From Haloactinopolyspora alba (GTDB lineage Bacteria; Actinomycetota; Actinomycetes; Jiangellales; Jiangellaceae), in NCBI RefSeq assembly GCF_003014555.1, contig NZ_PYGE01000008.1:62001-126000 (forward strand): a stretch of DNA of 64,000 bases, written 5' to 3'. Every line of letters begins with the position of its first letter. The first letter of the stretch is position 1. Below the pieces are notes generated by a model. The model was not told the DNA's origin. It saw only the letters and a program-made list of their open reading frames with translations, and made no database searches. Below, piece by piece: positions 1 through 64,000 of this stretch. The position numbers and the translations under genes are program-made.

Positions 1-843
1 CAGCATCATGCCGATGTCACCGGCGCAGAACGGCACGTGCGCGTCCGCCTCGTTGCCGTCCTTGGGCGCACCGGAGGCCTCGGTGAACAGCCGCTGCACC
101 AGCTCGAGACCTTCTTGCGACTCCGGGGTGGACAGTGCGCCGGACCACTGGCCGTCCTCGTTGACGGCGAACGCGCCGCCGGCGTCCCAGAGGAACGCGG
201 CGCCGTCGCGCCAGTCCTGCCCCGGGAGCCAGAACCCGGAGAAGTTCTTGTTGCCGGCGTTGTCCTGCTTGAGAGTGACGGCGGCGTCGACGAACTGTTC
301 CATCGTCGTGGGGACCTCGAGCCCGGACTCGGCGAACAGATCCTTGCGATAGAAGACGTAGGCCGAGCCCGCGTAGAGCGGAACGGCATAGGCCTTGCCG
401 TCCACGCTGCCGGCGTTGACGAACGCGGGCAGCAGGTCGGTGCCACCGAGCTCGGGAACCATGTCGGAGATGTCGCTGAACGCCCCGGCGGTGGTGAACG
501 TCGGTGCCTGAGTGTTGCCGACCTCCACGACGTCGGGCGTCTCGGACTCGCTGCCCAGCGACGTGGTGAGCCGGTCGACGAGGCCCTCCCACTGCTGCTC
601 CTCGATGGTCAGCGTGGAGCCCGGGTTCTGCTTCTCGAACTCGGTGACCAGCCACTCGCGCATCGAGTCGGGCGTGTCGGGGCCGTTGAGCCACAGCCGG
701 ATGTCGGCGGGCTCCGGAGTTCCCCCGTCGCCGTCGGCGTTGGCCCCGGCGCTTTCGGTGTCGTTCTCGGCGTCGCCGCCACACGCGCTCAGCGCGAGCG
801 CCGCGGCGGCGACGAGGGCAGTGGCGAGGCGGACTCTGTACAC
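1..843 (-). CDS. Sugar ABC transporter substrate-binding lipoprotein (3' end cut off)
   Basis: The reverse strand reads a lipoprotein signal peptide ending in a lipobox (ALSAC followed by GG), then an acidic linker and a fold-typical segment (ADIRLWLNGPDTPDSMREW) of family 1 extracellular sugar-binding proteins, with the later block KAYAVPLYAGSAYVFYRKDL where these proteins contact substrate. It would bind a mono- or oligosaccharide outside the membrane and hand it to an ABC permease pair, presumably encoded to the left of the window. I chose the GTG at 843 because AGGAGG lies six bases upstream; an in-frame ATG at 870 has no such site. The gene has no stop inside the window, so about one third to one half is missing. 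Substrate is unknown. Confidence 0.88.
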   Translation of the reverse strand, partial: MYRVRLATALVAAAALALSACGGDAENDTESAGANADGDGGTPEPADIRLWLNGPDTPDSMREWLVTEFEKQNPGSTLTIEEQQWEGLVDRLTTSLGSESETPDVVEVGNTQAPTFTTAGAFSDISDMVPELGGTDLLPAFVNAGSVDGKAYAVPLYAGSAYVFYRKDLFAESGLEVPTTMEQFVDAAVTLKQDNAGNKNFSGFWLPGQDWRDGAAFLWDAGGAFAVNEDGQWSGALSTPESQEGLELVQRLFTEASGAPKDGNEADAHVPFCAGDIGMML

Positions 844-1213
844 GGCGATCCTCCTGAGAACGGTGGGCATCCTGCCTACTGACAAGTTTCCTTCCAGTAA
901 TGGTCACCACTGTAAGGTTTGTTATCAGTCTTGCCGGTCACAGTTCCGTAACGAGACGTGTACCGTCGGACGATCAGGTGACGAGACGTGCAGCGCCCCC
1001 GCTGAATCGCCCCCATGCGGTCACCTGATCATCTCCACAAAATGGACACGAAACGATCAGGTGACCGCATGACGCCCTCAGGAGCCGATCCGTCACCTGA
1101 TCGCCCCACGGCGTGGCCAACGCCAGCCTGAACCGCGCGAACGAAGGTGAGCTGGTCCGGGACCTGTCCACCGGCGACGATCCACAGGCGGGGGCCACGA
1201 CAGCAGCAGCCGG
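844..1213. other. 370-bp intergenic region with repeat cluster and upstream region of the binding-protein gene
   Basis: No gene is visible. Positions 887-897, near the binding-protein start, carry (minus strand) CTGGAAGGAA, a core that recurs as CTGGAAAGAA at 2405-2414 in front of the ROK gene, so it may be a ROK operator. Positions 971-1103 hold four CACCTGATC copies in inverted pairs (see separate entry). Confidence 0.6.
971..1103. repeat. CACCTGATC inverted-repeat cluster, copy 1
   Basis: Four copies of CACCTGATC or its complement. The inner pair forms a perfect 16-bp inverted repeat (1015-1030 and 1055-1070; 24-base loop). The outer pair, 971-983 and 1091-1103, is a 13-bp inverted repeat that reads CGATCAGGTGACG on the left. 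A second cluster of the same motif lies at 43785-43957. Function unknown; a dispersed repeat or nucleoid/regulatory site are options. Confidence 0.8.
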
Positions 1214-2377
1214 TCAGTCGACCGTGAACAGCTCGTCGCGAGCCTGTTCCACCGCCCGGATGACGGCGCCGCGCAACACCGGGCCGTCAGCCACAGCCGT
1301 CGGCGCCACCTGCGGGTGCACGGGCGCGATGTGCCGGACGGCTTCGGCGACCATCGCGCACAGCCGCTCGCCGCCGGCCGCGCCGACCTCGCCCGTGACC
1401 ACCACCAGCGCCGGGTCGACGACCGCACAGACCGACGCCACGCCCAGGGCCAGCCGCTCGACCAGCTCGTGCAGGAACCCCTCGGCGGCGTCTCCCCCGG
1501 CGAGAGCCGCCGCGACGGCCGCGGCCGCCCCGTCGGCGACGATGCCGTGCCGCGCGGCCAGCTCGGCGACCGCGCCGGCGCCGACCAGCGCCTGGAACGC
1601 GCCCTTCGCGGGCCGGTCCACGTCAGCGCGCGACGGGACTCCCGGCATCGGCAGGTACCCGATCTCGCCCGCGGCTCCGGTCGCGCCGCGATGCAGGTGG
1701 CCGCTGAGCACGACGGCGAGGCCGACGCCGCGCCCCACCCACAGCAGCACCATGTCGTCCACGTCGCGGGCCGCCCCCACCTCGCGCTCGGCCACGGCCG
1801 CGAGATTGACGTCGTTGTCGAACGTCACGCCACACCCGAGGTCGGCGGCGAGCGCCTGGCGCAGGCCACGATGCCACCCCGGCAGGTCGAAGGAGAGTTC
1901 GATGTCGCCGGTCTCGGGGTCCACGACACCCGGCATGCCGATCACGACGGCGTCGACGGCGTCGGCCACGACACCGCCCTCGCGCGCGACCGCGACGGTC
2001 GTGTCGTGGATGAGCTGCTTCGGGTCCGCCGACCCGCCCACGGCGCGTTCCACCCGGCCGACCACCGTGCCGGTGACGTCGGCCGCGGCGGCCGTGACCC
2101 GGTCCGGGCGCAGCTCGACGCCGACGCTGTACGAGCAGTCCGGCCGCAGCCCGTACAGCTCGGCGCTCGGACCGCGGCCGGTCGAGCGGCTCCCCACGAC
2201 CTCCACCAGGCTCCGTTCCTGCAACCGAGCGAGCAACTGGGACGCGGTCACCTTCGACAGGCCGGTACGCTTGCCGAGCTCCACGCGGGTCATCGGTCCC
2301 TCGTGCAGCAGCAGGTCGAGCGCGCTGCGGTCGTTCATGGCACGCAGCAGGCTCGGGGTGCCAGGTCGTCGCGACAC
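1214..2377 (-). CDS. ROK-family transcriptional regulator
   Basis: A 387-residue protein with an N-terminal winged helix (around residues 10-65, MNDRSALDLLLHEGPMTRVE then ELGKRTGLSKVTASQLLARL) followed by the ROK sugar-kinase-like domain (VGVELRPDRVTAAAADVTG; VVIGMPGVVDPETGDIELS; VGRGVGLAVVLSGHLHRGA TGAAGEIGY). This is the size and layout of XylR/NagC-type repressors, which bind a sugar or sugar phosphate and control uptake genes. The usual ROK zinc cluster CXCGXXGC is not evident. I set the start at the GTG at 2377, where the protein begins SRRPGTPSLLRAMNDRS; upstream in-frame codons run into the probable operator region. It is followed, after the repeat-filled gap, by the sugar-binding protein gene at 843, its likely target. 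Confidence 0.88.
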   Translation of the reverse strand: MSRRPGTPSLLRAMNDRSALDLLLHEGPMTRVELGKRTGLSKVTASQLLARLQERSLVEVVGSRSTGRGPSAELYGLRPDCSYSVGVELRPDRVTAAAADVTGTVVGRVERAVGGSADPKQLIHDTTVAVAREGGVVADAVDAVVIGMPGVVDPETGDIELSFDLPGWHRGLRQALAADLGCGVTFDNDVNLAAVAEREVGAARDVDDMVLLWVGRGVGLAVVLSGHLHRGATGAAGEIGYLPMPGVPSRADVDRPAKGAFQALVGAGAVAELAARHGIVADGAAAAVAAALAGGDAAEGFLHELVERLALGVASVCAVVDPALVVVTGEVGAAGGERLCAMVAEAVRHIAPVHPQVAPTAVADGPVLRGAVIRAVEQARDELFTVD

Positions 2378-2401
2378 GTCAGACCCCCATTGGTAAGAGT
2401 C

Positions 2402-2459
2402 CTTCTGGAAAGAATTGCCAGTACCGTACCTCTTCCACGATTCCGTGGAAGAGAATTGC
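2402..2459. promoter_or_regulatory. Divergent regulatory region with perfect palindrome between ROK gene and SMC-like operon
   Basis: A perfect 10-bp inverted repeat with a 4-base spacer (CTCTTCCACG at 2430-2439, CGTGGAAGAG at 2444-2453). Two related direct copies overlap it: CTGGAAAGAATTGCCAG (2405-2421) and GTGGAAGAGAATTGCAGG (2445-2462). It lies immediately upstream of the ROK start and 70 bases before the first gene of the SMC-like operon, so it could be the autoregulatory ROK operator, a site controlling the operon, or both. Confidence 0.5.
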
Positions 2460-2522
2460 AGGCGTTCCGGGCTCCACGCCCGGTTGGACAACCCGCCCGC
2501 CGGTGATGGCATCCTGTCCCGC

Positions 2523-3752
2523 ATGACCGGGGGGCACGAGCCGACGCTTGACCAGCTGGCCGGCGACGCCGCCGTGGTCCGGCTCTACCGTCAGGTGTTC
2601 GCGGTGCTGGCCCGCGAGTCCGGCGCGATGATCGCCGATGTCGATCTTCTCGACGTCGACGAGGCCATTCTGGACGCGTTCGCCGACGCCGGGCGCGATG
2701 GCCTCACGGTGGAGCAGGCCGTCGCCGCGTGCAGGCCGTTCGATCCGCAGCTCGTGGGCCGGCGGTTCGAGGTCCTGCGCGAGTACGGCGCCATCAGCAA
2801 GGTGGTCGACCGGCCCAACGAACGATTCCACCGGGCCGCGTTCGCGCCCTACGTCATGCTGCTGTTCCTGCGCCGGATGGCCGAGCGGGGCGGCCAGGCC
2901 GAGCTGCACCAGCTGCTGACCCTCGAACACGTGAACGTCCAGGCCACCGACGCCACGGCGGCGGTCGGGCGGACCTCGGTCAACAGGCTGACCAGAATCT
3001 TCCGTCACCTCGGCAACGAGCTGGCGATCCTGGCCGCCGGCAGCACCGCCGAGCAGCTGGGCGAGCACGCGCAGCTGCTCTGGGGCAACAAGTCGCTCAT
3101 CACGCAGGCCGAGGAGGTACACGCGGTCGTCCTCGACCGATGGCCGGAGCTGGACGGCGAGTGCGCCACGCTGCGCATCGCCCTGGCCGCCTACGGCGAC
3201 GCCGTCGAGTCGGCCGCGGGCCGGCTGATCGAACAGGCCGGGACGACCCGCGCGCTGGGCCTGTTGCCGGTGGAGTCGTGGCTGTCGTTCGCCCGCGGCT
3301 CCAGCACCGAGTCGCTGGCCGCGGTCCTGGACGGGTTCGTCTTCGACGCCCCCGCCCCCTGGTTCTCGCCGCATCAGCTGACCGAGGCCGTCGAGGACGG
3401 CCGGCACACCGGTCCGGTCCGCCAGCCACCGCCGCGGCCGGAGTCCGCCACCGCGGAGCCCGACCCGCAGCCGGTTCCCGCCGACGACCGCGAGCAGCTG
3501 CACGATCTCGCCGAGCGGCTGCTGGCCGACGCCCGGTCGGTCACCGTCACCGGCGTTCTGGACGGCACCGACGACTGGATGGCCGGACGCCGGATGCTCG
3601 CCGACCTGACCGCGATCCACCACCACCCGGACCTGCCGTACGCGCTGGCCTGGTCCGACGGCCTCCGGGTCGACGATGCCGGCAGCCCGTCGTGGGTGTC
3701 CGCCGGCACGTTCACCCGGGTGTCCGAGGACGAGGACGAGGACGAGCGATGA
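2523..3752 (+). CDS. Putative kleisin-like subunit of an SMC-like operon (MukF/JetA position)
   Basis: A 409-residue, largely helical protein. Residues 1-110 look like a winged helix (AAVVRLYRQVFAVLARESGA; GLTVEQAVAACRPFDPQLVG; RRFEVLREYGAISKV), residues 130-290 are helix-rich, then a proline-rich linker and a very acidic tail (SEDEDEDER). I do not recognise a named family with certainty; the role is inferred from being first in a four-gene overlapping operon with an SMC-like ATPase, as MukF/JetA is. It lacks recognisable DUF3375 features. The ATG at 2523 is preferred over the ATG at 2415, which would place the coding region across the upstream palindrome. Its stop overlaps the next start (ATGA). 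Confidence 0.65.
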   Translation: MTGGHEPTLDQLAGDAAVVRLYRQVFAVLARESGAMIADVDLLDVDEAILDAFADAGRDGLTVEQAVAACRPFDPQLVGRRFEVLREYGAISKVVDRPNERFHRAAFAPYVMLLFLRRMAERGGQAELHQLLTLEHVNVQATDATAAVGRTSVNRLTRIFRHLGNELAILAAGSTAEQLGEHAQLLWGNKSLITQAEEVHAVVLDRWPELDGECATLRIALAAYGDAVESAAGRLIEQAGTTRALGLLPVESWLSFARGSSTESLAAVLDGFVFDAPAPWFSPHQLTEAVEDGRHTGPVRQPPPRPESATAEPDPQPVPADDREQLHDLAERLLADARSVTVTGVLDGTDDWMAGRRMLADLTAIHHHPDLPYALAWSDGLRVDDAGSPSWVSAGTFTRVSEDEDEDER

Positions 3753-4258
3753 GCGACGACGACGCGTTGTGGTGGGCCAAGGTCCGCTCCGGCGGTCCGC
3801 AGCGGGTCACGCCGGACAGCGCCTATCCCGCGGGGATGACCCGGCTGGTCGAACCGGACGCCCGCGCGGTGTGGCTGCTGCCGGACCTGCCGGACAACGC
3901 CCGCCCGGACGTCCTGGAGGAGCTGGGCCTGTCCGGCTTCCCGGTCGACCAGCGCGGCGACACCGCGCGTGTGCTCGCGTCCTGCCTACGCTGCTGCTGG
4001 TCCGAACCGTCCGGTCCGATCTGGCCGGGCACGAGCGCGTCCCTCGACGACGTCGCGGCCTCGTTCCGCGCCATCACCGACACCCGCGACGACCGCGCCC
4101 GGCACGCCGCGCTGCTCGGCGCCGTGCGCAGGCTGGCGGCCTCGGGATGGGTGGGCTTCGACGAGGAACAGCGCACCGTCCGGCTCGGCCCGAGGGTCGC
4201 GGCCTGGAACGCCGCCGAACTGAGCACGCTGCGTGAGCTCTGGCGGTCGATGCCGTGA
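3749..4258 (+). CDS. Small winged-helix-like protein of the SMC-like operon
   Basis: A 169-residue protein starting at the ATGA overlap with the previous gene and ending in a GTGA overlap with the next. The N-terminal 75 residues have no recognisable fold (MSDDDALWWAKVRSGGPQRV); residues 95-165 (LDDVAASFRAITDTRDDRAR, ALLGAVRRLAASGWVGFDEE, QRTVRLGPRVAAWNAAEL) read as a winged helix with a beta wing, as in MukE or ScpB subunits. Strict translational coupling with its neighbours suggests a subunit made in fixed ratio with the ATPase. Function is otherwise unknown. Its presence as a fourth subunit is unlike the three-subunit MukBEF layout. Confidence 0.65.
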   Translation: MSDDDALWWAKVRSGGPQRVTPDSAYPAGMTRLVEPDARAVWLLPDLPDNARPDVLEELGLSGFPVDQRGDTARVLASCLRCCWSEPSGPIWPGTSASLDDVAASFRAITDTRDDRARHAALLGAVRRLAASGWVGFDEEQRTVRLGPRVAAWNAAELSTLRELWRSMP

Positions 4259-4938
4259 CCGCGACCACCGACGGACAGCACCCCGTCTTCGGCCCGGTGC
4301 TGTCCGAGCTGAACGAGCGGCATCGTGACGAGGTGCTCACCGCGTTCGCCGCGGTCGAGCACGGCCGCGACCCGGTGCCGGAGGCCCAGCTGGCGGCGCT
4401 GCGCGACGCCACGCTCCGCCGGCACCTGCGCCGGCTGCTCGACCGGGTCGGGCGGACACTGGTGCAGGTCGGCAACGGACACTGGACGTCGGGTTACGCG
4501 GACGACGTCGCGGCACGGCTGTCCGCCGAGGGCTGGCAGCCGCTGCCGGCGATCGACCGTGCGGTCCTGGTGCTCGTGCTCGTCCATTCGGTGGCGATCC
4601 CGCGCAGCCAGGGGCTGCTCAGCGGCGACTCGTGGACGTCGGCGCACCCGACCTCCGCCGACGAGCTGGTGAGATACGCCCAGCTGCCGCGCGGCGAGAT
4701 CCGTCCGGCGCTGCAGCGCCTCCGCGCGGCGGGCCTGGTGCAGTCCGCGCCGTGGCGCGGACGCGGGCCCGACACCGGCACCGCGTACCTGCCCGGGCCG
4801 GCGCTGAACCGGTTGACGCCGTCGGCCCGCCAGCGGCTCGAGCACCAGCTGATCCTCGCCGCGGCCCCGGAGAGTCCGCTGGCCGCGTCGATCCGGGCCA
4901 AGCAGGCGGCCTCGGAACACACGGATGGAGACCGATGA
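4255..4938 (+). CDS. Winged-helix protein of the SMC-like operon (MukE/JetB position)
   Basis: A 227-residue protein beginning with GTG in a 4-base overlap with the preceding stop. Two winged-helix-like segments can be seen, around residues 50-85 (ATLRRHLRRLLDRVGRTLVQ then VGNGHWTSGYADDVAARL) and 130-185 (TSADELVRYAQLPRGEIRPA, LQRLRAAGLVQSAPWRGRGP). The position directly before the SMC-like ATPase and the size match MukE/MksE/JetB (about 220 residues), the accessory winged-helix subunit that binds the kleisin. That assignment rests on context; sequence similarity to DUF4194 cannot be judged here. The stop overlaps the ATPase start (ATGA). Confidence 0.65.
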   Translation: MTATTDGQHPVFGPVLSELNERHRDEVLTAFAAVEHGRDPVPEAQLAALRDATLRRHLRRLLDRVGRTLVQVGNGHWTSGYADDVAARLSAEGWQPLPAIDRAVLVLVLVHSVAIPRSQGLLSGDSWTSAHPTSADELVRYAQLPRGEIRPALQRLRAAGLVQSAPWRGRGPDTGTAYLPGPALNRLTPSARQRLEHQLILAAAPESPLAASIRAKQAASEHTDGDR

Positions 4939-7900
4939 GCACAGCACGATCGGCCGCCGCCGGCACCACCGGCCCGTTCGACGTCGTGGGCGACCGGGTC
5001 CTGGTCGGCGTGCAGGTGGTGGACATCTCACGGCTGTCCACGCACCCGGTACCGGTGACCACGCAGGGCCTGGTGACCGTCGCGGGCCAAGGTCCGAAGG
5101 ACTCCAACGGGGCGGGCAAGTCGTCGTTCATCGCCGCGCTCAGCCTGCTGCACGCCGACGAACAGTGGCGCCTGGCCAGCGGCGCCTCCGGTGCGGCCGA
5201 GCTGCTGTTCACCGCCGAGCTCGCCGCGCAGGAGAGCCGGTGGTCCAACGTCGACCGCGGGTACCTGATCGGCGTGTTCGCGATGCCGGGCGCGACGAGC
5301 GCCGAGGAGCTCGCCGACGACACGGTCACGGTGTGGCTGCGGATCAACCGCAAGGCGCCCTACATCGATCTGCGCTGGCACGACGGTCTGTACGTTCCGT
5401 ACGGCGAGTCCGAGAGCGACCGCGCGGGCCGCGCCGACGAGATGTGGCGCTCGCTGCCCCGCAGCAACGGGCGCACCGACTTCCACGCGAACCAGCTGTC
5501 CAAGGTGCTGTTCGGTCAGCACGCACGGTGCGTGTCGTTCCTGTCCACCTCGGTCCGGTCCAGCCCGACCGCGAACCTGCTGGCCCAGCCGCTGAACGAC
5601 CTCGCCCCGCAACGCATCTTCGACGCGATCGCCACGCTGACCGGCCTGGACCGTGAGCTCGACCACGAGCAGGTGCTGCGCTCCGCCGAGCACCGCCACC
5701 GTACGACCGTGCTCGACGCCGAGAAGGACCTCGCGGACTGGGAACGCGACATGGCCGTCGTCGAGGCCGGCATCGCGCGCCGGATCAAGGCCCGCGAGCT
5801 GCTCGACGAGGCCCGGCAGGCGTGGCGCTCACGGTGCGCACGGCACCTGCTCGACGGTGTCGAGCAGGCCCATCACCTGCGCTCGCGGCTGAACACGCTG
5901 AGTGAGTCGATCGACGAGATCCGTGCCGAGATCCAGGGCGTCGACGACCAGCTGGCCGCGCTCAGCGACGACGACGGTGCCGTGCGCCGTTTCGACGCCG
6001 CCCGCAAGGCCCGCCAGGAGCTGCTGGGCCGCGACCGCGAGCTCGACGCGGGCCACCAGGCGGCCACGCAGAACCTGGAACGCCTCACCACCCGGCTGCG
6101 CGAGCTGACCGACGCGGCGCGGACCACCGACGGCCGCGACGTCGAGACCGCCCGCGCCGAGGAGGCCGAGGCGAAAACCGCCCTGGAGGAGGCGATCGCC
6201 GCGCACGGCGTGGCCAAGGCCGCCGAGGCGCAGGCACGGACCGGCATCGCCGCCGCCGAGGCCGGTGACGACGTCGCCACGGAGCAGCGCGAGCGCCTGC
6301 GCGAGGCCGGTGTGCCCGCGGCCGCGCTCGTGGACGTGGTCGAGGTGGCGCCGGACGAGCGCGACAGCTGGGAGCCGCGGCTGACGCCGTACCGCCACGC
6401 GGTGGTCGTCGCCCGTGCCGACGCCGAGCGCGCCCGTGCCGCCCTGGCCGACCTGCCCGGTTCCGTCGTCGTGATGGCCGAGCCCGCGGGGGACGAGCCG
6501 GCCGCGGACGACGCCGCGACGGCCGACGGCGCGACGGAGACCCCCGCGACGTTCGACCTGTCGGCGTTCCTGGCCGCGGTCGCCCAGCGCTCGGGCGAGC
6601 AGGCGGTGGTCGACGGTGAGGCGGGGGTACTCGTCGTCGGCGGGTTCACCGAACCGATCACCGGGCGCGCGAGCCGGGTCGCCGCCGCCGAATCGGAGCA
6701 CCGCGCACGCGTCGCCGCCGTCGAGGACGCGCGCGCCGCCCTGGACACCGCTCGTGCCGCTCTGGACACGGCCGAGTCGCGAACCCGCGCCGCCCGGGCC
6801 GCCGAGGAGGCCGACGCCGTCCGGTCCGAGATCGCCGAGCTGCGCGAGGCCAACGAACAGCGCCAGGCGCGCCGAGACGAGCTCGCGCCGAAGCTCGCCG
6901 AGGCGGAGGACGTCTACGCCCGCGAACTGGGCGTGCGCGACTCCCGCGACGAGCGCATCGCGGGCCTGCGCCAGACCCGCAAGCGCCTCGAGCACACGCT
7001 CTCCGAGCGCGAGGCCGAGATGTTCCGGCTCACCGAGGAGCGCGACGCGATCGGCCTGCTGGACCGCGAGAAGGCCTGGGGCGACACGCCGGAGGCGGCC
7101 GAACAGCATCTGAGCGAGCTGGGCGACGAGCAGAGCCGCACCACGGCGGAGTGGGACGAGTACGCCTGCCGGCTCACGAACGAGGTCGCCGTCGGGTGCT
7201 TCCCGCCGAGCACGCCGAACGACGAGATGACCGCCGAGCTGCGCGAGCTGCTGGTCACGCAGAACTGGCACGGCGGCAGCCTCGAGACCCGGGTCGGCCT
7301 CGTACAGCCGCTGCAGCGGGCGCTGCGCGCCCACCTCGACGACACCGAGGAGCACGACCAGCACCAGCGGCAGCAGATCACCGAGCAGCGCACCCGCCGC
7401 AGCAACGACCTCTCCGCCGCCCGGCTCGGCCTGGCTGAGGCCGAGCAGACCGCCCGGGCGCACCGTACGTCGCTGGCGTCGGGCATCAAGGCGATGCTCA
7501 CGAAGGTGGGCGCCGAGTTCGACCGGCTCGACCAGGAGTACGGCGGGTACGGTGCGGGCCTGGACTTTCCCGAGCCGGAGCCGCCGGCCGAGCCGGACAA
7601 GCCGTGGCGCTGGACGGTCACGCCGAAGTGGCGGCGTGCCGAGGGCCAGCGGATGTCGGCGTACACGCTGCGCAGCAACACCGCGCAGATGGACGAGAAG
7701 GCGGTGAAGCTGGTCTGCGCGGCGGCCCTCGCCCGCGGCGGCGACCGCCCGCTGCTGCTGATCCTGGACGAGCTCGGACGCAACCTGGGCAAGCAGCACC
7801 GCCGGGAGGCGGTCGCGCTGTTCGAGCGCATCGGCAACGACCACAACATCACCGTCGTCGGGGCGCTGCAGGACGACATGGAGCGCTACGCCATCGAGGC

Positions 7901-8060
7901 GTCCGGCCTGTACGTCAAGCTGCGCCGCCGGTCGGACACCATGGCCTACAACGAGGAGCCGGTGATCGTCGGCGACGACGCCAACCGCGCCCGGGTGCAG
8001 CTGCTGCGCGACTGGCTGACGTCCTACCGCCCGGGCGACGTGGCACAGTTGGGTGGGTGA
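4935..8060 (+). CDS. SMC/MukB/JetC-like coiled-coil ATPase
   Basis: A 1041-residue protein with the SMC head-coil-hinge-coil-head plan. Walker A is GPKDSNGAGKSS with the lysine at residue 62; Walker B is LLLILDELGRNLG with D945/E946. Long Glu/Ala/Arg-rich coiled coils fill about residues 210-450 and 590-850. A small globule at about 450-590 (including DSWEPRLTPYRHAVVVARAD) would be the hinge. The ABC signature LSGGQ is not apparent; the corresponding region reads AYTLRSNTAQMDEKAVKL. Such ATPases bind and extrude DNA loops with kleisin partners, here presumably the three genes before it. It is slightly shorter than typical JetC/MksB (about 1100) and much shorter than MukB. No JetD/topoisomerase-VI-A-like gene lies on either side. 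Confidence 0.82.
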   Translation: MSTARSAAAGTTGPFDVVGDRVLVGVQVVDISRLSTHPVPVTTQGLVTVAGQGPKDSNGAGKSSFIAALSLLHADEQWRLASGASGAAELLFTAELAAQESRWSNVDRGYLIGVFAMPGATSAEELADDTVTVWLRINRKAPYIDLRWHDGLYVPYGESESDRAGRADEMWRSLPRSNGRTDFHANQLSKVLFGQHARCVSFLSTSVRSSPTANLLAQPLNDLAPQRIFDAIATLTGLDRELDHEQVLRSAEHRHRTTVLDAEKDLADWERDMAVVEAGIARRIKARELLDEARQAWRSRCARHLLDGVEQAHHLRSRLNTLSESIDEIRAEIQGVDDQLAALSDDDGAVRRFDAARKARQELLGRDRELDAGHQAATQNLERLTTRLRELTDAARTTDGRDVETARAEEAEAKTALEEAIAAHGVAKAAEAQARTGIAAAEAGDDVATEQRERLREAGVPAAALVDVVEVAPDERDSWEPRLTPYRHAVVVARADAERARAALADLPGSVVVMAEPAGDEPAADDAATADGATETPATFDLSAFLAAVAQRSGEQAVVDGEAGVLVVGGFTEPITGRASRVAAAESEHRARVAAVEDARAALDTARAALDTAESRTRAARAAEEADAVRSEIAELREANEQRQARRDELAPKLAEAEDVYARELGVRDSRDERIAGLRQTRKRLEHTLSEREAEMFRLTEERDAIGLLDREKAWGDTPEAAEQHLSELGDEQSRTTAEWDEYACRLTNEVAVGCFPPSTPNDEMTAELRELLVTQNWHGGSLETRVGLVQPLQRALRAHLDDTEEHDQHQRQQITEQRTRRSNDLSAARLGLAEAEQTARAHRTSLASGIKAMLTKVGAEFDRLDQEYGGYGAGLDFPEPEPPAEPDKPWRWTVTPKWRRAEGQRMSAYTLRSNTAQMDEKAVKLVCAAALARGGDRPLLLILDELGRNLGKQHRREAVALFERIGNDHNITVVGALQDDMERYAIEASGLYVKLRRRSDTMAYNEEPVIVGDDANRARVQLLRDWLTSYRPGDVAQLGG

Positions 8061-8485
8061 GACACGTCAACGACCCCGACACCATCCGCCGGCTGCTGAC
8101 CACCCGGGCCACCTGGGCGGTCGTGGGACTGTCCGGCAACCGGACTCGCACCGCCTACGGCGTCTCGCAGTACGTCCGCGACGGCCTCGGCATGCGTGTC
8201 GTGCCGGTCAATCCCCGTGGCGAGGACGCGCTGGGGCTCACCGGCTACACCGACCTGGCGCAGGTGCCCGCTCCGGTCGACGTGGTGGACTGCTTCGTCA
8301 ACAGTGAGCGCGTCGGCGCGGTGGTGGACGATGCCATCGCCGAGCGTGACCGGCTGGGCATCGGCGCGGTGTGGCTGCAGCTCGGTGTCATCGACGACGA
8401 CGCCGCCGACCGTGCCCGCGCTGCCGGGCTCGACGTCGTCATGGACACCTGTCCCGCCATGGAGGGCCCGCGCCTCGGCCTGTGA
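8057..8485 (+). CDS. CoA-binding domain protein (YccU-like)
   Basis: A 142-residue single-domain Rossmann protein of the CoA-binding family: RATWAVVGLSGNRTRTAYGV near the start, GMRVVPVNPRG in the middle, and GIGAVWLQLGVIDDDAADRA plus MDTCPAMEG at the end, all hallmarks of the succinyl-CoA-synthetase-like CoA-binding fold. Family members bind CoA or acyl-CoA, but their function is mostly unknown. It starts at a GTG that overlaps the stop of the SMC-like ATPase (GTGA), so it is co-translated with that operon. Whether it works with the ATPase or is merely an operon passenger cannot be told. Confidence 0.85.
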   Translation: MRHVNDPDTIRRLLTTRATWAVVGLSGNRTRTAYGVSQYVRDGLGMRVVPVNPRGEDALGLTGYTDLAQVPAPVDVVDCFVNSERVGAVVDDAIAERDRLGIGAVWLQLGVIDDDAADRARAAGLDVVMDTCPAMEGPRLGL

Positions 8486-8516
8486 CGTCCCGGACGGCTC
8501 CTCAGCGGTGCCGTCC

Positions 8517-9311
8517 TCATGCGTCCAGCGGCGTCGCCTGCTGCCACAGCACCTCGAACGCCAGCTTCAGCGTCGCCGCCAGCGCCTCGTGGTACACGAC
8601 GACGGTGGTCGCGGCGCCGGCGCCGTCCACGGCGTGCGGCATGTTGAACCCGACCGAGCGACCGTCCACCAGGGTCAGTTTCAGCGGCAGCTCGTCGGCC
8701 ACCCGCACCTGCTCGCCACGGTCCGCGTACGCACGGACGACGGCGGCCATCACCGCGTCGTCGAACAGCGACCGTTCGTAGATCGCGCGCTGCACGACGC
8801 CCTCGACCACGCGGACGTCCTCCGGTTCCGGCGGCGCCAGGTACGGCGGACGCACCAGCGACAGGATCTCCGTCCGCGCCTCGGACCACAGCTGTTCGAT
8901 CCGTTCCACCGCGTGCTCGCGATCGCGCAGCACCTCGACGTGGTCGCTGCGGTCGTCGCCGCCCTGCGCCGCGCGATGCCGCGCCAGCAGCTCGTCCACG
9001 ACGTCGTCGGTGCGCTGTGTCAGCCGGTCCAGCTCCCGGCGGCGCACCGCCAGCAGAAGCTGCGCCACCCGGTCCGGCGGCTGCGCCCGGTAACGCACGC
9101 CGCTGCCGGGCACCTGGACGACGACGCCGCGCTCGGCCAGTGAGGCCAGCACGTCGTAGGCGCGCTGGCGCGGGATGGACGCGATGCGGGCGACGTCCGC
9201 GGGCGTCGCCTCCTGCCGCCCGATCAGCGCCACGTAGGCGCCCGCCTCGTACCGGGTCAGCCCCAGGTCGACGAGACCGGAGAGCTGGGATGTGATATCC
9301 ACATTCATCAC
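8517..9311 (-). CDS. TrmB-family transcriptional regulator
   Basis: A 264-residue protein: N-terminal TrmB winged helix (residues about 10-75: LGLTRYEAGAYVALIGRQEA, TPADVARIASIPRQRAYDVL, ASLAERGVVVQVPGSGVRYR), a short helical linker, and a C-terminal effector-like domain (ARTEILSLVRPPYLAPPEPE; VRVADELPLKLTLVDGRSVG). TrmB proteins in archaea sense sugars; in actinobacteria their ligands are mostly unknown. The start at 9311 (ATGATG) lies just downstream of a strong palindrome that is probably its own operator. It is transcribed away from the S8 peptidase gene and could also regulate that. Confidence 0.85.
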   Translation of the reverse strand: MMNVDITSQLSGLVDLGLTRYEAGAYVALIGRQEATPADVARIASIPRQRAYDVLASLAERGVVVQVPGSGVRYRAQPPDRVAQLLLAVRRRELDRLTQRTDDVVDELLARHRAAQGGDDRSDHVEVLRDREHAVERIEQLWSEARTEILSLVRPPYLAPPEPEDVRVVEGVVQRAIYERSLFDDAVMAAVVRAYADRGEQVRVADELPLKLTLVDGRSVGFNMPHAVDGAGAATTVVVYHEALAATLKLAFEVLWQQATPLDA

Positions 9312-9314
9312 CCT

Positions 9315-9340
9315 ACTGTCACCATTGACAGTGGTGACAG
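9315..9340. promoter_or_regulatory. Probable TrmB operator
   Basis: ACTGTCA (9315-9321), four bases, TGACAGT (9326-9332): a perfect 7-bp inverted repeat. A third half-site GGTGACAG follows at 9333-9340, pairing with CTGTCACC at 9316-9323. It sits directly upstream of the TrmB-like regulator gene and in the shared intergenic region with the S8 peptidase. Confidence 0.55.
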
Positions 9341-9428
9341 CTTCGTCTAGGTTCGCCGGATACCCGGAGCGGCAGCTTGACTCGTCTGTTCGGGAACACC
9401 GACCAGGTCAGTCACGAGGAGGCGCGTG

Positions 9429-9581
9429 ATGTGTCTGCCGTCGCTCCGGCTCGGGCACATGATCACCAGTCCCCGGTCGTTCCCGCATCCCGCCGTACCG
9501 GCACCGGAGCCGATCGCACCGCGACCAGCGGCGAGCCGACCCCAGCTCGACCACCTCGACGTCCAGTGGGTCGTTCAGTAA
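9429..9581 (+). CDS. Possible 50-aa ORF upstream of the S8 peptidase
   Basis: ATG at 9429 (or GTG at 9426) is preceded by GAGGAGG at a workable distance and opens a 50-codon frame starting MCLPSLRLGHMITSPRSF and ending DVQWVVQ. Its TAA is part of TAAGGAG, which serves as the ribosome binding site of the peptidase ten bases later, so translation of the two could be coupled. No signal peptide or known family; the proline-rich composition is what random high-GC sequence can give, so it may be a leader peptide or not coding at all. Confidence 0.35.
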   Translation: MCLPSLRLGHMITSPRSFPHPAVPAPEPIAPRPAASRPQLDHLDVQWVVQ

Positions 9582-9590
9582 GGAGTCACG

Positions 9591-12500
9591 ATGTTGCGCC
9601 GTTCCCTGACGTTCTCCGCCGTGGCGGCACTCACCCTGGGGCTGGCCCAGGGTGCCGCCGCGGCGCCGCCGGATCCACCGTTCCCGGACACCCCCACCGA
9701 GGTCACCGACGTCGTCGAACGACAGCTCGACAAGGGACCGGTCATGGCGCTGGGCAGCGCCACCGAACGGCCCGAGCTCTATCTGGTGCGCCTGAAGGAA
9801 CCGGCGGTCCCCAGTTACGACGGCGGCATCGACGGGATACCGGCCACGGCGCCCGAGGCCAGGGGAACCCAGCGGCTGGACGCCGACGCGGATGCGCCGC
9901 GGCAGTACCGCGAGCACCTCCGGCAGGAACAGGCCGAGCTGGTCACGGCCATCGGCGACGAGACCGGACGCAGCCCGGACGTCCGGCACACCTACACCGA
10001 CGCCATGAACGGCATCGCCGTCGAACTGACCCGCGACGAGGCGCGCGCGGTCGCCGAGCTCCCCGGCGTCGCCGCCGTCCAGGTGGACGAACAGCGTGAG
10101 CTGCAGACCGACCACGGCCCGGACTGGATCGGCGCGCCCGCCCTGTGGGACGGGTCCGGCACACCCGGCGGAACCAGCGCCACCAAGGGCGAGGGCGTCG
10201 TGGTCGGCGTCCTCGACAGCGGCATCAACCCCGCCAACCCGTCGTTCGCCGACTCGGTGCCCGAAGCCGAAGGCGGCGACGGCTACGACCACACCAACCC
10301 GCTGGGCTCCGGCACGTACGTCGGTGTCTGCGACCCGGCGAACACCGACATCCACGTGCCCGACTTCGGCTGCAACGACAAGCTGATCGGCGCCTGGAGC
10401 TTCACCAGCGGCGAGCCGGGCAGTCCCTACGACGACAACGGCCACGGCTCGCACACCGCCAGCACCAGCGCCGGCAACCAGGTCGAGGCGACCACGTACA
10501 GCGCCCGCGGCACCGAGCACGAGTTCAGCGCCACCCGCACCATCTCCGGTGTCGCGCCGCACGCCAACCTGATCGCCTACGACGTGTGCACCACCGACGG
10601 CTGCTCGATCGCGGGCATCGTCGCGGCCATCGACCAGGCGATCGCCGACGGCGTCGACGTCATCAACTACTCCATCGGCAGCTCCTCGCCGTCGGCGGCG
10701 TGGACCGACCCGGACGCCGTCGGTTTCCTGAACGCCCGTGCCGCCGGCGTCCACGTCGCCACGTCCGCCGGTAACGACGGGCCGGGCGCGAACACCGTCG
10801 GCTCGCCGGCGGACGTCCCCTGGGTCACGTCGGTCGGCGCCGCCCAGCACGACCGGCAGTGGCAGGCCGAGATCAACGGCATCGCCGCCGACGGCGGCGA
10901 GACGCTTCCGGCCATCCGCGGCCTCGGCTTCAGCGCACCGACCGGGGGTGCGTTCGACCTCATCTACGCCGGTGACCTCGGCAGCCCGCTGTGCAAGGCC
11001 GACGGACTGGCCGGCCAGGACCTCACCGGGAAGATCGTCGTCTGCGACCGTGGCGAGATCGCCCGGGTCGCCAAGGGTGGCAACCTCGCCGCGCTGGGAG
11101 CCGAGGGCATGGTCCTGGCGAACGACGAGGCCAACGGCAGCTCACTGAACGCCGACGCGCACGAGCTGCCCGCCGTGCACATCACGCACGCGGACGGCGT
11201 CGCGTTGAAGGAGTGGATGGCCGGCGTCACCGGTGAGCAGGCCGCGCTGTCCGGCGGCATCGAGGTGATCTCGGACGAGCTCGGCGACGTCATGGCGGGC
11301 TTCTCCAGCCGCGGCCCGAACAACGCGCTCGACATCGTCTCCCCCAGCGTGACCGCGCCGGGCGTGGACATCCTCGCCGCCGGCGGCGCCGGCAACGAGG
11401 TCGCGTGGGAGTTCATCTCCGGCACGTCGATGGCCAGCCCGCACGTCGCAGGATCGTTCGCCCTGCTCAAAGGGGTGCACGGGGACGCGTGGAGCCCGGC
11501 CGAGGCGCAGTCCGCGCTGATGACCACCGCGCACACCGACGTCACCGACATCGACGGCACCGCCGCCGACTGGCACGACATGGGCTCCGGCCGCGTCGAC
11601 CTGAACGTCGCGGCACGCGCGGGCCTGGTCATGGACGAGACCTACGCCGACTACGTCGCCGCCGACCCGGCCCAGGGCGGCGACGTCAAGACCCTGAACC
11701 TGCCCAGCATGGCGAACAGCCAGTGCCTGCAGACCTGCACGTTCACCCGCACCGTGACGGGCACCGCGACCGGCGCCGGCACGTGGGCCGCCAGCGCCGA
11801 GTCGACCACCGACGGCGTCACCGTCTCCGTCGAGCCTTCGACGTTCACCATCGCCGAGGGCGAGGACGTCGAACTGACCGTCACCGTCGACGTCACCGGC
11901 GCCGCGACCGAGGACTACCAGTACGCCACCGTGGTGCTGACCCCGCCGGACGGGTCGGCCGCGCCGCCGGCGCATCTGCCGGTCGCCGTGCTGCCGTCCA
12001 CCGGGGTGCTCCCGGGCGAGATCTCGGTGGACACCCGCCGGGACGCGGGCTCGCAGGAGTCCGCGCCGATCGAGGCCATCGAGATCACCGATCTGACGAC
12101 GAGTGTCGCGGGCCTGGTGCCGGCGGCCGAGGACGAGGTGTCGGTGCCTGAGGACTCCACCAACGACGACCCCTACGACGGCAACGGCACCCACACGACG
12201 CTGATCGAGGTGCCGGCGGACGGCGCACGGCTGATCGCGTCGCTGTCGGATGCCACCGCGCCGGACATGGACCTGTTCGTGGGCACCGGCAGCGAGCCGA
12301 GCGCCGCGACCGAGGTCTGCTCCAGCACCAGCTCGACGGCCGACGAGTTCTGTGACATCACCGACCCGGAGGCCGGGACCTGGTGGGTCGTGGCGCAGAA
12401 CTGGGAGGCGTCCGCCGCCGGCGGCACCGACACGGTCACGCTCGGCACCGCCGTCGTCGGCGGCGACGCGGGCAACATGACCGTCGACGGGCCGCAGCAG

Positions 12501-14027
12501 CAGCCCATCGGCGAGCCGTTCACCATCCGCACCAGCTACGACGAGCCGGCCATGGAGGCCGGCCAGACCTGGTACGGCGCCGTCACCCTGGGCTCGAGCC
12601 CGGACTCACCGGGCGACATCGGCACGCTGCCGGTCACGGTGCACCGGCACGCCGACGACGTCACGAAGACCGCGTCCGTGGACACCGCTGCGCCGGGCGA
12701 GACCGTGACGTACACGCTCACGGTGCGACCCAACGTCACCCCGCGGGACCTGAGCTACACGATCAGCGACACCCTCCCCGAGGGCATGACCTACGTCGAG
12801 GGCTCGGCGACCGGCGGAGCGACCGTCACCGACGGCGTGCTCGAGTGGGAGGGCACCATGCCGACACCGGTCGGCGCCCCGGGCAGCTACGACATCACCA
12901 CCAGCGCCGACGACGAGACCTGCGTCAACCCGTTCACCGGGACCGCCGGATACACGAACCTGGAGGAGTTCGGCATCCCGGCGAACGCGGGCATCAGCGG
13001 TGACGGCGTCGCCTACACCGCGTTCGCCGGTACCGGGTTCGGCTTCCACGGCGACCTGTACGACGGCCTCGGCTTCACCGACGACGGCTTCCTCTCGTAC
13101 GACGTCGCCGCGAACTACGGCGGGCAGCCCGGCACACCGCAGTCGCTGCCCGATCCGGCACGGCCGAACAACGTCGCCGCCATGCTCTGGCAGGACATGC
13201 GCATCGACCACGACGCCGACGCCAACACCGGTGTCTCGCTGGCCACCGCCGGCGACCTGGCGATCGTCGAGTACGACGACGTCCGGCTCGCCGACGACCC
13301 GGACGGCACCCAGGGCACCTACGACGTCGAGGCGTTCGCCGTAGCGGGCAGCAGCGACCTGGTGTTCGCCTACGACAACGTCACCGGTCCGCTTTCCGGC
13401 CCGCTGACCGTCGGCACCGAGAACGCCGACGGCACCGCCGGCACCGCGCTGGTCGACAACGGCAGCGCCGAGGGTGTCATCACCGACGGGACCGTCGTGT
13501 GCGCCGACTACGCCGGCCCGGACCTCGAGCCGGTGCGGATCAGCTACGACGTCACCGTGGACGACGACGTCGCCGACGGCCGGGTGCTCACCAACGAGGC
13601 CGTGCACGTCACCGACAACCCCGGCGCGCAACCGGTCACGGCCGCGGCCGACGTCACGGTCGACACACCGGCGGTGACGGTCTCGGCCACGCAGGACGCC
13701 GTGGAGCCGGACACCGACGGCGTGGTCACCTTCACCCGGCCGGCCGGCGCCGCCGGAGGCGAGCTCACGGTGTCGTACTCGGTCACCGACAGCCGCTACA
13801 CCCGGCCCGGGCGCGACTACGAGCCGCTGGACGGCGAGGTGACCTTCCCCGCCGGCGAGACCACGGTCACCGAGACCGTCGGGGTGATCGACCGCCGTGG
13901 ACCGAGCCCACGGGAGCGCTCCGTCGAGATCACCGTCGATCCGGGCTCCGGATACCAGGTCGGCGACCCGGCGACCGCGTCGATCGGCATCGTCAGCGAC
14001 GGCCGCGCCGGACGAGGCGGCCGCTGA
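9591..14027 (+). CDS. Secreted S8 (subtilisin-like) serine peptidase with PA and C-terminal beta domains
   Basis: A 1478-residue exported protease. A Sec signal peptide (cleavage after about AQGAAAA) precedes an I9-type propeptide, then the catalytic domain with D209 (VVGVLDSGI), H285 (NGHGSHTAS) and S613 (GTSMASPHVAG). A PA domain is inserted before the serine (GKIVVCDRGEIARVAKGG). After the protease come a PPC-like segment, a DUF11-like repeat (TVTYTLTVRPNVTPRDLSY) and a terminal Calx-beta-like domain (ETTVTETVGVIDRRGPSP). No sortase signal or membrane anchor closes the protein, so it is likely released. AAGGAG lies 7 bases before the ATG. Substrate unknown; such enzymes usually digest external protein. 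Confidence 0.93.
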   Translation: MLRRSLTFSAVAALTLGLAQGAAAAPPDPPFPDTPTEVTDVVERQLDKGPVMALGSATERPELYLVRLKEPAVPSYDGGIDGIPATAPEARGTQRLDADADAPRQYREHLRQEQAELVTAIGDETGRSPDVRHTYTDAMNGIAVELTRDEARAVAELPGVAAVQVDEQRELQTDHGPDWIGAPALWDGSGTPGGTSATKGEGVVVGVLDSGINPANPSFADSVPEAEGGDGYDHTNPLGSGTYVGVCDPANTDIHVPDFGCNDKLIGAWSFTSGEPGSPYDDNGHGSHTASTSAGNQVEATTYSARGTEHEFSATRTISGVAPHANLIAYDVCTTDGCSIAGIVAAIDQAIADGVDVINYSIGSSSPSAAWTDPDAVGFLNARAAGVHVATSAGNDGPGANTVGSPADVPWVTSVGAAQHDRQWQAEINGIAADGGETLPAIRGLGFSAPTGGAFDLIYAGDLGSPLCKADGLAGQDLTGKIVVCDRGEIARVAKGGNLAALGAEGMVLANDEANGSSLNADAHELPAVHITHADGVALKEWMAGVTGEQAALSGGIEVISDELGDVMAGFSSRGPNNALDIVSPSVTAPGVDILAAGGAGNEVAWEFISGTSMASPHVAGSFALLKGVHGDAWSPAEAQSALMTTAHTDVTDIDGTAADWHDMGSGRVDLNVAARAGLVMDETYADYVAADPAQGGDVKTLNLPSMANSQCLQTCTFTRTVTGTATGAGTWAASAESTTDGVTVSVEPSTFTIAEGEDVELTVTVDVTGAATEDYQYATVVLTPPDGSAAPPAHLPVAVLPSTGVLPGEISVDTRRDAGSQESAPIEAIEITDLTTSVAGLVPAAEDEVSVPEDSTNDDPYDGNGTHTTLIEVPADGARLIASLSDATAPDMDLFVGTGSEPSAATEVCSSTSSTADEFCDITDPEAGTWWVVAQNWEASAAGGTDTVTLGTAVVGGDAGNMTVDGPQQQPIGEPFTIRTSYDEPAMEAGQTWYGAVTLGSSPDSPGDIGTLPVTVHRHADDVTKTASVDTAAPGETVTYTLTVRPNVTPRDLSYTISDTLPEGMTYVEGSATGGATVTDGVLEWEGTMPTPVGAPGSYDITTSADDETCVNPFTGTAGYTNLEEFGIPANAGISGDGVAYTAFAGTGFGFHGDLYDGLGFTDDGFLSYDVAANYGGQPGTPQSLPDPARPNNVAAMLWQDMRIDHDADANTGVSLATAGDLAIVEYDDVRLADDPDGTQGTYDVEAFAVAGSSDLVFAYDNVTGPLSGPLTVGTENADGTAGTALVDNGSAEGVITDGTVVCADYAGPDLEPVRISYDVTVDDDVADGRVLTNEAVHVTDNPGAQPVTAAADVTVDTPAVTVSATQDAVEPDTDGVVTFTRPAGAAGGELTVSYSVTDSRYTRPGRDYEPLDGEVTFPAGETTVTETVGVIDRRGPSPRERSVEITVDPGSGYQVGDPATASIGIVSDGRAGRGGR

Positions 14028-14075
14028 TCGAGTGATCGACCGACGCTGCTGAGCGGCGAGCCAGCAGACGCGACG

Positions 14076-14124
14076 ACGGAACCGGCCGGCAGCCCTGGGG
14101 TCAGGGGTTGCCGGCCGGTTCCGT
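14076..14124. terminator. Strong hairpin terminator after the S8 peptidase
   Basis: Perfect 16-bp inverted repeat (14076-14091 and 14109-14124, core GGAACCGGCCGGCA) with a 17-base loop, 49 bases after the peptidase stop. There is no long T run, as is usual for high-GC actinobacterial terminators. Confidence 0.75.
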
Positions 14125-14148
14125 GTGTGCGGGGCGGTACGGAGCTCA

Positions 14149-14165
14149 TGAATGTCGGTCATTCA
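14149..14165. promoter_or_regulatory. Probable IclR operator
   Basis: TGAATG, five bases, CATTCA forms a small perfect palindrome 28 bases before the IclR start. A TACGAT hexamer (14181-14186) sits six bases upstream of the GTG, as expected for the -10 box of a leaderless transcript, so the palindrome would overlap the -35 region and could mediate autoregulation. Confidence 0.4.
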
Positions 14166-14192
14166 CGTGAACGCCCGCCATACGATGGACCA

Positions 14193-14951
14193 GTGACAGA
14201 TGCGCAGTTCCAGCCGGTCAAGTCCGCCGACCGGACACTGGAGATCCTCGAGGTTCTCGCCGACGCCCCGGAGCGCATCGGCCTCGGCCACCTCGCCAGG
14301 ACACTGTCGATACCGAAGAGCAGCCTGCACGGCATCCTGCGCACCATGGTGCGCAGAGGCTGGGTCGAGACCGATGATTCCGGCCAGCTCTTCGGCCTGG
14401 GTGTGCGTTCGCTGCTGGTCGGTGCCTCGTACGTGGACCGCGACGACGCCGTCACCCGGGCACAGCCACTGCTGGACTGGCTGAACGCTCAGGTCGGCGA
14501 GACCACGCACCTGGGGCGCCTGGACGGCTCCGACGTCGTCTACCTGGCCAAGCGCGAGTCGTCGCACCCGTTACGGATGTACTCCGCGATCGGACGCCGG
14601 CTGCCTGCGCACGCCACCGCGTTGGGCAAGGCCCTACTCGCCGCCCGCGACGATGGTGAGGTAGCAGACCTCCTGCCGGCGCGGCTGCCGACACTGACCC
14701 TCAACACCATCGGCGACCGCGACGATCTACTCGCCGAGCTCGACCGCATCCGTGCCGTCGGTTACGCCATCGACCGCGAGGAGAACAGCGAAGGCATCCG
14801 CTGCTTCGCGGTGAGTCTGCGCACCAGCCGCCCTCCGGTCGACGCCGTCAGTGTGTCGGCGCCGACGTTGCGCCTGGATACGCGGACCGAACAACGGATC
14901 ATCGACGTGCTCGTTCAGGCCAACGAACGGCTCCTGTCACCGCGGACCTGA
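14193..14951 (+). CDS. IclR-family transcriptional regulator
   Basis: A 252-residue protein with the IclR winged helix at the N-terminus (SADRTLEILEVLADAPERIG; LGHLARTLSIPKSSLHGILR) and the IclR effector domain (GETTHLGRLDGSDVVYLAKR; GRRLPAHATALGKALLAARD; GYAIDREENSEGIRCFAVSL). The GTG at 14193 begins six bases after a probable -10 hexamer and there is no ribosome binding site, so a leaderless message is likely. IclR proteins sense small aromatic or sugar acids such as KDG; the next gene encodes a secreted beta-helix protein, so control of polysaccharide breakdown is plausible but inferred. Confidence 0.9.
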   Translation: MTDAQFQPVKSADRTLEILEVLADAPERIGLGHLARTLSIPKSSLHGILRTMVRRGWVETDDSGQLFGLGVRSLLVGASYVDRDDAVTRAQPLLDWLNAQVGETTHLGRLDGSDVVYLAKRESSHPLRMYSAIGRRLPAHATALGKALLAARDDGEVADLLPARLPTLTLNTIGDRDDLLAELDRIRAVGYAIDREENSEGIRCFAVSLRTSRPPVDAVSVSAPTLRLDTRTEQRIIDVLVQANERLLSPRT

Positions 14952-15025
14952 CCCGCGCCGGAGCCGGAATTCAACGCACGGGCAGGGATTGACATTCCTG
15001 CACTTCTCTCCCACTGTTCATATAC

Positions 15026-16981
15026 ATGATGCTCGTACATCAATTTGAACGCCCGCGTTCCCTCGTTGCTCTGATCGCGACCGGCGTCACCGCACTCGCC
15101 GCAGCAGGCCCTGCGGCCACGTCCGCGGCAGCCCCTGAGCCGCCCGAGCCACTCCCCGTGCACGAAGTGACGGCGTCGAGCAGCGACGGCAACCTGCCGG
15201 AGAACACGATCGACGGTGACCTCACGACGCGTTGGTCGGCGAAGACGACGGACCCGGCGAACCCGGAATGGATCCGGTGGGACCTCGGCGAGGTTCGCAC
15301 GGTGGGCTATGTGGGAATCGCCTGGCATCAGGGCGACCGGCGGACGTCGCAGTTCGACCTGCAGGTCTCCGACGACGGGTCCACCTGGACGACGGTCGTC
15401 GACGATGCGAGCAGCTCCGGCGGAACCACCGACCTCGAGCCGGTCGAACTCGGCGTCGCACCGGAGTCCGGCCTCGAAGCGCGGTACGTCCGCTATCTCG
15501 GCTACGGCAACAGCTCTGGCAACGACTGGAACTCCGTCAACGAGGTACGTGTGTACCCGCCCGATCCGGACGGCGCGGTAGTCGAGGAGCTGGCTTCGAC
15601 GCTTCCCGAGCCGGATCCCGACGCGGAACCCTGGACAGCCCCAGGACTCGTCGAGCCCGGCGGCGAGCCGCACGTACTCACGCCGCCGGCTCCTGTGATC
15701 GGCCGCACGCTCGACGTGCTCGACTACGGCGCCGACCCGGCGGACGGCACCGGCGACGACGCCGCGGCGATCCGTGCCGCCATCTCGGCGGCGGAGCCGG
15801 GCGACGAGGTGTTCCTGCCGCCCGGCATCTACGACCTCGACACCACCGTCCCGGCCGATCCCACCACCAACATCGCCCTGCGCTCGGGCATCCATCTGCG
15901 GGGCGCGGGTACCGACGATACGATCCTGCGCTCGGCGCTGACACCCGAGACGTCGTCCGGCAAGGTGATCCGCGGCATGGGCGTCACCGACGTGATCATC
16001 TCGGACCTGACCGTCACGTCCACCTTCGACGGCCCGTTCTCCGACGACCCGGACGCCGCCGCGGGCGGTGGCCCCTCGTACGGCATCTTCGTGTCCAACC
16101 TCGGCATCCGGCCGAGCCTGCGCGTCGTTGTCGACGGCGTCACCGTGGAGCGCTACCAGCGGATGGGCGTGCGGATCGAGAAGAGCCGTGAGGTCGTGGT
16201 CCGCGGCTGCACCTTCCGCAACGCCACCAGCGTCGGCGACGGCGGTGCCGGCTACGGCGTGACGATACAGGGCACGCCCCTCGAGGACCGGTACGCCTAC
16301 CCGGACGACTCGCGGCACAACATCGTCAAGAACAACACGTTCGAGGGCCCGTACCTCCGGCACGCGATCCTGCTCCAGTACTACACGCACAACAACCTCG
16401 TCGTGGGCAACCGGATCACCGGGACCGTCCTCGACGCGATCGACCTGCACGGCGAGGACGAGTACCTGAACGAGGTACGCGCCAACACGGTCGTGAGCAG
16501 CCGCGCCGCCGGCATCGCTCTGGGCAACACCGGCGGGACGGCCACCCAGCACGACGCGTCCGGCCCGGGCAACTGGATCCATGGCAACGTCCTGCAGGGC
16601 AACCGCGAAGGCGTCCTCGTGCATATCGGCTCCCCGGACACGCTGATCGAGGACAACGTGATCGTCCGCGGACACCGGTCGCCCGCCGAGGTGGGCATCG
16701 AGGTACGCAACGCCCCGGGGACCGTCGTCCGCTCCAACACGATCACCGGGAACCGCGCCGACGGGTTCTGGGGCGTCCGGCTGACCGAGGACCCCGGCGA
16801 CGACGGCCACGCCGCCGGCATCCCCACCGACGTGCTGATCGAACGAAACGTCGTGGCGGCGAACACCAACGGGGTGCGGATCGACGCCGGCACCGGCATC
16901 GTCCTCGACGGCAACGTGGTGCGGGGCAACACCGACGAGCAACTGCGTATCGACGACAGCGCCGACGTCGTCGTCCGTTGA
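15026..16981 (+). CDS. Secreted discoidin-domain / right-handed beta-helix protein (polysaccharide lyase-like)
   Basis: A 651-residue exported protein. Signal peptide (residues 1-36, ending ATSAAAPEP), an F5/8 type C (discoidin) carbohydrate-binding domain at about 45-180 (ENTIDGDLTTRWSAK; DLGEVRTVGYVGIAWHQGDR), a short proline/acidic linker, then a parallel beta-helix from about 225 to the end, starting with the pectate-lyase-3 signature (LDVLDYGADPADGTGDDAAA) and followed by many NNTFEG/VVGNRI-type coils. The fold suits a lyase or hydrolase of pectin-, alginate- or glycosaminoglycan-like chains, but catalytic residues cannot be assigned. The start may be either of two adjacent ATGs. It ends two bases from the convergent MFS gene. 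Confidence 0.85.
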   Translation: MMLVHQFERPRSLVALIATGVTALAAAGPAATSAAAPEPPEPLPVHEVTASSSDGNLPENTIDGDLTTRWSAKTTDPANPEWIRWDLGEVRTVGYVGIAWHQGDRRTSQFDLQVSDDGSTWTTVVDDASSSGGTTDLEPVELGVAPESGLEARYVRYLGYGNSSGNDWNSVNEVRVYPPDPDGAVVEELASTLPEPDPDAEPWTAPGLVEPGGEPHVLTPPAPVIGRTLDVLDYGADPADGTGDDAAAIRAAISAAEPGDEVFLPPGIYDLDTTVPADPTTNIALRSGIHLRGAGTDDTILRSALTPETSSGKVIRGMGVTDVIISDLTVTSTFDGPFSDDPDAAAGGGPSYGIFVSNLGIRPSLRVVVDGVTVERYQRMGVRIEKSREVVVRGCTFRNATSVGDGGAGYGVTIQGTPLEDRYAYPDDSRHNIVKNNTFEGPYLRHAILLQYYTHNNLVVGNRITGTVLDAIDLHGEDEYLNEVRANTVVSSRAAGIALGNTGGTATQHDASGPGNWIHGNVLQGNREGVLVHIGSPDTLIEDNVIVRGHRSPAEVGIEVRNAPGTVVRSNTITGNRADGFWGVRLTEDPGDDGHAAGIPTDVLIERNVVAANTNGVRIDAGTGIVLDGNVVRGNTDEQLRIDDSADVVVR

Positions 16982-16983
16982 CC

Positions 16984-18162
16984 TCAAGGGACCAACCCGG
17001 GGCGGCGCAACAGCCAGATCAGGACGACTGCCCACGAGGCGAAAACCGCCCAGGACAGGAGCGACCAACCGCCGGTCAGGCCGTAGAGGAATCCCCCACC
17101 GACGTTGCCGGCCACTCCGCCAACCGCGAGGGCGAGGCCGTGCACGCCGAAGTACGACGCCACACCGTTCTCGCGAGCATAATCTGCGACCACGGCGTTC
17201 ATCACCGGCTGGGAGAGGATCTGCCCGACCGTGAAGACGGCCACGCCGGCGAACAGCCCGGCGGCCGAATCCCACACGCCCATCACCGCGAGCCCGCCGC
17301 CCAGCCCGGCGGCGCCGGTGGCCAGGATCCGGCCTGTGGGCCAGCGCCGCCGGGCCAGGCCGGTCAGCGGAACCATCAGGACGACCATCACGACCGCGGC
17401 CGAGGAGTAGACCACGCCGACGCCGACGGCATCCGGCAGCACGGAAGCCGCGCGCACCGGAACCGCGAGATACAGCTGCGAGATCAGCAACCAGATACCG
17501 GCCGCCAGCAGGCAGTACCGGACGAACGCACGATGAGCGACGACCGCCCGCAGCCGCACTCGTCGATTGCTGCCGGCACCGGACAGGCCACTCGGCAGCC
17601 CCGCCAGCGTGATGACGAAGGACATTCCGAACAGCGTCGCCGCGCCATAGCACACCCAACGGAACTCCAATGCCGACAGCAGTCCACCGACGACCGGCCC
17701 GAGCACGAAGCCGAGGTTCGACAGCGTCTCGCGGGTCGAGTACACGGTCACGTGATCCCGGCCACGAGCCAGAGCCGCGTACGCCGCGTAGCTCGCCGGA
17801 TGGAACAGCGAGCCGCCGGCTCCGGTGAGCACGCATGCCACCGCCAGTGCGGGGACGCTGTCGGCCGCACCGAGCAGGGTGAATCCCGCCGCGCGTATCA
17901 GGACACCGACGGCGATCGCGCGGCGGTAGTCCATCCGGTCGGCGATCCACCCCGACCACGGCATGAGCCCCTGCTGCGCCGCGGTCCGCACCGCCGACAA
18001 CGCTCCTACCACGGCCACCGACAGTGCGAGGTTCTCCAGCAGGTGATAGGCGAGCAAGGGGATCAGCATGAAGAACCCCAGCGCCATGGTGAAGGTGTCG
18101 GCGTAGAGAACCCAGAGGGCGCCCGGGATTCCGCGAATCCTGGCCCACGGCCACTCGGCCAC
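16984..18162 (-). CDS. MFS transporter (last gene of the polysaccharide operon)
   Basis: A 392-residue protein with about 12 hydrophobic segments and MFS loop features (DRMDYRRAIAVGVLIRAAGF after TM2; GGSLFHPASYAAYAALARGR; second half ATGAAGLGGGLAVMGVWDSA). Similar to drug/sugar efflux-type carriers. The GTG at 18162 overlaps the TAG of the upstream gene by one base (TAGTG), so this is the eighth and last cistron of the LacI-controlled operon. It might import or export an oligosaccharide, or relieve accumulation of breakdown products; substrate unknown. Confidence 0.87.
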   Translation of the reverse strand: MAEWPWARIRGIPGALWVLYADTFTMALGFFMLIPLLAYHLLENLALSVAVVGALSAVRTAAQQGLMPWSGWIADRMDYRRAIAVGVLIRAAGFTLLGAADSVPALAVACVLTGAGGSLFHPASYAAYAALARGRDHVTVYSTRETLSNLGFVLGPVVGGLLSALEFRWVCYGAATLFGMSFVITLAGLPSGLSGAGSNRRVRLRAVVAHRAFVRYCLLAAGIWLLISQLYLAVPVRAASVLPDAVGVGVVYSSAAVVMVVLMVPLTGLARRRWPTGRILATGAAGLGGGLAVMGVWDSAAGLFAGVAVFTVGQILSQPVMNAVVADYARENGVASYFGVHGLALAVGGVAGNVGGGFLYGLTGGWSLLSWAVFASWAVVLIWLLRRPGLVP

Positions 18163-18785
18163 TACGTCTGTGGACCACGGGTGACGCGCGCGGTCGCGAG
18201 GCCGAGCCAGACCGGCACCGACAGGCCGAAGAACGGCACGATCGTCGGCACCAGCACGCAGGTCAGCCCGAATGCCGCCACGATGACGACGAGGGCGGCG
18301 GAGGCCACCGGGCGCGCCGCCGCGAGCGCGACCGCTTCGGTCAACCACCGCCGCATCGACGCGTCGGGCCAACGCGCCGCGGCGACCGGGAGCATGACGA
18401 TCACGAGGACGAACGCCGCGGCGAACGGCAGCATCGCCGTCGCGAGCAGGAACGCGACCGGCGCGTCCCGGCTGCCGAGGAACACGAGGTTGATGGTGAA
18501 CACCGTGGCGACGGCTGTCGCCACGAGGCCGGCCGGCATCGTCCGGCGCCACGTCGCGGCGAACTCGCGCATCGTGGTGGTGAACACACGGTCGTCGCCG
18601 TCGGTGAGCCAACCGTGCATGGCCCGCCCGGCGGCCACCGATGCCGGCAACCAGGTCACGATCGGCAGCGCCAGCAGGAACGCCGCAACCCCGGCGAACG
18701 CCAGGTTGGCCGGATAGGCCAGCGCGGCCAGCACCCTGTGCTCCCAGCGGTTCCGGCGCGCGCCGTCAGGGGTCGCCACGGTCAT
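18162..18785 (-). CDS. YesL-like (DUF624) membrane protein
   Basis: A 207-residue membrane protein with four to five hydrophobic helices (ALAYPANLAFAGVAAFLLAL; TAVATVFTINLVFLGSRDAP; FLLATAMLPFAAAFVLVIVM; AALVVIVAAFGLTCVLVPTI) and the cytosolic block RAMHGWLTDGDDRVFTTTMR typical of DUF624/YesL proteins. These commonly sit in plant-polysaccharide (for example rhamnogalacturonan) ABC-transporter operons, as here; their molecular role is unknown. I start at ATG 18785, overlapping the upstream TGA by one base; a GTG three bases earlier is the alternative. Confidence 0.83.
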   Translation of the reverse strand: MTVATPDGARRNRWEHRVLAALAYPANLAFAGVAAFLLALPIVTWLPASVAAGRAMHGWLTDGDDRVFTTTMREFAATWRRTMPAGLVATAVATVFTINLVFLGSRDAPVAFLLATAMLPFAAAFVLVIVMLPVAAARWPDASMRRWLTEAVALAAARPVASAALVVIVAAFGLTCVLVPTIVPFFGLSVPVWLGLATARVTRGPQT

Positions 18786-20767
18786 CACGTCTTCGACTCC
18801 GACCGGGCCGCGAAGCCGTCACCGGCGATGTCGGCGACAGCGCCGAGCGCACCGGACGGATCCTTGCCGTCCAGGTCGATCGCGACCAGTTCGACGTCGC
18901 CGCCGCGCTCGACCTCGACCACCACCCGTCGTCCGTCCGAGTGCACCTCGATCTCCGACGGCTCGGCGTCGTCCCACGCCAACGGCTCGCCTACGGTCAC
19001 GAACCGGACTTCCTCCGCCGGACCGGTGGCGCGGCGGAGCGTGTACTGGACCTTCTCGATGGCCAGGCTGGGGGTGCTCGACGTGGGGTTCGCCGCGATC
19101 GGTGTCTCCACGACGTCGGCGTGGGTCGTCGTCGGCTCGAGCGCGCTGACCCGCAGCCGGGCCGAGCCGGCGTCGGCCACCCACCGGCCGTCACCCACGT
19201 GCTCGGCACGGTGGTCGGTGTGCAGCAGCCAGGTCCACCGCCGCGGCACGCCCGCGGCGAGATCGTCCACCAGGATCAGCGTGCCGCGCGGCGACATGAC
19301 CAGGTGCCGGTCCAGACGCCGGACATCGAGGGCCGCGTCGTACATCGACGCGGCCTCGCTCACGGCGTACACCCACCCGTCGCCGATCGTCGCCGTCCGG
19401 ATCCGGGCGACGTGTTCGCGAGGCAGATCCTTGTACACGTGGTAACGGTCGTCATTGACGAAGCCGTGCCCGTCGACGAGCACCGCGTTGTGGTGCGCCG
19501 TGCGCTTGCGGTTCGAGTATCCCTCGTCGACGGCGAGGTACGAGCCGTGGCCCAACAGAACGAAGCTGCCGGCGTCGGGGTGATGATGGCCAGCATTGAG
19601 CGTGCTCCACCCTCTCTCGTCCGCCAACCGGTGCGACGTCTCCCACGCCTTGTGCCCGCCGCCCGGTGCGGCCTTGAACGACACCAGGCACGCCTGCGGG
19701 TCCCACGACGTCCGGCCCGCTACCAGGCCCAGGTCGGGGAAGACCCGGCCCAGCGGCAGCGACTCCGGACCGCGTGCGGGCACCGTCGGGTCGTACCAGA
19801 GCAGTTCCTGGTAGGCCTCCGGGCGCACCCCCGGCTTGACGCCGCTCTCGTACGCCTCCCGCCAGAAGAAGTCGCCGGCGACCCGCTCGGCCAGCCACTG
19901 TGCCTGCGGTATGCGGTACTCCGCGGCGAGCTTGTAGTACAACGCGACCGAGTGGCCGCTACGCCGGTCGTGACAGTCGCCGTGGTCGACGATCCGCTCG
20001 AGGTCGGGCGCGGCCTGGTAGAGGCGGTACCAGAAGGTCTCACGGAGGTAAGCGCTGCGAGGGAACCAGTCGATACCTTCGGCTGACTTCAGCACGTCGA
20101 GGTACGAGACGATCCACGGCACGCCGTAACGCCAATAGACGACCCCCTCGCAGTTGGAGCCGTCGTCAGGCAACAGGTCCAGGACGGTGGCGAAGTTCTG
20201 CTTGGCCCGCTCGGTCCACGCGTGAGCGGGCGGGTGGTCCGCTGCGAGGACGTAACCAGCCGTGGCGAGGCCCGCGTAACAGATCCAGTTGTGGTTCTGC
20301 CAGTACGACGCCGACCACCAGCTGCCCTCGGAGGCCACGGCGAAGTCGTACAGCCGGGTACCCTGCAGCACGAGCTTGTCGAACAGCGCATCGCGCTCGG
20401 CCGCGGGGAGGTCGGCTCCCGCCCAGGCGTAGGCCAGTGCCAGCCCGTGGCACAGCCAGCCGGCGTCGAGATCGTGATCGGGCATGTGCGCCTTGCCCCA
20501 GTGCGGGAACGACACCGGTGGCGCCAACCATCGCCGCAATTGCTCGAGATGATGCCGCTGTCCGGTCAGCCGGTACGCCAGAGCGAGGTTGGCCGCTACG
20601 GGACCGAAGTAGGTGATGCTGGCCCGCGGGTGTTCGGCCGGCGGCACCTCGCTGCGGTAACGATCACACTCGTCGAGCAGGCGACGGAACTGTCGCCCTC
20701 GCACCCCGGATGCCTCCTGGCGTAGCCGATCGAGACGTCCGGCGAGCAGCAGCGGCTGGGTACTCAT
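18785..20767 (-). CDS. Heparinase II/III-family protein A (cytoplasmic polysaccharide lyase-like)
   Basis: A 660-residue protein without signal peptide: N-terminal alpha/alpha-toroid (residues about 30-330, including SASYWQNHNWICYAGLATAG, with the conserved NHNW) and C-terminal heparinase II/III beta-sandwich (TLNAGHHHPDAGSFVLLGHG, SYLAVDEGYSNRKRTAHHNA), where His/Asp residues usually hold a metal. Related families (PL12, PL15, PL17, PL21) cleave heparin, alginate oligomers and similar uronates by beta-elimination. Being cytosolic, it should act on imported oligosaccharides. Its ATG overlaps the stop of the second heparinase-like gene (ATGA), and its stop touches the YesL gene. Confidence 0.85.
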   Translation of the reverse strand: MSTQPLLLAGRLDRLRQEASGVRGRQFRRLLDECDRYRSEVPPAEHPRASITYFGPVAANLALAYRLTGQRHHLEQLRRWLAPPVSFPHWGKAHMPDHDLDAGWLCHGLALAYAWAGADLPAAERDALFDKLVLQGTRLYDFAVASEGSWWSASYWQNHNWICYAGLATAGYVLAADHPPAHAWTERAKQNFATVLDLLPDDGSNCEGVVYWRYGVPWIVSYLDVLKSAEGIDWFPRSAYLRETFWYRLYQAAPDLERIVDHGDCHDRRSGHSVALYYKLAAEYRIPQAQWLAERVAGDFFWREAYESGVKPGVRPEAYQELLWYDPTVPARGPESLPLGRVFPDLGLVAGRTSWDPQACLVSFKAAPGGGHKAWETSHRLADERGWSTLNAGHHHPDAGSFVLLGHGSYLAVDEGYSNRKRTAHHNAVLVDGHGFVNDDRYHVYKDLPREHVARIRTATIGDGWVYAVSEAASMYDAALDVRRLDRHLVMSPRGTLILVDDLAAGVPRRWTWLLHTDHRAEHVGDGRWVADAGSARLRVSALEPTTTHADVVETPIAANPTSSTPSLAIEKVQYTLRRATGPAEEVRFVTVGEPLAWDDAEPSEIEVHSDGRRVVVEVERGGDVELVAIDLDGKDPSGALGAVADIAGDGFAARSESKT

Positions 20768-22563
20768 GCGTCCTCCCGGGGGTACTCGTCGACATGTCCG
20801 CTCGCCCGTTGCACGCGCAGGCGGTCCGGCCGCGCTTCCAGGGCAGCGATCCGTTCGTCGACGCCCGGCCAGTAGGCGCTCACGAACGTGACGTCGGCGG
20901 CCGTGGCTGTCCAGTCCGCCGCGGCGAGGAACGCGGCAGGGTCGACCGAGGGCCCACGGCCGGGCACGACATCCAGCACCGCAGGTACGGACGCGGCATG
21001 GATGCCGGAAAGGGACGTGCCGCCGTTCGCAGACGCCCAGCGGGTCCGCCACCCGTCACCCATCGACCGCACGTCGAGGCGAGCGGCGGGCCGCGAGCCC
21101 AGAACGACCTTCTGCTCCTCTCCGGACTCCGTGCGCACCCGTACGACGTCGAGCAGATAGTCCTCGGTCATGATCAGCGACCGGCGTAGCATCACGCCGG
21201 GGAATGCGTCGTCGGCGCTGACCACGGCCCGCGCCGGCGGGGCGGCGTTCCACTCCTCGATCCGGCCGGTACATGATGCCTGGTCGGCGTCGCCGACCCG
21301 CACCGTCGGGTGAGCGAGCGTGCGAGCGTAATGCCCACGCCGCAGCGGACTGCCGTACGGCGGAACGCCGGGTGCGGGTTGCCATGGACCGTCCGGGCCG
21401 TACAGATAGAGCGCCAGCTTGTCCAGATGTCCGTGCGAACCACCGTGCGCCCCGGCGTCGACGACGGCTTGCCACGTGTCGTCCGGGTCGCGCAGCACGA
21501 GGATGCCGGCATCGGCGAAACGTACCGACCCCCGGTCCGGGGTGAGCGGGGGTCGTGGTGGCCCGGCGAACCACCCGTCCAACAGGTCCTCGAGTCCGTC
21601 GTGCGGCGCCGACAGCGCCCTCCGGGCGTGCCTCTCGACGCCGTCCAGGCCGGTGGACGTCCACAGCTGGCGCGCGAGCACACACACCTCGATCAGCTCG
21701 AGCAGGGCGCCGTCACGGCGGTACGGGCCGTCGTGAAGCACCGGCACATCCCCGTCGGGCGCGGCGAGCGACGACAGCACGCGCACCATTCCGGCCAGCC
21801 GATCGGCCACGTCGCGTGGCAGCGCAGCCGGTTCGACGCCGTGCAACGCGAGCAGATGGGCCCGGAGCACGAACACGTGGTAGTACGTGGCTGCTTCCCA
21901 CTCCCAGCCATCGTCGCCAACCGCCGCCCGCAACTGCTCGAACCCGCCTTTCGTCCACGGCCTCGGGTCTTCCGGCTCGCCCAGTGCCCGCAGCGCCCGT
22001 GCCGCGGTGGCGCCGGCGCAGTCGAGCCATGCGGTGTAGTTGCTGCGCAGCTCACCACGTTCGTCGACGAGCAGCCGACGTGCGTCCGCGACCGTCGTCA
22101 TCAGCTCGCGCAGCAGCGCGGTCACCGGTTCGTCGAGCCAGGCACGCGACGCTGGATCCGCCGCCAGGACGGCGACGGCGTCTGCGACCTGAACACCCCA
22201 CAGCGCCTCGGTCAACGCCTGCGAGAACAGCTTTCCGCGCAGCATCCACGCCTCGGCCTGCCCACTCCACCCGGATCCGGCCACCTCCTCGTACAGCCGC
22301 GCGTAGGCGGTGAGCAGGTCGAGCGCACGGTCCAGGTCGCCGGGTTCCCGCGATGCCCGGTACCGCCGCGCACACAGCCGAAGCTCCCGCGCCCGCGCCT
22401 GATGGTCCAGAACCGCCCAGGCGGACGCGTAGCGTTGTCCGGTCAGCACACAGCCGTGCGGGCACGGATGACCTTCGGCGGTCGGTGGGCACAATTCCGT
22501 GCCGTGACTGGGGCAGACGTAGTCGTGCCACCAACCGCCGCGGGTCCAGGGGATCGAGGTCAC
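20764..22563 (-). CDS. Heparinase II/III-family protein B with Cys/His-rich N-terminus
   Basis: A 599-residue cytosolic protein. The N-terminus is unusual for a soluble lyase: WWHDYVCPSHGTELCPP and EGHPCPHGCVLTG place five cysteines and several histidines within residues 10-45, possibly a zinc site. The middle is an alpha/alpha toroid (SNYTAWLDCAGATAARALRA; WEWEAATYYHVFVLRAHLLA) and the C-terminal half carries the heparinase II/III motif DAGAHGGSHGHLDKLALYLY. It likely works in tandem with the neighbouring family member on different linkages or oligomer lengths. Starts with GTG overlapping the SDR stop (GTGA). Confidence 0.85.
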   Translation of the reverse strand: MTSIPWTRGGWWHDYVCPSHGTELCPPTAEGHPCPHGCVLTGQRYASAWAVLDHQARARELRLCARRYRASREPGDLDRALDLLTAYARLYEEVAGSGWSGQAEAWMLRGKLFSQALTEALWGVQVADAVAVLAADPASRAWLDEPVTALLRELMTTVADARRLLVDERGELRSNYTAWLDCAGATAARALRALGEPEDPRPWTKGGFEQLRAAVGDDGWEWEAATYYHVFVLRAHLLALHGVEPAALPRDVADRLAGMVRVLSSLAAPDGDVPVLHDGPYRRDGALLELIEVCVLARQLWTSTGLDGVERHARRALSAPHDGLEDLLDGWFAGPPRPPLTPDRGSVRFADAGILVLRDPDDTWQAVVDAGAHGGSHGHLDKLALYLYGPDGPWQPAPGVPPYGSPLRRGHYARTLAHPTVRVGDADQASCTGRIEEWNAAPPARAVVSADDAFPGVMLRRSLIMTEDYLLDVVRVRTESGEEQKVVLGSRPAARLDVRSMGDGWRTRWASANGGTSLSGIHAASVPAVLDVVPGRGPSVDPAAFLAAADWTATAADVTFVSAYWPGVDERIAALEARPDRLRVQRASGHVDEYPREDA

Positions 22564-23324
22564 CGGAACAACTGCCCTCCGTTGATGTCGACGACGTGCC
22601 CGGTCACGTACGACGAAAGCGGTGAGGCCAGGAACGCCACCACGCCCGCCACGTCACCTGGCGTCCCCTCGCGACCGAGCGGGATCCCGGCGACCATGCC
22701 GGGCCGTGCGTCGACCGGGGTGAACGTGTCATGAAATGCCGTCTGGCCGATGAAGCCCGGAGCAACGGCATTGACGGTCACGCCGTCGGGTGCAAGCTCC
22801 TTGGCCAGGCCGCGGCCGAAGCCGATGACGGCGGCCTTGGCCGCGGCGTACGCCACCGAGCCCTTGCCGCCACCGTTCTCGGCCGCCAGCGACGCCATCA
22901 GCACCACGCTCCCGGATTCGGAGCGGCGAAGGTGCGGAATCGCCGCACGGGTGATGGCGAATGTGCTGGTGACGTTGACATCCATCACCTCGGCCCAATG
23001 CTCGTCGGTCATGTCGGCCACCTCCGCCCGGCCGACGAGATGACCCGCATTGTTGACGACGACGTCCAGGCCGCCGAGCTCCTGCACCGCCCGCTCCACG
23101 ACCTGCGTTCCCTGCCGCGCGTCGGTGAGATCGGCCGGCACCGACACGGCACGCCGGCCGTCGGCGACGAGCTCCTTGACGACGGCTTCGGCACCGTCCG
23201 CGCTCGACGCGTAGTGCACGGCGACGTCGGCGCCGCAACCACCCAGCGTTCGGGCGATCGCCGCGCCGATTCCACTGCCTCCGCCGGTGACGAGCGCGCG
23301 CCGTCCGGTCAAGTCGATCCGCAT
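22560..23324 (-). CDS. SDR-family oxidoreductase
   Basis: A 254-residue classical short-chain dehydrogenase: TGGGSGIG at 13-20 for NAD(P) binding, NNAG at 91-94, catalytic S145, Y159 and K163. In uronate pathways such enzymes reduce unsaturated keto-uronates (DEH reductase) or interconvert KDG-type intermediates, which would fit the adjoining lyase genes; this is inferred from context. The ATG at 23324 has GAGAGGA six bases upstream; an ATG at 23348 overlapping the permease stop (ATGA) is also possible and would add eight residues. Confidence 0.9.
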   Translation of the reverse strand: MRIDLTGRRALVTGGGSGIGAAIARTLGGCGADVAVHYASSADGAEAVVKELVADGRRAVSVPADLTDARQGTQVVERAVQELGGLDVVVNNAGHLVGRAEVADMTDEHWAEVMDVNVTSTFAITRAAIPHLRRSESGSVVLMASLAAENGGGKGSVAYAAAKAAVIGFGRGLAKELAPDGVTVNAVAPGFIGQTAFHDTFTPVDARPGMVAGIPLGREGTPGDVAGVVAFLASPLSSYVTGHVVDINGGQLFR

Positions 23325-23344
23325 GAGTGTCCTCTCGATCGGGG

Positions 23345-24427
23345 TCATTTGATTCCGGCGTTCGCGAAGCCTTGGATGAAGTAGCGCTGAGCCACCAGGA
23401 ACAGCAGGACCATCGGGACGGTGGCCAGCGTCGTCCCAGCCATCAGGTAGGCCCACGCAGTCGACTCCTGCTGCTGGAACACGGCCAAGCCGACCTGGAT
23501 GACGCGCAGGTCGTCGCGCGTGGTGACCAGCAGCGGCCACAGGAAGTTGTTCCAGCTGTCCTGGAACGTCAGCAGGGCGACCGTCGCGATGGCGGGCTTG
23601 ATCAACGGCGTGTAGACCTGCGCCCAGATCCGCAGCTCGCCCAGACCGTCGATCCGGGCCGCCTCCTCGAGCTCTCGTGGCAGCGAGAGGTAGAACTGCC
23701 GGAACAGAAAGATCGCGAACGGGCTCAACCCGCCCGGGATGAGCAGTGCCCACCAGGTGTTCAACCAGCCGCTACCGCCCTGACCGAGAATGTCGTTGCC
23801 ACCGAAGAGCGGCATGAACTTCACGATCAAGAACTGTGGAACGATCTTCGTGTAGGTCGGGATCATCAGCATCGCGACGAAACCCATGAAAACGAACTCG
23901 CGGCCGCGGAACGGAATCCGCGCCAGCGCGTAACCGGCCATCGCCGCGAACACCAGCGTGATGCTGGTGTGCCCGGTGGCGATGATCAGGCTGTTGCGGA
24001 AGTACGTCCCGAACGGCGCCGCGTCCAGCGCATCGGTGTAGTTGCTCCAGACCCATTCGTCAGGCCAGAACGAAGGCGGGAAGGTCGCCAGGTCCTCGGG
24101 ACTCTTCACCGAGGTCAGCACCATCCACAGGAACGGCACGATCATGGTGAAGGCACCGACGCCCAGCACGACGGTCAGGACGACGTTTCGGGCGCGTCCA
24201 CGCTGGCGGGTCGTGGCCGGCCGACGCTCGGCGATACTCGTGTCCTCCGGTCGCGCTCGGCTCCTCGCTTGCTCCGCGGACGGTTCCGCTGCGCTCCGCC
24301 GGCCACTCCGCTCGCTCGTCCCCTCGCCGCTCGTATCCCCCGGTCGCGCTCGGCTCCTCGCTTGCTCCGCGGACGGCTCCGCTGCGCTCCGCCGGCCACT
24401 CCGCTCGCTCGTCCCCTCGCCGCTCAT
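23345..24427 (-). CDS. Carbohydrate ABC transporter permease (MalG type) with repeat-derived N-terminus
   Basis: A 360-residue inner-membrane permease with six predicted helices after residue 80, and the EAA loop (ELEEAARIDGLGELRIWAQV) that contacts the ATPase. The first 63 residues are abnormal for the family: they are two copies of a hydrophilic SGEGTSERSGRRSAAEP-type unit encoded by an 86-bp sequence repeated with a 93-bp period. MalG proteins usually begin 10-20 residues before the first helix. The ATG at 24427 overlaps the preceding permease stop (ATGA). No ATPase gene is in the operon, so it must share a housekeeping MsiK-like ATPase encoded elsewhere. Confidence 0.9.
   Translation of the reverse strand: MSGEGTSERSGRRSAAEPSAEQARSRARPGDTSGEGTSERSGRRSAAEPSAEQARSRARPEDTSIAERRPATTRQRGRARNVVLTVVLGVGAFTMIVPFLWMVLTSVKSPEDLATFPPSFWPDEWVWSNYTDALDAAPFGTYFRNSLIIATGHTSITLVFAAMAGYALARIPFRGREFVFMGFVAMLMIPTYTKIVPQFLIVKFMPLFGGNDILGQGGSGWLNTWWALLIPGGLSPFAIFLFRQFYLSLPRELEEAARIDGLGELRIWAQVYTPLIKPAIATVALLTFQDSWNNFLWPLLVTTRDDLRVIQVGLAVFQQQESTAWAYLMAGTTLATVPMVLLFLVAQRYFIQGFANAGIK
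24247..24425. repeat. Tandem 86-bp repeat (93-bp period) inside the permease gene
   Basis: Units 24247-24332 and 24340-24425 differ at a single base. The spacing is a multiple of three so the frame stays open. The sequence is built of GCTCCTCGCTTGCTCC- and GCGCTCCGCCGG-like words and encodes Arg/Ser/Glu-rich low-complexity protein, suggesting a non-coding repeat captured at the junction of two cistrons. Confidence 0.9.
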
Positions 24428-25371
24428 TGGTCGTCACCACCTGTCAACCGCCGGTTGATCACGGTGAGCACCAGCAGGAAAGCGAACAGCACCACCGACT
24501 GCGCACAAGCCAGACCCATCCGGAAGTCCTGGAACGCCGCACGGTAGACCTCGTAGGTCATCATCGTCGTCGCGTTCGCCGGACCGCCGTCGGTCAGTAC
24601 ATAGACCTGGTCGAACACCTGGAAAGCGCCGATGATCGACACGACGAAGACGAAGAACGTCGCCGGCTTCAGCATCGGCAACGTGATCGAAAAGAACTGC
24701 CGCACGCTGGACGCGCCGTCCAGTGACGCCGCCTCGTAGAGGTTCGGGTCGATGTTCTGCAACGCCGCCAGGTAGATCAGCATCTTCATGCCAATGCCCT
24801 GCCAGATGCCGACCAGGATCACCGACCACAGCGCCAGGTCCGGATCGTCCAGCCAGGCCTGGCTCGGCAGCCCGAAGAACGACAACACCGCATTGATCAG
24901 TCCGTACTGCGGGTTGTACATCCACAGCCAGACCATGGCGATCGCCACCGTCGCCGTTACCTGAGGCAGGAAGAACGTAGCCCGGAAAGCCGCCCGGAAC
25001 CGGATCTTCTGGTTCAGGAACACCGCCACGACCACGGCGACGGCCATCGAGAACGGGACGGTGAAGAACGTGTAGACAACGGTGTTCCACGTGGCCTTGC
25101 GGAAGATGTCGTCGTTCCAGAGCTCGACGTAGTTGTCCAGACCGATGAACGACGGCGCCGAGAAGACCTCGTAATCGGTGAAGCTCAGGACGAACGTCGC
25201 GACGACCGGGATGGCGATCCACACGATGGTGTGGGCCACCGCCGGCATCACCATCAGCCAGCCGGCACGCCGCAACTTGCGTCCCGACGACCGCCGGCCA
25301 CGGGCGGGTCGACGAGCCCGGTCCCGGACATCGCCGGCGGTCGTCTCGAGCGATTTCGTCGTCATGGACAT
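24424..25371 (-). CDS. Carbohydrate ABC transporter permease (MalF type)
   Basis: A 315-residue membrane protein with six helices (first WLMVMPAVAHTIVWIAIPVV), the family 1 sugar permease EAA-type loop (LYEAASLDGASSVRQFFSIT) and a C-terminal helix pair. It pairs with the MalG-type permease just downstream to move the sugar delivered by the binding protein encoded upstream. The ATG at 25371 is five bases after the binding-protein stop; a second ATG six bases later is possible. The N-terminal 35 residues are basic and hydrophilic, probably cytosolic. Confidence 0.92.
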   Translation of the reverse strand: MSMTTKSLETTAGDVRDRARRPARGRRSSGRKLRRAGWLMVMPAVAHTIVWIAIPVVATFVLSFTDYEVFSAPSFIGLDNYVELWNDDIFRKATWNTVVYTFFTVPFSMAVAVVVAVFLNQKIRFRAAFRATFFLPQVTATVAIAMVWLWMYNPQYGLINAVLSFFGLPSQAWLDDPDLALWSVILVGIWQGIGMKMLIYLAALQNIDPNLYEAASLDGASSVRQFFSITLPMLKPATFFVFVVSIIGAFQVFDQVYVLTDGGPANATTMMTYEVYRAAFQDFRMGLACAQSVVLFAFLLVLTVINRRLTGGDDQ

Positions 25372-25376
25372 CGACG

Positions 25377-26684
25377 TCAGCGGTCCATGGCCTCTTGTGC
25401 GGTCGCGGCGAGGTCGTCGAGAGCCTGCTGCGGAGTCTTCTCGCCGAGCAGCGCTGCCTCGATGGCCGGGGTGAACTCACCGCGGATCTCCAGCCACTGC
25501 GGCGGCCCGCCCTCGTTCTGCGCGTGTTCGAGGTTCTCCATCGCGAACTGGACCATCTTGTTCTGCCGGACGTACTCGCTGTCCAGCAACTCGGTCAGGG
25601 CCGGCACGTTGCCCCGCTGTTCGTTTGCAGCCAGTGCCGCTTCCGGGCTGGACAGGAACTCCAGCAGTGCTGCCGCCGCTTCCGGGTGCTCGGAGTTCGC
25701 CGACACGGTGGCGAGAGTGCCGCCGAAGAACATGCCAGGCTGCTCACCGTTGATCAGGAACGGCACCAGCTGGTCCGCCAGCTCTGGCGCGGACTCCTGC
25801 ACCTGCAGCCACAGGTTGTTGTGCGCCAGGCCCATCGCCGCGCGCCCGTTGATCAGCGGATGCACCTGCGCGTCGGTACTGGAGAAACCGACGTCCTCGA
25901 CCTTGTGCTCGTTGATGAGGTCGGTCATGAACTGCAGCGCCTCGACCGCCTCCGGCGAGTTGAACGTCGGCTCGGTGACATCATCGTTGAACAGGGACGC
26001 GCCGGACGAGAAGAGGAATACTTCGAACATCTGCCGCAGATCATGCGAAAGCATGTCGAACCCGGCGCGGGTTAGGGTGCCGTCCGCGTCGCGCTCGGTC
26101 AGCGCGATCGCGTACTCGCGCAGTTCCTCCCACGAACTCGGCGGCTTGTCGAATCCGGCCTCGGCGAGGATGTCCTTCCGGGCGACCGCGAAGCGCGTGT
26201 CCAACATGATCGGTACCGCGTAGACACCGCCGTCATACATGCCCGCCTGCACGATCTGCTCGGTGTAGGACTCCTTGAGCGATTCGCCGGTGATGCCGAA
26301 CTCGGAGAGCTCACGCAGCACGCCCTTGTCGGCGAAACCCTCGATCCAGCCGACGCCCATCATCATCACGTCAGGGACCAGCCCACTGGCGACGGCCGTG
26401 GTGAGCTTCTCGTTCAGCGTGCCGTAGGTGGTGTAGTCCACGCTCACGCTCACATCGGGATACTGCTCGTAGAACTTCGGTAGAAGCTCCTCCTCCAGCA
26501 GTTTTTCGCCGTCGGTTCCTTCGTAGATGGGGGTGAGCAGAGTGATCTCGCCGCTCACCTCACCTTCGCCTCCGGCGCCGCCGGAAGCCTCGGAATCGTC
26601 ACTGCCACAGGCGGCCGTGAACAGCGACAACGCGGCAACTGCCGCCAGCATCGCGCTGCCCGGTCGGTGTCTCCAGATCCTCAT
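25377..26684 (-). CDS. Sugar ABC transporter substrate-binding lipoprotein
   Basis: A 435-residue lipoprotein: signal peptide with lipobox LFTAAC followed by GSDDSEAS, then a family 1 solute-binding fold (GEITLLTPIYEGTDGEKLLE; GVYAVPIMLDTRFAVARKDI; NGRAAMGLAHNNLWLQVQES). First gene of an eight-gene operon and therefore the most strongly expressed component, supplying the two permeases downstream. The ligand is presumably an oligosaccharide released outside the cell, perhaps by the secreted beta-helix protein, that is then cut by the two heparinase-like enzymes. Confidence 0.92.
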   Translation of the reverse strand: MRIWRHRPGSAMLAAVAALSLFTAACGSDDSEASGGAGGEGEVSGEITLLTPIYEGTDGEKLLEEELLPKFYEQYPDVSVSVDYTTYGTLNEKLTTAVASGLVPDVMMMGVGWIEGFADKGVLRELSEFGITGESLKESYTEQIVQAGMYDGGVYAVPIMLDTRFAVARKDILAEAGFDKPPSSWEELREYAIALTERDADGTLTRAGFDMLSHDLRQMFEVFLFSSGASLFNDDVTEPTFNSPEAVEALQFMTDLINEHKVEDVGFSSTDAQVHPLINGRAAMGLAHNNLWLQVQESAPELADQLVPFLINGEQPGMFFGGTLATVSANSEHPEAAAALLEFLSSPEAALAANEQRGNVPALTELLDSEYVRQNKMVQFAMENLEHAQNEGGPPQWLEIRGEFTPAIEAALLGEKTPQQALDDLAATAQEAMDR

Positions 26685-26766
26685 GTGCGCTGTGCTCCTT
26701 TCGCGGAGTCAACGGGCCAGGTTGCACGGCGGTCTCCGTGGGGGTTGGGCTGCCGTGTGGTGGTCT

Positions 26767-26881
26767 GGTGTAACGATGTACCGAAGATAGAGGCGACCTT
26801 CTGCGCCGTCAAGAGCATGAAATTTGGACTCTGGATACGCCAGGGACTAGTCTGACGGCGATATCACTTCATCGTTACACC
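26767..26881. promoter_or_regulatory. Divergent LacI operators and promoters
   Basis: GGTGTAACGATG at 26767-26778 and its exact complement at 26870-26881 flank the space between the binding-protein and LacI genes. On the minus strand TTGACG (26807-26812), 17 bases, TATCTT (26784-26789) is a good promoter whose start would fall in the first operator. On the plus strand TTGGAC (26824-26829), 18 bases, TAGTCT (26848-26853) could drive lacI, with the second operator just downstream. Confidence 0.65.
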
Positions 26882-26927
26882 GTGCGGCGTGACGAGGCGG
26901 GCATCGTACGAACACCGGAGCGAACCC

Positions 26928-27977
26928 ATGGCAGAGGTCACCATCCAGCAGGTCGCGAAGGCGGCCGGGGTGTCGACCAGCACCGTGTCGAACCTGCTGA
27001 ACGGCAGAGCCCACCGGATGTTGCCCGAGACCCGCGTTCGGGTCGAGAACACCATCGAACAGCTCGGGTACCGGCCCAACCGCGCGGCTCGTCAGCTCCG
27101 CACCGGGCGCACGCAGACCATCGGCCTGGTTGTGCCGTCCGTCGGCAATCCATTCTGGGGTTCGTTCGCGCGCCAACTCGAGTCGGCTGCTCTCGAGGAG
27201 GGCTACCACGTCCTGCTGTGCAACAGCGAGCGCGATCCGGACCGAGAACGCCGATACATCGAGGAGCTGTGGTCCGACGGCATCCGCGGCGTCGTCCTGT
27301 GCTCGTCCCTGCCATCCCTGGAGCACGTCGCGCCGGTGATGCAGCGCGGCCTACACCTCGTCGCCTTCGATCGCGCCGCGCAGGCCGACGATCCGGAGGC
27401 CCTCGTCAGCATCAGCATCGACAACGCTGTTGGGTCGCAACTGGCCACCGCACACCTCGCCGACCTGGGCCACCGGCGGCTCGCGTTCGTCTCCGGCGCA
27501 CTTGGCAGCGTCAACCGCAAGGACCGCTACCGGGGGTTCGCGAACGCGCTGGAGCAGGCCGGCTTGTCCGTCGACAAGACGATCCTGTGGCCCGGCGCGT
27601 CGGACTGGCGCTTCGGCGACGTCGAGTCCGCCGAACTCGGCCGCAGGGCGGCGCATGAGCTGCTGTCCAGCGACACCCCGCCAACCGGAATCGTGGCGAT
27701 CAACGACATGTGCGCGCTGGGCATATGCCGCGGCGTACGCGACGCCGGGCTGGAGGTCGGCACCGATGTCTCGGTGGTGGGCTTCGACGACATCGTCCTC
27801 GCCGACCTCTATGACCCGCCACTGACGACCGTCCGCCAGCCGATGACCGAAATGGCCGCGGCCGCGATCACTGAACTCAAGACCCGCGTCGAGGCTGGCG
27901 GCCCGACGCCTGGAAGGTCGCTGCTGCTGCGGCCCGAGCTGGTGGTTCGTTCCTCCACCTCGGCGCCTCGCAGCTGA
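26928..27977 (+). CDS. LacI-family transcriptional regulator
   Basis: A 349-residue repressor with the LacI helix-turn-helix at residues 3-26 (VTIQQVAKAAGVSTSTVSNL), hinge helix (GYRPNRAARQLRTGRTQTIG) and periplasmic-binding-like effector domain (LVVPSVGNPFWGSFARQLES; GIVAINDMCALGICRGVRDA; VVGFDDIVLADLYDPPLTTV). It is divergent from the eight-gene transport and lyase operon, and identical inverted operators lie at both promoters, so it very probably represses that operon until the imported sugar binds. ATG 26928 has a GGAG eight bases upstream; longer in-frame starts would extend into the operator. Confidence 0.93.
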   Translation: MAEVTIQQVAKAAGVSTSTVSNLLNGRAHRMLPETRVRVENTIEQLGYRPNRAARQLRTGRTQTIGLVVPSVGNPFWGSFARQLESAALEEGYHVLLCNSERDPDRERRYIEELWSDGIRGVVLCSSLPSLEHVAPVMQRGLHLVAFDRAAQADDPEALVSISIDNAVGSQLATAHLADLGHRRLAFVSGALGSVNRKDRYRGFANALEQAGLSVDKTILWPGASDWRFGDVESAELGRRAAHELLSSDTPPTGIVAINDMCALGICRGVRDAGLEVGTDVSVVGFDDIVLADLYDPPLTTVRQPMTEMAAAAITELKTRVEAGGPTPGRSLLLRPELVVRSSTSAPRS

Positions 27978-27994
27978 CGTAGCGACCGGCGTGT

Positions 27995-29062
27995 TCAGCC
28001 GCTCCAGCCGGCGGGCAGGACGATCGAGGCCGGCCGCGGCGATGGCCAGTCGCCCGGTCCCGGCTCGACCGCACCGACACCGGACACGTGCTTCCACCAC
28101 CGGATCGGCTGCGCTCTGGCCGGGCTGTCCCGCAGCAGCGCAGCGAACCGGCCGGCCAGCTCAGCCCGGTCATGCGCGGCGAGATCCCAGCCGTAACGCA
28201 CCACGTCCAACCCCAACCGGCGCAACCGCCACTCCCGCTCACCCTGCTTGGCGACGATCCGCGACGCGTCCGGACGGTTGTCGTACTTCACCGCACCATC
28301 GGCCTCGCTGACGACCCAGTGGTACGGCCACAACCCGTCCACCCGGAACTCCGGGCGCTCGGCACCGACCCAGGCGTTGGACACCGGCATCGGCAGATCG
28401 AACTCGATAGAGGTGAACCGGCCCAGCGTCTCGATCGGCGACTCCGCCAACGGATCCGCGTGCTCGGCGACCCACCGCGCCCGATGCACACCGGCCCAGC
28501 GCGCCATGTAGCCGACGGCGAGGTGCAGGTCGGCACCCGCACCCGCCGCCGCGTCCGCCACCACCAGCGCGTGCGGGATCGGGCTGGTCCGCGCCACCTC
28601 CGCCACCGCCCACTCCCGGCTCATCACACGCACCCGCCCGCGCCGCCGCGCCTGCCCGAGCGGAACCTCGACCGCACGGACGACGCCGTAGCAGGTCCGC
28701 TCGCCGTACTGGCGCAGCGCCTTGGAGCGCACCGCCTCCGGCAGCGCGGGCGGCACTCCCATCGTCGGCAGCTCCCAGGTCACGGCAGCAGACCATCCCG
28801 TGAGGAAGACGGGCGACTTCTGAGACATGGCAAAGGCACGGGCGCGGAGCCGGTAGCGATGCCACAACGAGGCGGCCGCGAATGCCTCACTCGAGGCGTA
28901 GCAGCCGGGCGACAGACGGGTCAGGAAGCCCGCTCGATGCAGCCGTCGCAACCGGCTGGGGTGCACACGGGCGGCTCCGGCGACAGCAGAAGTGACCACC
29001 CCGCCCTCGCGACCGAGGAGTTCGGCGATGTCGTACGGGATGGTGCGGATGCATCCGGGCAT
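27995..29062 (-). CDS. AbiEi-like antitoxin domain / VSR-type endonuclease-like domain protein
   Basis: A 355-residue soluble protein. Residues 10-55 resemble the type IV toxin-antitoxin AbiEi antitoxin winged helix (GGVVTSAVAGAARVHPSRLR, RLHRAGFLTRLSPGCYASS). The last 130 residues resemble a restriction-endonuclease-like (DUF559/VSR) fold: ESPIETLGRFTSIEFDLPMP, EFRVDGLWPYHWVVSEADGA, KYDN and ending REWRLRRLGLDVVRYGW. The pattern E...D...E.D.K is incomplete or divergent. Such proteins are common as multi-copy singletons in actinobacteria; no AbiEii toxin lies next to it, so a toxin-antitoxin role is not supported. Function unknown. Confidence 0.75.
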   Translation of the reverse strand: MPGCIRTIPYDIAELLGREGGVVTSAVAGAARVHPSRLRRLHRAGFLTRLSPGCYASSEAFAAASLWHRYRLRARAFAMSQKSPVFLTGWSAAVTWELPTMGVPPALPEAVRSKALRQYGERTCYGVVRAVEVPLGQARRRGRVRVMSREWAVAEVARTSPIPHALVVADAAAGAGADLHLAVGYMARWAGVHRARWVAEHADPLAESPIETLGRFTSIEFDLPMPVSNAWVGAERPEFRVDGLWPYHWVVSEADGAVKYDNRPDASRIVAKQGEREWRLRRLGLDVVRYGWDLAAHDRAELAGRFAALLRDSPARAQPIRWWKHVSGVGAVEPGPGDWPSPRPASIVLPAGWSG

Positions 29063-29409
29063 TCATGCAATGTGCGCCGCCCGTGCGACGTACGACAGGC
29101 CGCTCACCGGATCTGTGGACGAGTCACCCGGCATCGGCCGATCGAGCCGCTTCCTGTGGACAACGGACCCGTCGGGCGTGCCCGTCCCTCACCCGGCGTT
29201 GGTTGGCAGACCTCACCTCAGGGACCTGAACACACCTCGGTGAGAAAAACGACGCATCCGACACGAAAACCCGCGCCATCCGTCAGTTTTCTCACCAAGG
29301 TGCGCTCAGATCCCCACGGAACCGGCCAGAGGGAGGACGACCCACAAGCGGCCAGGACCGTCCTGGCGCGTACGGATCCGCCCCGAACGCCCCGCCGCCC
29401 CGGCCAGTG
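29063..29409. other. 347-bp intergenic region
   Basis: No coding potential I can support. It contains one inverted repeat (29233-29302) near the convergent-free end of the iron permease gene. The rest is unremarkable. Confidence 0.6.
29233..29302. repeat. Inverted repeat, 16-bp arms
   Basis: CACCTCGGTGAGAAAA (29233-29248) pairs with TTTTCTCACCAAGGTG (29287-29302) with one wobble-type mismatch and a 38-base loop. It lies about 108 bases after the stop of the fused iron permease gene, so it could be its terminator; the long loop also suits a small dispersed repeat. Confidence 0.6.
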
Positions 29410-31443
29410 TCAGACGAGGCTGCCGCGGTTGGAGCGGCGCAGCAGCCAGGCCAGATACGGCGCGCCCACCAGCGCCACGACCAGACCCACCGGGATCTCC
29501 CGCGGCGCCAGCACACTGCGGCCCACCAGATCCGCGGCAACCACCAGGACCGCACCGAACATCGCAGCCACCGGGATCAACCGCCGATGCGACGGCCCCA
29601 CCAGCGCCCGGGCCGTGTGAGGGGCAACCAGGCCGACGAACCCGACAGTGCCGACAGCCGACGCCGCACCAGCGGCCAGGACGGCACCACCGATCAACAC
29701 GGTCAGCCGCATCCGCCCGAGCCCGAGACCCAGCGCACGCGGGGTGTCCTCGCCGTAGGCGAGCAGGTCCATCGACCGGCCCAGCGCTGCCAGCACGATG
29801 CCGACCAAGACGGGGACGACCAGCCAGCGCAGGTCCTCCACGCCGCGCCCGTACGTGCTGCCGGCCAGCCAGGTCAGCGCCCGGTTGACGGCCAGCTGGG
29901 CCTGCAGCGCCAGGACCGCGATCACCGCGGTCGCGAACGCGCCGACGCCGATGCCGACCAGCACCACCCTGGTCGGGTCGAGGCTCCATCCGCGCGCCTC
30001 CCGCCGCCCGGCGGCCGCCAGGAGCAGCACCATCGCGCCGACACCACCGGCGAGCGCCGCCAGCGGCAGCACCCACGCCGGTGCCTGCGGCGCGAGCATC
30101 AGCGCCGCCACCGCGCCGACACCGGAGCCGCCGGTGACTCCGATGATCGATGGCTCGGCGATGGGATTGTGCACCACGGCCTGGACCGCTACCCCGGCGA
30201 CGGCCAGGCAGGCGCCGGCGGTGGCCGCGACGGCCATCCGGCCGAACCGTCCCTCGACCACGCCGTCGTCGGCGCCGCCGAGCCAGCCGGCCACCTGCGC
30301 CCAGGTCACGGTGACGTCGCCGACCTTCAGCGAGGCCAGGCCGGCCACGACCAGCAGCACCCCGCCACCCACCGCCAGCGGCACGAACGGCAGCCGCCGG
30401 CGCGCCACCACGGCCGCCTGGTCGTCGACGTTGCCGATGCGCATCCGCCGCGCCAGCAGGATGAAGATCGGGGCGCCGATCACAGCGGTGATCACGCCCG
30501 CGGGCAGTTCCCCGGTGCTGGCGCTGCGCAGGAACGACCGCGCCACGACGTCCGCGCCCAGCAGTAGCGCCGCCCCCAGCAGCGCCGCGGTGGGCAGCAC
30601 GAACGCGTGCCGGAAGACACCCAGGAGCCGCACCGTGACCGGTGCGACCACACCGACGAAGGCGATCGGCCCCGCGACCGTCACCGCCACCGCCGCCGCG
30701 AGCACGGCCAGCCCGAGGGCGCTGAGCTTGACCCTGCCCACCCGTGCTCCCAGCGCCTGCGCGCCCTGGTCGCCGACCGCCAGCAGGTCCAGCGGGCGGA
30801 CGAGCGTCACCGTCGCCGCGCCGACCGCCAGCAGGACGACGCCGAGCTGCAGCGCTCGCGTCGACGAGATGGCCGCGATGGATCCGTTGCCCCAGAAGAA
30901 CAACCCCTGGGTGCTCTGCTCGAACAACACCAGCAACAGCGTGGCCAGCGACATCAGCGCCATCGTGATGGCGGTGCCGGCCAGCAGCACCCGGCCGCCG
31001 GACGTCAGTCCGCGCCGTCCGGCCAGCGCCCACACGGCCGCGGCCGAGACGAGCCCGCCGACGGTCGCGAGCCCGACCGAGCCGAACGCGCCCAGGTTCA
31101 CGCCGGCGGCTGCCACCGCGACCACGGCCAGGTAGCCACCCGCGTTGACACCAAGGGTTTCCGGCGCGGCCAGCGGGTTGCGGGTGACCGCCTGGGCCAG
31201 CGCCCCGGACACGGCCAGCGCCGAGCCCGCGACCAGGCCGGTGAGCAGGCGCGGGAGCCGGCTCCCGGTGAAGATCGCACGGACCTCGTCGGACGCGTCG
31301 CCGGTCACGAGCCCGATCAGCTCGCCCCAGCCGATGCCCGAGCTGCCCTGGCCGACGTGGATGACCGCCACCACGAGCAGCACGGCCAGCGCACCGCACA
31401 GCAGCAGCGTCCCGCGCCCGCCCTGGCGCGGCGCCGGTTTCAC
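29410..31443 (-). CDS. Fused double FecCD-type iron-siderophore permease
   Basis: A 677-residue membrane protein made of two tandem FecCD units (FhuB-like), about 18-20 helices. Each half has the family signature (AVTRNPLAAPETLGVNAGGY in the first; AVVHNPIAEPSIIGVTGGSG in the second) and the C-terminal GFVGLVAPHTAR / AFVGVVAPVTVR block. A single gene thus supplies the whole transmembrane pore. The GTG at 31443 overlaps the binding-protein stop (GTGA). Another long open frame in this stretch is only an artefact of GC bias. With the neighbouring binding protein and ATPase it imports a ferric siderophore. Confidence 0.92.
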   Translation of the reverse strand: MKPAPRQGGRGTLLLCGALAVLLVVAVIHVGQGSSGIGWGELIGLVTGDASDEVRAIFTGSRLPRLLTGLVAGSALAVSGALAQAVTRNPLAAPETLGVNAGGYLAVVAVAAAGVNLGAFGSVGLATVGGLVSAAAVWALAGRRGLTSGGRVLLAGTAITMALMSLATLLLVLFEQSTQGLFFWGNGSIAAISSTRALQLGVVLLAVGAATVTLVRPLDLLAVGDQGAQALGARVGRVKLSALGLAVLAAAVAVTVAGPIAFVGVVAPVTVRLLGVFRHAFVLPTAALLGAALLLGADVVARSFLRSASTGELPAGVITAVIGAPIFILLARRMRIGNVDDQAAVVARRRLPFVPLAVGGGVLLVVAGLASLKVGDVTVTWAQVAGWLGGADDGVVEGRFGRMAVAATAGACLAVAGVAVQAVVHNPIAEPSIIGVTGGSGVGAVAALMLAPQAPAWVLPLAALAGGVGAMVLLLAAAGRREARGWSLDPTRVVLVGIGVGAFATAVIAVLALQAQLAVNRALTWLAGSTYGRGVEDLRWLVVPVLVGIVLAALGRSMDLLAYGEDTPRALGLGLGRMRLTVLIGGAVLAAGAASAVGTVGFVGLVAPHTARALVGPSHRRLIPVAAMFGAVLVVAADLVGRSVLAPREIPVGLVVALVGAPYLAWLLRRSNRGSLV

Positions 31444-32420
31444 AGCCCGAGCGCTGCGGAGACCTCGTCGAACACCGTCACGGCCGTGACCGGGCCGCCC
31501 CACAGCCAGGTGCCCGGGTCGATCGGGTGGACACGGTCGTTCTTGACGAACTCCAGGCCCTGGTAGACGGGGTTGTCCGCCAGCTTGCCGGTGAAGATGT
31601 TGTCGCCTTCCTGAGCGACGTAGATCAACGACGAGGACGGGTCGGCGTTCGTCAGCCCTTCGACGTCGGTGTCGGTGAGCCCGTAGTCGTCGGTCTTGCC
31701 GCTCCAGCCGTTCGTCATCCCGGCGCTCTCGAGCAGCTCCGAGGCCATCGTCGGCTTACCGAAGATGCGCACCGTCGCGGCGCCCTCGTAGGTGTAGCCC
31801 TGCGCCAGGACGAACGTCTTCGGCGCGTCCGACTCGGCCAGCGCGGTCTCGAACTTCTTCGTGCGCGCGTCGAGCTCTGCCAGGACGTCCTTGGCGGTGT
31901 CCTCGGTGTCGGTCAGCGTGGCGATGTTGGTGAACGTGTCGCGCATCGCCTGCAGCTGCCCGCCCTCCTGGCCGTAGAAGTCCGACGAGTACGTCGGCGC
32001 GATGTCCTGGAGGTCGGCGAGGTTTCCGGCGGAGCGGTCGTCGTCGGTGAGGATGAGGTCCGGCTCCAGCGCCCGGATCTGCTCGAGGCTCGGTTCCTGC
32101 CGGGTGCCGACGTCGACGACGTCGTCCGGCAGCTGCGGCCCGGCCGCGACCCAGGTCCCGTAGCCCTCGACGTCGGCGACGCCCACCGGCTCGACCCCGA
32201 GCGCCAGCAGGTCCTCGGCCAGCGACCACTCGAGCGCGACGACGTCGGTCGCGGGCTCGTCCAGACTGACCGGTCCGTGCAGCGTGTCGATGGACACGCC
32301 GCCGTCGCCCGCCCCGCCCGATCCGCCCGACGTCTCGGCGGTGGAGTCGTCGGAACCGCAGGCGGCGAGCAGCAGCGAGAGGCAGGCCGCACTCGCGGCG
32401 GCAGACGCAAGACGTCGCAT
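31440..32420 (-). CDS. Iron-siderophore ABC transporter substrate-binding lipoprotein
   Basis: A 326-residue FhuD/FecB-type lipoprotein: signal peptide with lipobox LLLAAC then GSDDS, and the type III binding-protein fold (DEPATDVVALEWSLAEDLLA; GVEPVGVADVEGYGTWVAAG; PSLEQIRALEPDLILTDDDR; GTWLWGGPVTAVTVFDEVSA). It would capture a ferric siderophore outside the cell. Gene order ATPase, binding protein, permease on one strand behind an IdeR box points to iron-repressed expression. No siderophore biosynthesis genes are in the window. Confidence 0.92.
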   Translation of the reverse strand: MRRLASAAASAACLSLLLAACGSDDSTAETSGGSGGAGDGGVSIDTLHGPVSLDEPATDVVALEWSLAEDLLALGVEPVGVADVEGYGTWVAAGPQLPDDVVDVGTRQEPSLEQIRALEPDLILTDDDRSAGNLADLQDIAPTYSSDFYGQEGGQLQAMRDTFTNIATLTDTEDTAKDVLAELDARTKKFETALAESDAPKTFVLAQGYTYEGAATVRIFGKPTMASELLESAGMTNGWSGKTDDYGLTDTDVEGLTNADPSSSLIYVAQEGDNIFTGKLADNPVYQGLEFVKNDRVHPIDPGTWLWGGPVTAVTVFDEVSAALGL

Positions 32421-32496
32421 GGTCGGATGGTCTCCTTCGTGATGAGCGTGCTGGTGGTGATGCAGGGGTGCGACAGATCGGCAACGCCGGGCGGGG

Positions 32497-33303
32497 TCAG
32501 CTCGCCATCGCGGCAGGCGCGGGCGATCCGTAGGGCAGGCAGGTGGGGCGGCCGGTCAGCGGATGCGCGACCACGTGGACGGGCAGGCCGAACGCGGTCT
32601 CGATCGTGGCGCCGGTCAGCACCTGATCGGGCGTGCCGGAAGCCAGGACGGTGCCGTCGGACAGCACGACGACCTGGTCGGCGTAGGCGGCCGCCTGGTT
32701 GAGGTCGTGCAGCACCAGGCCGACCGTGATGCCGTGCTCGTCGGCGAGGCTGCGCACCAGCGCGAGCACCTCGACCTGGTATCGCAGGTCCAGGTAGGTG
32801 GTGGGCTCGTCCAGCAACAGCACACCGGTCTGCTGGGCCAGCACCATGGCGATCCAGGCCCGTTGCCGCTCGCCGCCGGACAGCCCGTCGACGTGCCGTC
32901 CAGCGAACGCGGTGGTGCCGGTGACCTCCAGTGCCCAGTCGACGGCGTCGTGGTCGTGCGCGCGCACCCGGCCGAGAGCACCGCGATGGGCATAGCGGCC
33001 GTGGCCCACGAGCTCGCGCACCGTCAGCCCGGCGGGGATCGGTGAGCCCTGCGGCAGGAACGCCAGCCGGCGGGCCAGCTCACGTCCGCGCAGCCGGCCG
33101 GCGTCCTCGCCGTCGACGGTGACGGCGCCGGCCGTAGGGTCGTGCAGCCTGGCCAGGGTGCGCAGCAGCGTCGATTTGCCGGAGCCGTTCGGCCCGACCA
33201 GAACGGTCACTCCGCCGGGCGTGAGGTCGACGCTGACGTCGCGCAGCACCGGAGCGGAGTCGTATCCGGCATGGACGGAGTCGGCGACAAGCGTGGACGG
33301 CAC
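32497..33303 (-). CDS. Iron-siderophore ABC transporter ATPase (FecE type)
   Basis: A 268-residue ABC ATPase: Walker A GPNGSGKST (37-45), Q-loop Q85, signature LSGGERQ (141-147), Walker B VLLLDEP (161-167) and switch HDLNQAAAYAD typical of the FecE/FhuC group. First gene of the iron operon, starting with GTG at 33303 some 30 bases from an IdeR-like box. A 76-base gap separates it from the binding protein gene, the only sizeable gap in the operon. Confidence 0.94.
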   Translation of the reverse strand: MPSTLVADSVHAGYDSAPVLRDVSVDLTPGGVTVLVGPNGSGKSTLLRTLARLHDPTAGAVTVDGEDAGRLRGRELARRLAFLPQGSPIPAGLTVRELVGHGRYAHRGALGRVRAHDHDAVDWALEVTGTTAFAGRHVDGLSGGERQRAWIAMVLAQQTGVLLLDEPTTYLDLRYQVEVLALVRSLADEHGITVGLVLHDLNQAAAYADQVVVLSDGTVLASGTPDQVLTGATIETAFGLPVHVVAHPLTGRPTCLPYGSPAPAAMAS

Positions 33304-33334
33304 GTTCGGCTCCCTGCTCGGCGACGGAAAAGCG

Positions 33335-33353
33335 TAAGGGATGCCTAATCTAA
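33335..33353 (-). promoter_or_regulatory. IdeR/DtxR-type iron box
   Basis: On the minus strand the 19-mer TTAGATTAGGCATCCCTTA matches the known consensus TTAGGTTAGGCTAACCTAA at 14 of 19 positions. It lies directly upstream of the siderophore ATPase gene, so Fe(II)-IdeR repression of the operon is likely. Confidence 0.7.
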
Positions 33354-33402
33354 CCCATTGGTGGCGACTCGCCCAACCCCCGGCCCGGCAGCCGGCCCGT
33401 GC

Positions 33403-33945
33403 TCAGCCGAGCCGGTCGCGCAGCGCCTCGCCCTTGGCACGAGCACCGGCGTCGAGGACCGACCGGAACGCGTCCATCCGTCCGCGCAGGTCAGCGTCGG
33501 AGGTGCCGAGAATCCGCGCGGCCAGCAACCCGGCGTTGCGCGCCCCACCCACCGACACCGTCGCCACCGGAACACCCGCCGGCATCTGCACGATCGACAG
33601 CAGCGAGTCCATGCCGTCGAGGTGCTTCAGCGGGACCGGCACCCCCACCACGGGCAGCGACGTCACCGCCGCCAGCATGCCGGGCAGGTGCGCCGCTCCC
33701 CCGGCGCCGGCGATCAGCACCCGCAGGCCGCGTTCGGCCGCGGACGAGCCGTAGTCCAGCATCGCCTGCGGCATCCGGTGCGCCGAGACCACGCCGACCT
33801 CGTGCGGCACGCCGAGCTCGTCGAGCGCGTCGCCGGCCGCGGACATCACCGGCCAGTCCGAGTCCGAGCCCATGACGATCCCGACCAGCGGCTGCCCGTC
33901 ACCGCGCGCGGTGACCAGCTCGGTCGTGTCTCCCGGATCACTCAT
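33403..33945 (-). CDS. purE: N5-carboxyaminoimidazole ribonucleotide mutase
   Basis: A 180-residue class I PurE that converts N5-CAIR to CAIR in purine synthesis. Motifs seen: MGSDSDW (25-31), SAHRMP (54-59, with the catalytic His), [11 protein letters not shown] and [20 protein letters not shown]. The start overlaps the purK stop by eight bases, so the pair is co-translated, as in many bacteria. The N-terminal 20 residues are an extra hydrophilic stretch. Confidence 0.96.
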
Positions 33946-35095
33946 CGATCACTCCGCGGATGTAGTCGGCGGCGTGCCAGGCCCGCTCCCGCAGCACCGG
34001 AAGGTCGTCGCCGCAGGCGGTCACGTGCCCGACCTTGCGGCCCGGCCGCACGCCCTTGCCGTACCAGTGCACCCGCAGCTCCGGATCCCGGGCCATGACA
34101 TGACGGTAGGTGGGATAGACGTCCGGCAGGTCACCGCCGAGGACGTTCACCATGACGGTGTACGGCGCGCGGGCGGCCGGGGAACCCAGCGGCAGGTCCA
34201 GAACCGCGCGCAGATGGTTCTCGAACTGGCTGGTCACCGCACCGTCGATGGTCCAGTGCGCGGAGTTGTGCGGCCGCATCGCCAGCTCGTTGACCAGCAG
34301 CCGCCCGTCCGTCGTCTCGAACATCTCGACCGCCAGCACACCGACGACGTCCAGCTCGGCGGCGACGGTCAGCGCGATGTGCTGAGCCCGGGCGGCGAGC
34401 TCGCCGTCCAGCCCGGGTGCCGGCGCCACGACCTCGACGCAGATCCCGTCGCGCTGCACGGACTCGACGACGGGATAGGCCACCGCCTGCCCGTGCGGCG
34501 AGCGGGCGATCACCGCGGACAGCTCACGTGCGTAGTCGACGTGTTCCTCGGCCAGCACCGGCACGCCCGCGCGGAACGGCTCGGCGACGGCCTCGGCCGG
34601 CGTGTCCGCGTCGACCGGCCAGACGCCCTTGCCGTCGTAACCGCCACGTGTGGTCTTGAGCACGATCCGCGGGCCGAGCTCGGCGACCGCCGCGGCGACG
34701 TCGTCCGGCCCGGTGACGACACGGTGTCTCGGGCAGGGCACGCCCAGTGCACCCAGCCGCGCCCGCATGACGCCCTTGTCCTGAGCGTGCAGCAATGCAC
34801 CCGACCCCGGACGGACGGGGACGCCGGCGGTCTCCAGCGCGGTCAGGTGCTCTGGCGGCACGTGCTCGTGATCGAACGTCAGCACGTCACATCCGTCGGC
34901 GAAGGCACGCAGATCGGCGTACGACTTCTCGTCGGCCACCACCGGACCGTTGACCACCTGGGCCGCGGACTCCTGCGCCGAGGCGGCGAGCACCGACAAC
35001 CGGACCCCGAGCGTCAGGGCGGCCGGTTGTGTCATCCGGGCAAGCTGCCCGCCGCCCACCATGCCGACCACGGGCCACGTCGCTTCGTCTCCCAC
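33938..35095 (-). CDS. purK: N5-carboxyaminoimidazole ribonucleotide synthase
   Basis: A 385-residue ATP-grasp enzyme making N5-CAIR from AIR, ATP and bicarbonate. Visible features: [12 protein letters not shown] at the N-terminus, [22 protein letters not shown] (ATP binding), [20 protein letters not shown], and [18 protein letters not shown] near the metal site. I start at GTG 35095, eleven residues before the GGGQLARM motif; upstream sequence is not coding. Followed by purE in an eight-base overlap. Confidence 0.95.
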
Positions 35096-35227
35096 GAGGG
35101 ACGAGGGTACGTGACGGCCGTTGCCGGACCGTCGGCCAGTCCGGATGCCGCCAGCATCCGCGCAGGTCAACGCGCTGGCCCAGCGGCCAGTAGGACGAAA
35201 GTCGCATTGTGGCTTACCCTTGGCCGC

Positions 35228-35755
35228 GTGCTCGAGACCGCGCCGCCGCCGCGCCGCACCTCGCGACTGCTGGGTGCGGCGACGCGTGTTTGGTACGGCC
35301 TGCACCACCTGATCCGCGAGGCCACCAAATTCGCCACCGTGGGCGGCGTCGGCTTCGTCGTCGACCTGGTGATCTTCAACGCGCTGCTGTTCAGCGGCGC
35401 CGACGGCCGCGGGCCGCTGCACGACTCCCCGCTGTGGGCCAAGACCGTCTCGGTCGCCGCCGCCACCGCCGTGACCTTCACCGGCAACCGGCTGTGGACG
35501 TTCCGGCACCGCGCCCGTACCGGGCTGGCCCGCGAGTACTCGCTGTTCTTCCTGCTCAACGGGATCGGCCTCGGCATCGCGCTGGGGTGCCTCGGCTTCT
35601 CCCGCTACGTGCTGGGCCTGTCCGGCCCGCTCGCGGACAACATCGCGGCCAACGTGGTCGGACTCGGCCTCGGCACGCTGTTCCGGTTCTGGTCCTACCG
35701 CACGTGGGTGTTCCCGTCCCACGAGTCGCGCCGCCCGGCCACCGACTCGGCCTGA
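35228..35755 (+). CDS. GtrA-family membrane protein
   Basis: A 175-residue protein with four predicted helices of the GtrA fold (FATVGGVGFVVDLVIFNALL; AKTVSVAAATAVTFTGNRLW; FFLLNGIGLGIALGCLGFSR; NVVGLGLGTLFRFWSYRTWV). GtrA proteins help move lipid-linked sugars across the membrane or contribute to cell-wall polysaccharide decoration. Start GTG at 35228, divergent from purK, with no ribosome binding site and a TTACCC hexamer a dozen bases upstream, so it may be leaderless. The C-terminus FRFWSYRTWVFP is typical. Confidence 0.88.
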   Translation: MLETAPPPRRTSRLLGAATRVWYGLHHLIREATKFATVGGVGFVVDLVIFNALLFSGADGRGPLHDSPLWAKTVSVAAATAVTFTGNRLWTFRHRARTGLAREYSLFFLLNGIGLGIALGCLGFSRYVLGLSGPLADNIAANVVGLGLGTLFRFWSYRTWVFPSHESRRPATDSA

Positions 35756-35765
35756 GGCAGCGGCG

Positions 35766-36698
35766 TCACGCCGAGGCCGTCGGCGCCGTGGTTCTGGTCC
35801 GGGGCCCGGCCCGCAGCACCTGCGACGGCAGCTGCCGCCCCATCAGACGCTCGGCCAGGCCGGCGACCTCGATCAGCGCTTCGAGGTCGACGCCGGTGTC
35901 GATGCCCATGTCCTCGAGCATGTACACGAGCTCCTCGGAGGCGATGTTGCCGGACGCCCCGGGTGCGTACGGGCAGCCGCCCAGCCCGCCCACCGACGCG
36001 TCGAAGTCGTCGACGCCGAGCTGCAGCGCCGCGTACACGTTCGCCAGCCCGGTGCCGCGGGTGTTGTGGAAGTGCAGGCCAAGGGGCATACCGGGCAGGG
36101 CCGATCGGGTTTCGCCGACCAGCCGCGTCACCCGCGTCGGGGTGGCCATGCCGGTCGTGTCGCCGTAGGCGAGCGAGTCGACGCCGGCCGCAGCACCACC
36201 GCGCGCCACCCGCAGCACCTGCTCGACGCTGACATCTCCCTCGTACGGGCATCCCCACGCCGTCGACACGATCAGTTGCAGCGTGGCACCGCCGGCGTGC
36301 ACGAGCTCGGCGAGCTCGGCCAGCTCACCGACCGACTCGTCGGTGGAGCGATTGACGTTCGCCCGGTTGTGCGTGTCGGACGCCGACACCACCACCTCGA
36401 GGTCGGTGAACCCGGCGGCCAGGGCTCGCTGGGCTCCGCGCACGTTCGGCACGAGCGCCGAGTACGTGACGTCGGGTGCGACGGTGACCTGGCGCCAGAC
36501 GTCGTCGGCGTCGGCCATTTGCGGAATGGCACGCGGGTGCACGAACGACACCGCCTCGATGCGGCGCACGCCGGTCCGCGACAGCGCGTCGATCAGCTCC
36601 ACCTTGGCCGCGGTAGGGACGGGGTCCTCGCTCTGCAGGCCGTCGCGCGGGCCTACCTCGCGCATGCTCACCCGCTGCGGTAGCTCGTTCATCGTCAC
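35766..36698 (-). CDS. mvaB: Hydroxymethylglutaryl-CoA lyase
   Basis: A 310-residue TIM-barrel enzyme that splits HMG-CoA to acetoacetate and acetyl-CoA, the last step of leucine degradation. It has MREVGPRDGLQ (R18, D19), the HFHN metal motif (H209, H211), and the signature GGLGGCPYAPGASGN with the catalytic C242. Starts with a GTG overlapping the enoyl-CoA hydratase stop (GTGA); an ATG two codons later is possible. The other leucine-pathway genes lie 18 kb away at 54-60 kb, so the pathway is split. Confidence 0.93.
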   Translation of the reverse strand: MTMNELPQRVSMREVGPRDGLQSEDPVPTAAKVELIDALSRTGVRRIEAVSFVHPRAIPQMADADDVWRQVTVAPDVTYSALVPNVRGAQRALAAGFTDLEVVVSASDTHNRANVNRSTDESVGELAELAELVHAGGATLQLIVSTAWGCPYEGDVSVEQVLRVARGGAAAGVDSLAYGDTTGMATPTRVTRLVGETRSALPGMPLGLHFHNTRGTGLANVYAALQLGVDDFDASVGGLGGCPYAPGASGNIASEELVYMLEDMGIDTGVDLEALIEVAGLAERLMGRQLPSQVLRAGPRTRTTAPTASA

Positions 36699-37480
36699 TC
36701 ACCCGGCCAATCCGGACGCCTCTTCTCGTTGAACGCGGCGACCCCTTCCTTTCTATCCCCGCTGAACGCGGTGGTGCGCCATGCGGCGTCCTCGATCTCC
36801 AGCCCCGCCCGCAGATCTGCGTCGAACCCGAGGCGCATGGCGCGCTTGGAGCTGCGTACGCCGACGGGCGAGTGCGCGGCCACCGTGGCCGCCAGCTCGA
36901 GCGCGGTGTCCCGAGCCCCGCCCGGCGGCACCAGCCGGTCGGCGAGCCCCAGCCGGTACGCCTCCGCCGCGTCCATCCGCCGCGCGGTGAACACCAGGTC
37001 GGCGGCGCGCGACCACCCGAGTCTGCGGGTCAGCAGCTGGGTACCGCCCCCACCCGGGATGACGCCGACCGACACCTCCGGCAGCCCCAACGTCGCCGTC
37101 TCGTCCGCGACGATCAGGTCACAGGACAGCGCGAGCTCCAGGCCGCCGCCCAGCGCATGCCCGTGCACCGCGGCGACCGTCGGCACCGGCAGGTCGAGCA
37201 CGCCGGTGAACGCCGCGCGGAACACCGGGCGCTGGCGGCGCAGACCGTCGTCGTCCAGCGTGTTGCGCTCCTTGAGGTCCGCGCCGACGCAGAACGCCCG
37301 GTCGGAGGCCGACGAGACGACGACGGCGCGCACGGTGGCGTCGTCGGCGAGCGTCGCGGTGGCCGCCGCGATGGCTCGGGCGTGCTCGGTGGAGATCGCG
37401 TTCAGCGCCTCGGCGCGGTCGAGGACCAGCTCGGCCACACCCGGCGCGTCGTCGGGCCGGAGGATCGTCACGCTGTTCAC
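36695..37480 (-). CDS. Enoyl-CoA hydratase/isomerase (possibly methylglutaconyl-CoA hydratase)
   Basis: A 261-residue crotonase-fold protein: SDRAFCVGADLKERN (first oxyanion-hole segment), GHALGGGLELALSCDLIVAD (second) and LPEVSVGVIPGGGGTQLLTR carrying the catalytic Glu region (E in LPEVS and a Gly-rich loop). Coupling to HMG-CoA lyase by a 4-base overlap suggests it hydrates 3-methylglutaconyl-CoA to HMG-CoA. Start GTG 37480 gives MNSVTILRPDDAPG; another GTG nine bases inside is possible. Confidence 0.88.
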   Translation of the reverse strand: MNSVTILRPDDAPGVAELVLDRAEALNAISTEHARAIAAATATLADDATVRAVVVSSASDRAFCVGADLKERNTLDDDGLRRQRPVFRAAFTGVLDLPVPTVAAVHGHALGGGLELALSCDLIVADETATLGLPEVSVGVIPGGGGTQLLTRRLGWSRAADLVFTARRMDAAEAYRLGLADRLVPPGGARDTALELAATVAAHSPVGVRSSKRAMRLGFDADLRAGLEIEDAAWRTTAFSGDRKEGVAAFNEKRRPDWPGE

Positions 37481-37695
37481 GCCGGGCAGCGTACGCCGAT
37501 CACTCGGGGCCGGGTCCACGGCGTGTCCCCACTGCTCGTCGTGCCGGTTCCGCGCCCGTCGTGCCGTGGTCGCGCACCGGCCACGCACATAACGAATAGG
37601 TAACCCTCTTTCCAGTTGTTGACACAAAGAGTCACTGGCGGTGTGGTGTAACACGACAGCGCTCGCACATCTCGCTCCCGACAGAGGAGACGCTC

Positions 37696-40527
37696 ATGCC
37701 CGGACCCTGTCGCCGCCCGCGCCGTGCACCGCTCGCCCGCGCCGCCGCCTCGGCATCCACCGCACTCGTCATGACGGCCGCCCTGCTGACCCAGGCCGCC
37801 CCCGCCTCCGCCGACCAGGTTCCGGTGGGCGCGGGCAGCTACACCACCGACCAGCCGGCCGGCACCAGCGGCCCGAGCGACCTGACCGGCGCCGCGGTCA
37901 CCCCCAAGGTCACGCCGGACTTCGACCAGCCGGTCGCCACCAACGACTGGTGGTCGTCGCTGATCTTCCAGCGCTATCCGGACAACCCGTACGGCGAGAA
38001 CCTGCACGCGCACCCGCTGACGTTCAAGGCGCGCGCGGGCGGACTCGAGATCGGGCACAGCCCGTCGCATCAGATCGTCGGCAACGCCAACAAGTACGAG
38101 TTCCCGCACCGGCCGGACCTCACTCTCGGCATCCAGGGGCTGAACGCCCCCAGCGCCCGGGTGGCCGGCTACAGCGACTGGACCGTCACCACCGACCTGT
38201 CCGACAGCACCCGCACCATGCGCGCGACCATCGGCCAAGGGCTCCCGTTCGCCTACGCCGACATCTCCGGCGGCCCGGCGACCGCGACGTTCACCTCGGC
38301 GCCGCAGGTGTGGCACGACGACGGCTCCACCGTCGGCGTGACGGTCGGGGACACACACTACGCGCTGTTCGCCCCGTCGGGAATCGCCTGGTCGCGTTCC
38401 GGCGAAACGTTCACCGCCGACGGCGCCGGGTACGTCTCCGTCGCCGTCCTCCCCGACCCCGCCGACCTGGCCACGTTCGAGCCGTACGCGTACTCGTTCG
38501 TCACCGGCAGTGAGCTGAGCTACGACTACGACCCGGCAGCCGCCACCCTCACCAGCCTCTACTCCGTCACCACCGAGGCGCGCGAGGGCACGGCCACCGG
38601 CACGCTGCTGGCGCTGTACCCGCACCAGTGGAAGGAGACCACCACCGGGCTGACCGGGCTGCGCTACGCCTCGCCGCGCGGGCCGATGCGGGTGGTCGAG
38701 GGCGGCCACTTCGTCACCGAGCTCACCACCCAGGGCATCCTGCCCAGCCTGCCGACCGTCGACTCCGCCGACCACGACCGGCTGCGGGCGCTCATCGACG
38801 CCGAGCTGAACGCCGACGACCCGTGGAAGGGCGCCGTCGACACCTACTGGACCGGCAAGGCGCTCGGCAGGCTCGCCCAGCTGGTGCCGATAGCCGACTC
38901 GATCGGATACACCGCCGGTCGCGACGGCCTGCTCGACCTGCTCGAGACCCGGATGGAGGACTGGCTGACCGCCGGCGGCGCGGGCGACGACGCCCGGTTC
39001 TACTACGACGCCACCTGGGACACCCTGATCGGCTACCCGTCCAGTTACGGCGCCGACCAGGAGCTCAACGACCACGACTTCCACTACGGCTACTTCGTCA
39101 CAGCTGCTGCGACCATCGGGCGCTACCGCCCCGCGTGGATCTCCGACGACCAGTGGGGACCGATGGTCACCACCGTGCTCAAGGACGCCAACAATCCGGA
39201 CCGCAGCGACACCCGGTTCCCGTGGCTACGCTCGTTCTCGCCGTACGCGGGACACGGGTGGGCGTCGGGGCACGCCGGATTCGCCGCCGGCAACAACCAG
39301 GAGTCGTCGTCGGAGGCGATGCACTTCGCCGCCAGCACCGCGGTACTCGGTTCACTGCTGGGCGACGAGCAGATCCGCGACCTCGGCGTGTACATGCACA
39401 CCACGCAGGCCTCGGCGATGAGCCGGTACTGGCAGAACTCCGACGGCGACACGTTCCCGGCCGACTTCGCCCACGACGTGGTCGGCATGGTGTGGGGTGA
39501 CGGCGGCGACTACCGCATCTGGTGGGACGGCAGCGACGAGGAGCACTACGGCATCAACTACCTGCCGATCACCGCCGGCTCCCTCTACCTGGGCTACGAC
39601 CCGCAGCATGCCGCCGAGATGTACGCGTCGCTGGTCGAGCGCCTCGGGCGCGAGCCGCAGGTCTGGCGCGACATCCACTGGGCACAGCGCGCACTGTCGG
39701 ACGGCGACGCGGCCCTGGCGGCGTTCGAGGCGCAGTGGCAGGACTACGAACCGGAGTCGGGCTCGTCCAAGGCGCACACGTACCAGTGGGTGTCCACGCT
39801 CGCCGAGGTGGGCCAGGTGGACACCTCCGTCACCGCGGACACGCCCCACTATGCCGTGTTCTCCGACGGCGCGACCCGCACCCACGTCGCGTTCAACGCC
39901 GGCGACGCCCCGCGCACCGTCACGTTCTCCGACGGCACCACGTTGTCCGTACCGCCGGGACAGCTGGCGACCTCGTCCGGCGCCGGCGGCGATCCCGGTG
40001 ACCCGGGTGATCCCGGTGACCCCGGGGATCCGGGCAACGTCGGCGACGGCACGCTCCACCTGCGCGCCGACCACCTGTCGACACAGCAGCGCACCGTCGC
40101 GTCGACCGTCACCGTCCCCTCCGCCGACGGCGCCAACCACGACGGCACGCCGTACCGGCCCGTCGTCCTGGAGGCGACCGGACTCACCGGAACGCACACC
40201 GGCGACGGCACCGGCTTCACACTGCAGGTCGACTCCGGAGCGAACGTCGGCAACGCGGTCCAGGCGCGGGTGTCGTACGACCTGCAGGGCGACGGCACCT
40301 TCGATCGCGTGGAGACCTACGCCTACTTCGCCACGAACGACCTCCCGGGCTGGGAGGAGTACCGCGACGAGCAGGGGCTGCGGGACGCCTCGGGGTCGTG
40401 GGGCGATCTCGACAGCGGCACGGTCCGGCTGGAGCTCTGGAGCGCCATCGGGAACCAGACCAGCGACGTACTCGCCGACGCACCCGACGACCCGAGCTCG
40501 GTACTGTCGATCCCGTTCACGAGCTGA
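37696..40527 (+). CDS. Secreted GH81 endo-beta-1,3-glucanase with C-terminal glucan-binding domain
   Basis: A 943-residue exported enzyme. Signal peptide to about residue 41 (ending QAAPASA), then the GH81 catalytic region with NDHDFHYGYFV (D459 region, general acid) and NNQESSSEAMHF (E536/E540, base), and PVATNDWWSSLIFQRY near the N-terminus. A short Gly-Asp-Pro repeat linker (about residues 765-781) connects a C-terminal beta domain of 160 residues that resembles a beta-1,3-glucan-binding module. It would attack fungal or plant cell-wall beta-1,3-glucan. A TTGACA (37619-37624) lies upstream but no good -10 at standard spacing. Ends 15 bases before a strong hairpin. Confidence 0.93.
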   Translation: MPGPCRRPRRAPLARAAASASTALVMTAALLTQAAPASADQVPVGAGSYTTDQPAGTSGPSDLTGAAVTPKVTPDFDQPVATNDWWSSLIFQRYPDNPYGENLHAHPLTFKARAGGLEIGHSPSHQIVGNANKYEFPHRPDLTLGIQGLNAPSARVAGYSDWTVTTDLSDSTRTMRATIGQGLPFAYADISGGPATATFTSAPQVWHDDGSTVGVTVGDTHYALFAPSGIAWSRSGETFTADGAGYVSVAVLPDPADLATFEPYAYSFVTGSELSYDYDPAAATLTSLYSVTTEAREGTATGTLLALYPHQWKETTTGLTGLRYASPRGPMRVVEGGHFVTELTTQGILPSLPTVDSADHDRLRALIDAELNADDPWKGAVDTYWTGKALGRLAQLVPIADSIGYTAGRDGLLDLLETRMEDWLTAGGAGDDARFYYDATWDTLIGYPSSYGADQELNDHDFHYGYFVTAAATIGRYRPAWISDDQWGPMVTTVLKDANNPDRSDTRFPWLRSFSPYAGHGWASGHAGFAAGNNQESSSEAMHFAASTAVLGSLLGDEQIRDLGVYMHTTQASAMSRYWQNSDGDTFPADFAHDVVGMVWGDGGDYRIWWDGSDEEHYGINYLPITAGSLYLGYDPQHAAEMYASLVERLGREPQVWRDIHWAQRALSDGDAALAAFEAQWQDYEPESGSSKAHTYQWVSTLAEVGQVDTSVTADTPHYAVFSDGATRTHVAFNAGDAPRTVTFSDGTTLSVPPGQLATSSGAGGDPGDPGDPGDPGDPGNVGDGTLHLRADHLSTQQRTVASTVTVPSADGANHDGTPYRPVVLEATGLTGTHTGDGTGFTLQVDSGANVGNAVQARVSYDLQGDGTFDRVETYAYFATNDLPGWEEYRDEQGLRDASGSWGDLDSGTVRLELWSAIGNQTSDVLADAPDDPSSVLSIPFTS

Positions 40528-40542
40528 TCGCTACTGCCCGTC

Positions 40543-40601
40543 CCCCATGATCATCGGCACTTTCCCGCCATATAGCCAGGAAAGTGCCGATGATCATGGG
40601 G
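40543..40601. terminator. Perfect 23-bp hairpin between convergent genes
   Basis: Arms at 40543-40565 and 40579-40601 are exactly complementary, with a 13-base loop; the core reads TGATCATCGGCACTTTCC. It lies between the GH81 gene and the convergent nucleotidyltransferase gene, whose stop codon (40594-40596) is inside the right arm. It may serve as a bidirectional terminator; the length and perfection also suit a dispersed repeat. Confidence 0.8.
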
Positions 40602-41304
40602 AGGTGGCACCGATGTCCTTGGCGGCCTCGCTGACGTCCTTGGGCGTGTCGATGGCCCGCCAGTAACCCTCGATCGGGAACCCCGCGAGCCGGCGCTGCT
40701 TGGCCAGCAGCGGGAACGTACTGCGCTCGTGGTCGCCCACGCCAGGGAGCAGGTCCAGCATCTCGGCGGCGAACACGTAGATGCCGCCGTTGATCGGGTA
40801 CGGCGACGGGGGCGCCTCGACGAAGTCGGCCACTCGCCCGAACTCGTCCACCTCGACCACGCCCCACGGCATCCGCGGCCGGGCCAGCCCGATGGTGGCC
40901 ACCGCGTGCCGCTCCACGTGGTGCGCCGCCATGGCCTGCAGGTCGAAGCGGGTCCAGATGTCGCTGTTGAGCGCGAACCAGGTGTGCTCGGGCTCGGGCA
41001 GGTGCGAACCGGCGAACTTCAGCCCGCCACCGCGGCCAAGCGGTTCCTCTTCCACGACGACCCGCACGCGCAGCGGCTGACCGGCGGCGGCCAGATGGTC
41101 GGACAGGACATCGCTGAGATGCCCGGCGGACACGATGACGTCACGCACCCCGGCCTCGGCCAACCACTCGATCTGGTGGTCGATGATGCAGCGCCCGGCG
41201 ATCTCGATCATGGCCTTGGGGACGGTGTCGGTGTACGGTCGCAGCCGCGAGCCCGTCCCACCGGCCAAGATCACTGCCTGTCGCACCGCCGCCGCGCTCG
41301 CCAT
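40594..41304 (-). CDS. Sugar-1-phosphate nucleotidyltransferase
   Basis: A 236-residue enzyme of the glucose-1-phosphate thymidylyl/mannose-1-phosphate guanylyltransferase fold: QAVILAGGTGSRLRPYTDTV (nucleotide binding), VPKAMIEIAGRCIIDHQIEW, ALNSDIWTRFDL (metal Asp) and EAPPSPYPINGGIYVF. It makes an NDP-sugar from NTP and a sugar-1-phosphate; sugar and nucleotide cannot be assigned. No glycosyltransferase genes are adjacent. The final residues and stop are formed by the hairpin described separately, so the last three codons may have been set by that element. Confidence 0.87.
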   Translation of the reverse strand: MASAAAVRQAVILAGGTGSRLRPYTDTVPKAMIEIAGRCIIDHQIEWLAEAGVRDVIVSAGHLSDVLSDHLAAAGQPLRVRVVVEEEPLGRGGGLKFAGSHLPEPEHTWFALNSDIWTRFDLQAMAAHHVERHAVATIGLARPRMPWGVVEVDEFGRVADFVEAPPSPYPINGGIYVFAAEMLDLLPGVGDHERSTFPLLAKQRRLAGFPIEGYWRAIDTPKDVSEAAKDIGATSP

Positions 41305-41382
41305 GCCGCGGACCTTACCGGAATGCGATCGCCGCCGATCGATGCCGTCCCCGCCGCGCCCGGCGCATGGTGCGATCCGTCG

Positions 41383-42387
41383 TCAGCGGCGGGCGCTCAC
41401 GGTGTACGTCGACACGGCGCCGAGCCCGCGCACCGTCGTCGGTGGCAGCGCACGCAGCGCGAAGCGCGTGTTGTCCGACAGCTCGTCGGCGGTCGCCTCG
41501 TCGACCATCACGGTGTTCCGTTCGGCCACCGCGGTCAGCCGGGCGGCCAGGTTCGTCGGCGTGCCGAACACGTCACCCAGCCGCGCGACGACGGGCCCGG
41601 TCGCGATGCCGACACGGATGTCCGGCAGCTCGGGGTTGTCGCCGATCTCCGCCACGAGCCGGCAGCCGATCTCCGCGGCGGTCTGCGGGCTCTCCGCGAC
41701 GAAGACGACCTCGTCGCCCAGCGTCTTCACCACCCGGCCGCCACTGCCGAAGATGACGTCGTTCGTCGTGGCCTCGAACCGCTCGACCAGCTCGCCGAGG
41801 TCCTCGACACTGAGCCCGCGGGACAGCCGGGTGAACGACACCAGATCGGCGAATCCGACGGACGCGGGCGCCGCCAGCAGCGGAGCCTCCCCGATCCGCC
41901 CGATCGCGACCAGCCGGTTCACCGACGCGGCCAGCTTTCGGCGCCAAGCATAGATCAGCAGCCGTTCGAACTCCGGCAGCAGCTTCTGCGCCACCAGGTA
42001 CCCGGAGGTGAGCCGGCTACCGGTGCCCTTGTTCCCGGCCTCGGCCTCCTCGACGATCTCGGCCAGCGTCTCGACGTGCCACTCGGCCAGCCGCCCGGTC
42101 ATCCGGCCCAGCGCACGCACCATCTGCACGGCGGTGGCCTCGTCCACGACGCTGTCGCGGACCAGGTCGGCGACGGCTCGCAACGCCTCCATGTCCCACA
42201 CGGTGAAGGCCTGCTCGTCGCCGACATCGGGGAATCCGAGCGCGCGCCAGTACCGCTGCGCCTCGGCGACGCTCAGCCCGGCGCCCTCGGCGACCTGCTC
42301 GCGGGTGTAACGGCGGGTGGCGCCGAGCAGCAGCCGTTCCAGTTCGTCGGGCGTGGGACGCCGCGACGGGTCAGGGGGAATGGTCAC
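41383..42387 (-). CDS. Class III adenylate/guanylate cyclase with N-terminal regulatory domain (Rv1264-like)
   Basis: A 334-residue soluble cyclase. The first 165 residues are helical and resemble the autoinhibitory, pH-sensing part of mycobacterial Rv1264 (TRRYTREQVAEGAGLSVAEA). The catalytic domain shows metal ligands D181 (VGFADLVSF) and D225 (KTLGDEVVF), substrate-specifying K221 and D272 and transition-state N279 and R283 (GTPTNLAARL). All catalytic residues are present, so it should be an active homodimeric adenylyl cyclase. Start GTG at 42387; it follows a PH-domain protein gene by 16 bases and is probably co-transcribed. Confidence 0.9.
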   Translation of the reverse strand: MTIPPDPSRRPTPDELERLLLGATRRYTREQVAEGAGLSVAEAQRYWRALGFPDVGDEQAFTVWDMEALRAVADLVRDSVVDEATAVQMVRALGRMTGRLAEWHVETLAEIVEEAEAGNKGTGSRLTSGYLVAQKLLPEFERLLIYAWRRKLAASVNRLVAIGRIGEAPLLAAPASVGFADLVSFTRLSRGLSVEDLGELVERFEATTNDVIFGSGGRVVKTLGDEVVFVAESPQTAAEIGCRLVAEIGDNPELPDIRVGIATGPVVARLGDVFGTPTNLAARLTAVAERNTVMVDEATADELSDNTRFALRALPPTTVRGLGAVSTYTVSARR

Positions 42388-42403
42388 CGGGTTCCGTGCC
42401 GCC

Positions 42404-42913
42404 TCACTGCCGCTCGTCCTCGTCGTGCGCCTCACGCACCAGCTCGCTCAGCCGTAGCTTCACCTCGTACACCCGCGGGACGTCACGCAGCCGCACCTGC
42501 CCCTGCTCGCTGGCCGCCGAGACCACCAGTGTGCCGCACCGCAGGATGCGGTCGTTCAGGTTCCTCTCGTGGGCGACGTCGTTGATGACGCGCAGCGGGA
42601 TGTCACGGCCGGTCCGGGTGAGGATGCCACGGCGGGTGAGCAGCCGTTCGCTGGTCACCGTGTAGGTCGTGGTCAACCAGGCCAGGAACGGCCACACGAC
42701 CCACCCGATCAGGACGACGACGCCGACGACGAGGATCGCCCAGCGCCCGACGGTGCCTATCGTCTCGTCGTCGGGCAGCGCGCCCAGGCCGAACCCGATA
42801 CCGGCGGCGAGCAGCAACAACACCACGACCGGCAGGATCAGCGCTTTGGCGTGCGTGCGCAGGTGGTAGATGACCTGCTCGTCGTCACTGAGGTACTTCT
42901 CCGCAAACCCCAT
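42404..42913 (-). CDS. PH (bPH2-like) domain membrane protein
   Basis: A 169-residue protein: short cytosolic N-terminus (KYLSDDEQVIYHLRTHAKAL), two hydrophobic helices (about 26-45 and 58-80), then a bacterial PH domain (YTVTSERLLTRRGILTRTGR, DIPLRVINDVAHERNLNDRI, GTLVVSAASEQGQVRLRDVP). This arrangement is common in actinobacteria; function is unknown. It probably shares a transcript with the cyclase gene downstream. Confidence 0.87.
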   Translation of the reverse strand: MGFAEKYLSDDEQVIYHLRTHAKALILPVVVLLLLAAGIGFGLGALPDDETIGTVGRWAILVVGVVVLIGWVVWPFLAWLTTTYTVTSERLLTRRGILTRTGRDIPLRVINDVAHERNLNDRILRCGTLVVSAASEQGQVRLRDVPRVYEVKLRLSELVREAHDEDERQ

Positions 42914-42990
42914 GGGCGAATCCTGGCACGACGACGTGCCGATCGGGTGAACGACGGCGCTGCGACGTGGCTCTGACGCCGGTGGCGGGC

Positions 42991-43779
42991 TCAGCCGGCC
43001 GCGGCCGGGCGCAGATGCACGATGTCGCCGGCGCCCACGGCCGTCGTCGCACCCCCGGTGTCCAGCACCAGCCGCCCGAACTCGTCGATCTCGACCGCCC
43101 TGCCGGTCATGTCCCCGCCGGCGGGCAGTTCGACGCGGACGTCGCGCCCGAGAGTGTCACAGCGCTGCGCGTACGCTGCCGCCAGTCCGGCCGCGGGGTC
43201 ACCGGCCGCGGCGTGCCAGTCCGTGTAGTGCTGTTCGAGGCTGCTGCTCACGCGGGCGACGACGTCCTCGCGGTCGATCTCGGTACCCGAGACGGCGTCA
43301 GCGCCGGAGACGGCTTTCACGTCGGCGCGGGCGAGCCGCAGCGACGTCGCACCGGCCGGCAACTGCTCCTCGGCCTGGGACAGGTTGATACCGACGCCGG
43401 CGACGGCGGCCGGCCCCAGTGGTGTGTCCACCCGCTCGACCAGGATCCCCGCCAGCTTCCGCCCGCCGGCCAGCACGTCGTTCGGCCATTTCAGCCGCAC
43501 GTCGCGAGCACCGGCCGCGTCGACCGCGTCGACCACGGCGACCCCCATCAGCAGCGGAAGCCACGGCCACCGGACGACGGACACGTCGTCGGGCCGCAGC
43601 AGGAACGACATCGCGACAGACGCCCCCGCCGGTGCCTCCCAGCGCCGGTCCAGCCTGCCCCGCCCGGCGGTCTGATGATCCGCGACGACGAGCAGCCCTT
43701 CGGCCGTTCCGTCCCGGGCCGCCGCGGCGACGTCCGCGTTGGTCGACCCGGTACTCGCCACCCACCTCACCGACCACAT
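42991..43779 (-). CDS. birA: Biotin--[acetyl-CoA-carboxylase] ligase
   Basis: A 262-residue group I biotin protein ligase with no DNA-binding domain. GRGR at 39-42 (TAGRGRLDRRW) holds biotinyl-AMP; KWPND at 97-101 and KLAGILVE are the other hallmark motifs; a C-terminal SH3-like domain closes the protein. It biotinylates the carboxylase alpha subunit (lysine 558 of the gene at 57768). The ATG at 43779 lies five bases from a CACCTGATC repeat, whose AGGTG is the nearest ribosome-binding-like sequence. Confidence 0.95.
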   Translation of the reverse strand: MWSVRWVASTGSTNADVAAAARDGTAEGLLVVADHQTAGRGRLDRRWEAPAGASVAMSFLLRPDDVSVVRWPWLPLLMGVAVVDAVDAAGARDVRLKWPNDVLAGGRKLAGILVERVDTPLGPAAVAGVGINLSQAEEQLPAGATSLRLARADVKAVSGADAVSGTEIDREDVVARVSSSLEQHYTDWHAAAGDPAAGLAAAYAQRCDTLGRDVRVELPAGGDMTGRAVEIDEFGRLVLDTGGATTAVGAGDIVHLRPAAAG

Positions 43780-43784
43780 GACGA

Positions 43785-43957
43785 CACCTGATCACCATTT
43801 CTGCACCTGATCGTCCGAGCCGAGGTGATCAGGTGCAGAAGATCCGGGACGACGCAGACGTTCGCGCCAGCCGGACACCTGATCGCGTCTCGGAATTCGG
43901 ACCGAAAACGATCAGGTGCACACCGCGCGCGAAATCGCGCCGATCTGTCACCTGATC
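43785..43957. repeat. CACCTGATC inverted-repeat cluster, copy 2
   Basis: Six copies of CACCTGATC in 173 bases between ppc and birA: plus strand at 43785, 43804, 43876 and 43949, minus strand at 43827 and 43910. One pair forms a perfect 14-bp inverted repeat (43799-43812 with 43827-43840, 14-base loop). It matches the cluster at 971-1103. Confidence 0.85.
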
Positions 43958-43991
43958 GTCTACACGCCTCGACCGTCCGGCGCACGGCGGA

Positions 43992-46694
43992 TCAGCCGGT
44001 GTTCTGCAGGCCGGCGGCCACGCCGTTGACGCTGATCTGCAGCAGCCGGCGCGTGGCCGCCTCGGCGTCCGAGCCCGCCTCGAGGTCGGTCTTGCGCAGC
44101 GTGTGCAACGCGCGCATCTGCAGGTAGGACAGCGCGTCGACGTACGGGTTACGCAGCGCGACCGCCCGGCCGAGCACACGGCGATCCTCCAGCAGCCTGC
44201 TGTGCCCGGTGACGTCGAGCACCCACTGCGTGGTGCGATCGTGCTCGTCGAGGATCCGCGCGGTCAGCTCCGGGCGGTCGCCGAGCGCCAGGTACCGGGC
44301 CGCGATGCGCCGGTCCGACTTCGCCAGCGACATCTCGGCGTTCTCCATCATGACCGTGAACAGTGGCCACTCCTCGTACGCGCGGCGCAGCCGGTCCAGG
44401 TCGCCGACCGCGGCCAGGCCGGACCCGAGGCCGTACCAGCCGGGCAGCGTCACGCGGGTCTGCGACCAGGAGAACACCCACGGGATGGCCCGCAGATCGT
44501 CCAGTGACGAGACGCTCAGCCCGCGCCGGGCCGGGCGCGAGCCCAGCGGCAGCGAACCGACCTCCTCCAGCGGGGTCACCCGAGCGAACCAGGCAGCGAA
44601 CCCCTCGGAGTGCACCAGCGAGTGGTACGCCTCGCGAGCCGCCTCGTCCATCCGCTGGGCGACGTCTTCGAACTCCACGGCCGCCGCGGACGCGCGGTCC
44701 TCGACCTCGGGTGTGGACGCCAGCAGCACGGCGGAGGTGACCTGCTCGATGTGCCGGCGGGCGATGGCCGGGTCGCCGTAGCGGGCGAAGATGACCTCAC
44801 CCTGCTCGGTCAGCTTGAACCGGCCGTCGACGGATCCGGGCGCCTGCGCCAGCACCGCCCGGTTGGCCGGGCCGCCGCCACGGCCCAGTGCGCCGCCGCG
44901 GCCGTGGAACATGGTCAGCGTGATGTCGTTGTCGGCGGCCCAGGTGGTCAGCCGGGCCTGGGCGTCGTAGAGCGCCAGCGTCGCGGACACCGGCCCGACG
45001 TCCTTGGCCGAGTCGGAATAGCCGAGCATGATCTCGTACCGGCGCCCGGTAGCGTCCAGCCGCGCTTGTACGTCCGGCAGTCCGAGAACGCCGTTCAGCA
45101 CGTCCACGCAGGCGTCCAGATCGGCCCCGGTCTCGAACAGCGGCACCACGTCGATCTGCAGCTGCCTGCCGTCCAGCGCGTGCCGGGCCAGCTCGTACAC
45201 CGCCGCGACGTCGTCGGCGGACTGGGTGAACGACACGACGTAGCGCCGACAGGCCTCGGGCCCGAACCGGGCCTGGATCTGGGCCATGACCCGCAGCGTC
45301 GCCAGGACTTCCTCGGTGGTCTCGGACCGCTCACCACCGGCGCGGATCTCGTCCAGCGCCTTGCGGTGCACGGCGCTGTGCTGGCGTACCTCCAGCTCGG
45401 CCAGGTGGAAGCCGAACGACTCGACCTGCCACACCAGGCCCTGCACCTCACCGTAGGCCTGCCGCGCGGCGCCGGCCTCGGCCAGACTGGCCTGGATGGT
45501 GCGCAGATCAGCCAGTAGCTCGGCCGCGGAACCGTACGACAGGTCGGCGTCGCGGCGCCGGGTGGCCGACACCCGCGCGGCGGTGTAGAGCAGCGCGATG
45601 CGATGCGGCTCGTTCGGCGAGCGCGACGCGGTCTCGGCGTACAGCTCGGGCTGGGCCGCCTCGGCGTCCTCGAGCACCCGGCGCAGCTCCGCCGACGGCG
45701 GCGTCGTCCCGGCGTCCAGGGTCAACGCGCGCCCCACCCGGGTGCAGGCGTTCTCCAGCGCGGACAGCACGTGGTCCGACTGGATCGCCATGGCCTGCCG
45801 GGTGATGGCGCTGGTCACGTGCGGGTTGCCGTCCCGGTCCCCGCCGATCCAGGAACCGAGCCGGACGAACGCGGGCACGCGCGGCGCGGCGACCGGCGCG
45901 TCGGCATCGGCCTCGGCGTCGGCGCCCTCGTGCCCGTCCCCGTGCTCGTTGCGGCGCAGCGCCATCTCGGCGCGGCGGTACACCTGCGGGACGACCTGGA
46001 ACAGCACGTCGTCGAAGGCCGACATCGCGGTGCGGACCTCGTCCAGCGGGCCGGGGCGCTGCGCGCGCAGCGGAGCCGTGCGCCACAGCACGTCGATCTG
46101 CTCCAGCAGCATCCGCTGCGTCTCGTTGTCCTCGGACGCGCCGAGGCGCGGGTCGTCGCGCCGTTCGAGCAGGTTCGCGACCCGGCGGATCGCGGTGACG
46201 ATGGCACGCCTGCGGGCCTCGGTGGGATGGGCGGTGAGCACCGGACGGAACTCGAGCCCGTCGAGCAGGTGCTCGGCGCGTTCGGCGCCGGCCAGCCGGG
46301 CCACCTCGCCGACGGCCTGCGCGACCGTTCCCGCCAGCGGACGGTCGGGACGGTCGCCGGCGCGCAGCGCACGCACCCGGTGATACTCCTCGGCAGCGTT
46401 GATCAGGTGGAAGTAGACGGTGAACGCACGAGCGACCTCTTCGGCGCGCTCCAGCGACCAGGACGCCACCAGGCTTTCAGCCTGCACCGCGGCATCGTCG
46501 GCCACGGTCCGGTCCTCGTGGTGCGAAGCGATGGTCAGCTCGCGCAGCCGCTCGACGTCCGCCAGCAGCGCGGGACCGCCGTACTCGCGCAGCACCTCGC
46601 CGAGTGCGTCACCGAGTCGGCGGACATCGCCACGCAGCTGCTCGGGCATCTCGAAGCGGGCAGCCTCGCGGGATCCGGTAGCAGTAGAGGGCAT
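43992..46694 (-). CDS. ppc: Phosphoenolpyruvate carboxylase
   Basis: A 900-residue PEPC that makes oxaloacetate from PEP and bicarbonate. Motifs in order: VLTAHPTEARRR (catalytic His), GSWIGGDRDGNPHVT (metal and bicarbonate loop), MLGYSDSAKDVGPV, FHGRGGALGRGGGP (PEP-binding loop) and C-terminal QNTG. Length fits the bacterial family. It is transcribed away from the propionyl-CoA-type carboxylase gene; an element shared with another carboxylase-linked locus lies 72 bases upstream. Together they feed the C4 pool and methylmalonyl-CoA route. Confidence 0.96.
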   Translation of the reverse strand: MPSTATGSREAARFEMPEQLRGDVRRLGDALGEVLREYGGPALLADVERLRELTIASHHEDRTVADDAAVQAESLVASWSLERAEEVARAFTVYFHLINAAEEYHRVRALRAGDRPDRPLAGTVAQAVGEVARLAGAERAEHLLDGLEFRPVLTAHPTEARRRAIVTAIRRVANLLERRDDPRLGASEDNETQRMLLEQIDVLWRTAPLRAQRPGPLDEVRTAMSAFDDVLFQVVPQVYRRAEMALRRNEHGDGHEGADAEADADAPVAAPRVPAFVRLGSWIGGDRDGNPHVTSAITRQAMAIQSDHVLSALENACTRVGRALTLDAGTTPPSAELRRVLEDAEAAQPELYAETASRSPNEPHRIALLYTAARVSATRRRDADLSYGSAAELLADLRTIQASLAEAGAARQAYGEVQGLVWQVESFGFHLAELEVRQHSAVHRKALDEIRAGGERSETTEEVLATLRVMAQIQARFGPEACRRYVVSFTQSADDVAAVYELARHALDGRQLQIDVVPLFETGADLDACVDVLNGVLGLPDVQARLDATGRRYEIMLGYSDSAKDVGPVSATLALYDAQARLTTWAADNDITLTMFHGRGGALGRGGGPANRAVLAQAPGSVDGRFKLTEQGEVIFARYGDPAIARRHIEQVTSAVLLASTPEVEDRASAAAVEFEDVAQRMDEAAREAYHSLVHSEGFAAWFARVTPLEEVGSLPLGSRPARRGLSVSSLDDLRAIPWVFSWSQTRVTLPGWYGLGSGLAAVGDLDRLRRAYEEWPLFTVMMENAEMSLAKSDRRIAARYLALGDRPELTARILDEHDRTTQWVLDVTGHSRLLEDRRVLGRAVALRNPYVDALSYLQMRALHTLRKTDLEAGSDAEAATRRLLQISVNGVAAGLQNTG

Positions 46695-46765
46695 GCGCCC
46701 AGCCTAGTGACCAGGCCGCATGCCGGACAGCGTGCCTCACACTCCGAGACACCCACTCGCGATGC

Positions 46766-46844
46766 AAATGATCACGTTCCGCATGGAATTCCCTGCGTCA
46801 CCACCCTTGTAGGCCTCGTGACGCACACACTCGCCTGGTGATGG
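46766..46844. repeat. 79-bp duplicated intergenic element, copy A
   Basis: Aligned without gaps to the complement of 57158-57236, identity is about 66 of 78 positions. It contains AAATGATCACG, a GGAATTCC palindrome, GCGTCAC...GTGACGC arms 16 bases apart, and ends CGCCTGGTGATG. An inverted partner of its first part (ACGTGATCA, 46855-46863) follows. It sits between divergent ppc and the carboxylase beta gene. Confidence 0.8.
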
Positions 46845-46973
46845 CCGCGGACGCACGTGATCAAATGCGGCGCCGGCGGACGCCGGACCGTCACGCACAG
46901 CCGAGGACCAGCGATGACGCCACCCGAGACCGGTGGCTTAACCTGCTAGGCGACCATCCGACCGGAGGGATAC

Positions 46974-48578
46974 ATGACCGCCAACCAGGACGAGCCGGAC
47001 ATCCACACGACCGCGGGGAAGCTCGCCGACCTGCGCAACCGGATCGACGACGCAGTGCACGCCGGGTCCGAGCGGGCGGTCGAGAAGCAGCACGCCCGTG
47101 GCAAGAAGACCGCGCGAGAGCGGATCGAACTGCTGGTGGACGAGGGGTCGTTCGTCGAGTTCGACGAACTCGCGCGGCACCGGTCGACGGCGTTCGGCAT
47201 GGAGGCGAACCGCCCGTACGGCGACGGCGTCGTCACCGGGTTCGGCACCGTCGACGGCCGCCAGATCGCGGTGTTCAGCCAGGACGTCACCGTCTTCGGC
47301 GGCAGCCTGGGCCAGGTGTACGGCGAGAAGATCGTCAAGATCATCGATTTCGCGCTGAAGACCGGTTGCCCGCTGATCGGCATCAACGAGGGCGGCGGCG
47401 CGCGCATCCAGGAAGGCGTCGTCTCGCTGGGCCTGTACGGCGAGATCTTCCGCCGCAACACGCACGCCTCGGGCGTCATCCCGCAGATCTCGCTGATCAT
47501 GGGCGCCGCCGCCGGCGGGCACGTCTACTCCCCCGCGCTGACCGACTTCACCGTGATGGTCGACCAGACCTCGCAGATGTTCATCACCGGCCCGGACGTC
47601 ATCAAGACGGTCACCGGCGAGGACGTCACGATGGAGGAACTCGGCGGCGCGCACACGCACAACACCCGCAGCGGCAACGCGCACTACATGGCCGGCGACG
47701 AGGACGACGCGATCGACTACGTCAAGGCGCTGCTGTCGTACCTGCCGCAGAACAACCTCGAGCCGGCACCGTCGTTCGACGACGCCGCTGCGGGCGTCGA
47801 CGTCACCGACGACGACCTCGCTCTCGACACGCTGATCCCCGACAGCGCCAACCAGCCGTACGACATGCACCGGGTGATCGAGGCCGTCGTCGACACCACC
47901 GACGAGGGCGCAGCGGACTTCCTGGAGATCCAGCCGCTGTTCGCCACCAACATGGTCGTCGGGTTCGGCCGGGTGGACGGACGCGCCGTCGGCGTCGTGG
48001 CGAACCAGCCGATGCATCTGGCCGGGACGCTGGACATCGACGCGTCCGAGAAGGCCGCCCGGTTCGTGCGCACCTGCGATGCGTTCAACGTCCCGATCCT
48101 GACGTTCGTCGACGTGCCCGGTTTCCTCCCTGGGACCGACCAGGAGTTCAGCGGCATCATCCGCCGCGGCGCCAAGCTGATCTACGCCTACGCCGAGGCG
48201 ACCGTGCCGCTGGTGACGATCATCACCCGCAAGGCCTACGGCGGTGCCTACGACGTCATGGGCTCGAAGCACCTGGGCGCTGACGTCAACCTGGCCTGGC
48301 CCACCGCGCAGATCGCCGTCATGGGCGCCCAGGGCGCGGTGAACATCCTGTACCGCCGGGACATCGCCGCGGCGCCCGAGCCGGAGGAACGCCGTGCCGA
48401 GCTCGTCACCGAGTACGAGGACACGCTTGCCAACCCGTACGTCGCGGCTGAGCGCGGCTACGTCGACGCGGTCATCACGCCGTCGCGGACCCGCCTGTCG
48501 ATCGCCCAGGCCCTGCGCGCCCTGCAGACCAAGCGCGAGACCCTGCCCCCGAAGAAGCACGGCAACATCCCGCTCTGA
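46974..48578 (+). CDS. pccB: Acyl-CoA (propionyl-CoA) carboxylase beta subunit
   Basis: A 534-residue carboxyltransferase with the two crotonase-like halves of the AccD/PccB family: [20 protein letters not shown] and [20 protein letters not shown] in the first, [20 protein letters not shown] and [20 protein letters not shown] in the second. It transfers the carboxyl group from biotin on the alpha subunit to propionyl-CoA (or acetyl-CoA), giving methylmalonyl-CoA. GGAGGG lies five bases before the ATG. A small epsilon subunit gene follows by 25 bases, the arrangement of Streptomyces and mycobacterial propionyl-CoA carboxylase. The alpha subunit is probably the gene at 57768. Confidence 0.93.
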
Positions 48579-48603
48579 CGCCCGGACCGTTACCCTGGCT
48601 GTC

Positions 48604-48816
48604 GTGAGCGACGACGAACCGGTGCTGCGCGTTGTCAACGGCGCGCCGACGGACGACGAGCTGGCCGCCCTGGTCACCGTGGTGTCCGCCAGGGCACGAG
48701 CCGCCCGGCCGGCGACCGCCAGCCACCCTTCGACGTGGTCGGCGTACTGGAACTCGCACCGACCGCCGGTCACCCCCGGAGTCGACGCCTGGCGCCGCAG
48801 CGCGCTGCCGCGCTAG
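48604..48816 (+). CDS. Acyl-CoA carboxylase epsilon subunit
   Basis: A 70-residue protein starting at GTG 48604 with the family's N-terminal block PVLRVVNGAPTDDELAALV followed by an Ala/Arg-rich helix and the C-terminal W-containing tail (SAYWNSH...WRRSALPR). Epsilon subunits are found only in actinobacterial acyl-CoA carboxylases, where they stabilise the alpha-beta complex. Its place 25 bases after the beta subunit gene supports the call. Confidence 0.92.
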   Translation: MSDDEPVLRVVNGAPTDDELAALVTVVSARARAARPATASHPSTWSAYWNSHRPPVTPGVDAWRRSALPR

Positions 48817-48879
48817 CCCGGCGCGCACGAGGCGAAAATCCGGATGCTCGCCGTGATTCCGGCGGCCTAGGGTCGGCCG

Positions 48880-50568
48880 GTGACCACTCCGCAGAACACC
48901 ACTGCCGCCGCAGCGACCGCGCCCACCGTCGACGAGATCGCCGACGCCTACGTCGACGACTACGCCGCCCTCGACCCGTACATCGCCACTTACATCGGCG
49001 TCGACGGCCACGACGCCGAGGCCACCGACCTGTCGCCGGACGGGTTCGCCGAGCGCCGGGCCCTGGCCGAGCGCACCCTGCGCGCGCTCGACGGCGCGAC
49101 GGCCCGGGACCACCGCGAACAGGTCGCCGCCGACGCGATGCGCGAGCGTCTCGGCCTCGACCTCGAGATGCACGACGCGGGACTCAATCGCGCGCTCAAC
49201 GTCATCGAGAGCCCGATGCACTGGGTACGTGAGGTGTTCGACCTCATGCCCACCGACACCGCCGACCAGTGGGCGAACATCGCCACGCGGCTGCGCACCG
49301 TGCCGACCGCCCTGGAGCAGTACCGCCGGACCATCCGCGCCGACACCGACAGCGGCCACGCACCCGCGGTCCGGCAGGTCGTCGCGGTCTCGGAGCAGTG
49401 CCGGCGGCTGGCCGACGGGTTCTTCGCGGAGTTCGCCGCGTCCGGACCGGAGACGATGCGCGGCGAACTCGACGCGGGCGCCGCCGGCGCGGCCACCGCG
49501 TTCGCCGACTTCGGCCGGTTCCTCACCGACGAGATCGCGCCGCGGTCCGGCGAGCACGACGCCGTCGGCCGGGACGTCTACTCCGTCGCCTCCCGGTCTT
49601 TCCTGGGCGCCGAGGTCGACCTCGACGAGACCTACGAGTGGGGCGTGGACGAGCTCGCCCGGATCGAGGCCGAGATGGCCGACGTGGCGCAGCGCATCGT
49701 CCCCGGTGGTTCGGTCGACGACGCCGTCGCGGCGCTGGACGCCGAACCCGGCCGCGCCATCGCCGGCACCACCGCCCTGCAGGCGTGGATGCAGGAGCTC
49801 TCGGACCGGACGCTCGAGGCGCTCGGCGGCGTGCACTTCGACATCCCCGAGCCGCTCCGCCGGCTCGAGTGCCACATCGCCCCCACCCGAGAAGGCGGCG
49901 TCTACTACACGCCGCCCAGCGACGACTTCTCACGTCCCGGCCGGATGTGGTGGTCGGTACCCGAGGGCGTCGACGACTTCACCACCTGGCGCGAGACCAC
50001 GACGGTGTTCCACGAGGGCGTCCCGGGGCATCACCTCCAGGTCGGCCAGGCGCTGCACCGTCGCGATCAACTGAACCGCTGGCAGCGGCTGCTGTCGTGG
50101 GTCTCGGGGCACGGCGAGGGCTGGGCGCTGTACGCCGAACGGCTGATGGCGGATCTCGGTTTCCTCGACGATCCCGGCGACCGGCTCGGCATGCTGGACG
50201 GGCAGCGGTTCCGCGCGGCGCGGGTCGTCGTCGACATCGGGGTCCACCTCGGCAAGGACGTGCCCGACTCGCTGGTGCGCGCGGACGGGCTCGCGCCGGG
50301 CCGGTGGACCCCGGATTCGGCGTTCACGTTCCTGCGGACGCACTGCCGCATGCCGGACGAGTCACTGCGGTTCGAACTCGATCGCTATCTCGGCTGGCCC
50401 GGTCAGGCGCCGTCGTACAAGGTCGGCGAACGGATCTGGCTCGCCGCCCGGGAGGACGCACGTCGCCGTCAGGGCGACTCGTTCGATCTCAAAGAGTTCC
50501 ACCGGGCCGCGCTGGATCTCGGCTCGCTGGGCCTCGACCCGTTGCGGACGGCGCTCGCCCGGTTGTGA
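48880..50568 (+). CDS. DUF885 family protein (putative metallopeptidase)
   Basis: A 562-residue cytosolic, mostly helical protein of the DUF885 family. The hallmark HEGVPGHH (H378 to H385) resembles the metal motif of gluzincin-like peptidases, with SGHGEGWALYAERL downstream supplying another conserved His/Glu block, and RPGRMWWSVPEG before it. Members are thought to be peptidases but few are characterised. GTG start at 48880, no signal peptide. The stop codon lies inside the first unit of a 19-bp tandem repeat. Confidence 0.9.
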   Translation: MTTPQNTTAAAATAPTVDEIADAYVDDYAALDPYIATYIGVDGHDAEATDLSPDGFAERRALAERTLRALDGATARDHREQVAADAMRERLGLDLEMHDAGLNRALNVIESPMHWVREVFDLMPTDTADQWANIATRLRTVPTALEQYRRTIRADTDSGHAPAVRQVVAVSEQCRRLADGFFAEFAASGPETMRGELDAGAAGAATAFADFGRFLTDEIAPRSGEHDAVGRDVYSVASRSFLGAEVDLDETYEWGVDELARIEAEMADVAQRIVPGGSVDDAVAALDAEPGRAIAGTTALQAWMQELSDRTLEALGGVHFDIPEPLRRLECHIAPTREGGVYYTPPSDDFSRPGRMWWSVPEGVDDFTTWRETTTVFHEGVPGHHLQVGQALHRRDQLNRWQRLLSWVSGHGEGWALYAERLMADLGFLDDPGDRLGMLDGQRFRAARVVVDIGVHLGKDVPDSLVRADGLAPGRWTPDSAFTFLRTHCRMPDESLRFELDRYLGWPGQAPSYKVGERIWLAAREDARRRQGDSFDLKEFHRAALDLGSLGLDPLRTALARL

Positions 50569-50602
50569 CGCCGACGCACGGGTGTGACGCCGAAGTACGG
50601 GT
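50565..50602. repeat. Tandem 19-bp direct repeat at a gene end
   Basis: GTGACGCCGACGCACGGGT (50565-50583) and GTGACGCCGAAGTACGGGT (50584-50602) differ at two positions, and a third partial unit (GTGACAC) follows. The first unit includes the TGA of the DUF885 gene. Confidence 0.8.
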
Positions 50603-50666
50603 GTGACACAGACCACGGAATACGACGCGGAATAGATCCCGAACCGTCCTGGTTGGCCACGTCGGC

Positions 50667-50747
50667 ATGGTGAACATCTGGGGACTGACGAACCGCCTGC
50701 ACGTCGATCTGCGACGGCAGGCGAGCGCGGCCTGTCCGGCGCGGTAG
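50667..50747 (+). CDS. 26-aa leader peptide (actinobacterial RLHVDL type)
   Basis: A 26-codon frame ends LTNRLHVDLRRQASAACPAR. It matches the recurring actinobacterial leader-peptide pattern (LTRRLHVDLLRVASAxC), usually found just upstream of sulfur or cysteine assimilation and uptake genes. The single Cys near the C-terminus, followed by a GC-rich hairpin and then the symporter gene 82 bases later, suggests cysteine-responsive attenuation. Confidence 0.75.
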   Translation: MVNIWGLTNRLHVDLRRQASAACPAR

Positions 50748-50751
50748 CCCC

Positions 50752-50775
50752 GCGCCCGGCACGACGCCGGGGCGC
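50752..50775 (+). terminator. GC-rich hairpin between leader peptide and symporter (possible attenuator)
   Basis: GCGCCCGGC (50752-50760) pairs with GCCGGGGCGC (50766-50775), one base bulged, five-base loop. It begins four bases after the leader-peptide stop. No T run follows, so Rho-dependent or translational control is possible instead. Confidence 0.45.
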
Positions 50776-50828
50776 AGACGACTTCCGCCCGGCTTCATCC
50801 AGGACCGCACCGAAAGGCTTCCCCTCTC

Positions 50829-52235
50829 GTGTCCACTACCGCTGACGCGACAGCGACCGCGCCCGCACCCAGGCGAAAGCGCCTTCCCTCGTTCTCCGTC
50901 CAGGTCATCATCGGCCTCGTGCTCGGCGTCGCTCTCGGCCTCGTCGCCCGCTCCATGGGCCCCGTCGCCGACGGCACACCGAACTGGCTGACCAGCACGC
51001 TGGACACGGTCGGCGGACTGTTCGTCGACCTGCTGCGCACCGCCGTCATCCCGCTGGTGTTCACCGCGATCGTCGCCAGCATCGCGAACCTGCGCAACGT
51101 CACGAACGCCGCCCGCCTGGCCGGGCAGACGATCCTGTGGTTCGCCATCACCGCGCTGATCGCGGTGGGGATCGGCCTCACTCTCGGCCTGGTGATGCAA
51201 CCGGGCGAGCACACGTCCGTCGCCGAGAACAGCGCCGCCGAGCCCGGCAGCACGGGTGACTGGTGGGCGTTCCTCACCGGCCTGGTCCCGACGAACTTCC
51301 TCGGGCTGGCCGCCGACACGTCGGTCGAGACCACCGGCGGCGGCACCGAAGCCACTACCGGGCTGAGCTTCAACGTTCTGCAGGTCATCGTCGTCGCCGC
51401 GGCCATCGGCATCGCGGCGCTCAAGCTCGGCGAGAAGGCCGAGCCGTTCCTGGCGTTCAACCGCTCGGCGCTGGCGATCATCCAGAAGGTGCTGTGGTGG
51501 ATCATCCGGCTCGCGCCGATCGGCACCGCCGGCCTGCTCGGCTACGCCGTCGCCGACTACGGCTGGGACGCCATCGGCTCGCTCGGCCGGTTCACGCTGG
51601 CGATCTACGCCGGCCTGGTGCTTGTGCTGTTCGCGGTCTACCCGATCCTGCTGCGCGCGCACGGGCTGAACCCGTTGAAGTACTACGCGGGGGCGTGGCC
51701 GGCCATCCAGCTCGCGTTCGTGTCGCGCTCGTCGGTGGGGACGCTGCCGGTGACCGAGCAGGTCACCGAACGCAACCTCGGCGTCGCCCGGGAGTACGCC
51801 TCGTTCGCCGTCCCGTTCGGCGCGACGACGAAGATGGACGGTTGCGCCGCGATCTACCCGGCCGTGTCGGCGATCTTCGTCGCCCAGTTCTTCGGCATAG
51901 ATCTCTCGATCACTGACTACCTGCTGATCGTGCTGGTGTCCGTGGTCGGCTCGGCCGCCACCGCGGGGACGACGGGCGCGACGGTGATGTTGACGCTGAC
52001 CCTGTCGACGCTGGGCCTGCCACTGGCCGGCGTCGGTCTCCTGCTGGCCGTCGACCCGATCCTGGACATGGGCCGCACCGCGGTCAACGTCGCCGGTCAG
52101 GCACTGGTGCCGACGCTCGTCGCCAAGCGCGAAGGACTGCTGGACGTGGACGTCTACAACTCCAGGCACAGCGACGACGCGTTCACCGACGACGACGCAC
52201 GCGAGGACGAGGAGCCGGCCCTGGCCCCGGCCTGA
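50829..52235 (+). CDS. TcyP-like cystine / dicarboxylate-amino acid:cation symporter
   Basis: A 468-residue DAACS transporter with about eight helices plus two re-entrant hairpins (SRSSVGTLPVTEQ; SAATAGTTGATVMLTLTLST). Substrate-site residues LDMGRTAVN are conserved, but the usual NMDGT motif is KMDGC and the usual VNVTGD is VNVAGQ, so two sodium-site (Na1) positions of the glutamate-transporter group are changed. Length and the GQALVPTLVAKREG tail resemble the L-cystine carrier TcyP, which agrees with the Cys-containing leader peptide upstream. GTG start at 50829. Exact substrate unproven; glutamate or C4-dicarboxylate are alternatives. Confidence 0.85.
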   Translation: MSTTADATATAPAPRRKRLPSFSVQVIIGLVLGVALGLVARSMGPVADGTPNWLTSTLDTVGGLFVDLLRTAVIPLVFTAIVASIANLRNVTNAARLAGQTILWFAITALIAVGIGLTLGLVMQPGEHTSVAENSAAEPGSTGDWWAFLTGLVPTNFLGLAADTSVETTGGGTEATTGLSFNVLQVIVVAAAIGIAALKLGEKAEPFLAFNRSALAIIQKVLWWIIRLAPIGTAGLLGYAVADYGWDAIGSLGRFTLAIYAGLVLVLFAVYPILLRAHGLNPLKYYAGAWPAIQLAFVSRSSVGTLPVTEQVTERNLGVAREYASFAVPFGATTKMDGCAAIYPAVSAIFVAQFFGIDLSITDYLLIVLVSVVGSAATAGTTGATVMLTLTLSTLGLPLAGVGLLLAVDPILDMGRTAVNVAGQALVPTLVAKREGLLDVDVYNSRHSDDAFTDDDAREDEEPALAPA

Positions 52236-52265
52236 CCGGCGTAGGCACAGGACGTGGACGGACGA

Positions 52266-52331
52266 GATCCGGGTGATCGTCACCGCCGCCGATCGCCGGC
52301 TCCGAGCGGTACGGCGCCGATCACTCGGATC
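52266..52331. repeat. Inverted repeat after the symporter gene
   Basis: GATCCGGGTGATCG (52266-52279) pairs with CGATCACTCGGATC (52318-52331), 13 of 14 positions, 38-base loop. It follows the symporter stop by 30 bases and may be its terminator or another dispersed repeat. Confidence 0.55.
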
Positions 52332-52385
52332 CGTCTCACCGAAGAACCGACCACGAATGATCAATATTCGGTAACGTGAGGCGTC

Positions 52386-53096
52386 GTGATGCGCCTGCTC
52401 CTGGCTTCTCAGTCGCCCGCGCGACTCGCCACCCTCCGCGCCGCCGGCATCGAACCGGTGGTCCAGGTCTCCGGCGTGGACGAGGACGCCGTGCTCGACG
52501 AGGCGGTCGCGCGCCGCGGACCACTGCGTCCCGGCGAGATCCCGCTGCTGCTGGCCCGGGCGAAGGCCGAACAGGTCGCCGACCGCACGTTCACCGACAT
52601 GGTGGTGCTCGGCTGCGACTCGCTGCTCGAGCTCGACGGCCAGGTGTACGGCAAGCCGTCCGGGCCGGACGACGCCGCCGCGCGCTGGCGGCTCATGCGC
52701 GGACGGTCCGGTGTGCTGCACACCGGGCACTGGGTGATCGATCTGCGCGAGTCCGGTGACGGCGGCAGCGGCGAGTCGTTCGGCGCCACCGCCACCACGA
52801 CCGTGCACTTCGCCGACATCACCGACGCCGAGATCGACACCTACGTCGCCACCGGCGAGCCGCTGCGCGTCGCCGGTGCGTTCACCGTCGACGGACTCGG
52901 CGGCGCGTTCGTCACCGGCATCGAGGGAGACCACCACGCCGTCGTCGGCCTCTCACTGCCGCTGCTACGCACGCTACTGGCCGACATGGGCGTGTCGATC
53001 ACCGACCTCTGGCGTGCCGATCCGGACCATGAGCCGCTGCGTCGCCGGGCCCGCCGGGCCGAACGCGGCGTGGACTCCGGACGCTGCGGGGCGTGA
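52386..53096 (+). CDS. maf: Maf-family nucleoside triphosphate pyrophosphatase
   Basis: A 236-residue Maf protein: LLLASQSPARLATLRAAG at the N-terminus (substrate loop SxSPAR), GCDSLLELDGQVYGKP with the catalytic Asp, and AGAFTVDGLGGAFVTGIEGD near the C-terminus. Family members hydrolyse dTTP, UTP or modified nucleotides to limit their incorporation. GTG at 52386 and ATG at 52389 are adjacent; a TAACGT about nine bases upstream could be the -10 of a leaderless transcript. The C-terminal 20 basic residues are unusual. Confidence 0.92.
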   Translation: MMRLLLASQSPARLATLRAAGIEPVVQVSGVDEDAVLDEAVARRGPLRPGEIPLLLARAKAEQVADRTFTDMVVLGCDSLLELDGQVYGKPSGPDDAAARWRLMRGRSGVLHTGHWVIDLRESGDGGSGESFGATATTTVHFADITDAEIDTYVATGEPLRVAGAFTVDGLGGAFVTGIEGDHHAVVGLSLPLLRTLLADMGVSITDLWRADPDHEPLRRRARRAERGVDSGRCGA

Positions 53097-53123
53097 CCGT
53101 TCGGGTACGGAGCGGTTCGGCCG

Positions 53124-54281
53124 TCACCAGCGCAGGATCGCGCCGACACCGTCCTCGAGCGGCACGGCGGCTTCGCCGTCGACCACCGTGACCGCGGCGC
53201 GCTCGCCGTGGGCGGCCTCGATCATCCGCTCACCCAGGAACGGCTCGACGTCGCCGGGCACGGTCTCCGTCGTGGCGGGGACGTAGCTGCCGTCGGGCAT
53301 CCGCCGGCCGCGCCACTCGCCGTCGGAGGCGAGCAACAGGTGCGCCACCCGCGCCTCGCTCAGGGCGAGCAGCGTCTTGGGCAACCCACACGCGGCCGCG
53401 TTGCCGGAGTTCGCGTCGTCACAGGCCCGCCGCGCCAGCTCGGCACCCCGACGGCGGCGCGCCTGGGCCAACGCCGGCTGCACCATTTCGGCCAGCTTCG
53501 GCGCGGGCACGGCCCGGACCGGGTGCTCGAGCTCGACCACCGTGGGCGTGAACCCGGCGGGCAGCCCCTCGACCACCGCGTGCGTCAGGTTCGCCTCGCC
53601 GGTCACGACCACGTACTCCCAGCCGTACTCCGTCGCGAACGACGCCACGTCCGCACCGACCTGCCGGACACGCCGCAGCAGCCGGTCGCTCTCGCGCCGC
53701 TCGTACAGGTCGTGCTGCGGCGCGCTGTGCTGGGCGGCTCCCGGGTGGGCCGCCCGCGGGCCCTTCAGCTCCCGCGTCTCGGCACCCGGGTCGTAGCGCA
53801 CGTTCGCCGGCTCGTACGTCGTCCCGAACCGGACGTCCACCAACCGCGTCATGTCCGCGCTCACCGCGACCACGCCGGCCGGACCACAGCTGCTCCACGC
53901 GCTGACCAGCGGCCACACGTGCGCCCGCGGGTCGAACACGACCCGGTTCACCAGCGGCGTCTGCAACGACACCCGTTCGGTGGCGCCGTCGGCGATGCCG
54001 GTGAACAGCGCGCGTCCCTGTCCCGGCTCGGACCGGTCGAGCAGCCAGTCGAGATCGTCGCGCAGGGAGTTCACCCGGTGCGCGAACGCCTGCCACTGCT
54101 CCCTCGAGCCGGTCGTCTTCAGCCCGTCCTTCAGCTGACCCAACTCGGACCTGAGCCGCTTCTGCCAAGCGGGATCCTGGGTGTGTTCCGCACGCGGGTC
54201 GGCATTCGCATAGATGGACAGCACGCCCATCTCGTCGTTCATCCCGGTCAGGTTCCGGAGCGTGGCCCTGCTCAGCGTCAC
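53124..54281 (-). CDS. baeRF / Vms1-like release-factor family protein
   Basis: A 385-residue soluble protein with the layout of bacterial archaeo-eukaryotic release-factor-like proteins: N-terminal domain (GMNDEMGVLSIYANADPRAE), central eRF1-like domain (GPAGVVAVSADMTRLVDVRF; YVVVTGEANLTHAVVEGLPA) and C-terminal domain with a Gly-rich end (PLEDGVGAILRW). Relatives in actinobacteria (such as Rv2629) are proposed to act on stalled ribosomes or peptidyl-tRNA; this is family knowledge, not proven here. GTG start at 54281. No obvious operon partner. Confidence 0.8.
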   Translation of the reverse strand: MTLSRATLRNLTGMNDEMGVLSIYANADPRAEHTQDPAWQKRLRSELGQLKDGLKTTGSREQWQAFAHRVNSLRDDLDWLLDRSEPGQGRALFTGIADGATERVSLQTPLVNRVVFDPRAHVWPLVSAWSSCGPAGVVAVSADMTRLVDVRFGTTYEPANVRYDPGAETRELKGPRAAHPGAAQHSAPQHDLYERRESDRLLRRVRQVGADVASFATEYGWEYVVVTGEANLTHAVVEGLPAGFTPTVVELEHPVRAVPAPKLAEMVQPALAQARRRRGAELARRACDDANSGNAAACGLPKTLLALSEARVAHLLLASDGEWRGRRMPDGSYVPATTETVPGDVEPFLGERMIEAAHGERAAVTVVDGEAAVPLEDGVGAILRW

Positions 54282-54342
54282 GTCGACGACCCCCTCGACT
54301 CGAATGCGGTCATCCCCGACACTTCGAGGCTACGCCCACGCG

Positions 54343-55905
54343 TCACACCGGTGGGACGCCGTGACGCCGATCCGAGAAGTCCCGCTGTTTGCCCGACGCG
54401 GCGGCGAGCCTCGCGACAAGTTCCCCGCGCAGCGCCTCCGGGTCCACGATCGCATCGATGACCAGGTCGGAGGCGAGCCGCACGATGTCGATGTCCGCCT
54501 CGTACTCGTCGCGCAGGCCGGCCACGTAGGCGGCCCGTTCGGTCTCGTCCTCGATGGCGGCGATCTTGTTGAAGTAGACGGCGTTCACGGCCGCCTCGGG
54601 CCCCATCACCGCGATCTTCGCCGTCGGCAGGGCGAGGCACGCGTCGGGTCCGAACCCCGGCCCGCACATCGCGTACAGCCCGGCGCCGAAGGCCTTGCGG
54701 ACGATCACCGACACCGTCGGGACGGTCGCCTCCGACACCGCGGTGATCATCTTGGCGCCGTGCCGGATGATCCCCTGCTGCTCGACCTGCGAGCCGATCA
54801 TGAACCCCGGCACGTCGGCCAGGTAGACGAGCGGCACGTTGTACGCGTCGCACATCCAGATGAACCGGGCGGCCTTGTCGGCCGAGTCGACGAACAGGAC
54901 GCCGCCCTTCACCGCGGGCTGGTTCGCCACGACCCCGACGACCTGGCCCTCCAGCAGCCCGAAGCCGATGACCAGCTCGGCGGCGAACTGCGGCTTGATC
55001 TCGAAGAACGAGCCGTCGTCCAGCAGCGCGTCGATGACGTCGTGGATGTCGTAGCCGACCGCGTCCTCGGCCGGAACCAGCTCGCGAGTGAACCGCGCCG
55101 CGGGCTCGCCACCGGCGTACGACGGCGGCGCCGCGCGCCAGGACCCGGGCAGGTACGAGAAGAAGGTCTTCGCCTGCTCGACGGCTTCGGCGTCGTCGGC
55201 CGCGAGGTTGTCGCCGCACCCGGACACGGTGGCGTGCATCCGCGCGCCGCCCATCTCTTCCAGCGTGACCTGCTCGCCGATGACCATCTCGGCCATCCGC
55301 GGCGACCCCAGGTACATCGACGCGTTGCCCTCGACCATCACCACCAGGTCGCAGAACGACGGGATGTACGCGCCTCCGGCGGCACTGGGGCCGAACAGAC
55401 AGCAGATCTGCGGCACCTTGCCGGACAACGCCACCTGGTTGTGGAAGATCCGGCCCGCGCCACGCCGGCCCGGGAACAGGTCCACCTGGTCGGTGATGCG
55501 GGCGCCCGCGGAGTCGATGAACCAGAACACCGGTATCTCGTCGCGCAGCGCGGTCTCGGTGACGCGGATGATCTTCTCGACCGTCCGCGCGCCCCACGAC
55601 CCGGCCTTGACGGTCGGGTCGTTCGCCACGACCAGCGCGGGACGGCCTTCGACCAGCCCGCGGCCGGTGACGACACCGTCGGCCGGGAGCCCGCCGGCCA
55701 GCGCGTTGGCCAGCTGGCCGTCCTCGACGAAGGTGCCCTCGTCGAACAGCAGGTCGAGGCGGTCGCGGACGTAGAGCTTGTGCTGCCGGTCCAGTTTGGC
55801 CGCGGCGTCGCCCGACGGCGACCGGGTCGCCTTCCGGGCAGCCTCCACGTCGGCGTAGTGGTCGCGCTCCACGCTCTGCCCCCTCTCGGCCGGACTCTTG
55901 ATCAT
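54343..55905 (-). CDS. Acyl-CoA (3-methylcrotonyl-CoA type) carboxylase beta subunit
   Basis: A 520-residue carboxyltransferase of the AccD1/LiuB group: WFIDSAGARITDQVDLFPGR and FGPSAAGGAYIPSFCDLVVM in the first half, ADVPGFMIGSQVEQQGIIRH and RKAFGAGLYAMCGPGFGPDA in the second. The context (acyl-CoA dehydrogenase ten bases upstream, MerR/LiuR-like regulator, biotin carboxylase alpha nearby) points to carboxylation of 3-methylcrotonyl-CoA in leucine breakdown. It differs clearly from the propionyl-type beta subunit at 46974, so one alpha subunit may serve both. Confidence 0.9.
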   Translation of the reverse strand: MIKSPAERGQSVERDHYADVEAARKATRSPSGDAAAKLDRQHKLYVRDRLDLLFDEGTFVEDGQLANALAGGLPADGVVTGRGLVEGRPALVVANDPTVKAGSWGARTVEKIIRVTETALRDEIPVFWFIDSAGARITDQVDLFPGRRGAGRIFHNQVALSGKVPQICCLFGPSAAGGAYIPSFCDLVVMVEGNASMYLGSPRMAEMVIGEQVTLEEMGGARMHATVSGCGDNLAADDAEAVEQAKTFFSYLPGSWRAAPPSYAGGEPAARFTRELVPAEDAVGYDIHDVIDALLDDGSFFEIKPQFAAELVIGFGLLEGQVVGVVANQPAVKGGVLFVDSADKAARFIWMCDAYNVPLVYLADVPGFMIGSQVEQQGIIRHGAKMITAVSEATVPTVSVIVRKAFGAGLYAMCGPGFGPDACLALPTAKIAVMGPEAAVNAVYFNKIAAIEDETERAAYVAGLRDEYEADIDIVRLASDLVIDAIVDPEALRGELVARLAAASGKQRDFSDRRHGVPPV

Positions 55906-55915
55906 GCCCGGGCCG

Positions 55916-57082
55916 TCACTCGACGGGCAAGCCCAGCCCCCGCGCGAGGATCAGCCGCTGGATCTCGCTGGTCCCCTCACCGATCTCGAGGATCTTCGCA
56001 TCGCGGTAGAAACGAGCGACCGGATACTCCTCCATGAACCCGTACCCGCCGTGGACCTGAGTCGCGGTTCGGGTGGCGGCCACGGCCGACTCGGTGGCGT
56101 ACAGCTTCGCCGCCGCGGCGGCCTGCTTGACCTGGTCCTGCGGAGCGCCCGCGTCTCGAAGCGCCGCCGCCCGGTACGTCAGCAACCGTGCCGCGTCGGC
56201 CATCACCTGCAGGTCGGCGATCTGGAAGGCGACGCCCTGTTTCGTGCCGATGGGCGTCCCGAAGGCCGAACGGTCACCGGCGTAGGCGACCGAGGCGTCG
56301 ACCATGGCCTGGATGCACCCGACGGCCAGCGCGGCGATGGCCACCCTGCCGTCGTCGAGCGCCGCGAGGAACTGCGCGAACCCGGCCCCCTGGCGTCCCA
56401 GCAGATGGTCGGCCGGCACCCGCGCGCCGTCGAACGTGAGCGGGTGCGTGTCCGAGGCGTGCCAGCCGAGCTTGTCGTACGCGGGCTCGACGATGAACCC
56501 GTCGGTGCCGGCCGGGACGATGATCGACGAGATCTCGGCGGACCCGTCCGCGTTCAGGCCGGTGCGGGCGGTGACGGTGACGCAGCTGGTCAGCTCGGTC
56601 CCCGAGTTGGTGATGAACTGCTTCGCGCCGTCGATGACCCAGCTGTCGCCGTCGCGGACGGCACGTGTCGCCGTCGCGGCGGCGTCGGAACCGGACCCGG
56701 GCTCGGTCAGCCCGAACGCGGCCAGGGCGCGGCCGGCGACCAGGTCAGGCAGCCACCGTTGCTTCTGCTCCTGCGTGCCGTAGTTCGCGATCGGGGCGAT
56801 GCCGAGCCCGACGGCGGCCTCGAGCGTGATGCCCATGGACTGGTCGACGCGGCCGATCTCCTCGATGGCCACGCACAGACTCGTCAAGCCGGCCGCGGCG
56901 CCGCCGTACTCCTCCGGTGCGGTCAGCCCGAACAGGCCCAGCTCACCCATCGCCCGGACGGTGTCGACCGGGAACAGGTGCTCGCGGTCCCACTGGGCGG
57001 CGTGCGGCGCGATCTCGGCACGCGCGAAGTCGCGGACCACGCCGCGGAACTCCTCGTGCTCGTCAGACAGCTCGAACGTCAT
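55916..57082 (-). CDS. Acyl-CoA dehydrogenase of the leucine/short-chain pathway
   Basis: A 388-residue flavoenzyme: N-terminal helical domain, FGLTEPGSGSDAAATATRAV (FAD/substrate loop), WVIDGAKQFITNSG, and C-terminal QVHGGYGFMEEYPVARFYRD followed by ILEIGEGTSEIQRL. The Glu of GEGT is at the catalytic position of medium/short-chain enzymes; true isovaleryl-CoA dehydrogenases have Ala or Gly there and use a Glu elsewhere, so the substrate may be another short acyl-CoA. The operon position nevertheless suggests isovaleryl- or 2-methylbutyryl-CoA. AGGA lies five bases before the ATG; a LiuR-type operator lies 33 bases upstream. Confidence 0.9.
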   Translation of the reverse strand: MTFELSDEHEEFRGVVRDFARAEIAPHAAQWDREHLFPVDTVRAMGELGLFGLTAPEEYGGAAAGLTSLCVAIEEIGRVDQSMGITLEAAVGLGIAPIANYGTQEQKQRWLPDLVAGRALAAFGLTEPGSGSDAAATATRAVRDGDSWVIDGAKQFITNSGTELTSCVTVTARTGLNADGSAEISSIIVPAGTDGFIVEPAYDKLGWHASDTHPLTFDGARVPADHLLGRQGAGFAQFLAALDDGRVAIAALAVGCIQAMVDASVAYAGDRSAFGTPIGTKQGVAFQIADLQVMADAARLLTYRAAALRDAGAPQDQVKQAAAAAKLYATESAVAATRTATQVHGGYGFMEEYPVARFYRDAKILEIGEGTSEIQRLILARGLGLPVE

Positions 57083-57114
57083 CGTCCTCGCTTCCCTCGT
57101 GGTGAGCCTGACGT

Positions 57115-57128
57115 TTACGTTAACGTAA
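57115..57128. promoter_or_regulatory. LiuR-type operator
   Basis: TTACGTTAACGTAA, a perfect 14-bp palindrome, 33 bases before the acyl-CoA dehydrogenase start. It resembles the ACGTTAACGT core reported for LiuR, the MerR-family regulator of branched-chain amino acid and short-chain acyl-CoA breakdown. The divergent gene is a MerR protein, its probable binder. Confidence 0.7.
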
Positions 57129-57157
57129 GTACGGCTAAAGACGCGAGGTGGTCGGGT

Positions 57158-57236
57158 GCATCACCAGGCGTTCGTACGCGTCACCAGGCCTGTAAGGGTC
57201 GTGACGCATGGAATTCCATGGTGAACGTGATCATTT
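57158..57236. repeat. 79-bp duplicated intergenic element, copy B
   Basis: The complement of this stretch matches 46766-46844 at about 66 of 78 positions. It lies between the LiuR-type operator and the MerR gene. Conserved parts are AAATGATCACGTTC, ATGGAATTCC, TGCGTCAC, GTGACGC and CGCCTGGTGATG. Confidence 0.8.
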
Positions 57237-57251
57237 CCAGGGAGGACGGAC

Positions 57252-57656
57252 GTGGGTGACGAGCGGACCTGGACGATCACGCAGCTGGCCGACGAGTACG
57301 GCATCACGCTGCGCACCATCCGCTTCTACGAGGAGCAGGGGCTGCTCACCCCGGCCCGGAACGGCGCGCACCGGGTGTTCCACGAGGGCGACCGGGTCCG
57401 GCTCGCGTTGGTGCTACGCGGCAAGCGGCTGGGGTTCGGCCTGGACGAGATCAAGAAGATCATCGGGATGTACGACGCCGAGCCCGGCGAGGCCGGACAG
57501 CTGCGCTACCTGCTCGACCAGATCGCGGTGCGCCGTGCCGAACTGGAGCAGCGTCGCAGGGACATCGACGCCACCCTGGCCGAGCTCGACGAGGTCGAGC
57601 GCCGCTGCCGCACCGACCTGGACGCGCTGCGGACGGACATGTCCGATCCGGCGTGA
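57252..57656 (+). CDS. MerR-family regulator (LiuR-like)
   Basis: A 134-residue protein: MerR helix-turn-helix (TITQLADEYGITLRTIRFYE, EQGLLTPARNGAHRVFHEGD), the second helical unit (LALVLRGKRLGFGLDEIKKI), and a long dimerisation helix (GQLRYLLDQIAVRRAELEQR). There is no cysteine, so a metal-sensing role is out; that and the divergent acyl-CoA dehydrogenase fit LiuR, the repressor of leucine/isovalerate catabolism. GGAGG lies seven bases before the GTG at 57252. The likely operator is TTACGTTAACGTAA at 57115. Confidence 0.85.
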   Translation: MGDERTWTITQLADEYGITLRTIRFYEEQGLLTPARNGAHRVFHEGDRVRLALVLRGKRLGFGLDEIKKIIGMYDAEPGEAGQLRYLLDQIAVRRAELEQRRRDIDATLAELDEVERRCRTDLDALRTDMSDPA

Positions 57657-57767
57657 TCCGCGCGCATCTCCCGGCGACAGCCCGGCGCCGGCCGGGTGCG
57701 GCCGCGACCACCGCGGACGCGAGCGGATGTTTAGACTCGCCCTGCAGTTCGAAGGAGGAATCGCGAC

Positions 57768-59549
57768 GTGACCGTGGAAGACCGCCGGATCAGCAAGGTC
57801 CTCATCGCCAACCGTGGCGAGATCGCGGTCCGGGTGATCCGGGCCTGCCGCGACGCCGGGCTGGGCAGCGTCGCCGTCTACGCCGACGGCGACCGCGACG
57901 CACCGCACGCACGGCTGGCCGACGAGGCCTACGCCCTCGACGGCGAGACGAGCGCACAGACTTACCTGAACATCGCCAAGCTGCTCGACGTCGCCACACG
58001 AGCTGACGTCCACGCTGTTCATCCTGGTTACGGGTTCCTCGCCGAGAACGCCGAGTTCGCCCAGGCCGTCATCGACGCCGGGCTGATCTGGATCGGCCCG
58101 CCGCCGTCGGCCATCAACGCGCTCGGCGACAAGGTCAGCGCCCGCCACATCGCCGCGCGGGCGGGAGCTCCTCTGGTCGCGGGCACGTCCGACCCGGTCG
58201 CCGGCGCCGACGAGGTGGTGGCCTTCGCCGAGAAGCACGGACTGCCCATCGCGATCAAGGCGGCGTACGGCGGCGGCGGACGGGGACTCAAGGTGGCGCG
58301 GACCATGGACGAGGTTCCCGAGCTGTACGACTCCGCGGTGCGCGAGGCGGTCGCGTCGTTCGGCCGCGGCGAATGCTTCGTCGAGCGCTACCTCGACCGC
58401 CCGCGGCACGTGGAGACGCAGTGCCTCGCCGACCGGCACGGTGGGGTCGCCGTCGTCTCGACCCGGGACTGCTCGCTGCAACGCCGGCACCAGAAGCTGG
58501 TCGAGGAGGCCCCCGCGCCGTTCCTCACCGACGAGCAGAACGCCGAGCTGTACCGCGCCTCGAAGGCGATCATGCGCGAGGCCGGCTACGTCGGGGCGGG
58601 CACCTGCGAGTTCCTCGTCGGCGTCGACGGCACCATCTCGTTCCTCGAGGTGAACACGCGCCTGCAGGTGGAGCACCCGGTCACCGAGGAGGTCACGGGC
58701 ATCGACCTGGTACGCGAGATGTTCCGCGTCGCCGAGGGCGAACCGCTGGGTTACGAGGACCCGCCGATCCGCGGGCACTCGCTGGAGTTCCGCATCAACG
58801 GCGAGGACCCCGGCCGCAACTTCCTGCCCACGCCGGGCACGGTCCGCACGTTCCGGACGCCGGCGGGGCCGGGTGTCCGCGTCGACGCGGGGGTCGACGC
58901 GGGTGACGTCATCGGGCAGAACTTCGACTCGTTGCTGGCCAAGCTGATCGTCACCGGGGCCGATCGGACACAGGCGGTGCAGCGCGCCCGCCGCGCCCTG
59001 GCGGAGTTCGAGGTCGACGGGCTCGCCACCGTGATCGGCTTCCACCGCGCCGTGCTCGACGACACCGCTTTCGTGCCCGACGACCCCGCCGCCACGTTCT
59101 CGGTGCACACACGCTGGATCGAGACCGAGTGGGTGAACACGGTCACGCCGTCGCCCGGAGGTGGCGCCCCCGATTCCGGTGAGCCCGCGCGCGAGCGCGT
59201 CACCGTCGAGGTCGGCGGCAAGCGGCTCGAGGTCGTGCTGCCCGGCGGGCTCGGCTCGGCCGGCGCCGCGCAGTCCTCGGCGCGCAAGCCGGTGCGACGG
59301 GCGCGCGGAAGCTCGGGGACGGGATCCGTCGGCGGCGACGCGCTCACCTCGCCGATGCAGGGGACGATCATCAAGGTCGCCGCCCAGGACGGGCAGCACG
59401 TCGAGGAGGGCGACGCCGTCGTCGTGCTCGAGGCGATGAAGATGGAGCAGCCGATCACGGCGCACAAGACCGGCACGATCACCGGGCTGACCGCAGACGT
59501 CGGCGCCACCATCAGCAACGGCACCGTCATCTGCACCATCGCCGACTGA
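57768..59549 (+). CDS. Biotin-dependent acyl-CoA carboxylase alpha subunit (AccA3-like)
   Basis: A 593-residue protein joining biotin carboxylase (residues about 8-455: [35 protein letters not shown] loop, [38 protein letters not shown]) and biotinyl carrier (from about 520, with EAMKMEQP, K558 biotinylated, 35 residues from the end). The compact 590-residue form resembles mycobacterial AccA3/Streptomyces AccA2, which serve several beta subunits, here probably both 46974 and 54343. AAGGAGG lies eight bases before GTG 57768; TAGACT at 57732 may be its -10. Confidence 0.93.
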
Positions 59550-59580
59550 GGCGGCACCGCCCGCGACGTGCTCCGGTCAC

Positions 59581-59624
59581 GACACCGAGCTTCCACACTG
59601 TCGCCATAGCGACACCGAGCTTCC
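59581..59624. repeat. Short repeats after the carboxylase alpha gene
   Basis: GACACCGAGCTTCC occurs at 59581-59594 and 59611-59624. Between them TGTCGC, four bases, GCGACA (59599-59614) forms an inverted repeat, so the two direct repeats flank a small hairpin. It lies 32 bases after the stop. Confidence 0.6.
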
Positions 59625-59746
59625 TTGGTGTCACGTTGGCGCCAGGGGCCCAGCCCGCACGATCGTGCGGGAAGAAACGACCGGCGCCAGCGTGTTCCGC
59701 CACCCGTAGACCAGGCCCGACCCCCTCCGAGAGGACGACATTCCCG

Positions 59747-60151
59747 ATGCCCGCTCTGTCCGACAACGCACGCGACCTGTTCTCCCGCGCCATCCCGGGC
59801 TGGGCGACGGTGATCGACGACGACGGCGTGCCGCACAGCTCCGTCGTGTGGGTCGACGTCGACGGCGACGAGGTCCTGTTCAACACGGCGGTGGGCCGGG
59901 TCAAGGAGCGCTTCCTGCAGGACAACCCGACCGTCTCCGTCAGCGTGCTCAACCCGGAGCACGCGTGGCACTGGGCCAGCGTGAGCGGGCCGGCCAGTCT
60001 CAGCACCGATGACGGCGACCGGGTCATCGACAGCCTCGCGAAGAAGTATCTCGACGCCGACAGCTACCCGTTCCGTAAGGAGGGCGAGCAGCGCGTCACC
60101 GTGCGGGTGAAGGTCGACCGGCTGCTGGAGATCGCACCGGACGGCTCCTGA
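59747..60151 (+). CDS. PPOX-class (pyridoxamine-phosphate-oxidase-like) flavin/F420 protein
   Basis: A 134-residue split-barrel protein: ARDLFSRAIPGWATVIDDDG, VPHSSVVWVDVDGDEVLFNT, and VKERFLQDNPTVSVSVLNPE (typical basic and phosphate-binding strand of the PPOX F420-dependent group), then WASVSGPASLSTDDGD. Actinobacterial members commonly bind F420 or FMN and act as small-molecule reductases. GAGAGGA lies 12 bases before the ATG. Cofactor and substrate cannot be told from sequence. Not obviously in an operon. Confidence 0.87.
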   Translation: MPALSDNARDLFSRAIPGWATVIDDDGVPHSSVVWVDVDGDEVLFNTAVGRVKERFLQDNPTVSVSVLNPEHAWHWASVSGPASLSTDDGDRVIDSLAKKYLDADSYPFRKEGEQRVTVRVKVDRLLEIAPDGS

Positions 60152-60230
60152 CCGCCGCCCGTCACGCACCCGTTCCGGCCGGCGTGCTCGGCACCATGGC
60201 ACGGCGGCCGGAACCGTGGATGATGGGTGT

Positions 60231-61427
60231 ATGAGCGGAGCCTACGAGGAAGCGGCAGCCGAGCTCCGAGACTCAGGGCTCTACGTCTACCCGGCAGCCG
60301 AACGCGAACTCGCCGACGCCGGCGCACCGTTCGACACAGGTGCCCGAGCCGACGTGCGCCGCATGCTCTCGGGCGCCGAGACACCGATCTTCCTCGTCGT
60401 CGTCGCGCAGGACTTCGGACAGGAAGTCACGCTCCAGGGCGTGGCGAACGCCGTCGACGAACAGGGCACATACGTCGCCTATCGCTCCGACGGCCAGGCC
60501 ACCGCCAGCTCGACCGTCCTCGACCGCGACGCCGCACGGGAAGCCGCGATCACCGCGTCCGAGCAGGCGTTCAACGTCTCGGAGTTCGTCGACGACCTCG
60601 TGCCCCGGCTCGAGTCCCTCGCGGACGAGGGCGCGGGAGACTCGGCCGATTCCACCGGCGGCGGCTGGGTGCCGCTGACCATCCTGCTGGCCGCCGGCGG
60701 CGGTGGGTTCCTGCTATACCGGCGCAACAAGCGCTCGAAAGAACGCGCCCAGCTCAAACAGGTCCGCGGCGCGCTGGAAGAGGACATCACCGCCTACGGC
60801 GAGCAGCTGTCGGCTCTCGACCTGGACGTGCAGACCACCTCCGCCGTCCCGGTGGAGGCCCGCGACGAGTACGGCCGCGCGCTCGACCTCTACGAGCGGG
60901 CGAAGGTGTTCTCCGACCGCGCCGAGAAGCCCACCGACCTGAAGCCGGTGACGCACGCGCTCGAGGAGGGACGCTGGCTGCTCGGCTGCGTCGACGCCCG
61001 GCTCAAGCACGAACCGCTGCCCGAGCGGCGGCTGCCGTGCTTCTTCGACCCCAGCCACGGCCCCTCCGCCGAGGACATCGAGTGGGCGCCTCCGGGCGGG
61101 ACGGTCCGCACGGTGCCGGCGTGCGCGGCGGACGCGCTCCGGGTGAAGAACGGCGGCGACCCGAACATCCGGACGGTCCCGGTGGGCGACGACGAACGCC
61201 GGCCGTACTGGGACGCGGGTCCGGCATACAGCGGCTGGGCCGGCGGATACTTCGGCGGCTTCCTGCCCGGCATGCTCATGGGGACGATGCTCGGCTCGGC
61301 CATGGCCGACCCGGTCTATGTCGACGGCGGCATGGCCGATGCGGGGGCCGGGGGCGACGGCGGCGGCGACTTCGGCGGTGGTTTCGACGGCGGAGGATTC
61401 GGCGGAGGTTTCGACGGCGGGTTCTGA
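60231..61427 (+). CDS. Membrane protein with TPM-like N-terminus and Gly-rich C-terminus
   Basis: A 398-residue protein I cannot name. Residues 1-135 form an extracytoplasmic-looking alpha/beta domain (YPAAERELADAGAPFDTGAR; PIFLVVVAQDFGQEVTL) with no clear signal peptide, followed by a single helix at 147-163 (VPLTILLAAGGGGFLLY) and a basic stop-transfer. The rest is a helical region of two long segments, a conserved-looking CFFDPSHGPS block (a possible metal ligand region), and a tail of GGGFDGGGFGGGFDGGF type. Similar Gly-rich tails occur in the TPM-domain family. Function unknown. Confidence 0.6.
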   Translation: MSGAYEEAAAELRDSGLYVYPAAERELADAGAPFDTGARADVRRMLSGAETPIFLVVVAQDFGQEVTLQGVANAVDEQGTYVAYRSDGQATASSTVLDRDAAREAAITASEQAFNVSEFVDDLVPRLESLADEGAGDSADSTGGGWVPLTILLAAGGGGFLLYRRNKRSKERAQLKQVRGALEEDITAYGEQLSALDLDVQTTSAVPVEARDEYGRALDLYERAKVFSDRAEKPTDLKPVTHALEEGRWLLGCVDARLKHEPLPERRLPCFFDPSHGPSAEDIEWAPPGGTVRTVPACAADALRVKNGGDPNIRTVPVGDDERRPYWDAGPAYSGWAGGYFGGFLPGMLMGTMLGSAMADPVYVDGGMADAGAGGDGGGDFGGGFDGGGFGGGFDGGF

Positions 61428-61457
61428 GACCGACCGGGTGTCAGGCAGACTCTCCTC

Positions 61458-61961
61458 ATGCCGACGCCCGACTTCGTCCGCGAGTTGCGCAAGCACGTCG
61501 GCCACGACCTGTTGTGGCTGTCCGGCGTGACCGCCGTGATCTTCGACGACGACGGCCGGGTCCTGTTGCACCAGCGGTCGGACACCGGAACGTGGTCGCT
61601 GATCTCCGGCATCCTCGAGCCCGGCGAACAGCCCGCGCAGGCTGCGGCACGCGAGGCCTACGAGGAGACCGGCGTGCACGTGGTCGTCGAACGGGTCGCG
61701 AGCGTCGGCGCTGGCGAGCCGATGACCTACCCCAACGGCGACGTCGTCCAGTACCTCGACATCACCTTCCGGTGCCGCGCCGCCGGCGGCACCGCGCGGG
61801 TGAACGACGACGAATCGCTCGCGGTCGACTGGTTCCCGCCGGACGCACTGCCGCCGCTGCGGCCGGATCAGCACGGCAGACTCCGATCCGCCGCCGACCG
61901 CGACGCCGCCACCCGGTTCACGCCGCCGGCGGTGCACACCCACCGAGGATCAAGGAGCTGA
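61458..61961 (+). CDS. NUDIX hydrolase
   Basis: A 167-residue protein with a full Nudix box at residues 51-73 ([17 protein letters not shown] then YEETGV; the pattern GX5EX7REUXEEXGU is met). It hydrolyses a nucleoside diphosphate derivative; substrate unknown. It lies three bases before the Tm-1-like gene and is probably co-transcribed with it. The final 25 residues are basic and not part of the fold. Confidence 0.9.
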
Positions 61962-61964
61962 CAC

Positions 61965-63194
61965 ATGCCCACCGTTGTGCTCGTCGGCACGCTGGACACC
62001 AAGGGGCACGAGTACGCCTGGCTGCGCGACCGGATCCGCGACCTCGGGTGTGACGTGCTGACCGTCGACGCCGGGGTGCACGCCCCCGTCGGGACGGAAC
62101 CCGACGTCAGCAACACCCAGGTCGCCCGGGCAGGTGGCGCGGATCTCAGCACGCTGCGCGCCGACGACGACCGCGGCTCGGCCGTCGCCGCCATGGGCGA
62201 GGGAGCCGCCGGCGTCCTCGCCCAGCTGCACGCCACCGGACGGCTCGACGGCGTGCTGGCGCTGGGAGGCAGCGGCGGATCGTCCATCGCCGCCCGCGCG
62301 GTCCGCGACCTGCCGATCGGCGTGCCGAAGCTGATCGTCTCCACCATGGCCGCCGGCGACGTCGGGCCCTACGTCGGCGCCAAGGACGTCGCGATGAGCT
62401 ACAGCGTCGTCGACATCTCCGGGATCAACCGGCTCTCACGGCAGATCCTCGACAACGCGGCCGCTTCGGCGGCAGGCACCGCGCAGGCGTACGCGAGCCG
62501 GCCGCACACGGTCGAGGGCGACCGGCCGCTGGTGGCGGCGTCGATGTTCGGCGTCACGACCCCCGCGGTCGAGGCCGCCAGGGCGCGCCTCGAGGAGCTG
62601 GGCTACGAGGTGCTCGTCTTCCACGCCACCGGCGCCGGCGGCCGGGCGCTGGAGGGCCTGGCCGAGAGCGGGATGCTGGCCGGCGTGCTCGACCTCACCA
62701 CCACCGAACTGGCCGACGACCTCGTCGGGGGTGTGCTCTCCGCCGGGCCGGACCGGCTCACCGCGGCGGGCCGGCGGAAGGTGCCGCAGGTGGTCGCGCC
62801 GGGTGCGCTGGACATGGTGAACTTCGGCCCGTCGGACACCGTGCCGCCGCAGTTCGCCGAGCGCAACCTCTACGTGCACAACCCGACGGTCACGTTGATG
62901 CGCACCACGCCGGACGAGATGGACGAGCTCGGCCGCCGGGTCGCCACGAAACTGGCCGCGGCCGACGGGCCCACCGCGATGTTCGTCCCGCTGCGCGGGG
63001 TCTCCGCACTCGACAGCGACGGGCAACCGTTCGCCGACCCGGAGGCGGACCGGCGATGCTTCGCCGCCCTGCGCGCCGGCCTGGAGTCGACGCGGGTCGA
63101 GTTGGTCGAGCTGGACCGGCACATCAACGACGAGTCGTTCGCCACCACGGCCGCCGACCGGTTGCACACGATGATCGAAGGAGCGCTCACATGA
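61965..63194 (+). CDS. Tm-1-like ATP-binding domain protein (UPF0261)
   Basis: A 409-residue protein of the UPF0261 family, the N-terminal half of the tomato antiviral protein Tm-1. Features: [20 protein letters not shown] at the N-terminus, [40 protein letters not shown], and [20 protein letters not shown]-like C-terminal block. Family members bind ATP-like nucleotides; the bacterial role is not established. The stop overlaps the start of the next gene (ATGA), whose product matches the other half of Tm-1. Confidence 0.9.
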
Positions 63195-64000
63195 CACGGA
63201 ACGAGGTCCGCGCCCGGCTGCGCGACACAGTGTCCGCCGGCAAGCCCGTCGTCGGAGCCGGAGCCGGCACCGGGCTGTCCGCGAAGTGCGCCGAAGCCGG
63301 CGGCGTCGACCTGATCATCATCTACAACAGCGGGCGCTACCGGATGGCCGGCCGTGGTTCGCTCGCCGGGCTGCTGCCGTACGGCGACGCGAACCAGGTC
63401 GTCGTCGACATGGCCGCCGAGGTGCTGCCGGTCGTGCGGGACACACCGGTGCTGGCCGGTGTCTGCGGGACCGACCCGTTCCGGCTGATGCCGGTCTTCC
63501 TGGACGAGCTCGTCCGGATGGGCTTCGCGGGCGTGCAGAACTTCCCCACGGTCGGCCTGTACGACGGGGTGTTCCGGCAGAACCTCGAAGAGACCGGCAT
63601 GGGCTACGACCTCGAGGTCGAGATGGTCCGGCTGGCCGCCCAGCGCGGCCTGCTCACCGCACCGTACGTGTTCGACGCCCAGCAGGCCGAGGAGATGGCC
63701 GCCGCGGGCGCGGACGTCCTGGTACCGCACGTGGGGCTGACCACGAAGGGCAGCATCGGCGCGAGCACCGCACTGACGCTGGACCAGGCCGCCGAACGGG
63801 TCCAGACCATGCGCGACGCCGCCGTCACCGTCAACCCCGAGATCCTCGTGCTGTGCCACGGCGGGCCGATCGCCGAGCCCGACGACGCCCAGTACGTGCT
63901 CGAGCGGACCGAGGGCGTCGTCGGGTTCTTCGGCGCGTCGTCCGTCGAGCGGCTTCCCACCGAGCTGGCGATCACCGCCCAAGTGGCGGCGTTCAAGAAC
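63191..64000 (+). CDS. Phosphoenolpyruvate hydrolase-like TIM-barrel protein (3' end cut off)
   Basis: The first 270 residues of a TIM-barrel protein of the PEP-hydrolase-like family: [94 protein letters not shown]. This family is the C-terminal half of plant Tm-1; bacteria often carry the two parts as adjacent genes. The start overlaps the UPF0261 stop (ATGA). The gene runs off the right edge, with perhaps 10-15 residues missing. Confidence 0.9.

What the first reader, a model, noticed from the sequence alone, without database searches (positions are those of the whole stretch)
2523..8060. Four-gene SMC-like operon resembling MukBEF/Wadjet but without a JetD nuclease
Seen: four strictly overlapping cistrons (ATGA, GTGA, ATGA), the last a 1041-residue SMC/MukB-like ATPase with Walker A (K62), coiled coils, hinge-like globule and Walker B (D945/E946); the three others are a helical 409-residue protein with an acidic tail and two winged-helix proteins. 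Known: MukBEF and Wadjet/MksBEFG pair a similar ATPase with kleisin and winged-helix subunits, and Wadjet adds JetD, a topoisomerase VI A-like nuclease. Inference: this is a related but distinct condensin-like complex with an extra small subunit and no nuclease, either a chromosome organiser or a defence system using another effector.
Basis: partly seen in the sequence, partly recalled or inferred. Interest (0 to 1): 0.8.

Follow-up and report, generated by a model that had tools for sequence, protein, structure and literature searches.

The report
Effector-free Wadjet-like SMC complex
Four overlapping genes encode what looks like a new kind of ring-shaped DNA-organising machine; some of its relatives carry an interchangeable DNA-cutting or protein-kinase weapon, but in this bacterium and its kin no weapon was found and the machine is kept as a core gene set.

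Summary
In detail: four coupled cistrons at 2523-8060 (409, 169, 227, 1041 aa), the last with Walker A K62 and Walker B D945/E946. No product reaches a curated cut-off in Pfam or NCBIfam; PADLOC matches are weak. Predicted folds make A a MukF/JetA-type kleisin (low-confidence model) and C a KITE. B is an extra subunit, fused to C in one clade. The SMC has N-T-A-(Q/E/L) where JetC has S-G-G-Q. The SMC gene is in 14 of 14 genomes of the window's genus and genus g4 and 38 of 38 of the Kribbella genus, nearly always single copy; no effector was found beside it in the loci fetched there. Yet 12 of 66 operon loci held carry a linked effector: JetD-like TOPRIM protein (7) or Ser/Thr kinase with a sixth gene (5); clade I cases of both kinds share an N-terminal adaptor. 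So this is a new type beside the Mks/Wadjet group with an exchangeable effector, here effector-free. Likely role in the window: accessory chromosome organiser (inferred).

The parts
2523..3752 (+). A: kleisin (MukF/JetA type), 409 aa: N-terminal winged helix about 40-105, helical region, low-confidence stretch 265-320, C-terminal winged-helix-like domain about 323-399
   Evidence: AF2 model (pLDDT 61.8); Foldseek rank 1 MukBEF entry 9gm7_C E 1e-4, rank 2 JetA 8q72_E E 2.3e-4 (8q72_E named JetA)
3749..4258 (+). B: extra subunit, 169 aa, C-terminal half read as winged-helix-like (inference); fused in frame to C in 10 of 14 loci of the Streptosporangiaceae-type clade
   Evidence: alignment; fusions; no family match
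4255..4938 (+). C: KITE subunit, 227 aa, tandem winged helices (GTG start)
   Evidence: AF2 pLDDT 84.7 pTM 0.71; Foldseek top hits ScpB/ScpAB entries, then MukEF, JetB, Nse1-Nse3-Nse4 entries; VIA 3w6j_C Z 9.5 rmsd 5.1 over 140, 7dg2_C Z 9.2 rmsd 5.3 over 173
4935..8060 (+). D: SMC ATPase, 1041 aa; Walker A K62, variant ABC signature NTAQ 915-918, Walker B D945/E946; coiled arms and hinge-like middle (the last by reading)
   Evidence: coiled-coil matches

Best explanation
The operon encodes an SMC motor complex: D is the SMC ATPase, A the kleisin that bridges the heads, C the KITE that binds the kleisin, and B an extra subunit that probably docks on C. It is a type without library models, near the Mks/Wadjet group. 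In effector-bearing relatives the fifth gene supplies either a JetD-like TOPRIM protein or a Ser/Thr kinase with a sixth-gene partner, in clade I on a shared N-terminal adaptor: the SMC part would sense foreign or closed DNA and the effector act. In the window's lineage no effector was found, and the four-gene core is kept under purifying selection as a core feature beside canonical Smc. I infer that there it works as an accessory DNA-loop-forming chromosome organiser, as argued for MksBEF of Pseudomonas aeruginosa after presumed loss of JetD (PMC10586767, passages). Shown by tool results: gene order, conservation, effector presence and non-detection, TOPRIM and kinase domains. Supported by predicted structures: kleisin and KITE folds. 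Inferred: complex formation, loop extrusion, effector activation, chromosome role.
For: Kleisin and KITE folds; ATPase residues kept in 47-48 of 49 rows; SMC in 14 of 14 genomes of genera g1 (the window's) and g4, all single copy, and in 38 of 38 genomes of the Kribbella genus, 37 single copy; position 0.16-0.18 genome lengths from dnaA in 4 of 4 g4 genomes and 0.32-0.35 in 10 of 11 Kribbella; dN/dS 0.05-0.26 for all four genes in 8 pairs of loci; canonical Smc above cut-off in 6 of 6 genomes tested, the window's included; no JetD_C in own genome; no adaptor in own, the 8 other g1/g4-type and the 5 Kribbella genomes tested; no adaptor-TOPRIM in 14 of 14 g1/g4 holders nor 5 of 5 Kribbella tested. 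Linked effectors in relatives. One clade of effector-free rows rejected, p-AU 0.0085.
Against: No direct evidence of chromosome binding. Profile comparison with JetA/JetB/JetC found beside JetD_C is weak: D vs JetC 35%, A vs JetA 0.4%, C vs JetB 0.2%; by domain, head N 39%, head C 19.5%, hinge 0.4%. The model of A is low confidence (pLDDT 61.8) and in the VIA list its MukF match is tied with a designed protein. The NTA signature might mean altered or weak head engagement. Direction of effector gain or loss is not resolved. An unlinked effector too divergent for the searches is not excluded: PF09983 scores even the linked TOPRIM proteins poorly (23.0 bits in L007, below cut-off in others), and Kineosporia has its adaptor-TOPRIM gene on another contig than its operon.
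Confidence: 0.58

Rival explanations
1. It is still an immune system: the effector-free complex restricts plasmids or phages by entrapping and silencing their DNA, or recruits an effector encoded elsewhere.
For: Some relatives couple it to TOPRIM or kinase effectors; Kineosporia carries the adaptor-TOPRIM gene on another contig than its operon.
Against: SMC gene in 52 of 52 genomes of two lineages, one copy in 51, conserved position where tested, unlike patchy defence genes; in the order of G394 the family is patchy (15 of 296, some weak or partial). No adaptor in own, Jiangella-type or Kribbella genomes tested, no adaptor-TOPRIM.
Confidence: 0.27
2. It is a DNA-repair or recombination ATPase complex of the SbcC/RecN kind, not a loop-extruding condensin.
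For: The library matches of D are to SMC-, Rad50-, SbcC-type and other coiled-coil proteins.
Against: Kleisin and KITE partners mark SMC-kleisin-KITE complexes and not SbcC or RecN (established knowledge); most of those matches fall in the arms.
Confidence: 0.08
3. It is a decaying remnant of a defence system in the window lineage.
For: No effector found; in relatives L122 and L151 transposase-type genes split the SMC gene.
Against: Genes open and under purifying selection in the Jiangella and Kribbella pairs tested, ATPase residues kept, SMC in every genome of the two lineages.
Confidence: 0.03

Closest known systems
MksBEF / MukBEF (nuclease-free members of the Mks/Wadjet group)
   Same: Kleisin, KITE, SMC in one operon with the SMC last; no nuclease at the locus; MukBEF/MukEF entries are among the nearest solved folds.
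   Different: Extra gene B between kleisin and KITE; NTA signature; no model-level sequence match.
Wadjet / JetABCD / MksBEFG / EptABCD
   Same: Kleisin-KITE-SMC core; JetA and JetB among the Foldseek hits; some relatives carry a linked TOPRIM protein with JetD_C above cut-off (L131 48.9 bits, L007 23.0 bits).
   Different: Window genome has no JetD_C match; the fifth gene of relatives has its own N-terminal domain and can carry a kinase instead; JetA and JetB profiles do not match.
Smc-ScpAB
   Same: KITE fold closest to ScpB by Foldseek.
   Different: Kleisin is MukF/JetA-like, and canonical Smc is encoded separately in the same genome.
Lamassu / ABC-3C, and MADS (mad6, mad8 models)
   Same: Exchangeable effectors around an SMC-like ATPase (Lamassu: PMC10586767, passages); L150 SMC matches LmuB 1e-9, kinase effectors match mad6 (4e-34 in L149) and PD-T4-6, L149 SMC matches mad8 2e-5.
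   Different: Kleisin and KITE present here; the window SMC barely matches (LmuB E 0.13, mad8 E 0.025).

Membership tests
Mks/Wadjet group (MukBEF-like) | SMC ATPase with N-terminal Walker A, C-terminal Walker B, coiled arms | tested here: met
   arms from coiled-coil matches
Mks/Wadjet group (MukBEF-like) | Kleisin of MukF/JetA type | tested here: met
   Foldseek ranks 1-2 MukBEF entry and JetA, on a low-confidence model; VIA tied with a design; profile test negative
Mks/Wadjet group (MukBEF-like) | KITE subunit with tandem winged helices | tested here: met
   profile vs JetB negative
Mks/Wadjet group (MukBEF-like) | Canonical ABC signature S-(G/T)-G-(E/Q) | tested here: not met
   NTAQ at 915-918; N in 48, T in 47, A in 48 of 49 rows. 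JetC motif; MukB motif recalled
Mks/Wadjet group (MukBEF-like) | Consecutive kleisin-KITE-SMC genes (criterion of the PMC7617805 catalogue) | tested here: not met
   gene B lies between kleisin and KITE; it is fused to the KITE in one clade
Wadjet (JetABCD) | Linked JetD nuclease | tested here: not met
   no JetD_C in the window genome; met in some relatives
Wadjet JetABC of kin genomes | Sequence match to JetA/JetB/JetC | tested here: not met
   hhalign 0.4, 0.2, 35%
Wadjet types II and III | Sequence match to their PADLOC models | tested here: not met
   only JetC3 E 0.0044, 12.9 bits, residues 596-832
Smc-ScpAB | Smc equivalog (TIGR02168, cut-off 567 bits) | tested here: not met
   14.6 bits
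Lamassu | LmuB with LmuA effector, no kleisin or KITE (as recalled) | tested here: not met
   kleisin and KITE present; LmuB E 0.13
DNA loop extruder | ATP-driven loop extrusion | not testable with these tools
   needs single-molecule assay

The most novel reading that the evidence does not exclude
A distinct SMC-kleisin-KITE type with an extra subunit and a variant ABC signature, whose motor module is combined with an exchangeable effector (TOPRIM protein or kinase plus partner), and which has more than once come to exist as a domesticated, effector-free, vertically inherited second condensin in actinobacteria: a natural series showing how a DNA-sensing immune SMC and a chromosome organiser turn into each other.
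Probability: 0.55. Interest if true: 0.87.

Novelty: new variant of a known kind. Interest (0 to 1): 0.74.

Why it matters
[quoted passage not shown] That some Wadjet-group members lack the nuclease is already known (PMC7617805, passages). New here is one family whose relatives exist with a TOPRIM nuclease-like protein, with a kinase, and with neither, the last fixed in whole genera beside ordinary Smc, so the question becomes testable by deletion and swapping. A protein kinase linked to a kleisin-type SMC complex would imply a signalling output rather than DNA cutting; I found no report of one in the open library (searches; several of those lists were capped).

Tried and rejected
Rejected: 'a known Wadjet type' (no model match). 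'JetD linked in the window': the next genes are a CoA-binding protein, a TrmB-like regulator and a subtilisin-like protease (names by my reading), conserved neighbours in Jiangella loci but set apart from the operon by insertions in several. 'Homologous hinge to JetC': the pairing looked good by eye and lay inside the whole-protein alignment, but the hinge alone gives 0.4% probability, so I do not claim it. VIA for A could not separate MukF from a designed protein. The kinase gene 124 and 157 nt downstream of the SMC in L095 and L096 lacks the adaptor and matches only the kinase domain (30%), so it was not counted as an effector. Viral contigs gave no relative. One paper search returned nothing, one nothing relevant on MADS. 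PMC7617805 (passages and section 52 seen) catalogues Wadjet operons with a check for MksG; its method asks for consecutive MksB, MksF and MksE hits and MksF of 400 aa or more, so this type may have been missed, but its Data S1 could not be read.

Caveats on counts: the trees used 21 of the 39 loci (the rest are near-duplicate Kribbella, L026 with frameshifts and the fragment L036), and not L099 and L104; one search used 47 and 29 of the 49 SMC rows made. In both trees Kineosporia L011 counts as effector-free although its genome has the TOPRIM gene elsewhere. L098 shows no Walker A only because my script chose a late start. The 52 of 52 figure counts the SMC gene; A-B-C order and the lack of a linked effector were checked only in fetched loci: 22 Kribbella-type loci (at least 1.1 kb downstream of D), L132 and L133, and for g1/g4 the loci. 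Gene calls in relatives are my script's, not annotations.
Full report
OBSERVATION. Motifs K62 and D945/E946 are present. A scan of one-genome-per-species contigs returned 39 loci encoding a relative of D. In 38 of the 39 all four genes lie in the order A-B-C-D; L036 is a contig fragment with only part of D, and L026 shows frameshifts. In L022 and L029 about 2 kb lies between C and D. Coupling: nearest in-frame starts give 4-nt overlap at A-B in 30 of 37, 4 or 8 nt at B-C in 37 of 37, 4 nt at C-D in 27 of 37 (L026 and L036 left out).

FAMILY TESTS. No product of the window reaches a curated cut-off in Pfam or NCBIfam, and PADLOC matches are weak (best for D: PbeC 0.0017, JetC3 0.0044). PHROGs gave weak matches for A (0.0023) and C (0.022) and an SbcC-like match for D at residues 590-699 (4e-7). 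Sequence and profile searches of the PDB found no convincing relative. Profile-profile comparison with Wadjet proteins found next to JetD_C in five kin genomes (their JetA and JetB profiles find solved JetA and JetB chains) was weak: D-JetC 35%, A-JetA 0.4%, C-JetB 0.2%, B-JetB 0.2%, B-C 0.4%; by domain, head N 39%, head C 19.5%, hinge 0.4%.

STRUCTURE. AF2 of A (27 rows, pLDDT 61.8, pTM 0.36) shows a winged helix, a helical region, a low-confidence stretch and a C-terminal winged-helix-like domain. Foldseek over the PDB gives only two hits at E <= 0.001: 9gm7_C of a MukBEF entry (1e-4; MukF by its length, recalled) and 8q72_E (2.3e-4), which is JetA; chains of MukBEF or MukF entries also fill ranks 3-6 and 8-10, with an unrelated methyltransferase at rank 7. 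VIA was inconclusive (MukF 1t98_A Z 10.2, rmsd 6.9, 192 aligned, tied with a designed protein). AF2 of C (27 rows, pLDDT 84.7, pTM 0.71) gives six hits at E <= 0.001, all from ScpB or ScpAB entries, with a MukE-MukF entry chain at rank 10, JetB (8as8_C, named) at 13 and an Nse1-Nse3-Nse4 chain at 21, among ordinary winged-helix proteins; VIA 3w6j_C Z 9.5 over 140 and 7dg2_C Z 9.2 over 173 residues, with MarR-type proteins at Z 9.0 and below mostly over about half that length. So C is a KITE and A a kleisin, the latter with lower certainty. B and D were not modelled.

SMC PECULIARITY. Where JetC has SGGQ, this family has NTA(Q/E/L), NGAQ in L131: N in 48, T in 47, A in 48 of 49 rows. Walker A K is kept in 48 and Walker B D and E in 47 of 49 rows; the two Walker B gaps are the transposase-split genes L122 and L151, and the Walker A exception L098 reflects my choice of start.

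EXTRA SUBUNIT. In the Streptosporangiaceae-type clade (L054, L095-L107) B and C lie in one frame without a stop in 9 of 14 loci, and L101 makes 10, since its one stop falls at the end of C and one search shows one 391-aa frame; 3 are unfused (L095-L097) and L099 is truncated. This suggests that B and C touch each other (inference).

EFFECTORS IN RELATIVES. In L007, L008 and L033 a fifth gene overlaps the SMC stop by 4 nt and ends in a TOPRIM domain; in L009 and L025 the same N-terminal domain (75% and 85% identical to L007's) is joined to a Ser/Thr kinase, followed by a sixth gene. Further TOPRIM cases: L123 and L124, L150, and L131, a second, divergent copy in a Kribbella-genus genome. Domain scores: above a curated cut-off in L007 (JetD_C 23.0), L033 (DUF2399 24.0), L123 (DUF2399 26.3), L124 (DUF2399 29.3), L131 (JetD_C 48.9); below it in L008 (DUF2399 20.9) and L150 (Toprim 18.1, JetD_C 15.7; PADLOC JetD1 2.2e-7). 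Kinase cases: L009, L025, L122, L149, L148 (Pkinase scanned in L009, L025, L149; the others by similarity; in L148 kinase and sixth gene lie upstream on the other strand). The sixth gene accompanies 5 of 5 kinase and 0 of 7 TOPRIM cases. The TOPRIM residues E288 and D335/D337 (L007 numbering) are invariant in the 6 aligned proteins. In all, 12 of 66 operon loci (39; L054; L095-L107; L122-L124; L131; L143-L151) carry a detected effector in the tblastn survey of all loci held (with L131's TOPRIM part). In the order of G394 the adaptor matched 7 of 298 genomes, 4 strongly (E <= 5e-22), and all 4 lie next to the SMC. Kineosporia has an adaptor-TOPRIM gene with no operon gene within its 16-kb stretch. 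The adaptor profile was built from clade I; in clade II only L131 matches it (40%), and the N-terminal regions of L148-L150 are not shown to be the same domain.

EFFECTOR-FREE LINEAGES. The SMC is found in 14 of 22 genomes of the order: 14 of 14 in genera g1 (the window's) and g4, 0 of 8 in the others; in 38 of 38 genomes of the genus of G400, the genome of L012, a Kribbella by its record title, with a second copy in one; in 29 of 393 genomes of the class, two of these as short fragments; and in 15 of 296 of the order of G394, some weak or partial. The adaptor-TOPRIM protein is absent from 14 of 14 g1/g4 holders and 5 of 5 Kribbella tested; over the 38 genomes of that search it matched 5: Kineosporia in full, three kinase-type genomes through the adaptor, and one short fragment. 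JetD_C occurs in 5 of 22 genomes of the order, two of which (G006, G011) also hold our operon elsewhere. The operon lies 0.16-0.18 genome lengths from dnaA in 4 of 4 g4 genomes and 0.32-0.35 in 10 of 11 Kribbella, the exception being G720 at 0.43, whose second copy lies at 0.18 (most genome sizes rounded). dN/dS is 0.05-0.26 for every gene in 8 pairs of Jiangella or Kribbella loci. A canonical Smc above cut-off is present in 6 of 6 genomes tested, the window's included.

TREE. On 47 SMC rows (quick IQ-TREE) effector-free rows need 4 changes, 3 forced by starred branches, and kinase rows need 2; the window's clade is sister to the effector-bearing L007/L008/L009/L025/L122 set with SH-aLRT 90, below the star level. 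On a thinned clade I set of 29 rows that sister relation is left open, 2 changes are needed, and one clade of effector-free rows is rejected (p-AU 0.0085). Long branches (L131, L150, L151, L146) are present, and the direction of change, gain or loss, is not settled.

MECHANISM. Shown: gene content, order, conservation, effector domains. Supported by predicted folds: kleisin and KITE. Inferred: D dimerises by its hinge, A bridges the heads, B and C bind A, ATP drives loop formation; in effector-bearing relatives the effector is engaged when the motor stalls on a small or foreign DNA; in the window lineage the motor alone remains and structures the chromosome, as has been argued for MksBEF (PMC10586767, passages).

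NOVELTY. Searches of the open library (some lists capped) showed no paper on this family; PMC10123090 (passages) and PMC7617805 (passages and section 52) describe the canonical group, the latter noting that several Wadjet-group members lack the nuclease. Because the ABC signature, the consecutive gene order and the linked nuclease tests are not met, I do not file it as MukBEF or Wadjet; it works like them, by inference, and is best called a new type beside them.

Noticed in passing
L122:8859-9641; L151:6928-7785: Transposase-type genes (by reading) split the SMC gene in an effector-bearing and a divergent copy.
   Followed up: partly
L022:7054-8980, L029:6918-8974: About 2 kb, with an ORF on the other strand that looks secreted, separates C and D in two Kribbella-type loci.
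   Followed up: no
L095:6268-8049, L096:6389-8125: A Ser/Thr kinase gene without the adaptor lies 124 and 157 nt downstream of the SMC in genus g104; possibly a third effector arrangement.
   Followed up: partly
L153:5041-8844, L154:4837-7317: Streptomyces plasmids carry kinases related (46-48%) to the effector kinase, one inside a protein annotated as a dsDNA nuclease domain protein beside a second such gene: perhaps a portable kinase module.
   Followed up: no
L007:13509-17255: A 1248-aa helicase-like protein follows the TOPRIM gene in Amycolatopsis palatopharyngis; possible defence island.
   Followed up: no
L108:6388-7110: Remnant: a C-terminal SMC piece followed by a TOPRIM piece in genome G136.
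   Followed up: no
L016: Record titled Streptomyces sp. SID13031 groups with Kribbella in the SMC tree; probably misnamed.
   Followed up: no
L054 (NZ_LT559118.1): An 11.85-Mb Nonomuraea replicon listed as a plasmid is probably the chromosome.
   Followed up: no
window 8057-14027: CoA-binding protein, TrmB-like regulator and subtilisin-like protease (names by reading) downstream are conserved neighbours in Jiangella loci.
   Followed up: partly
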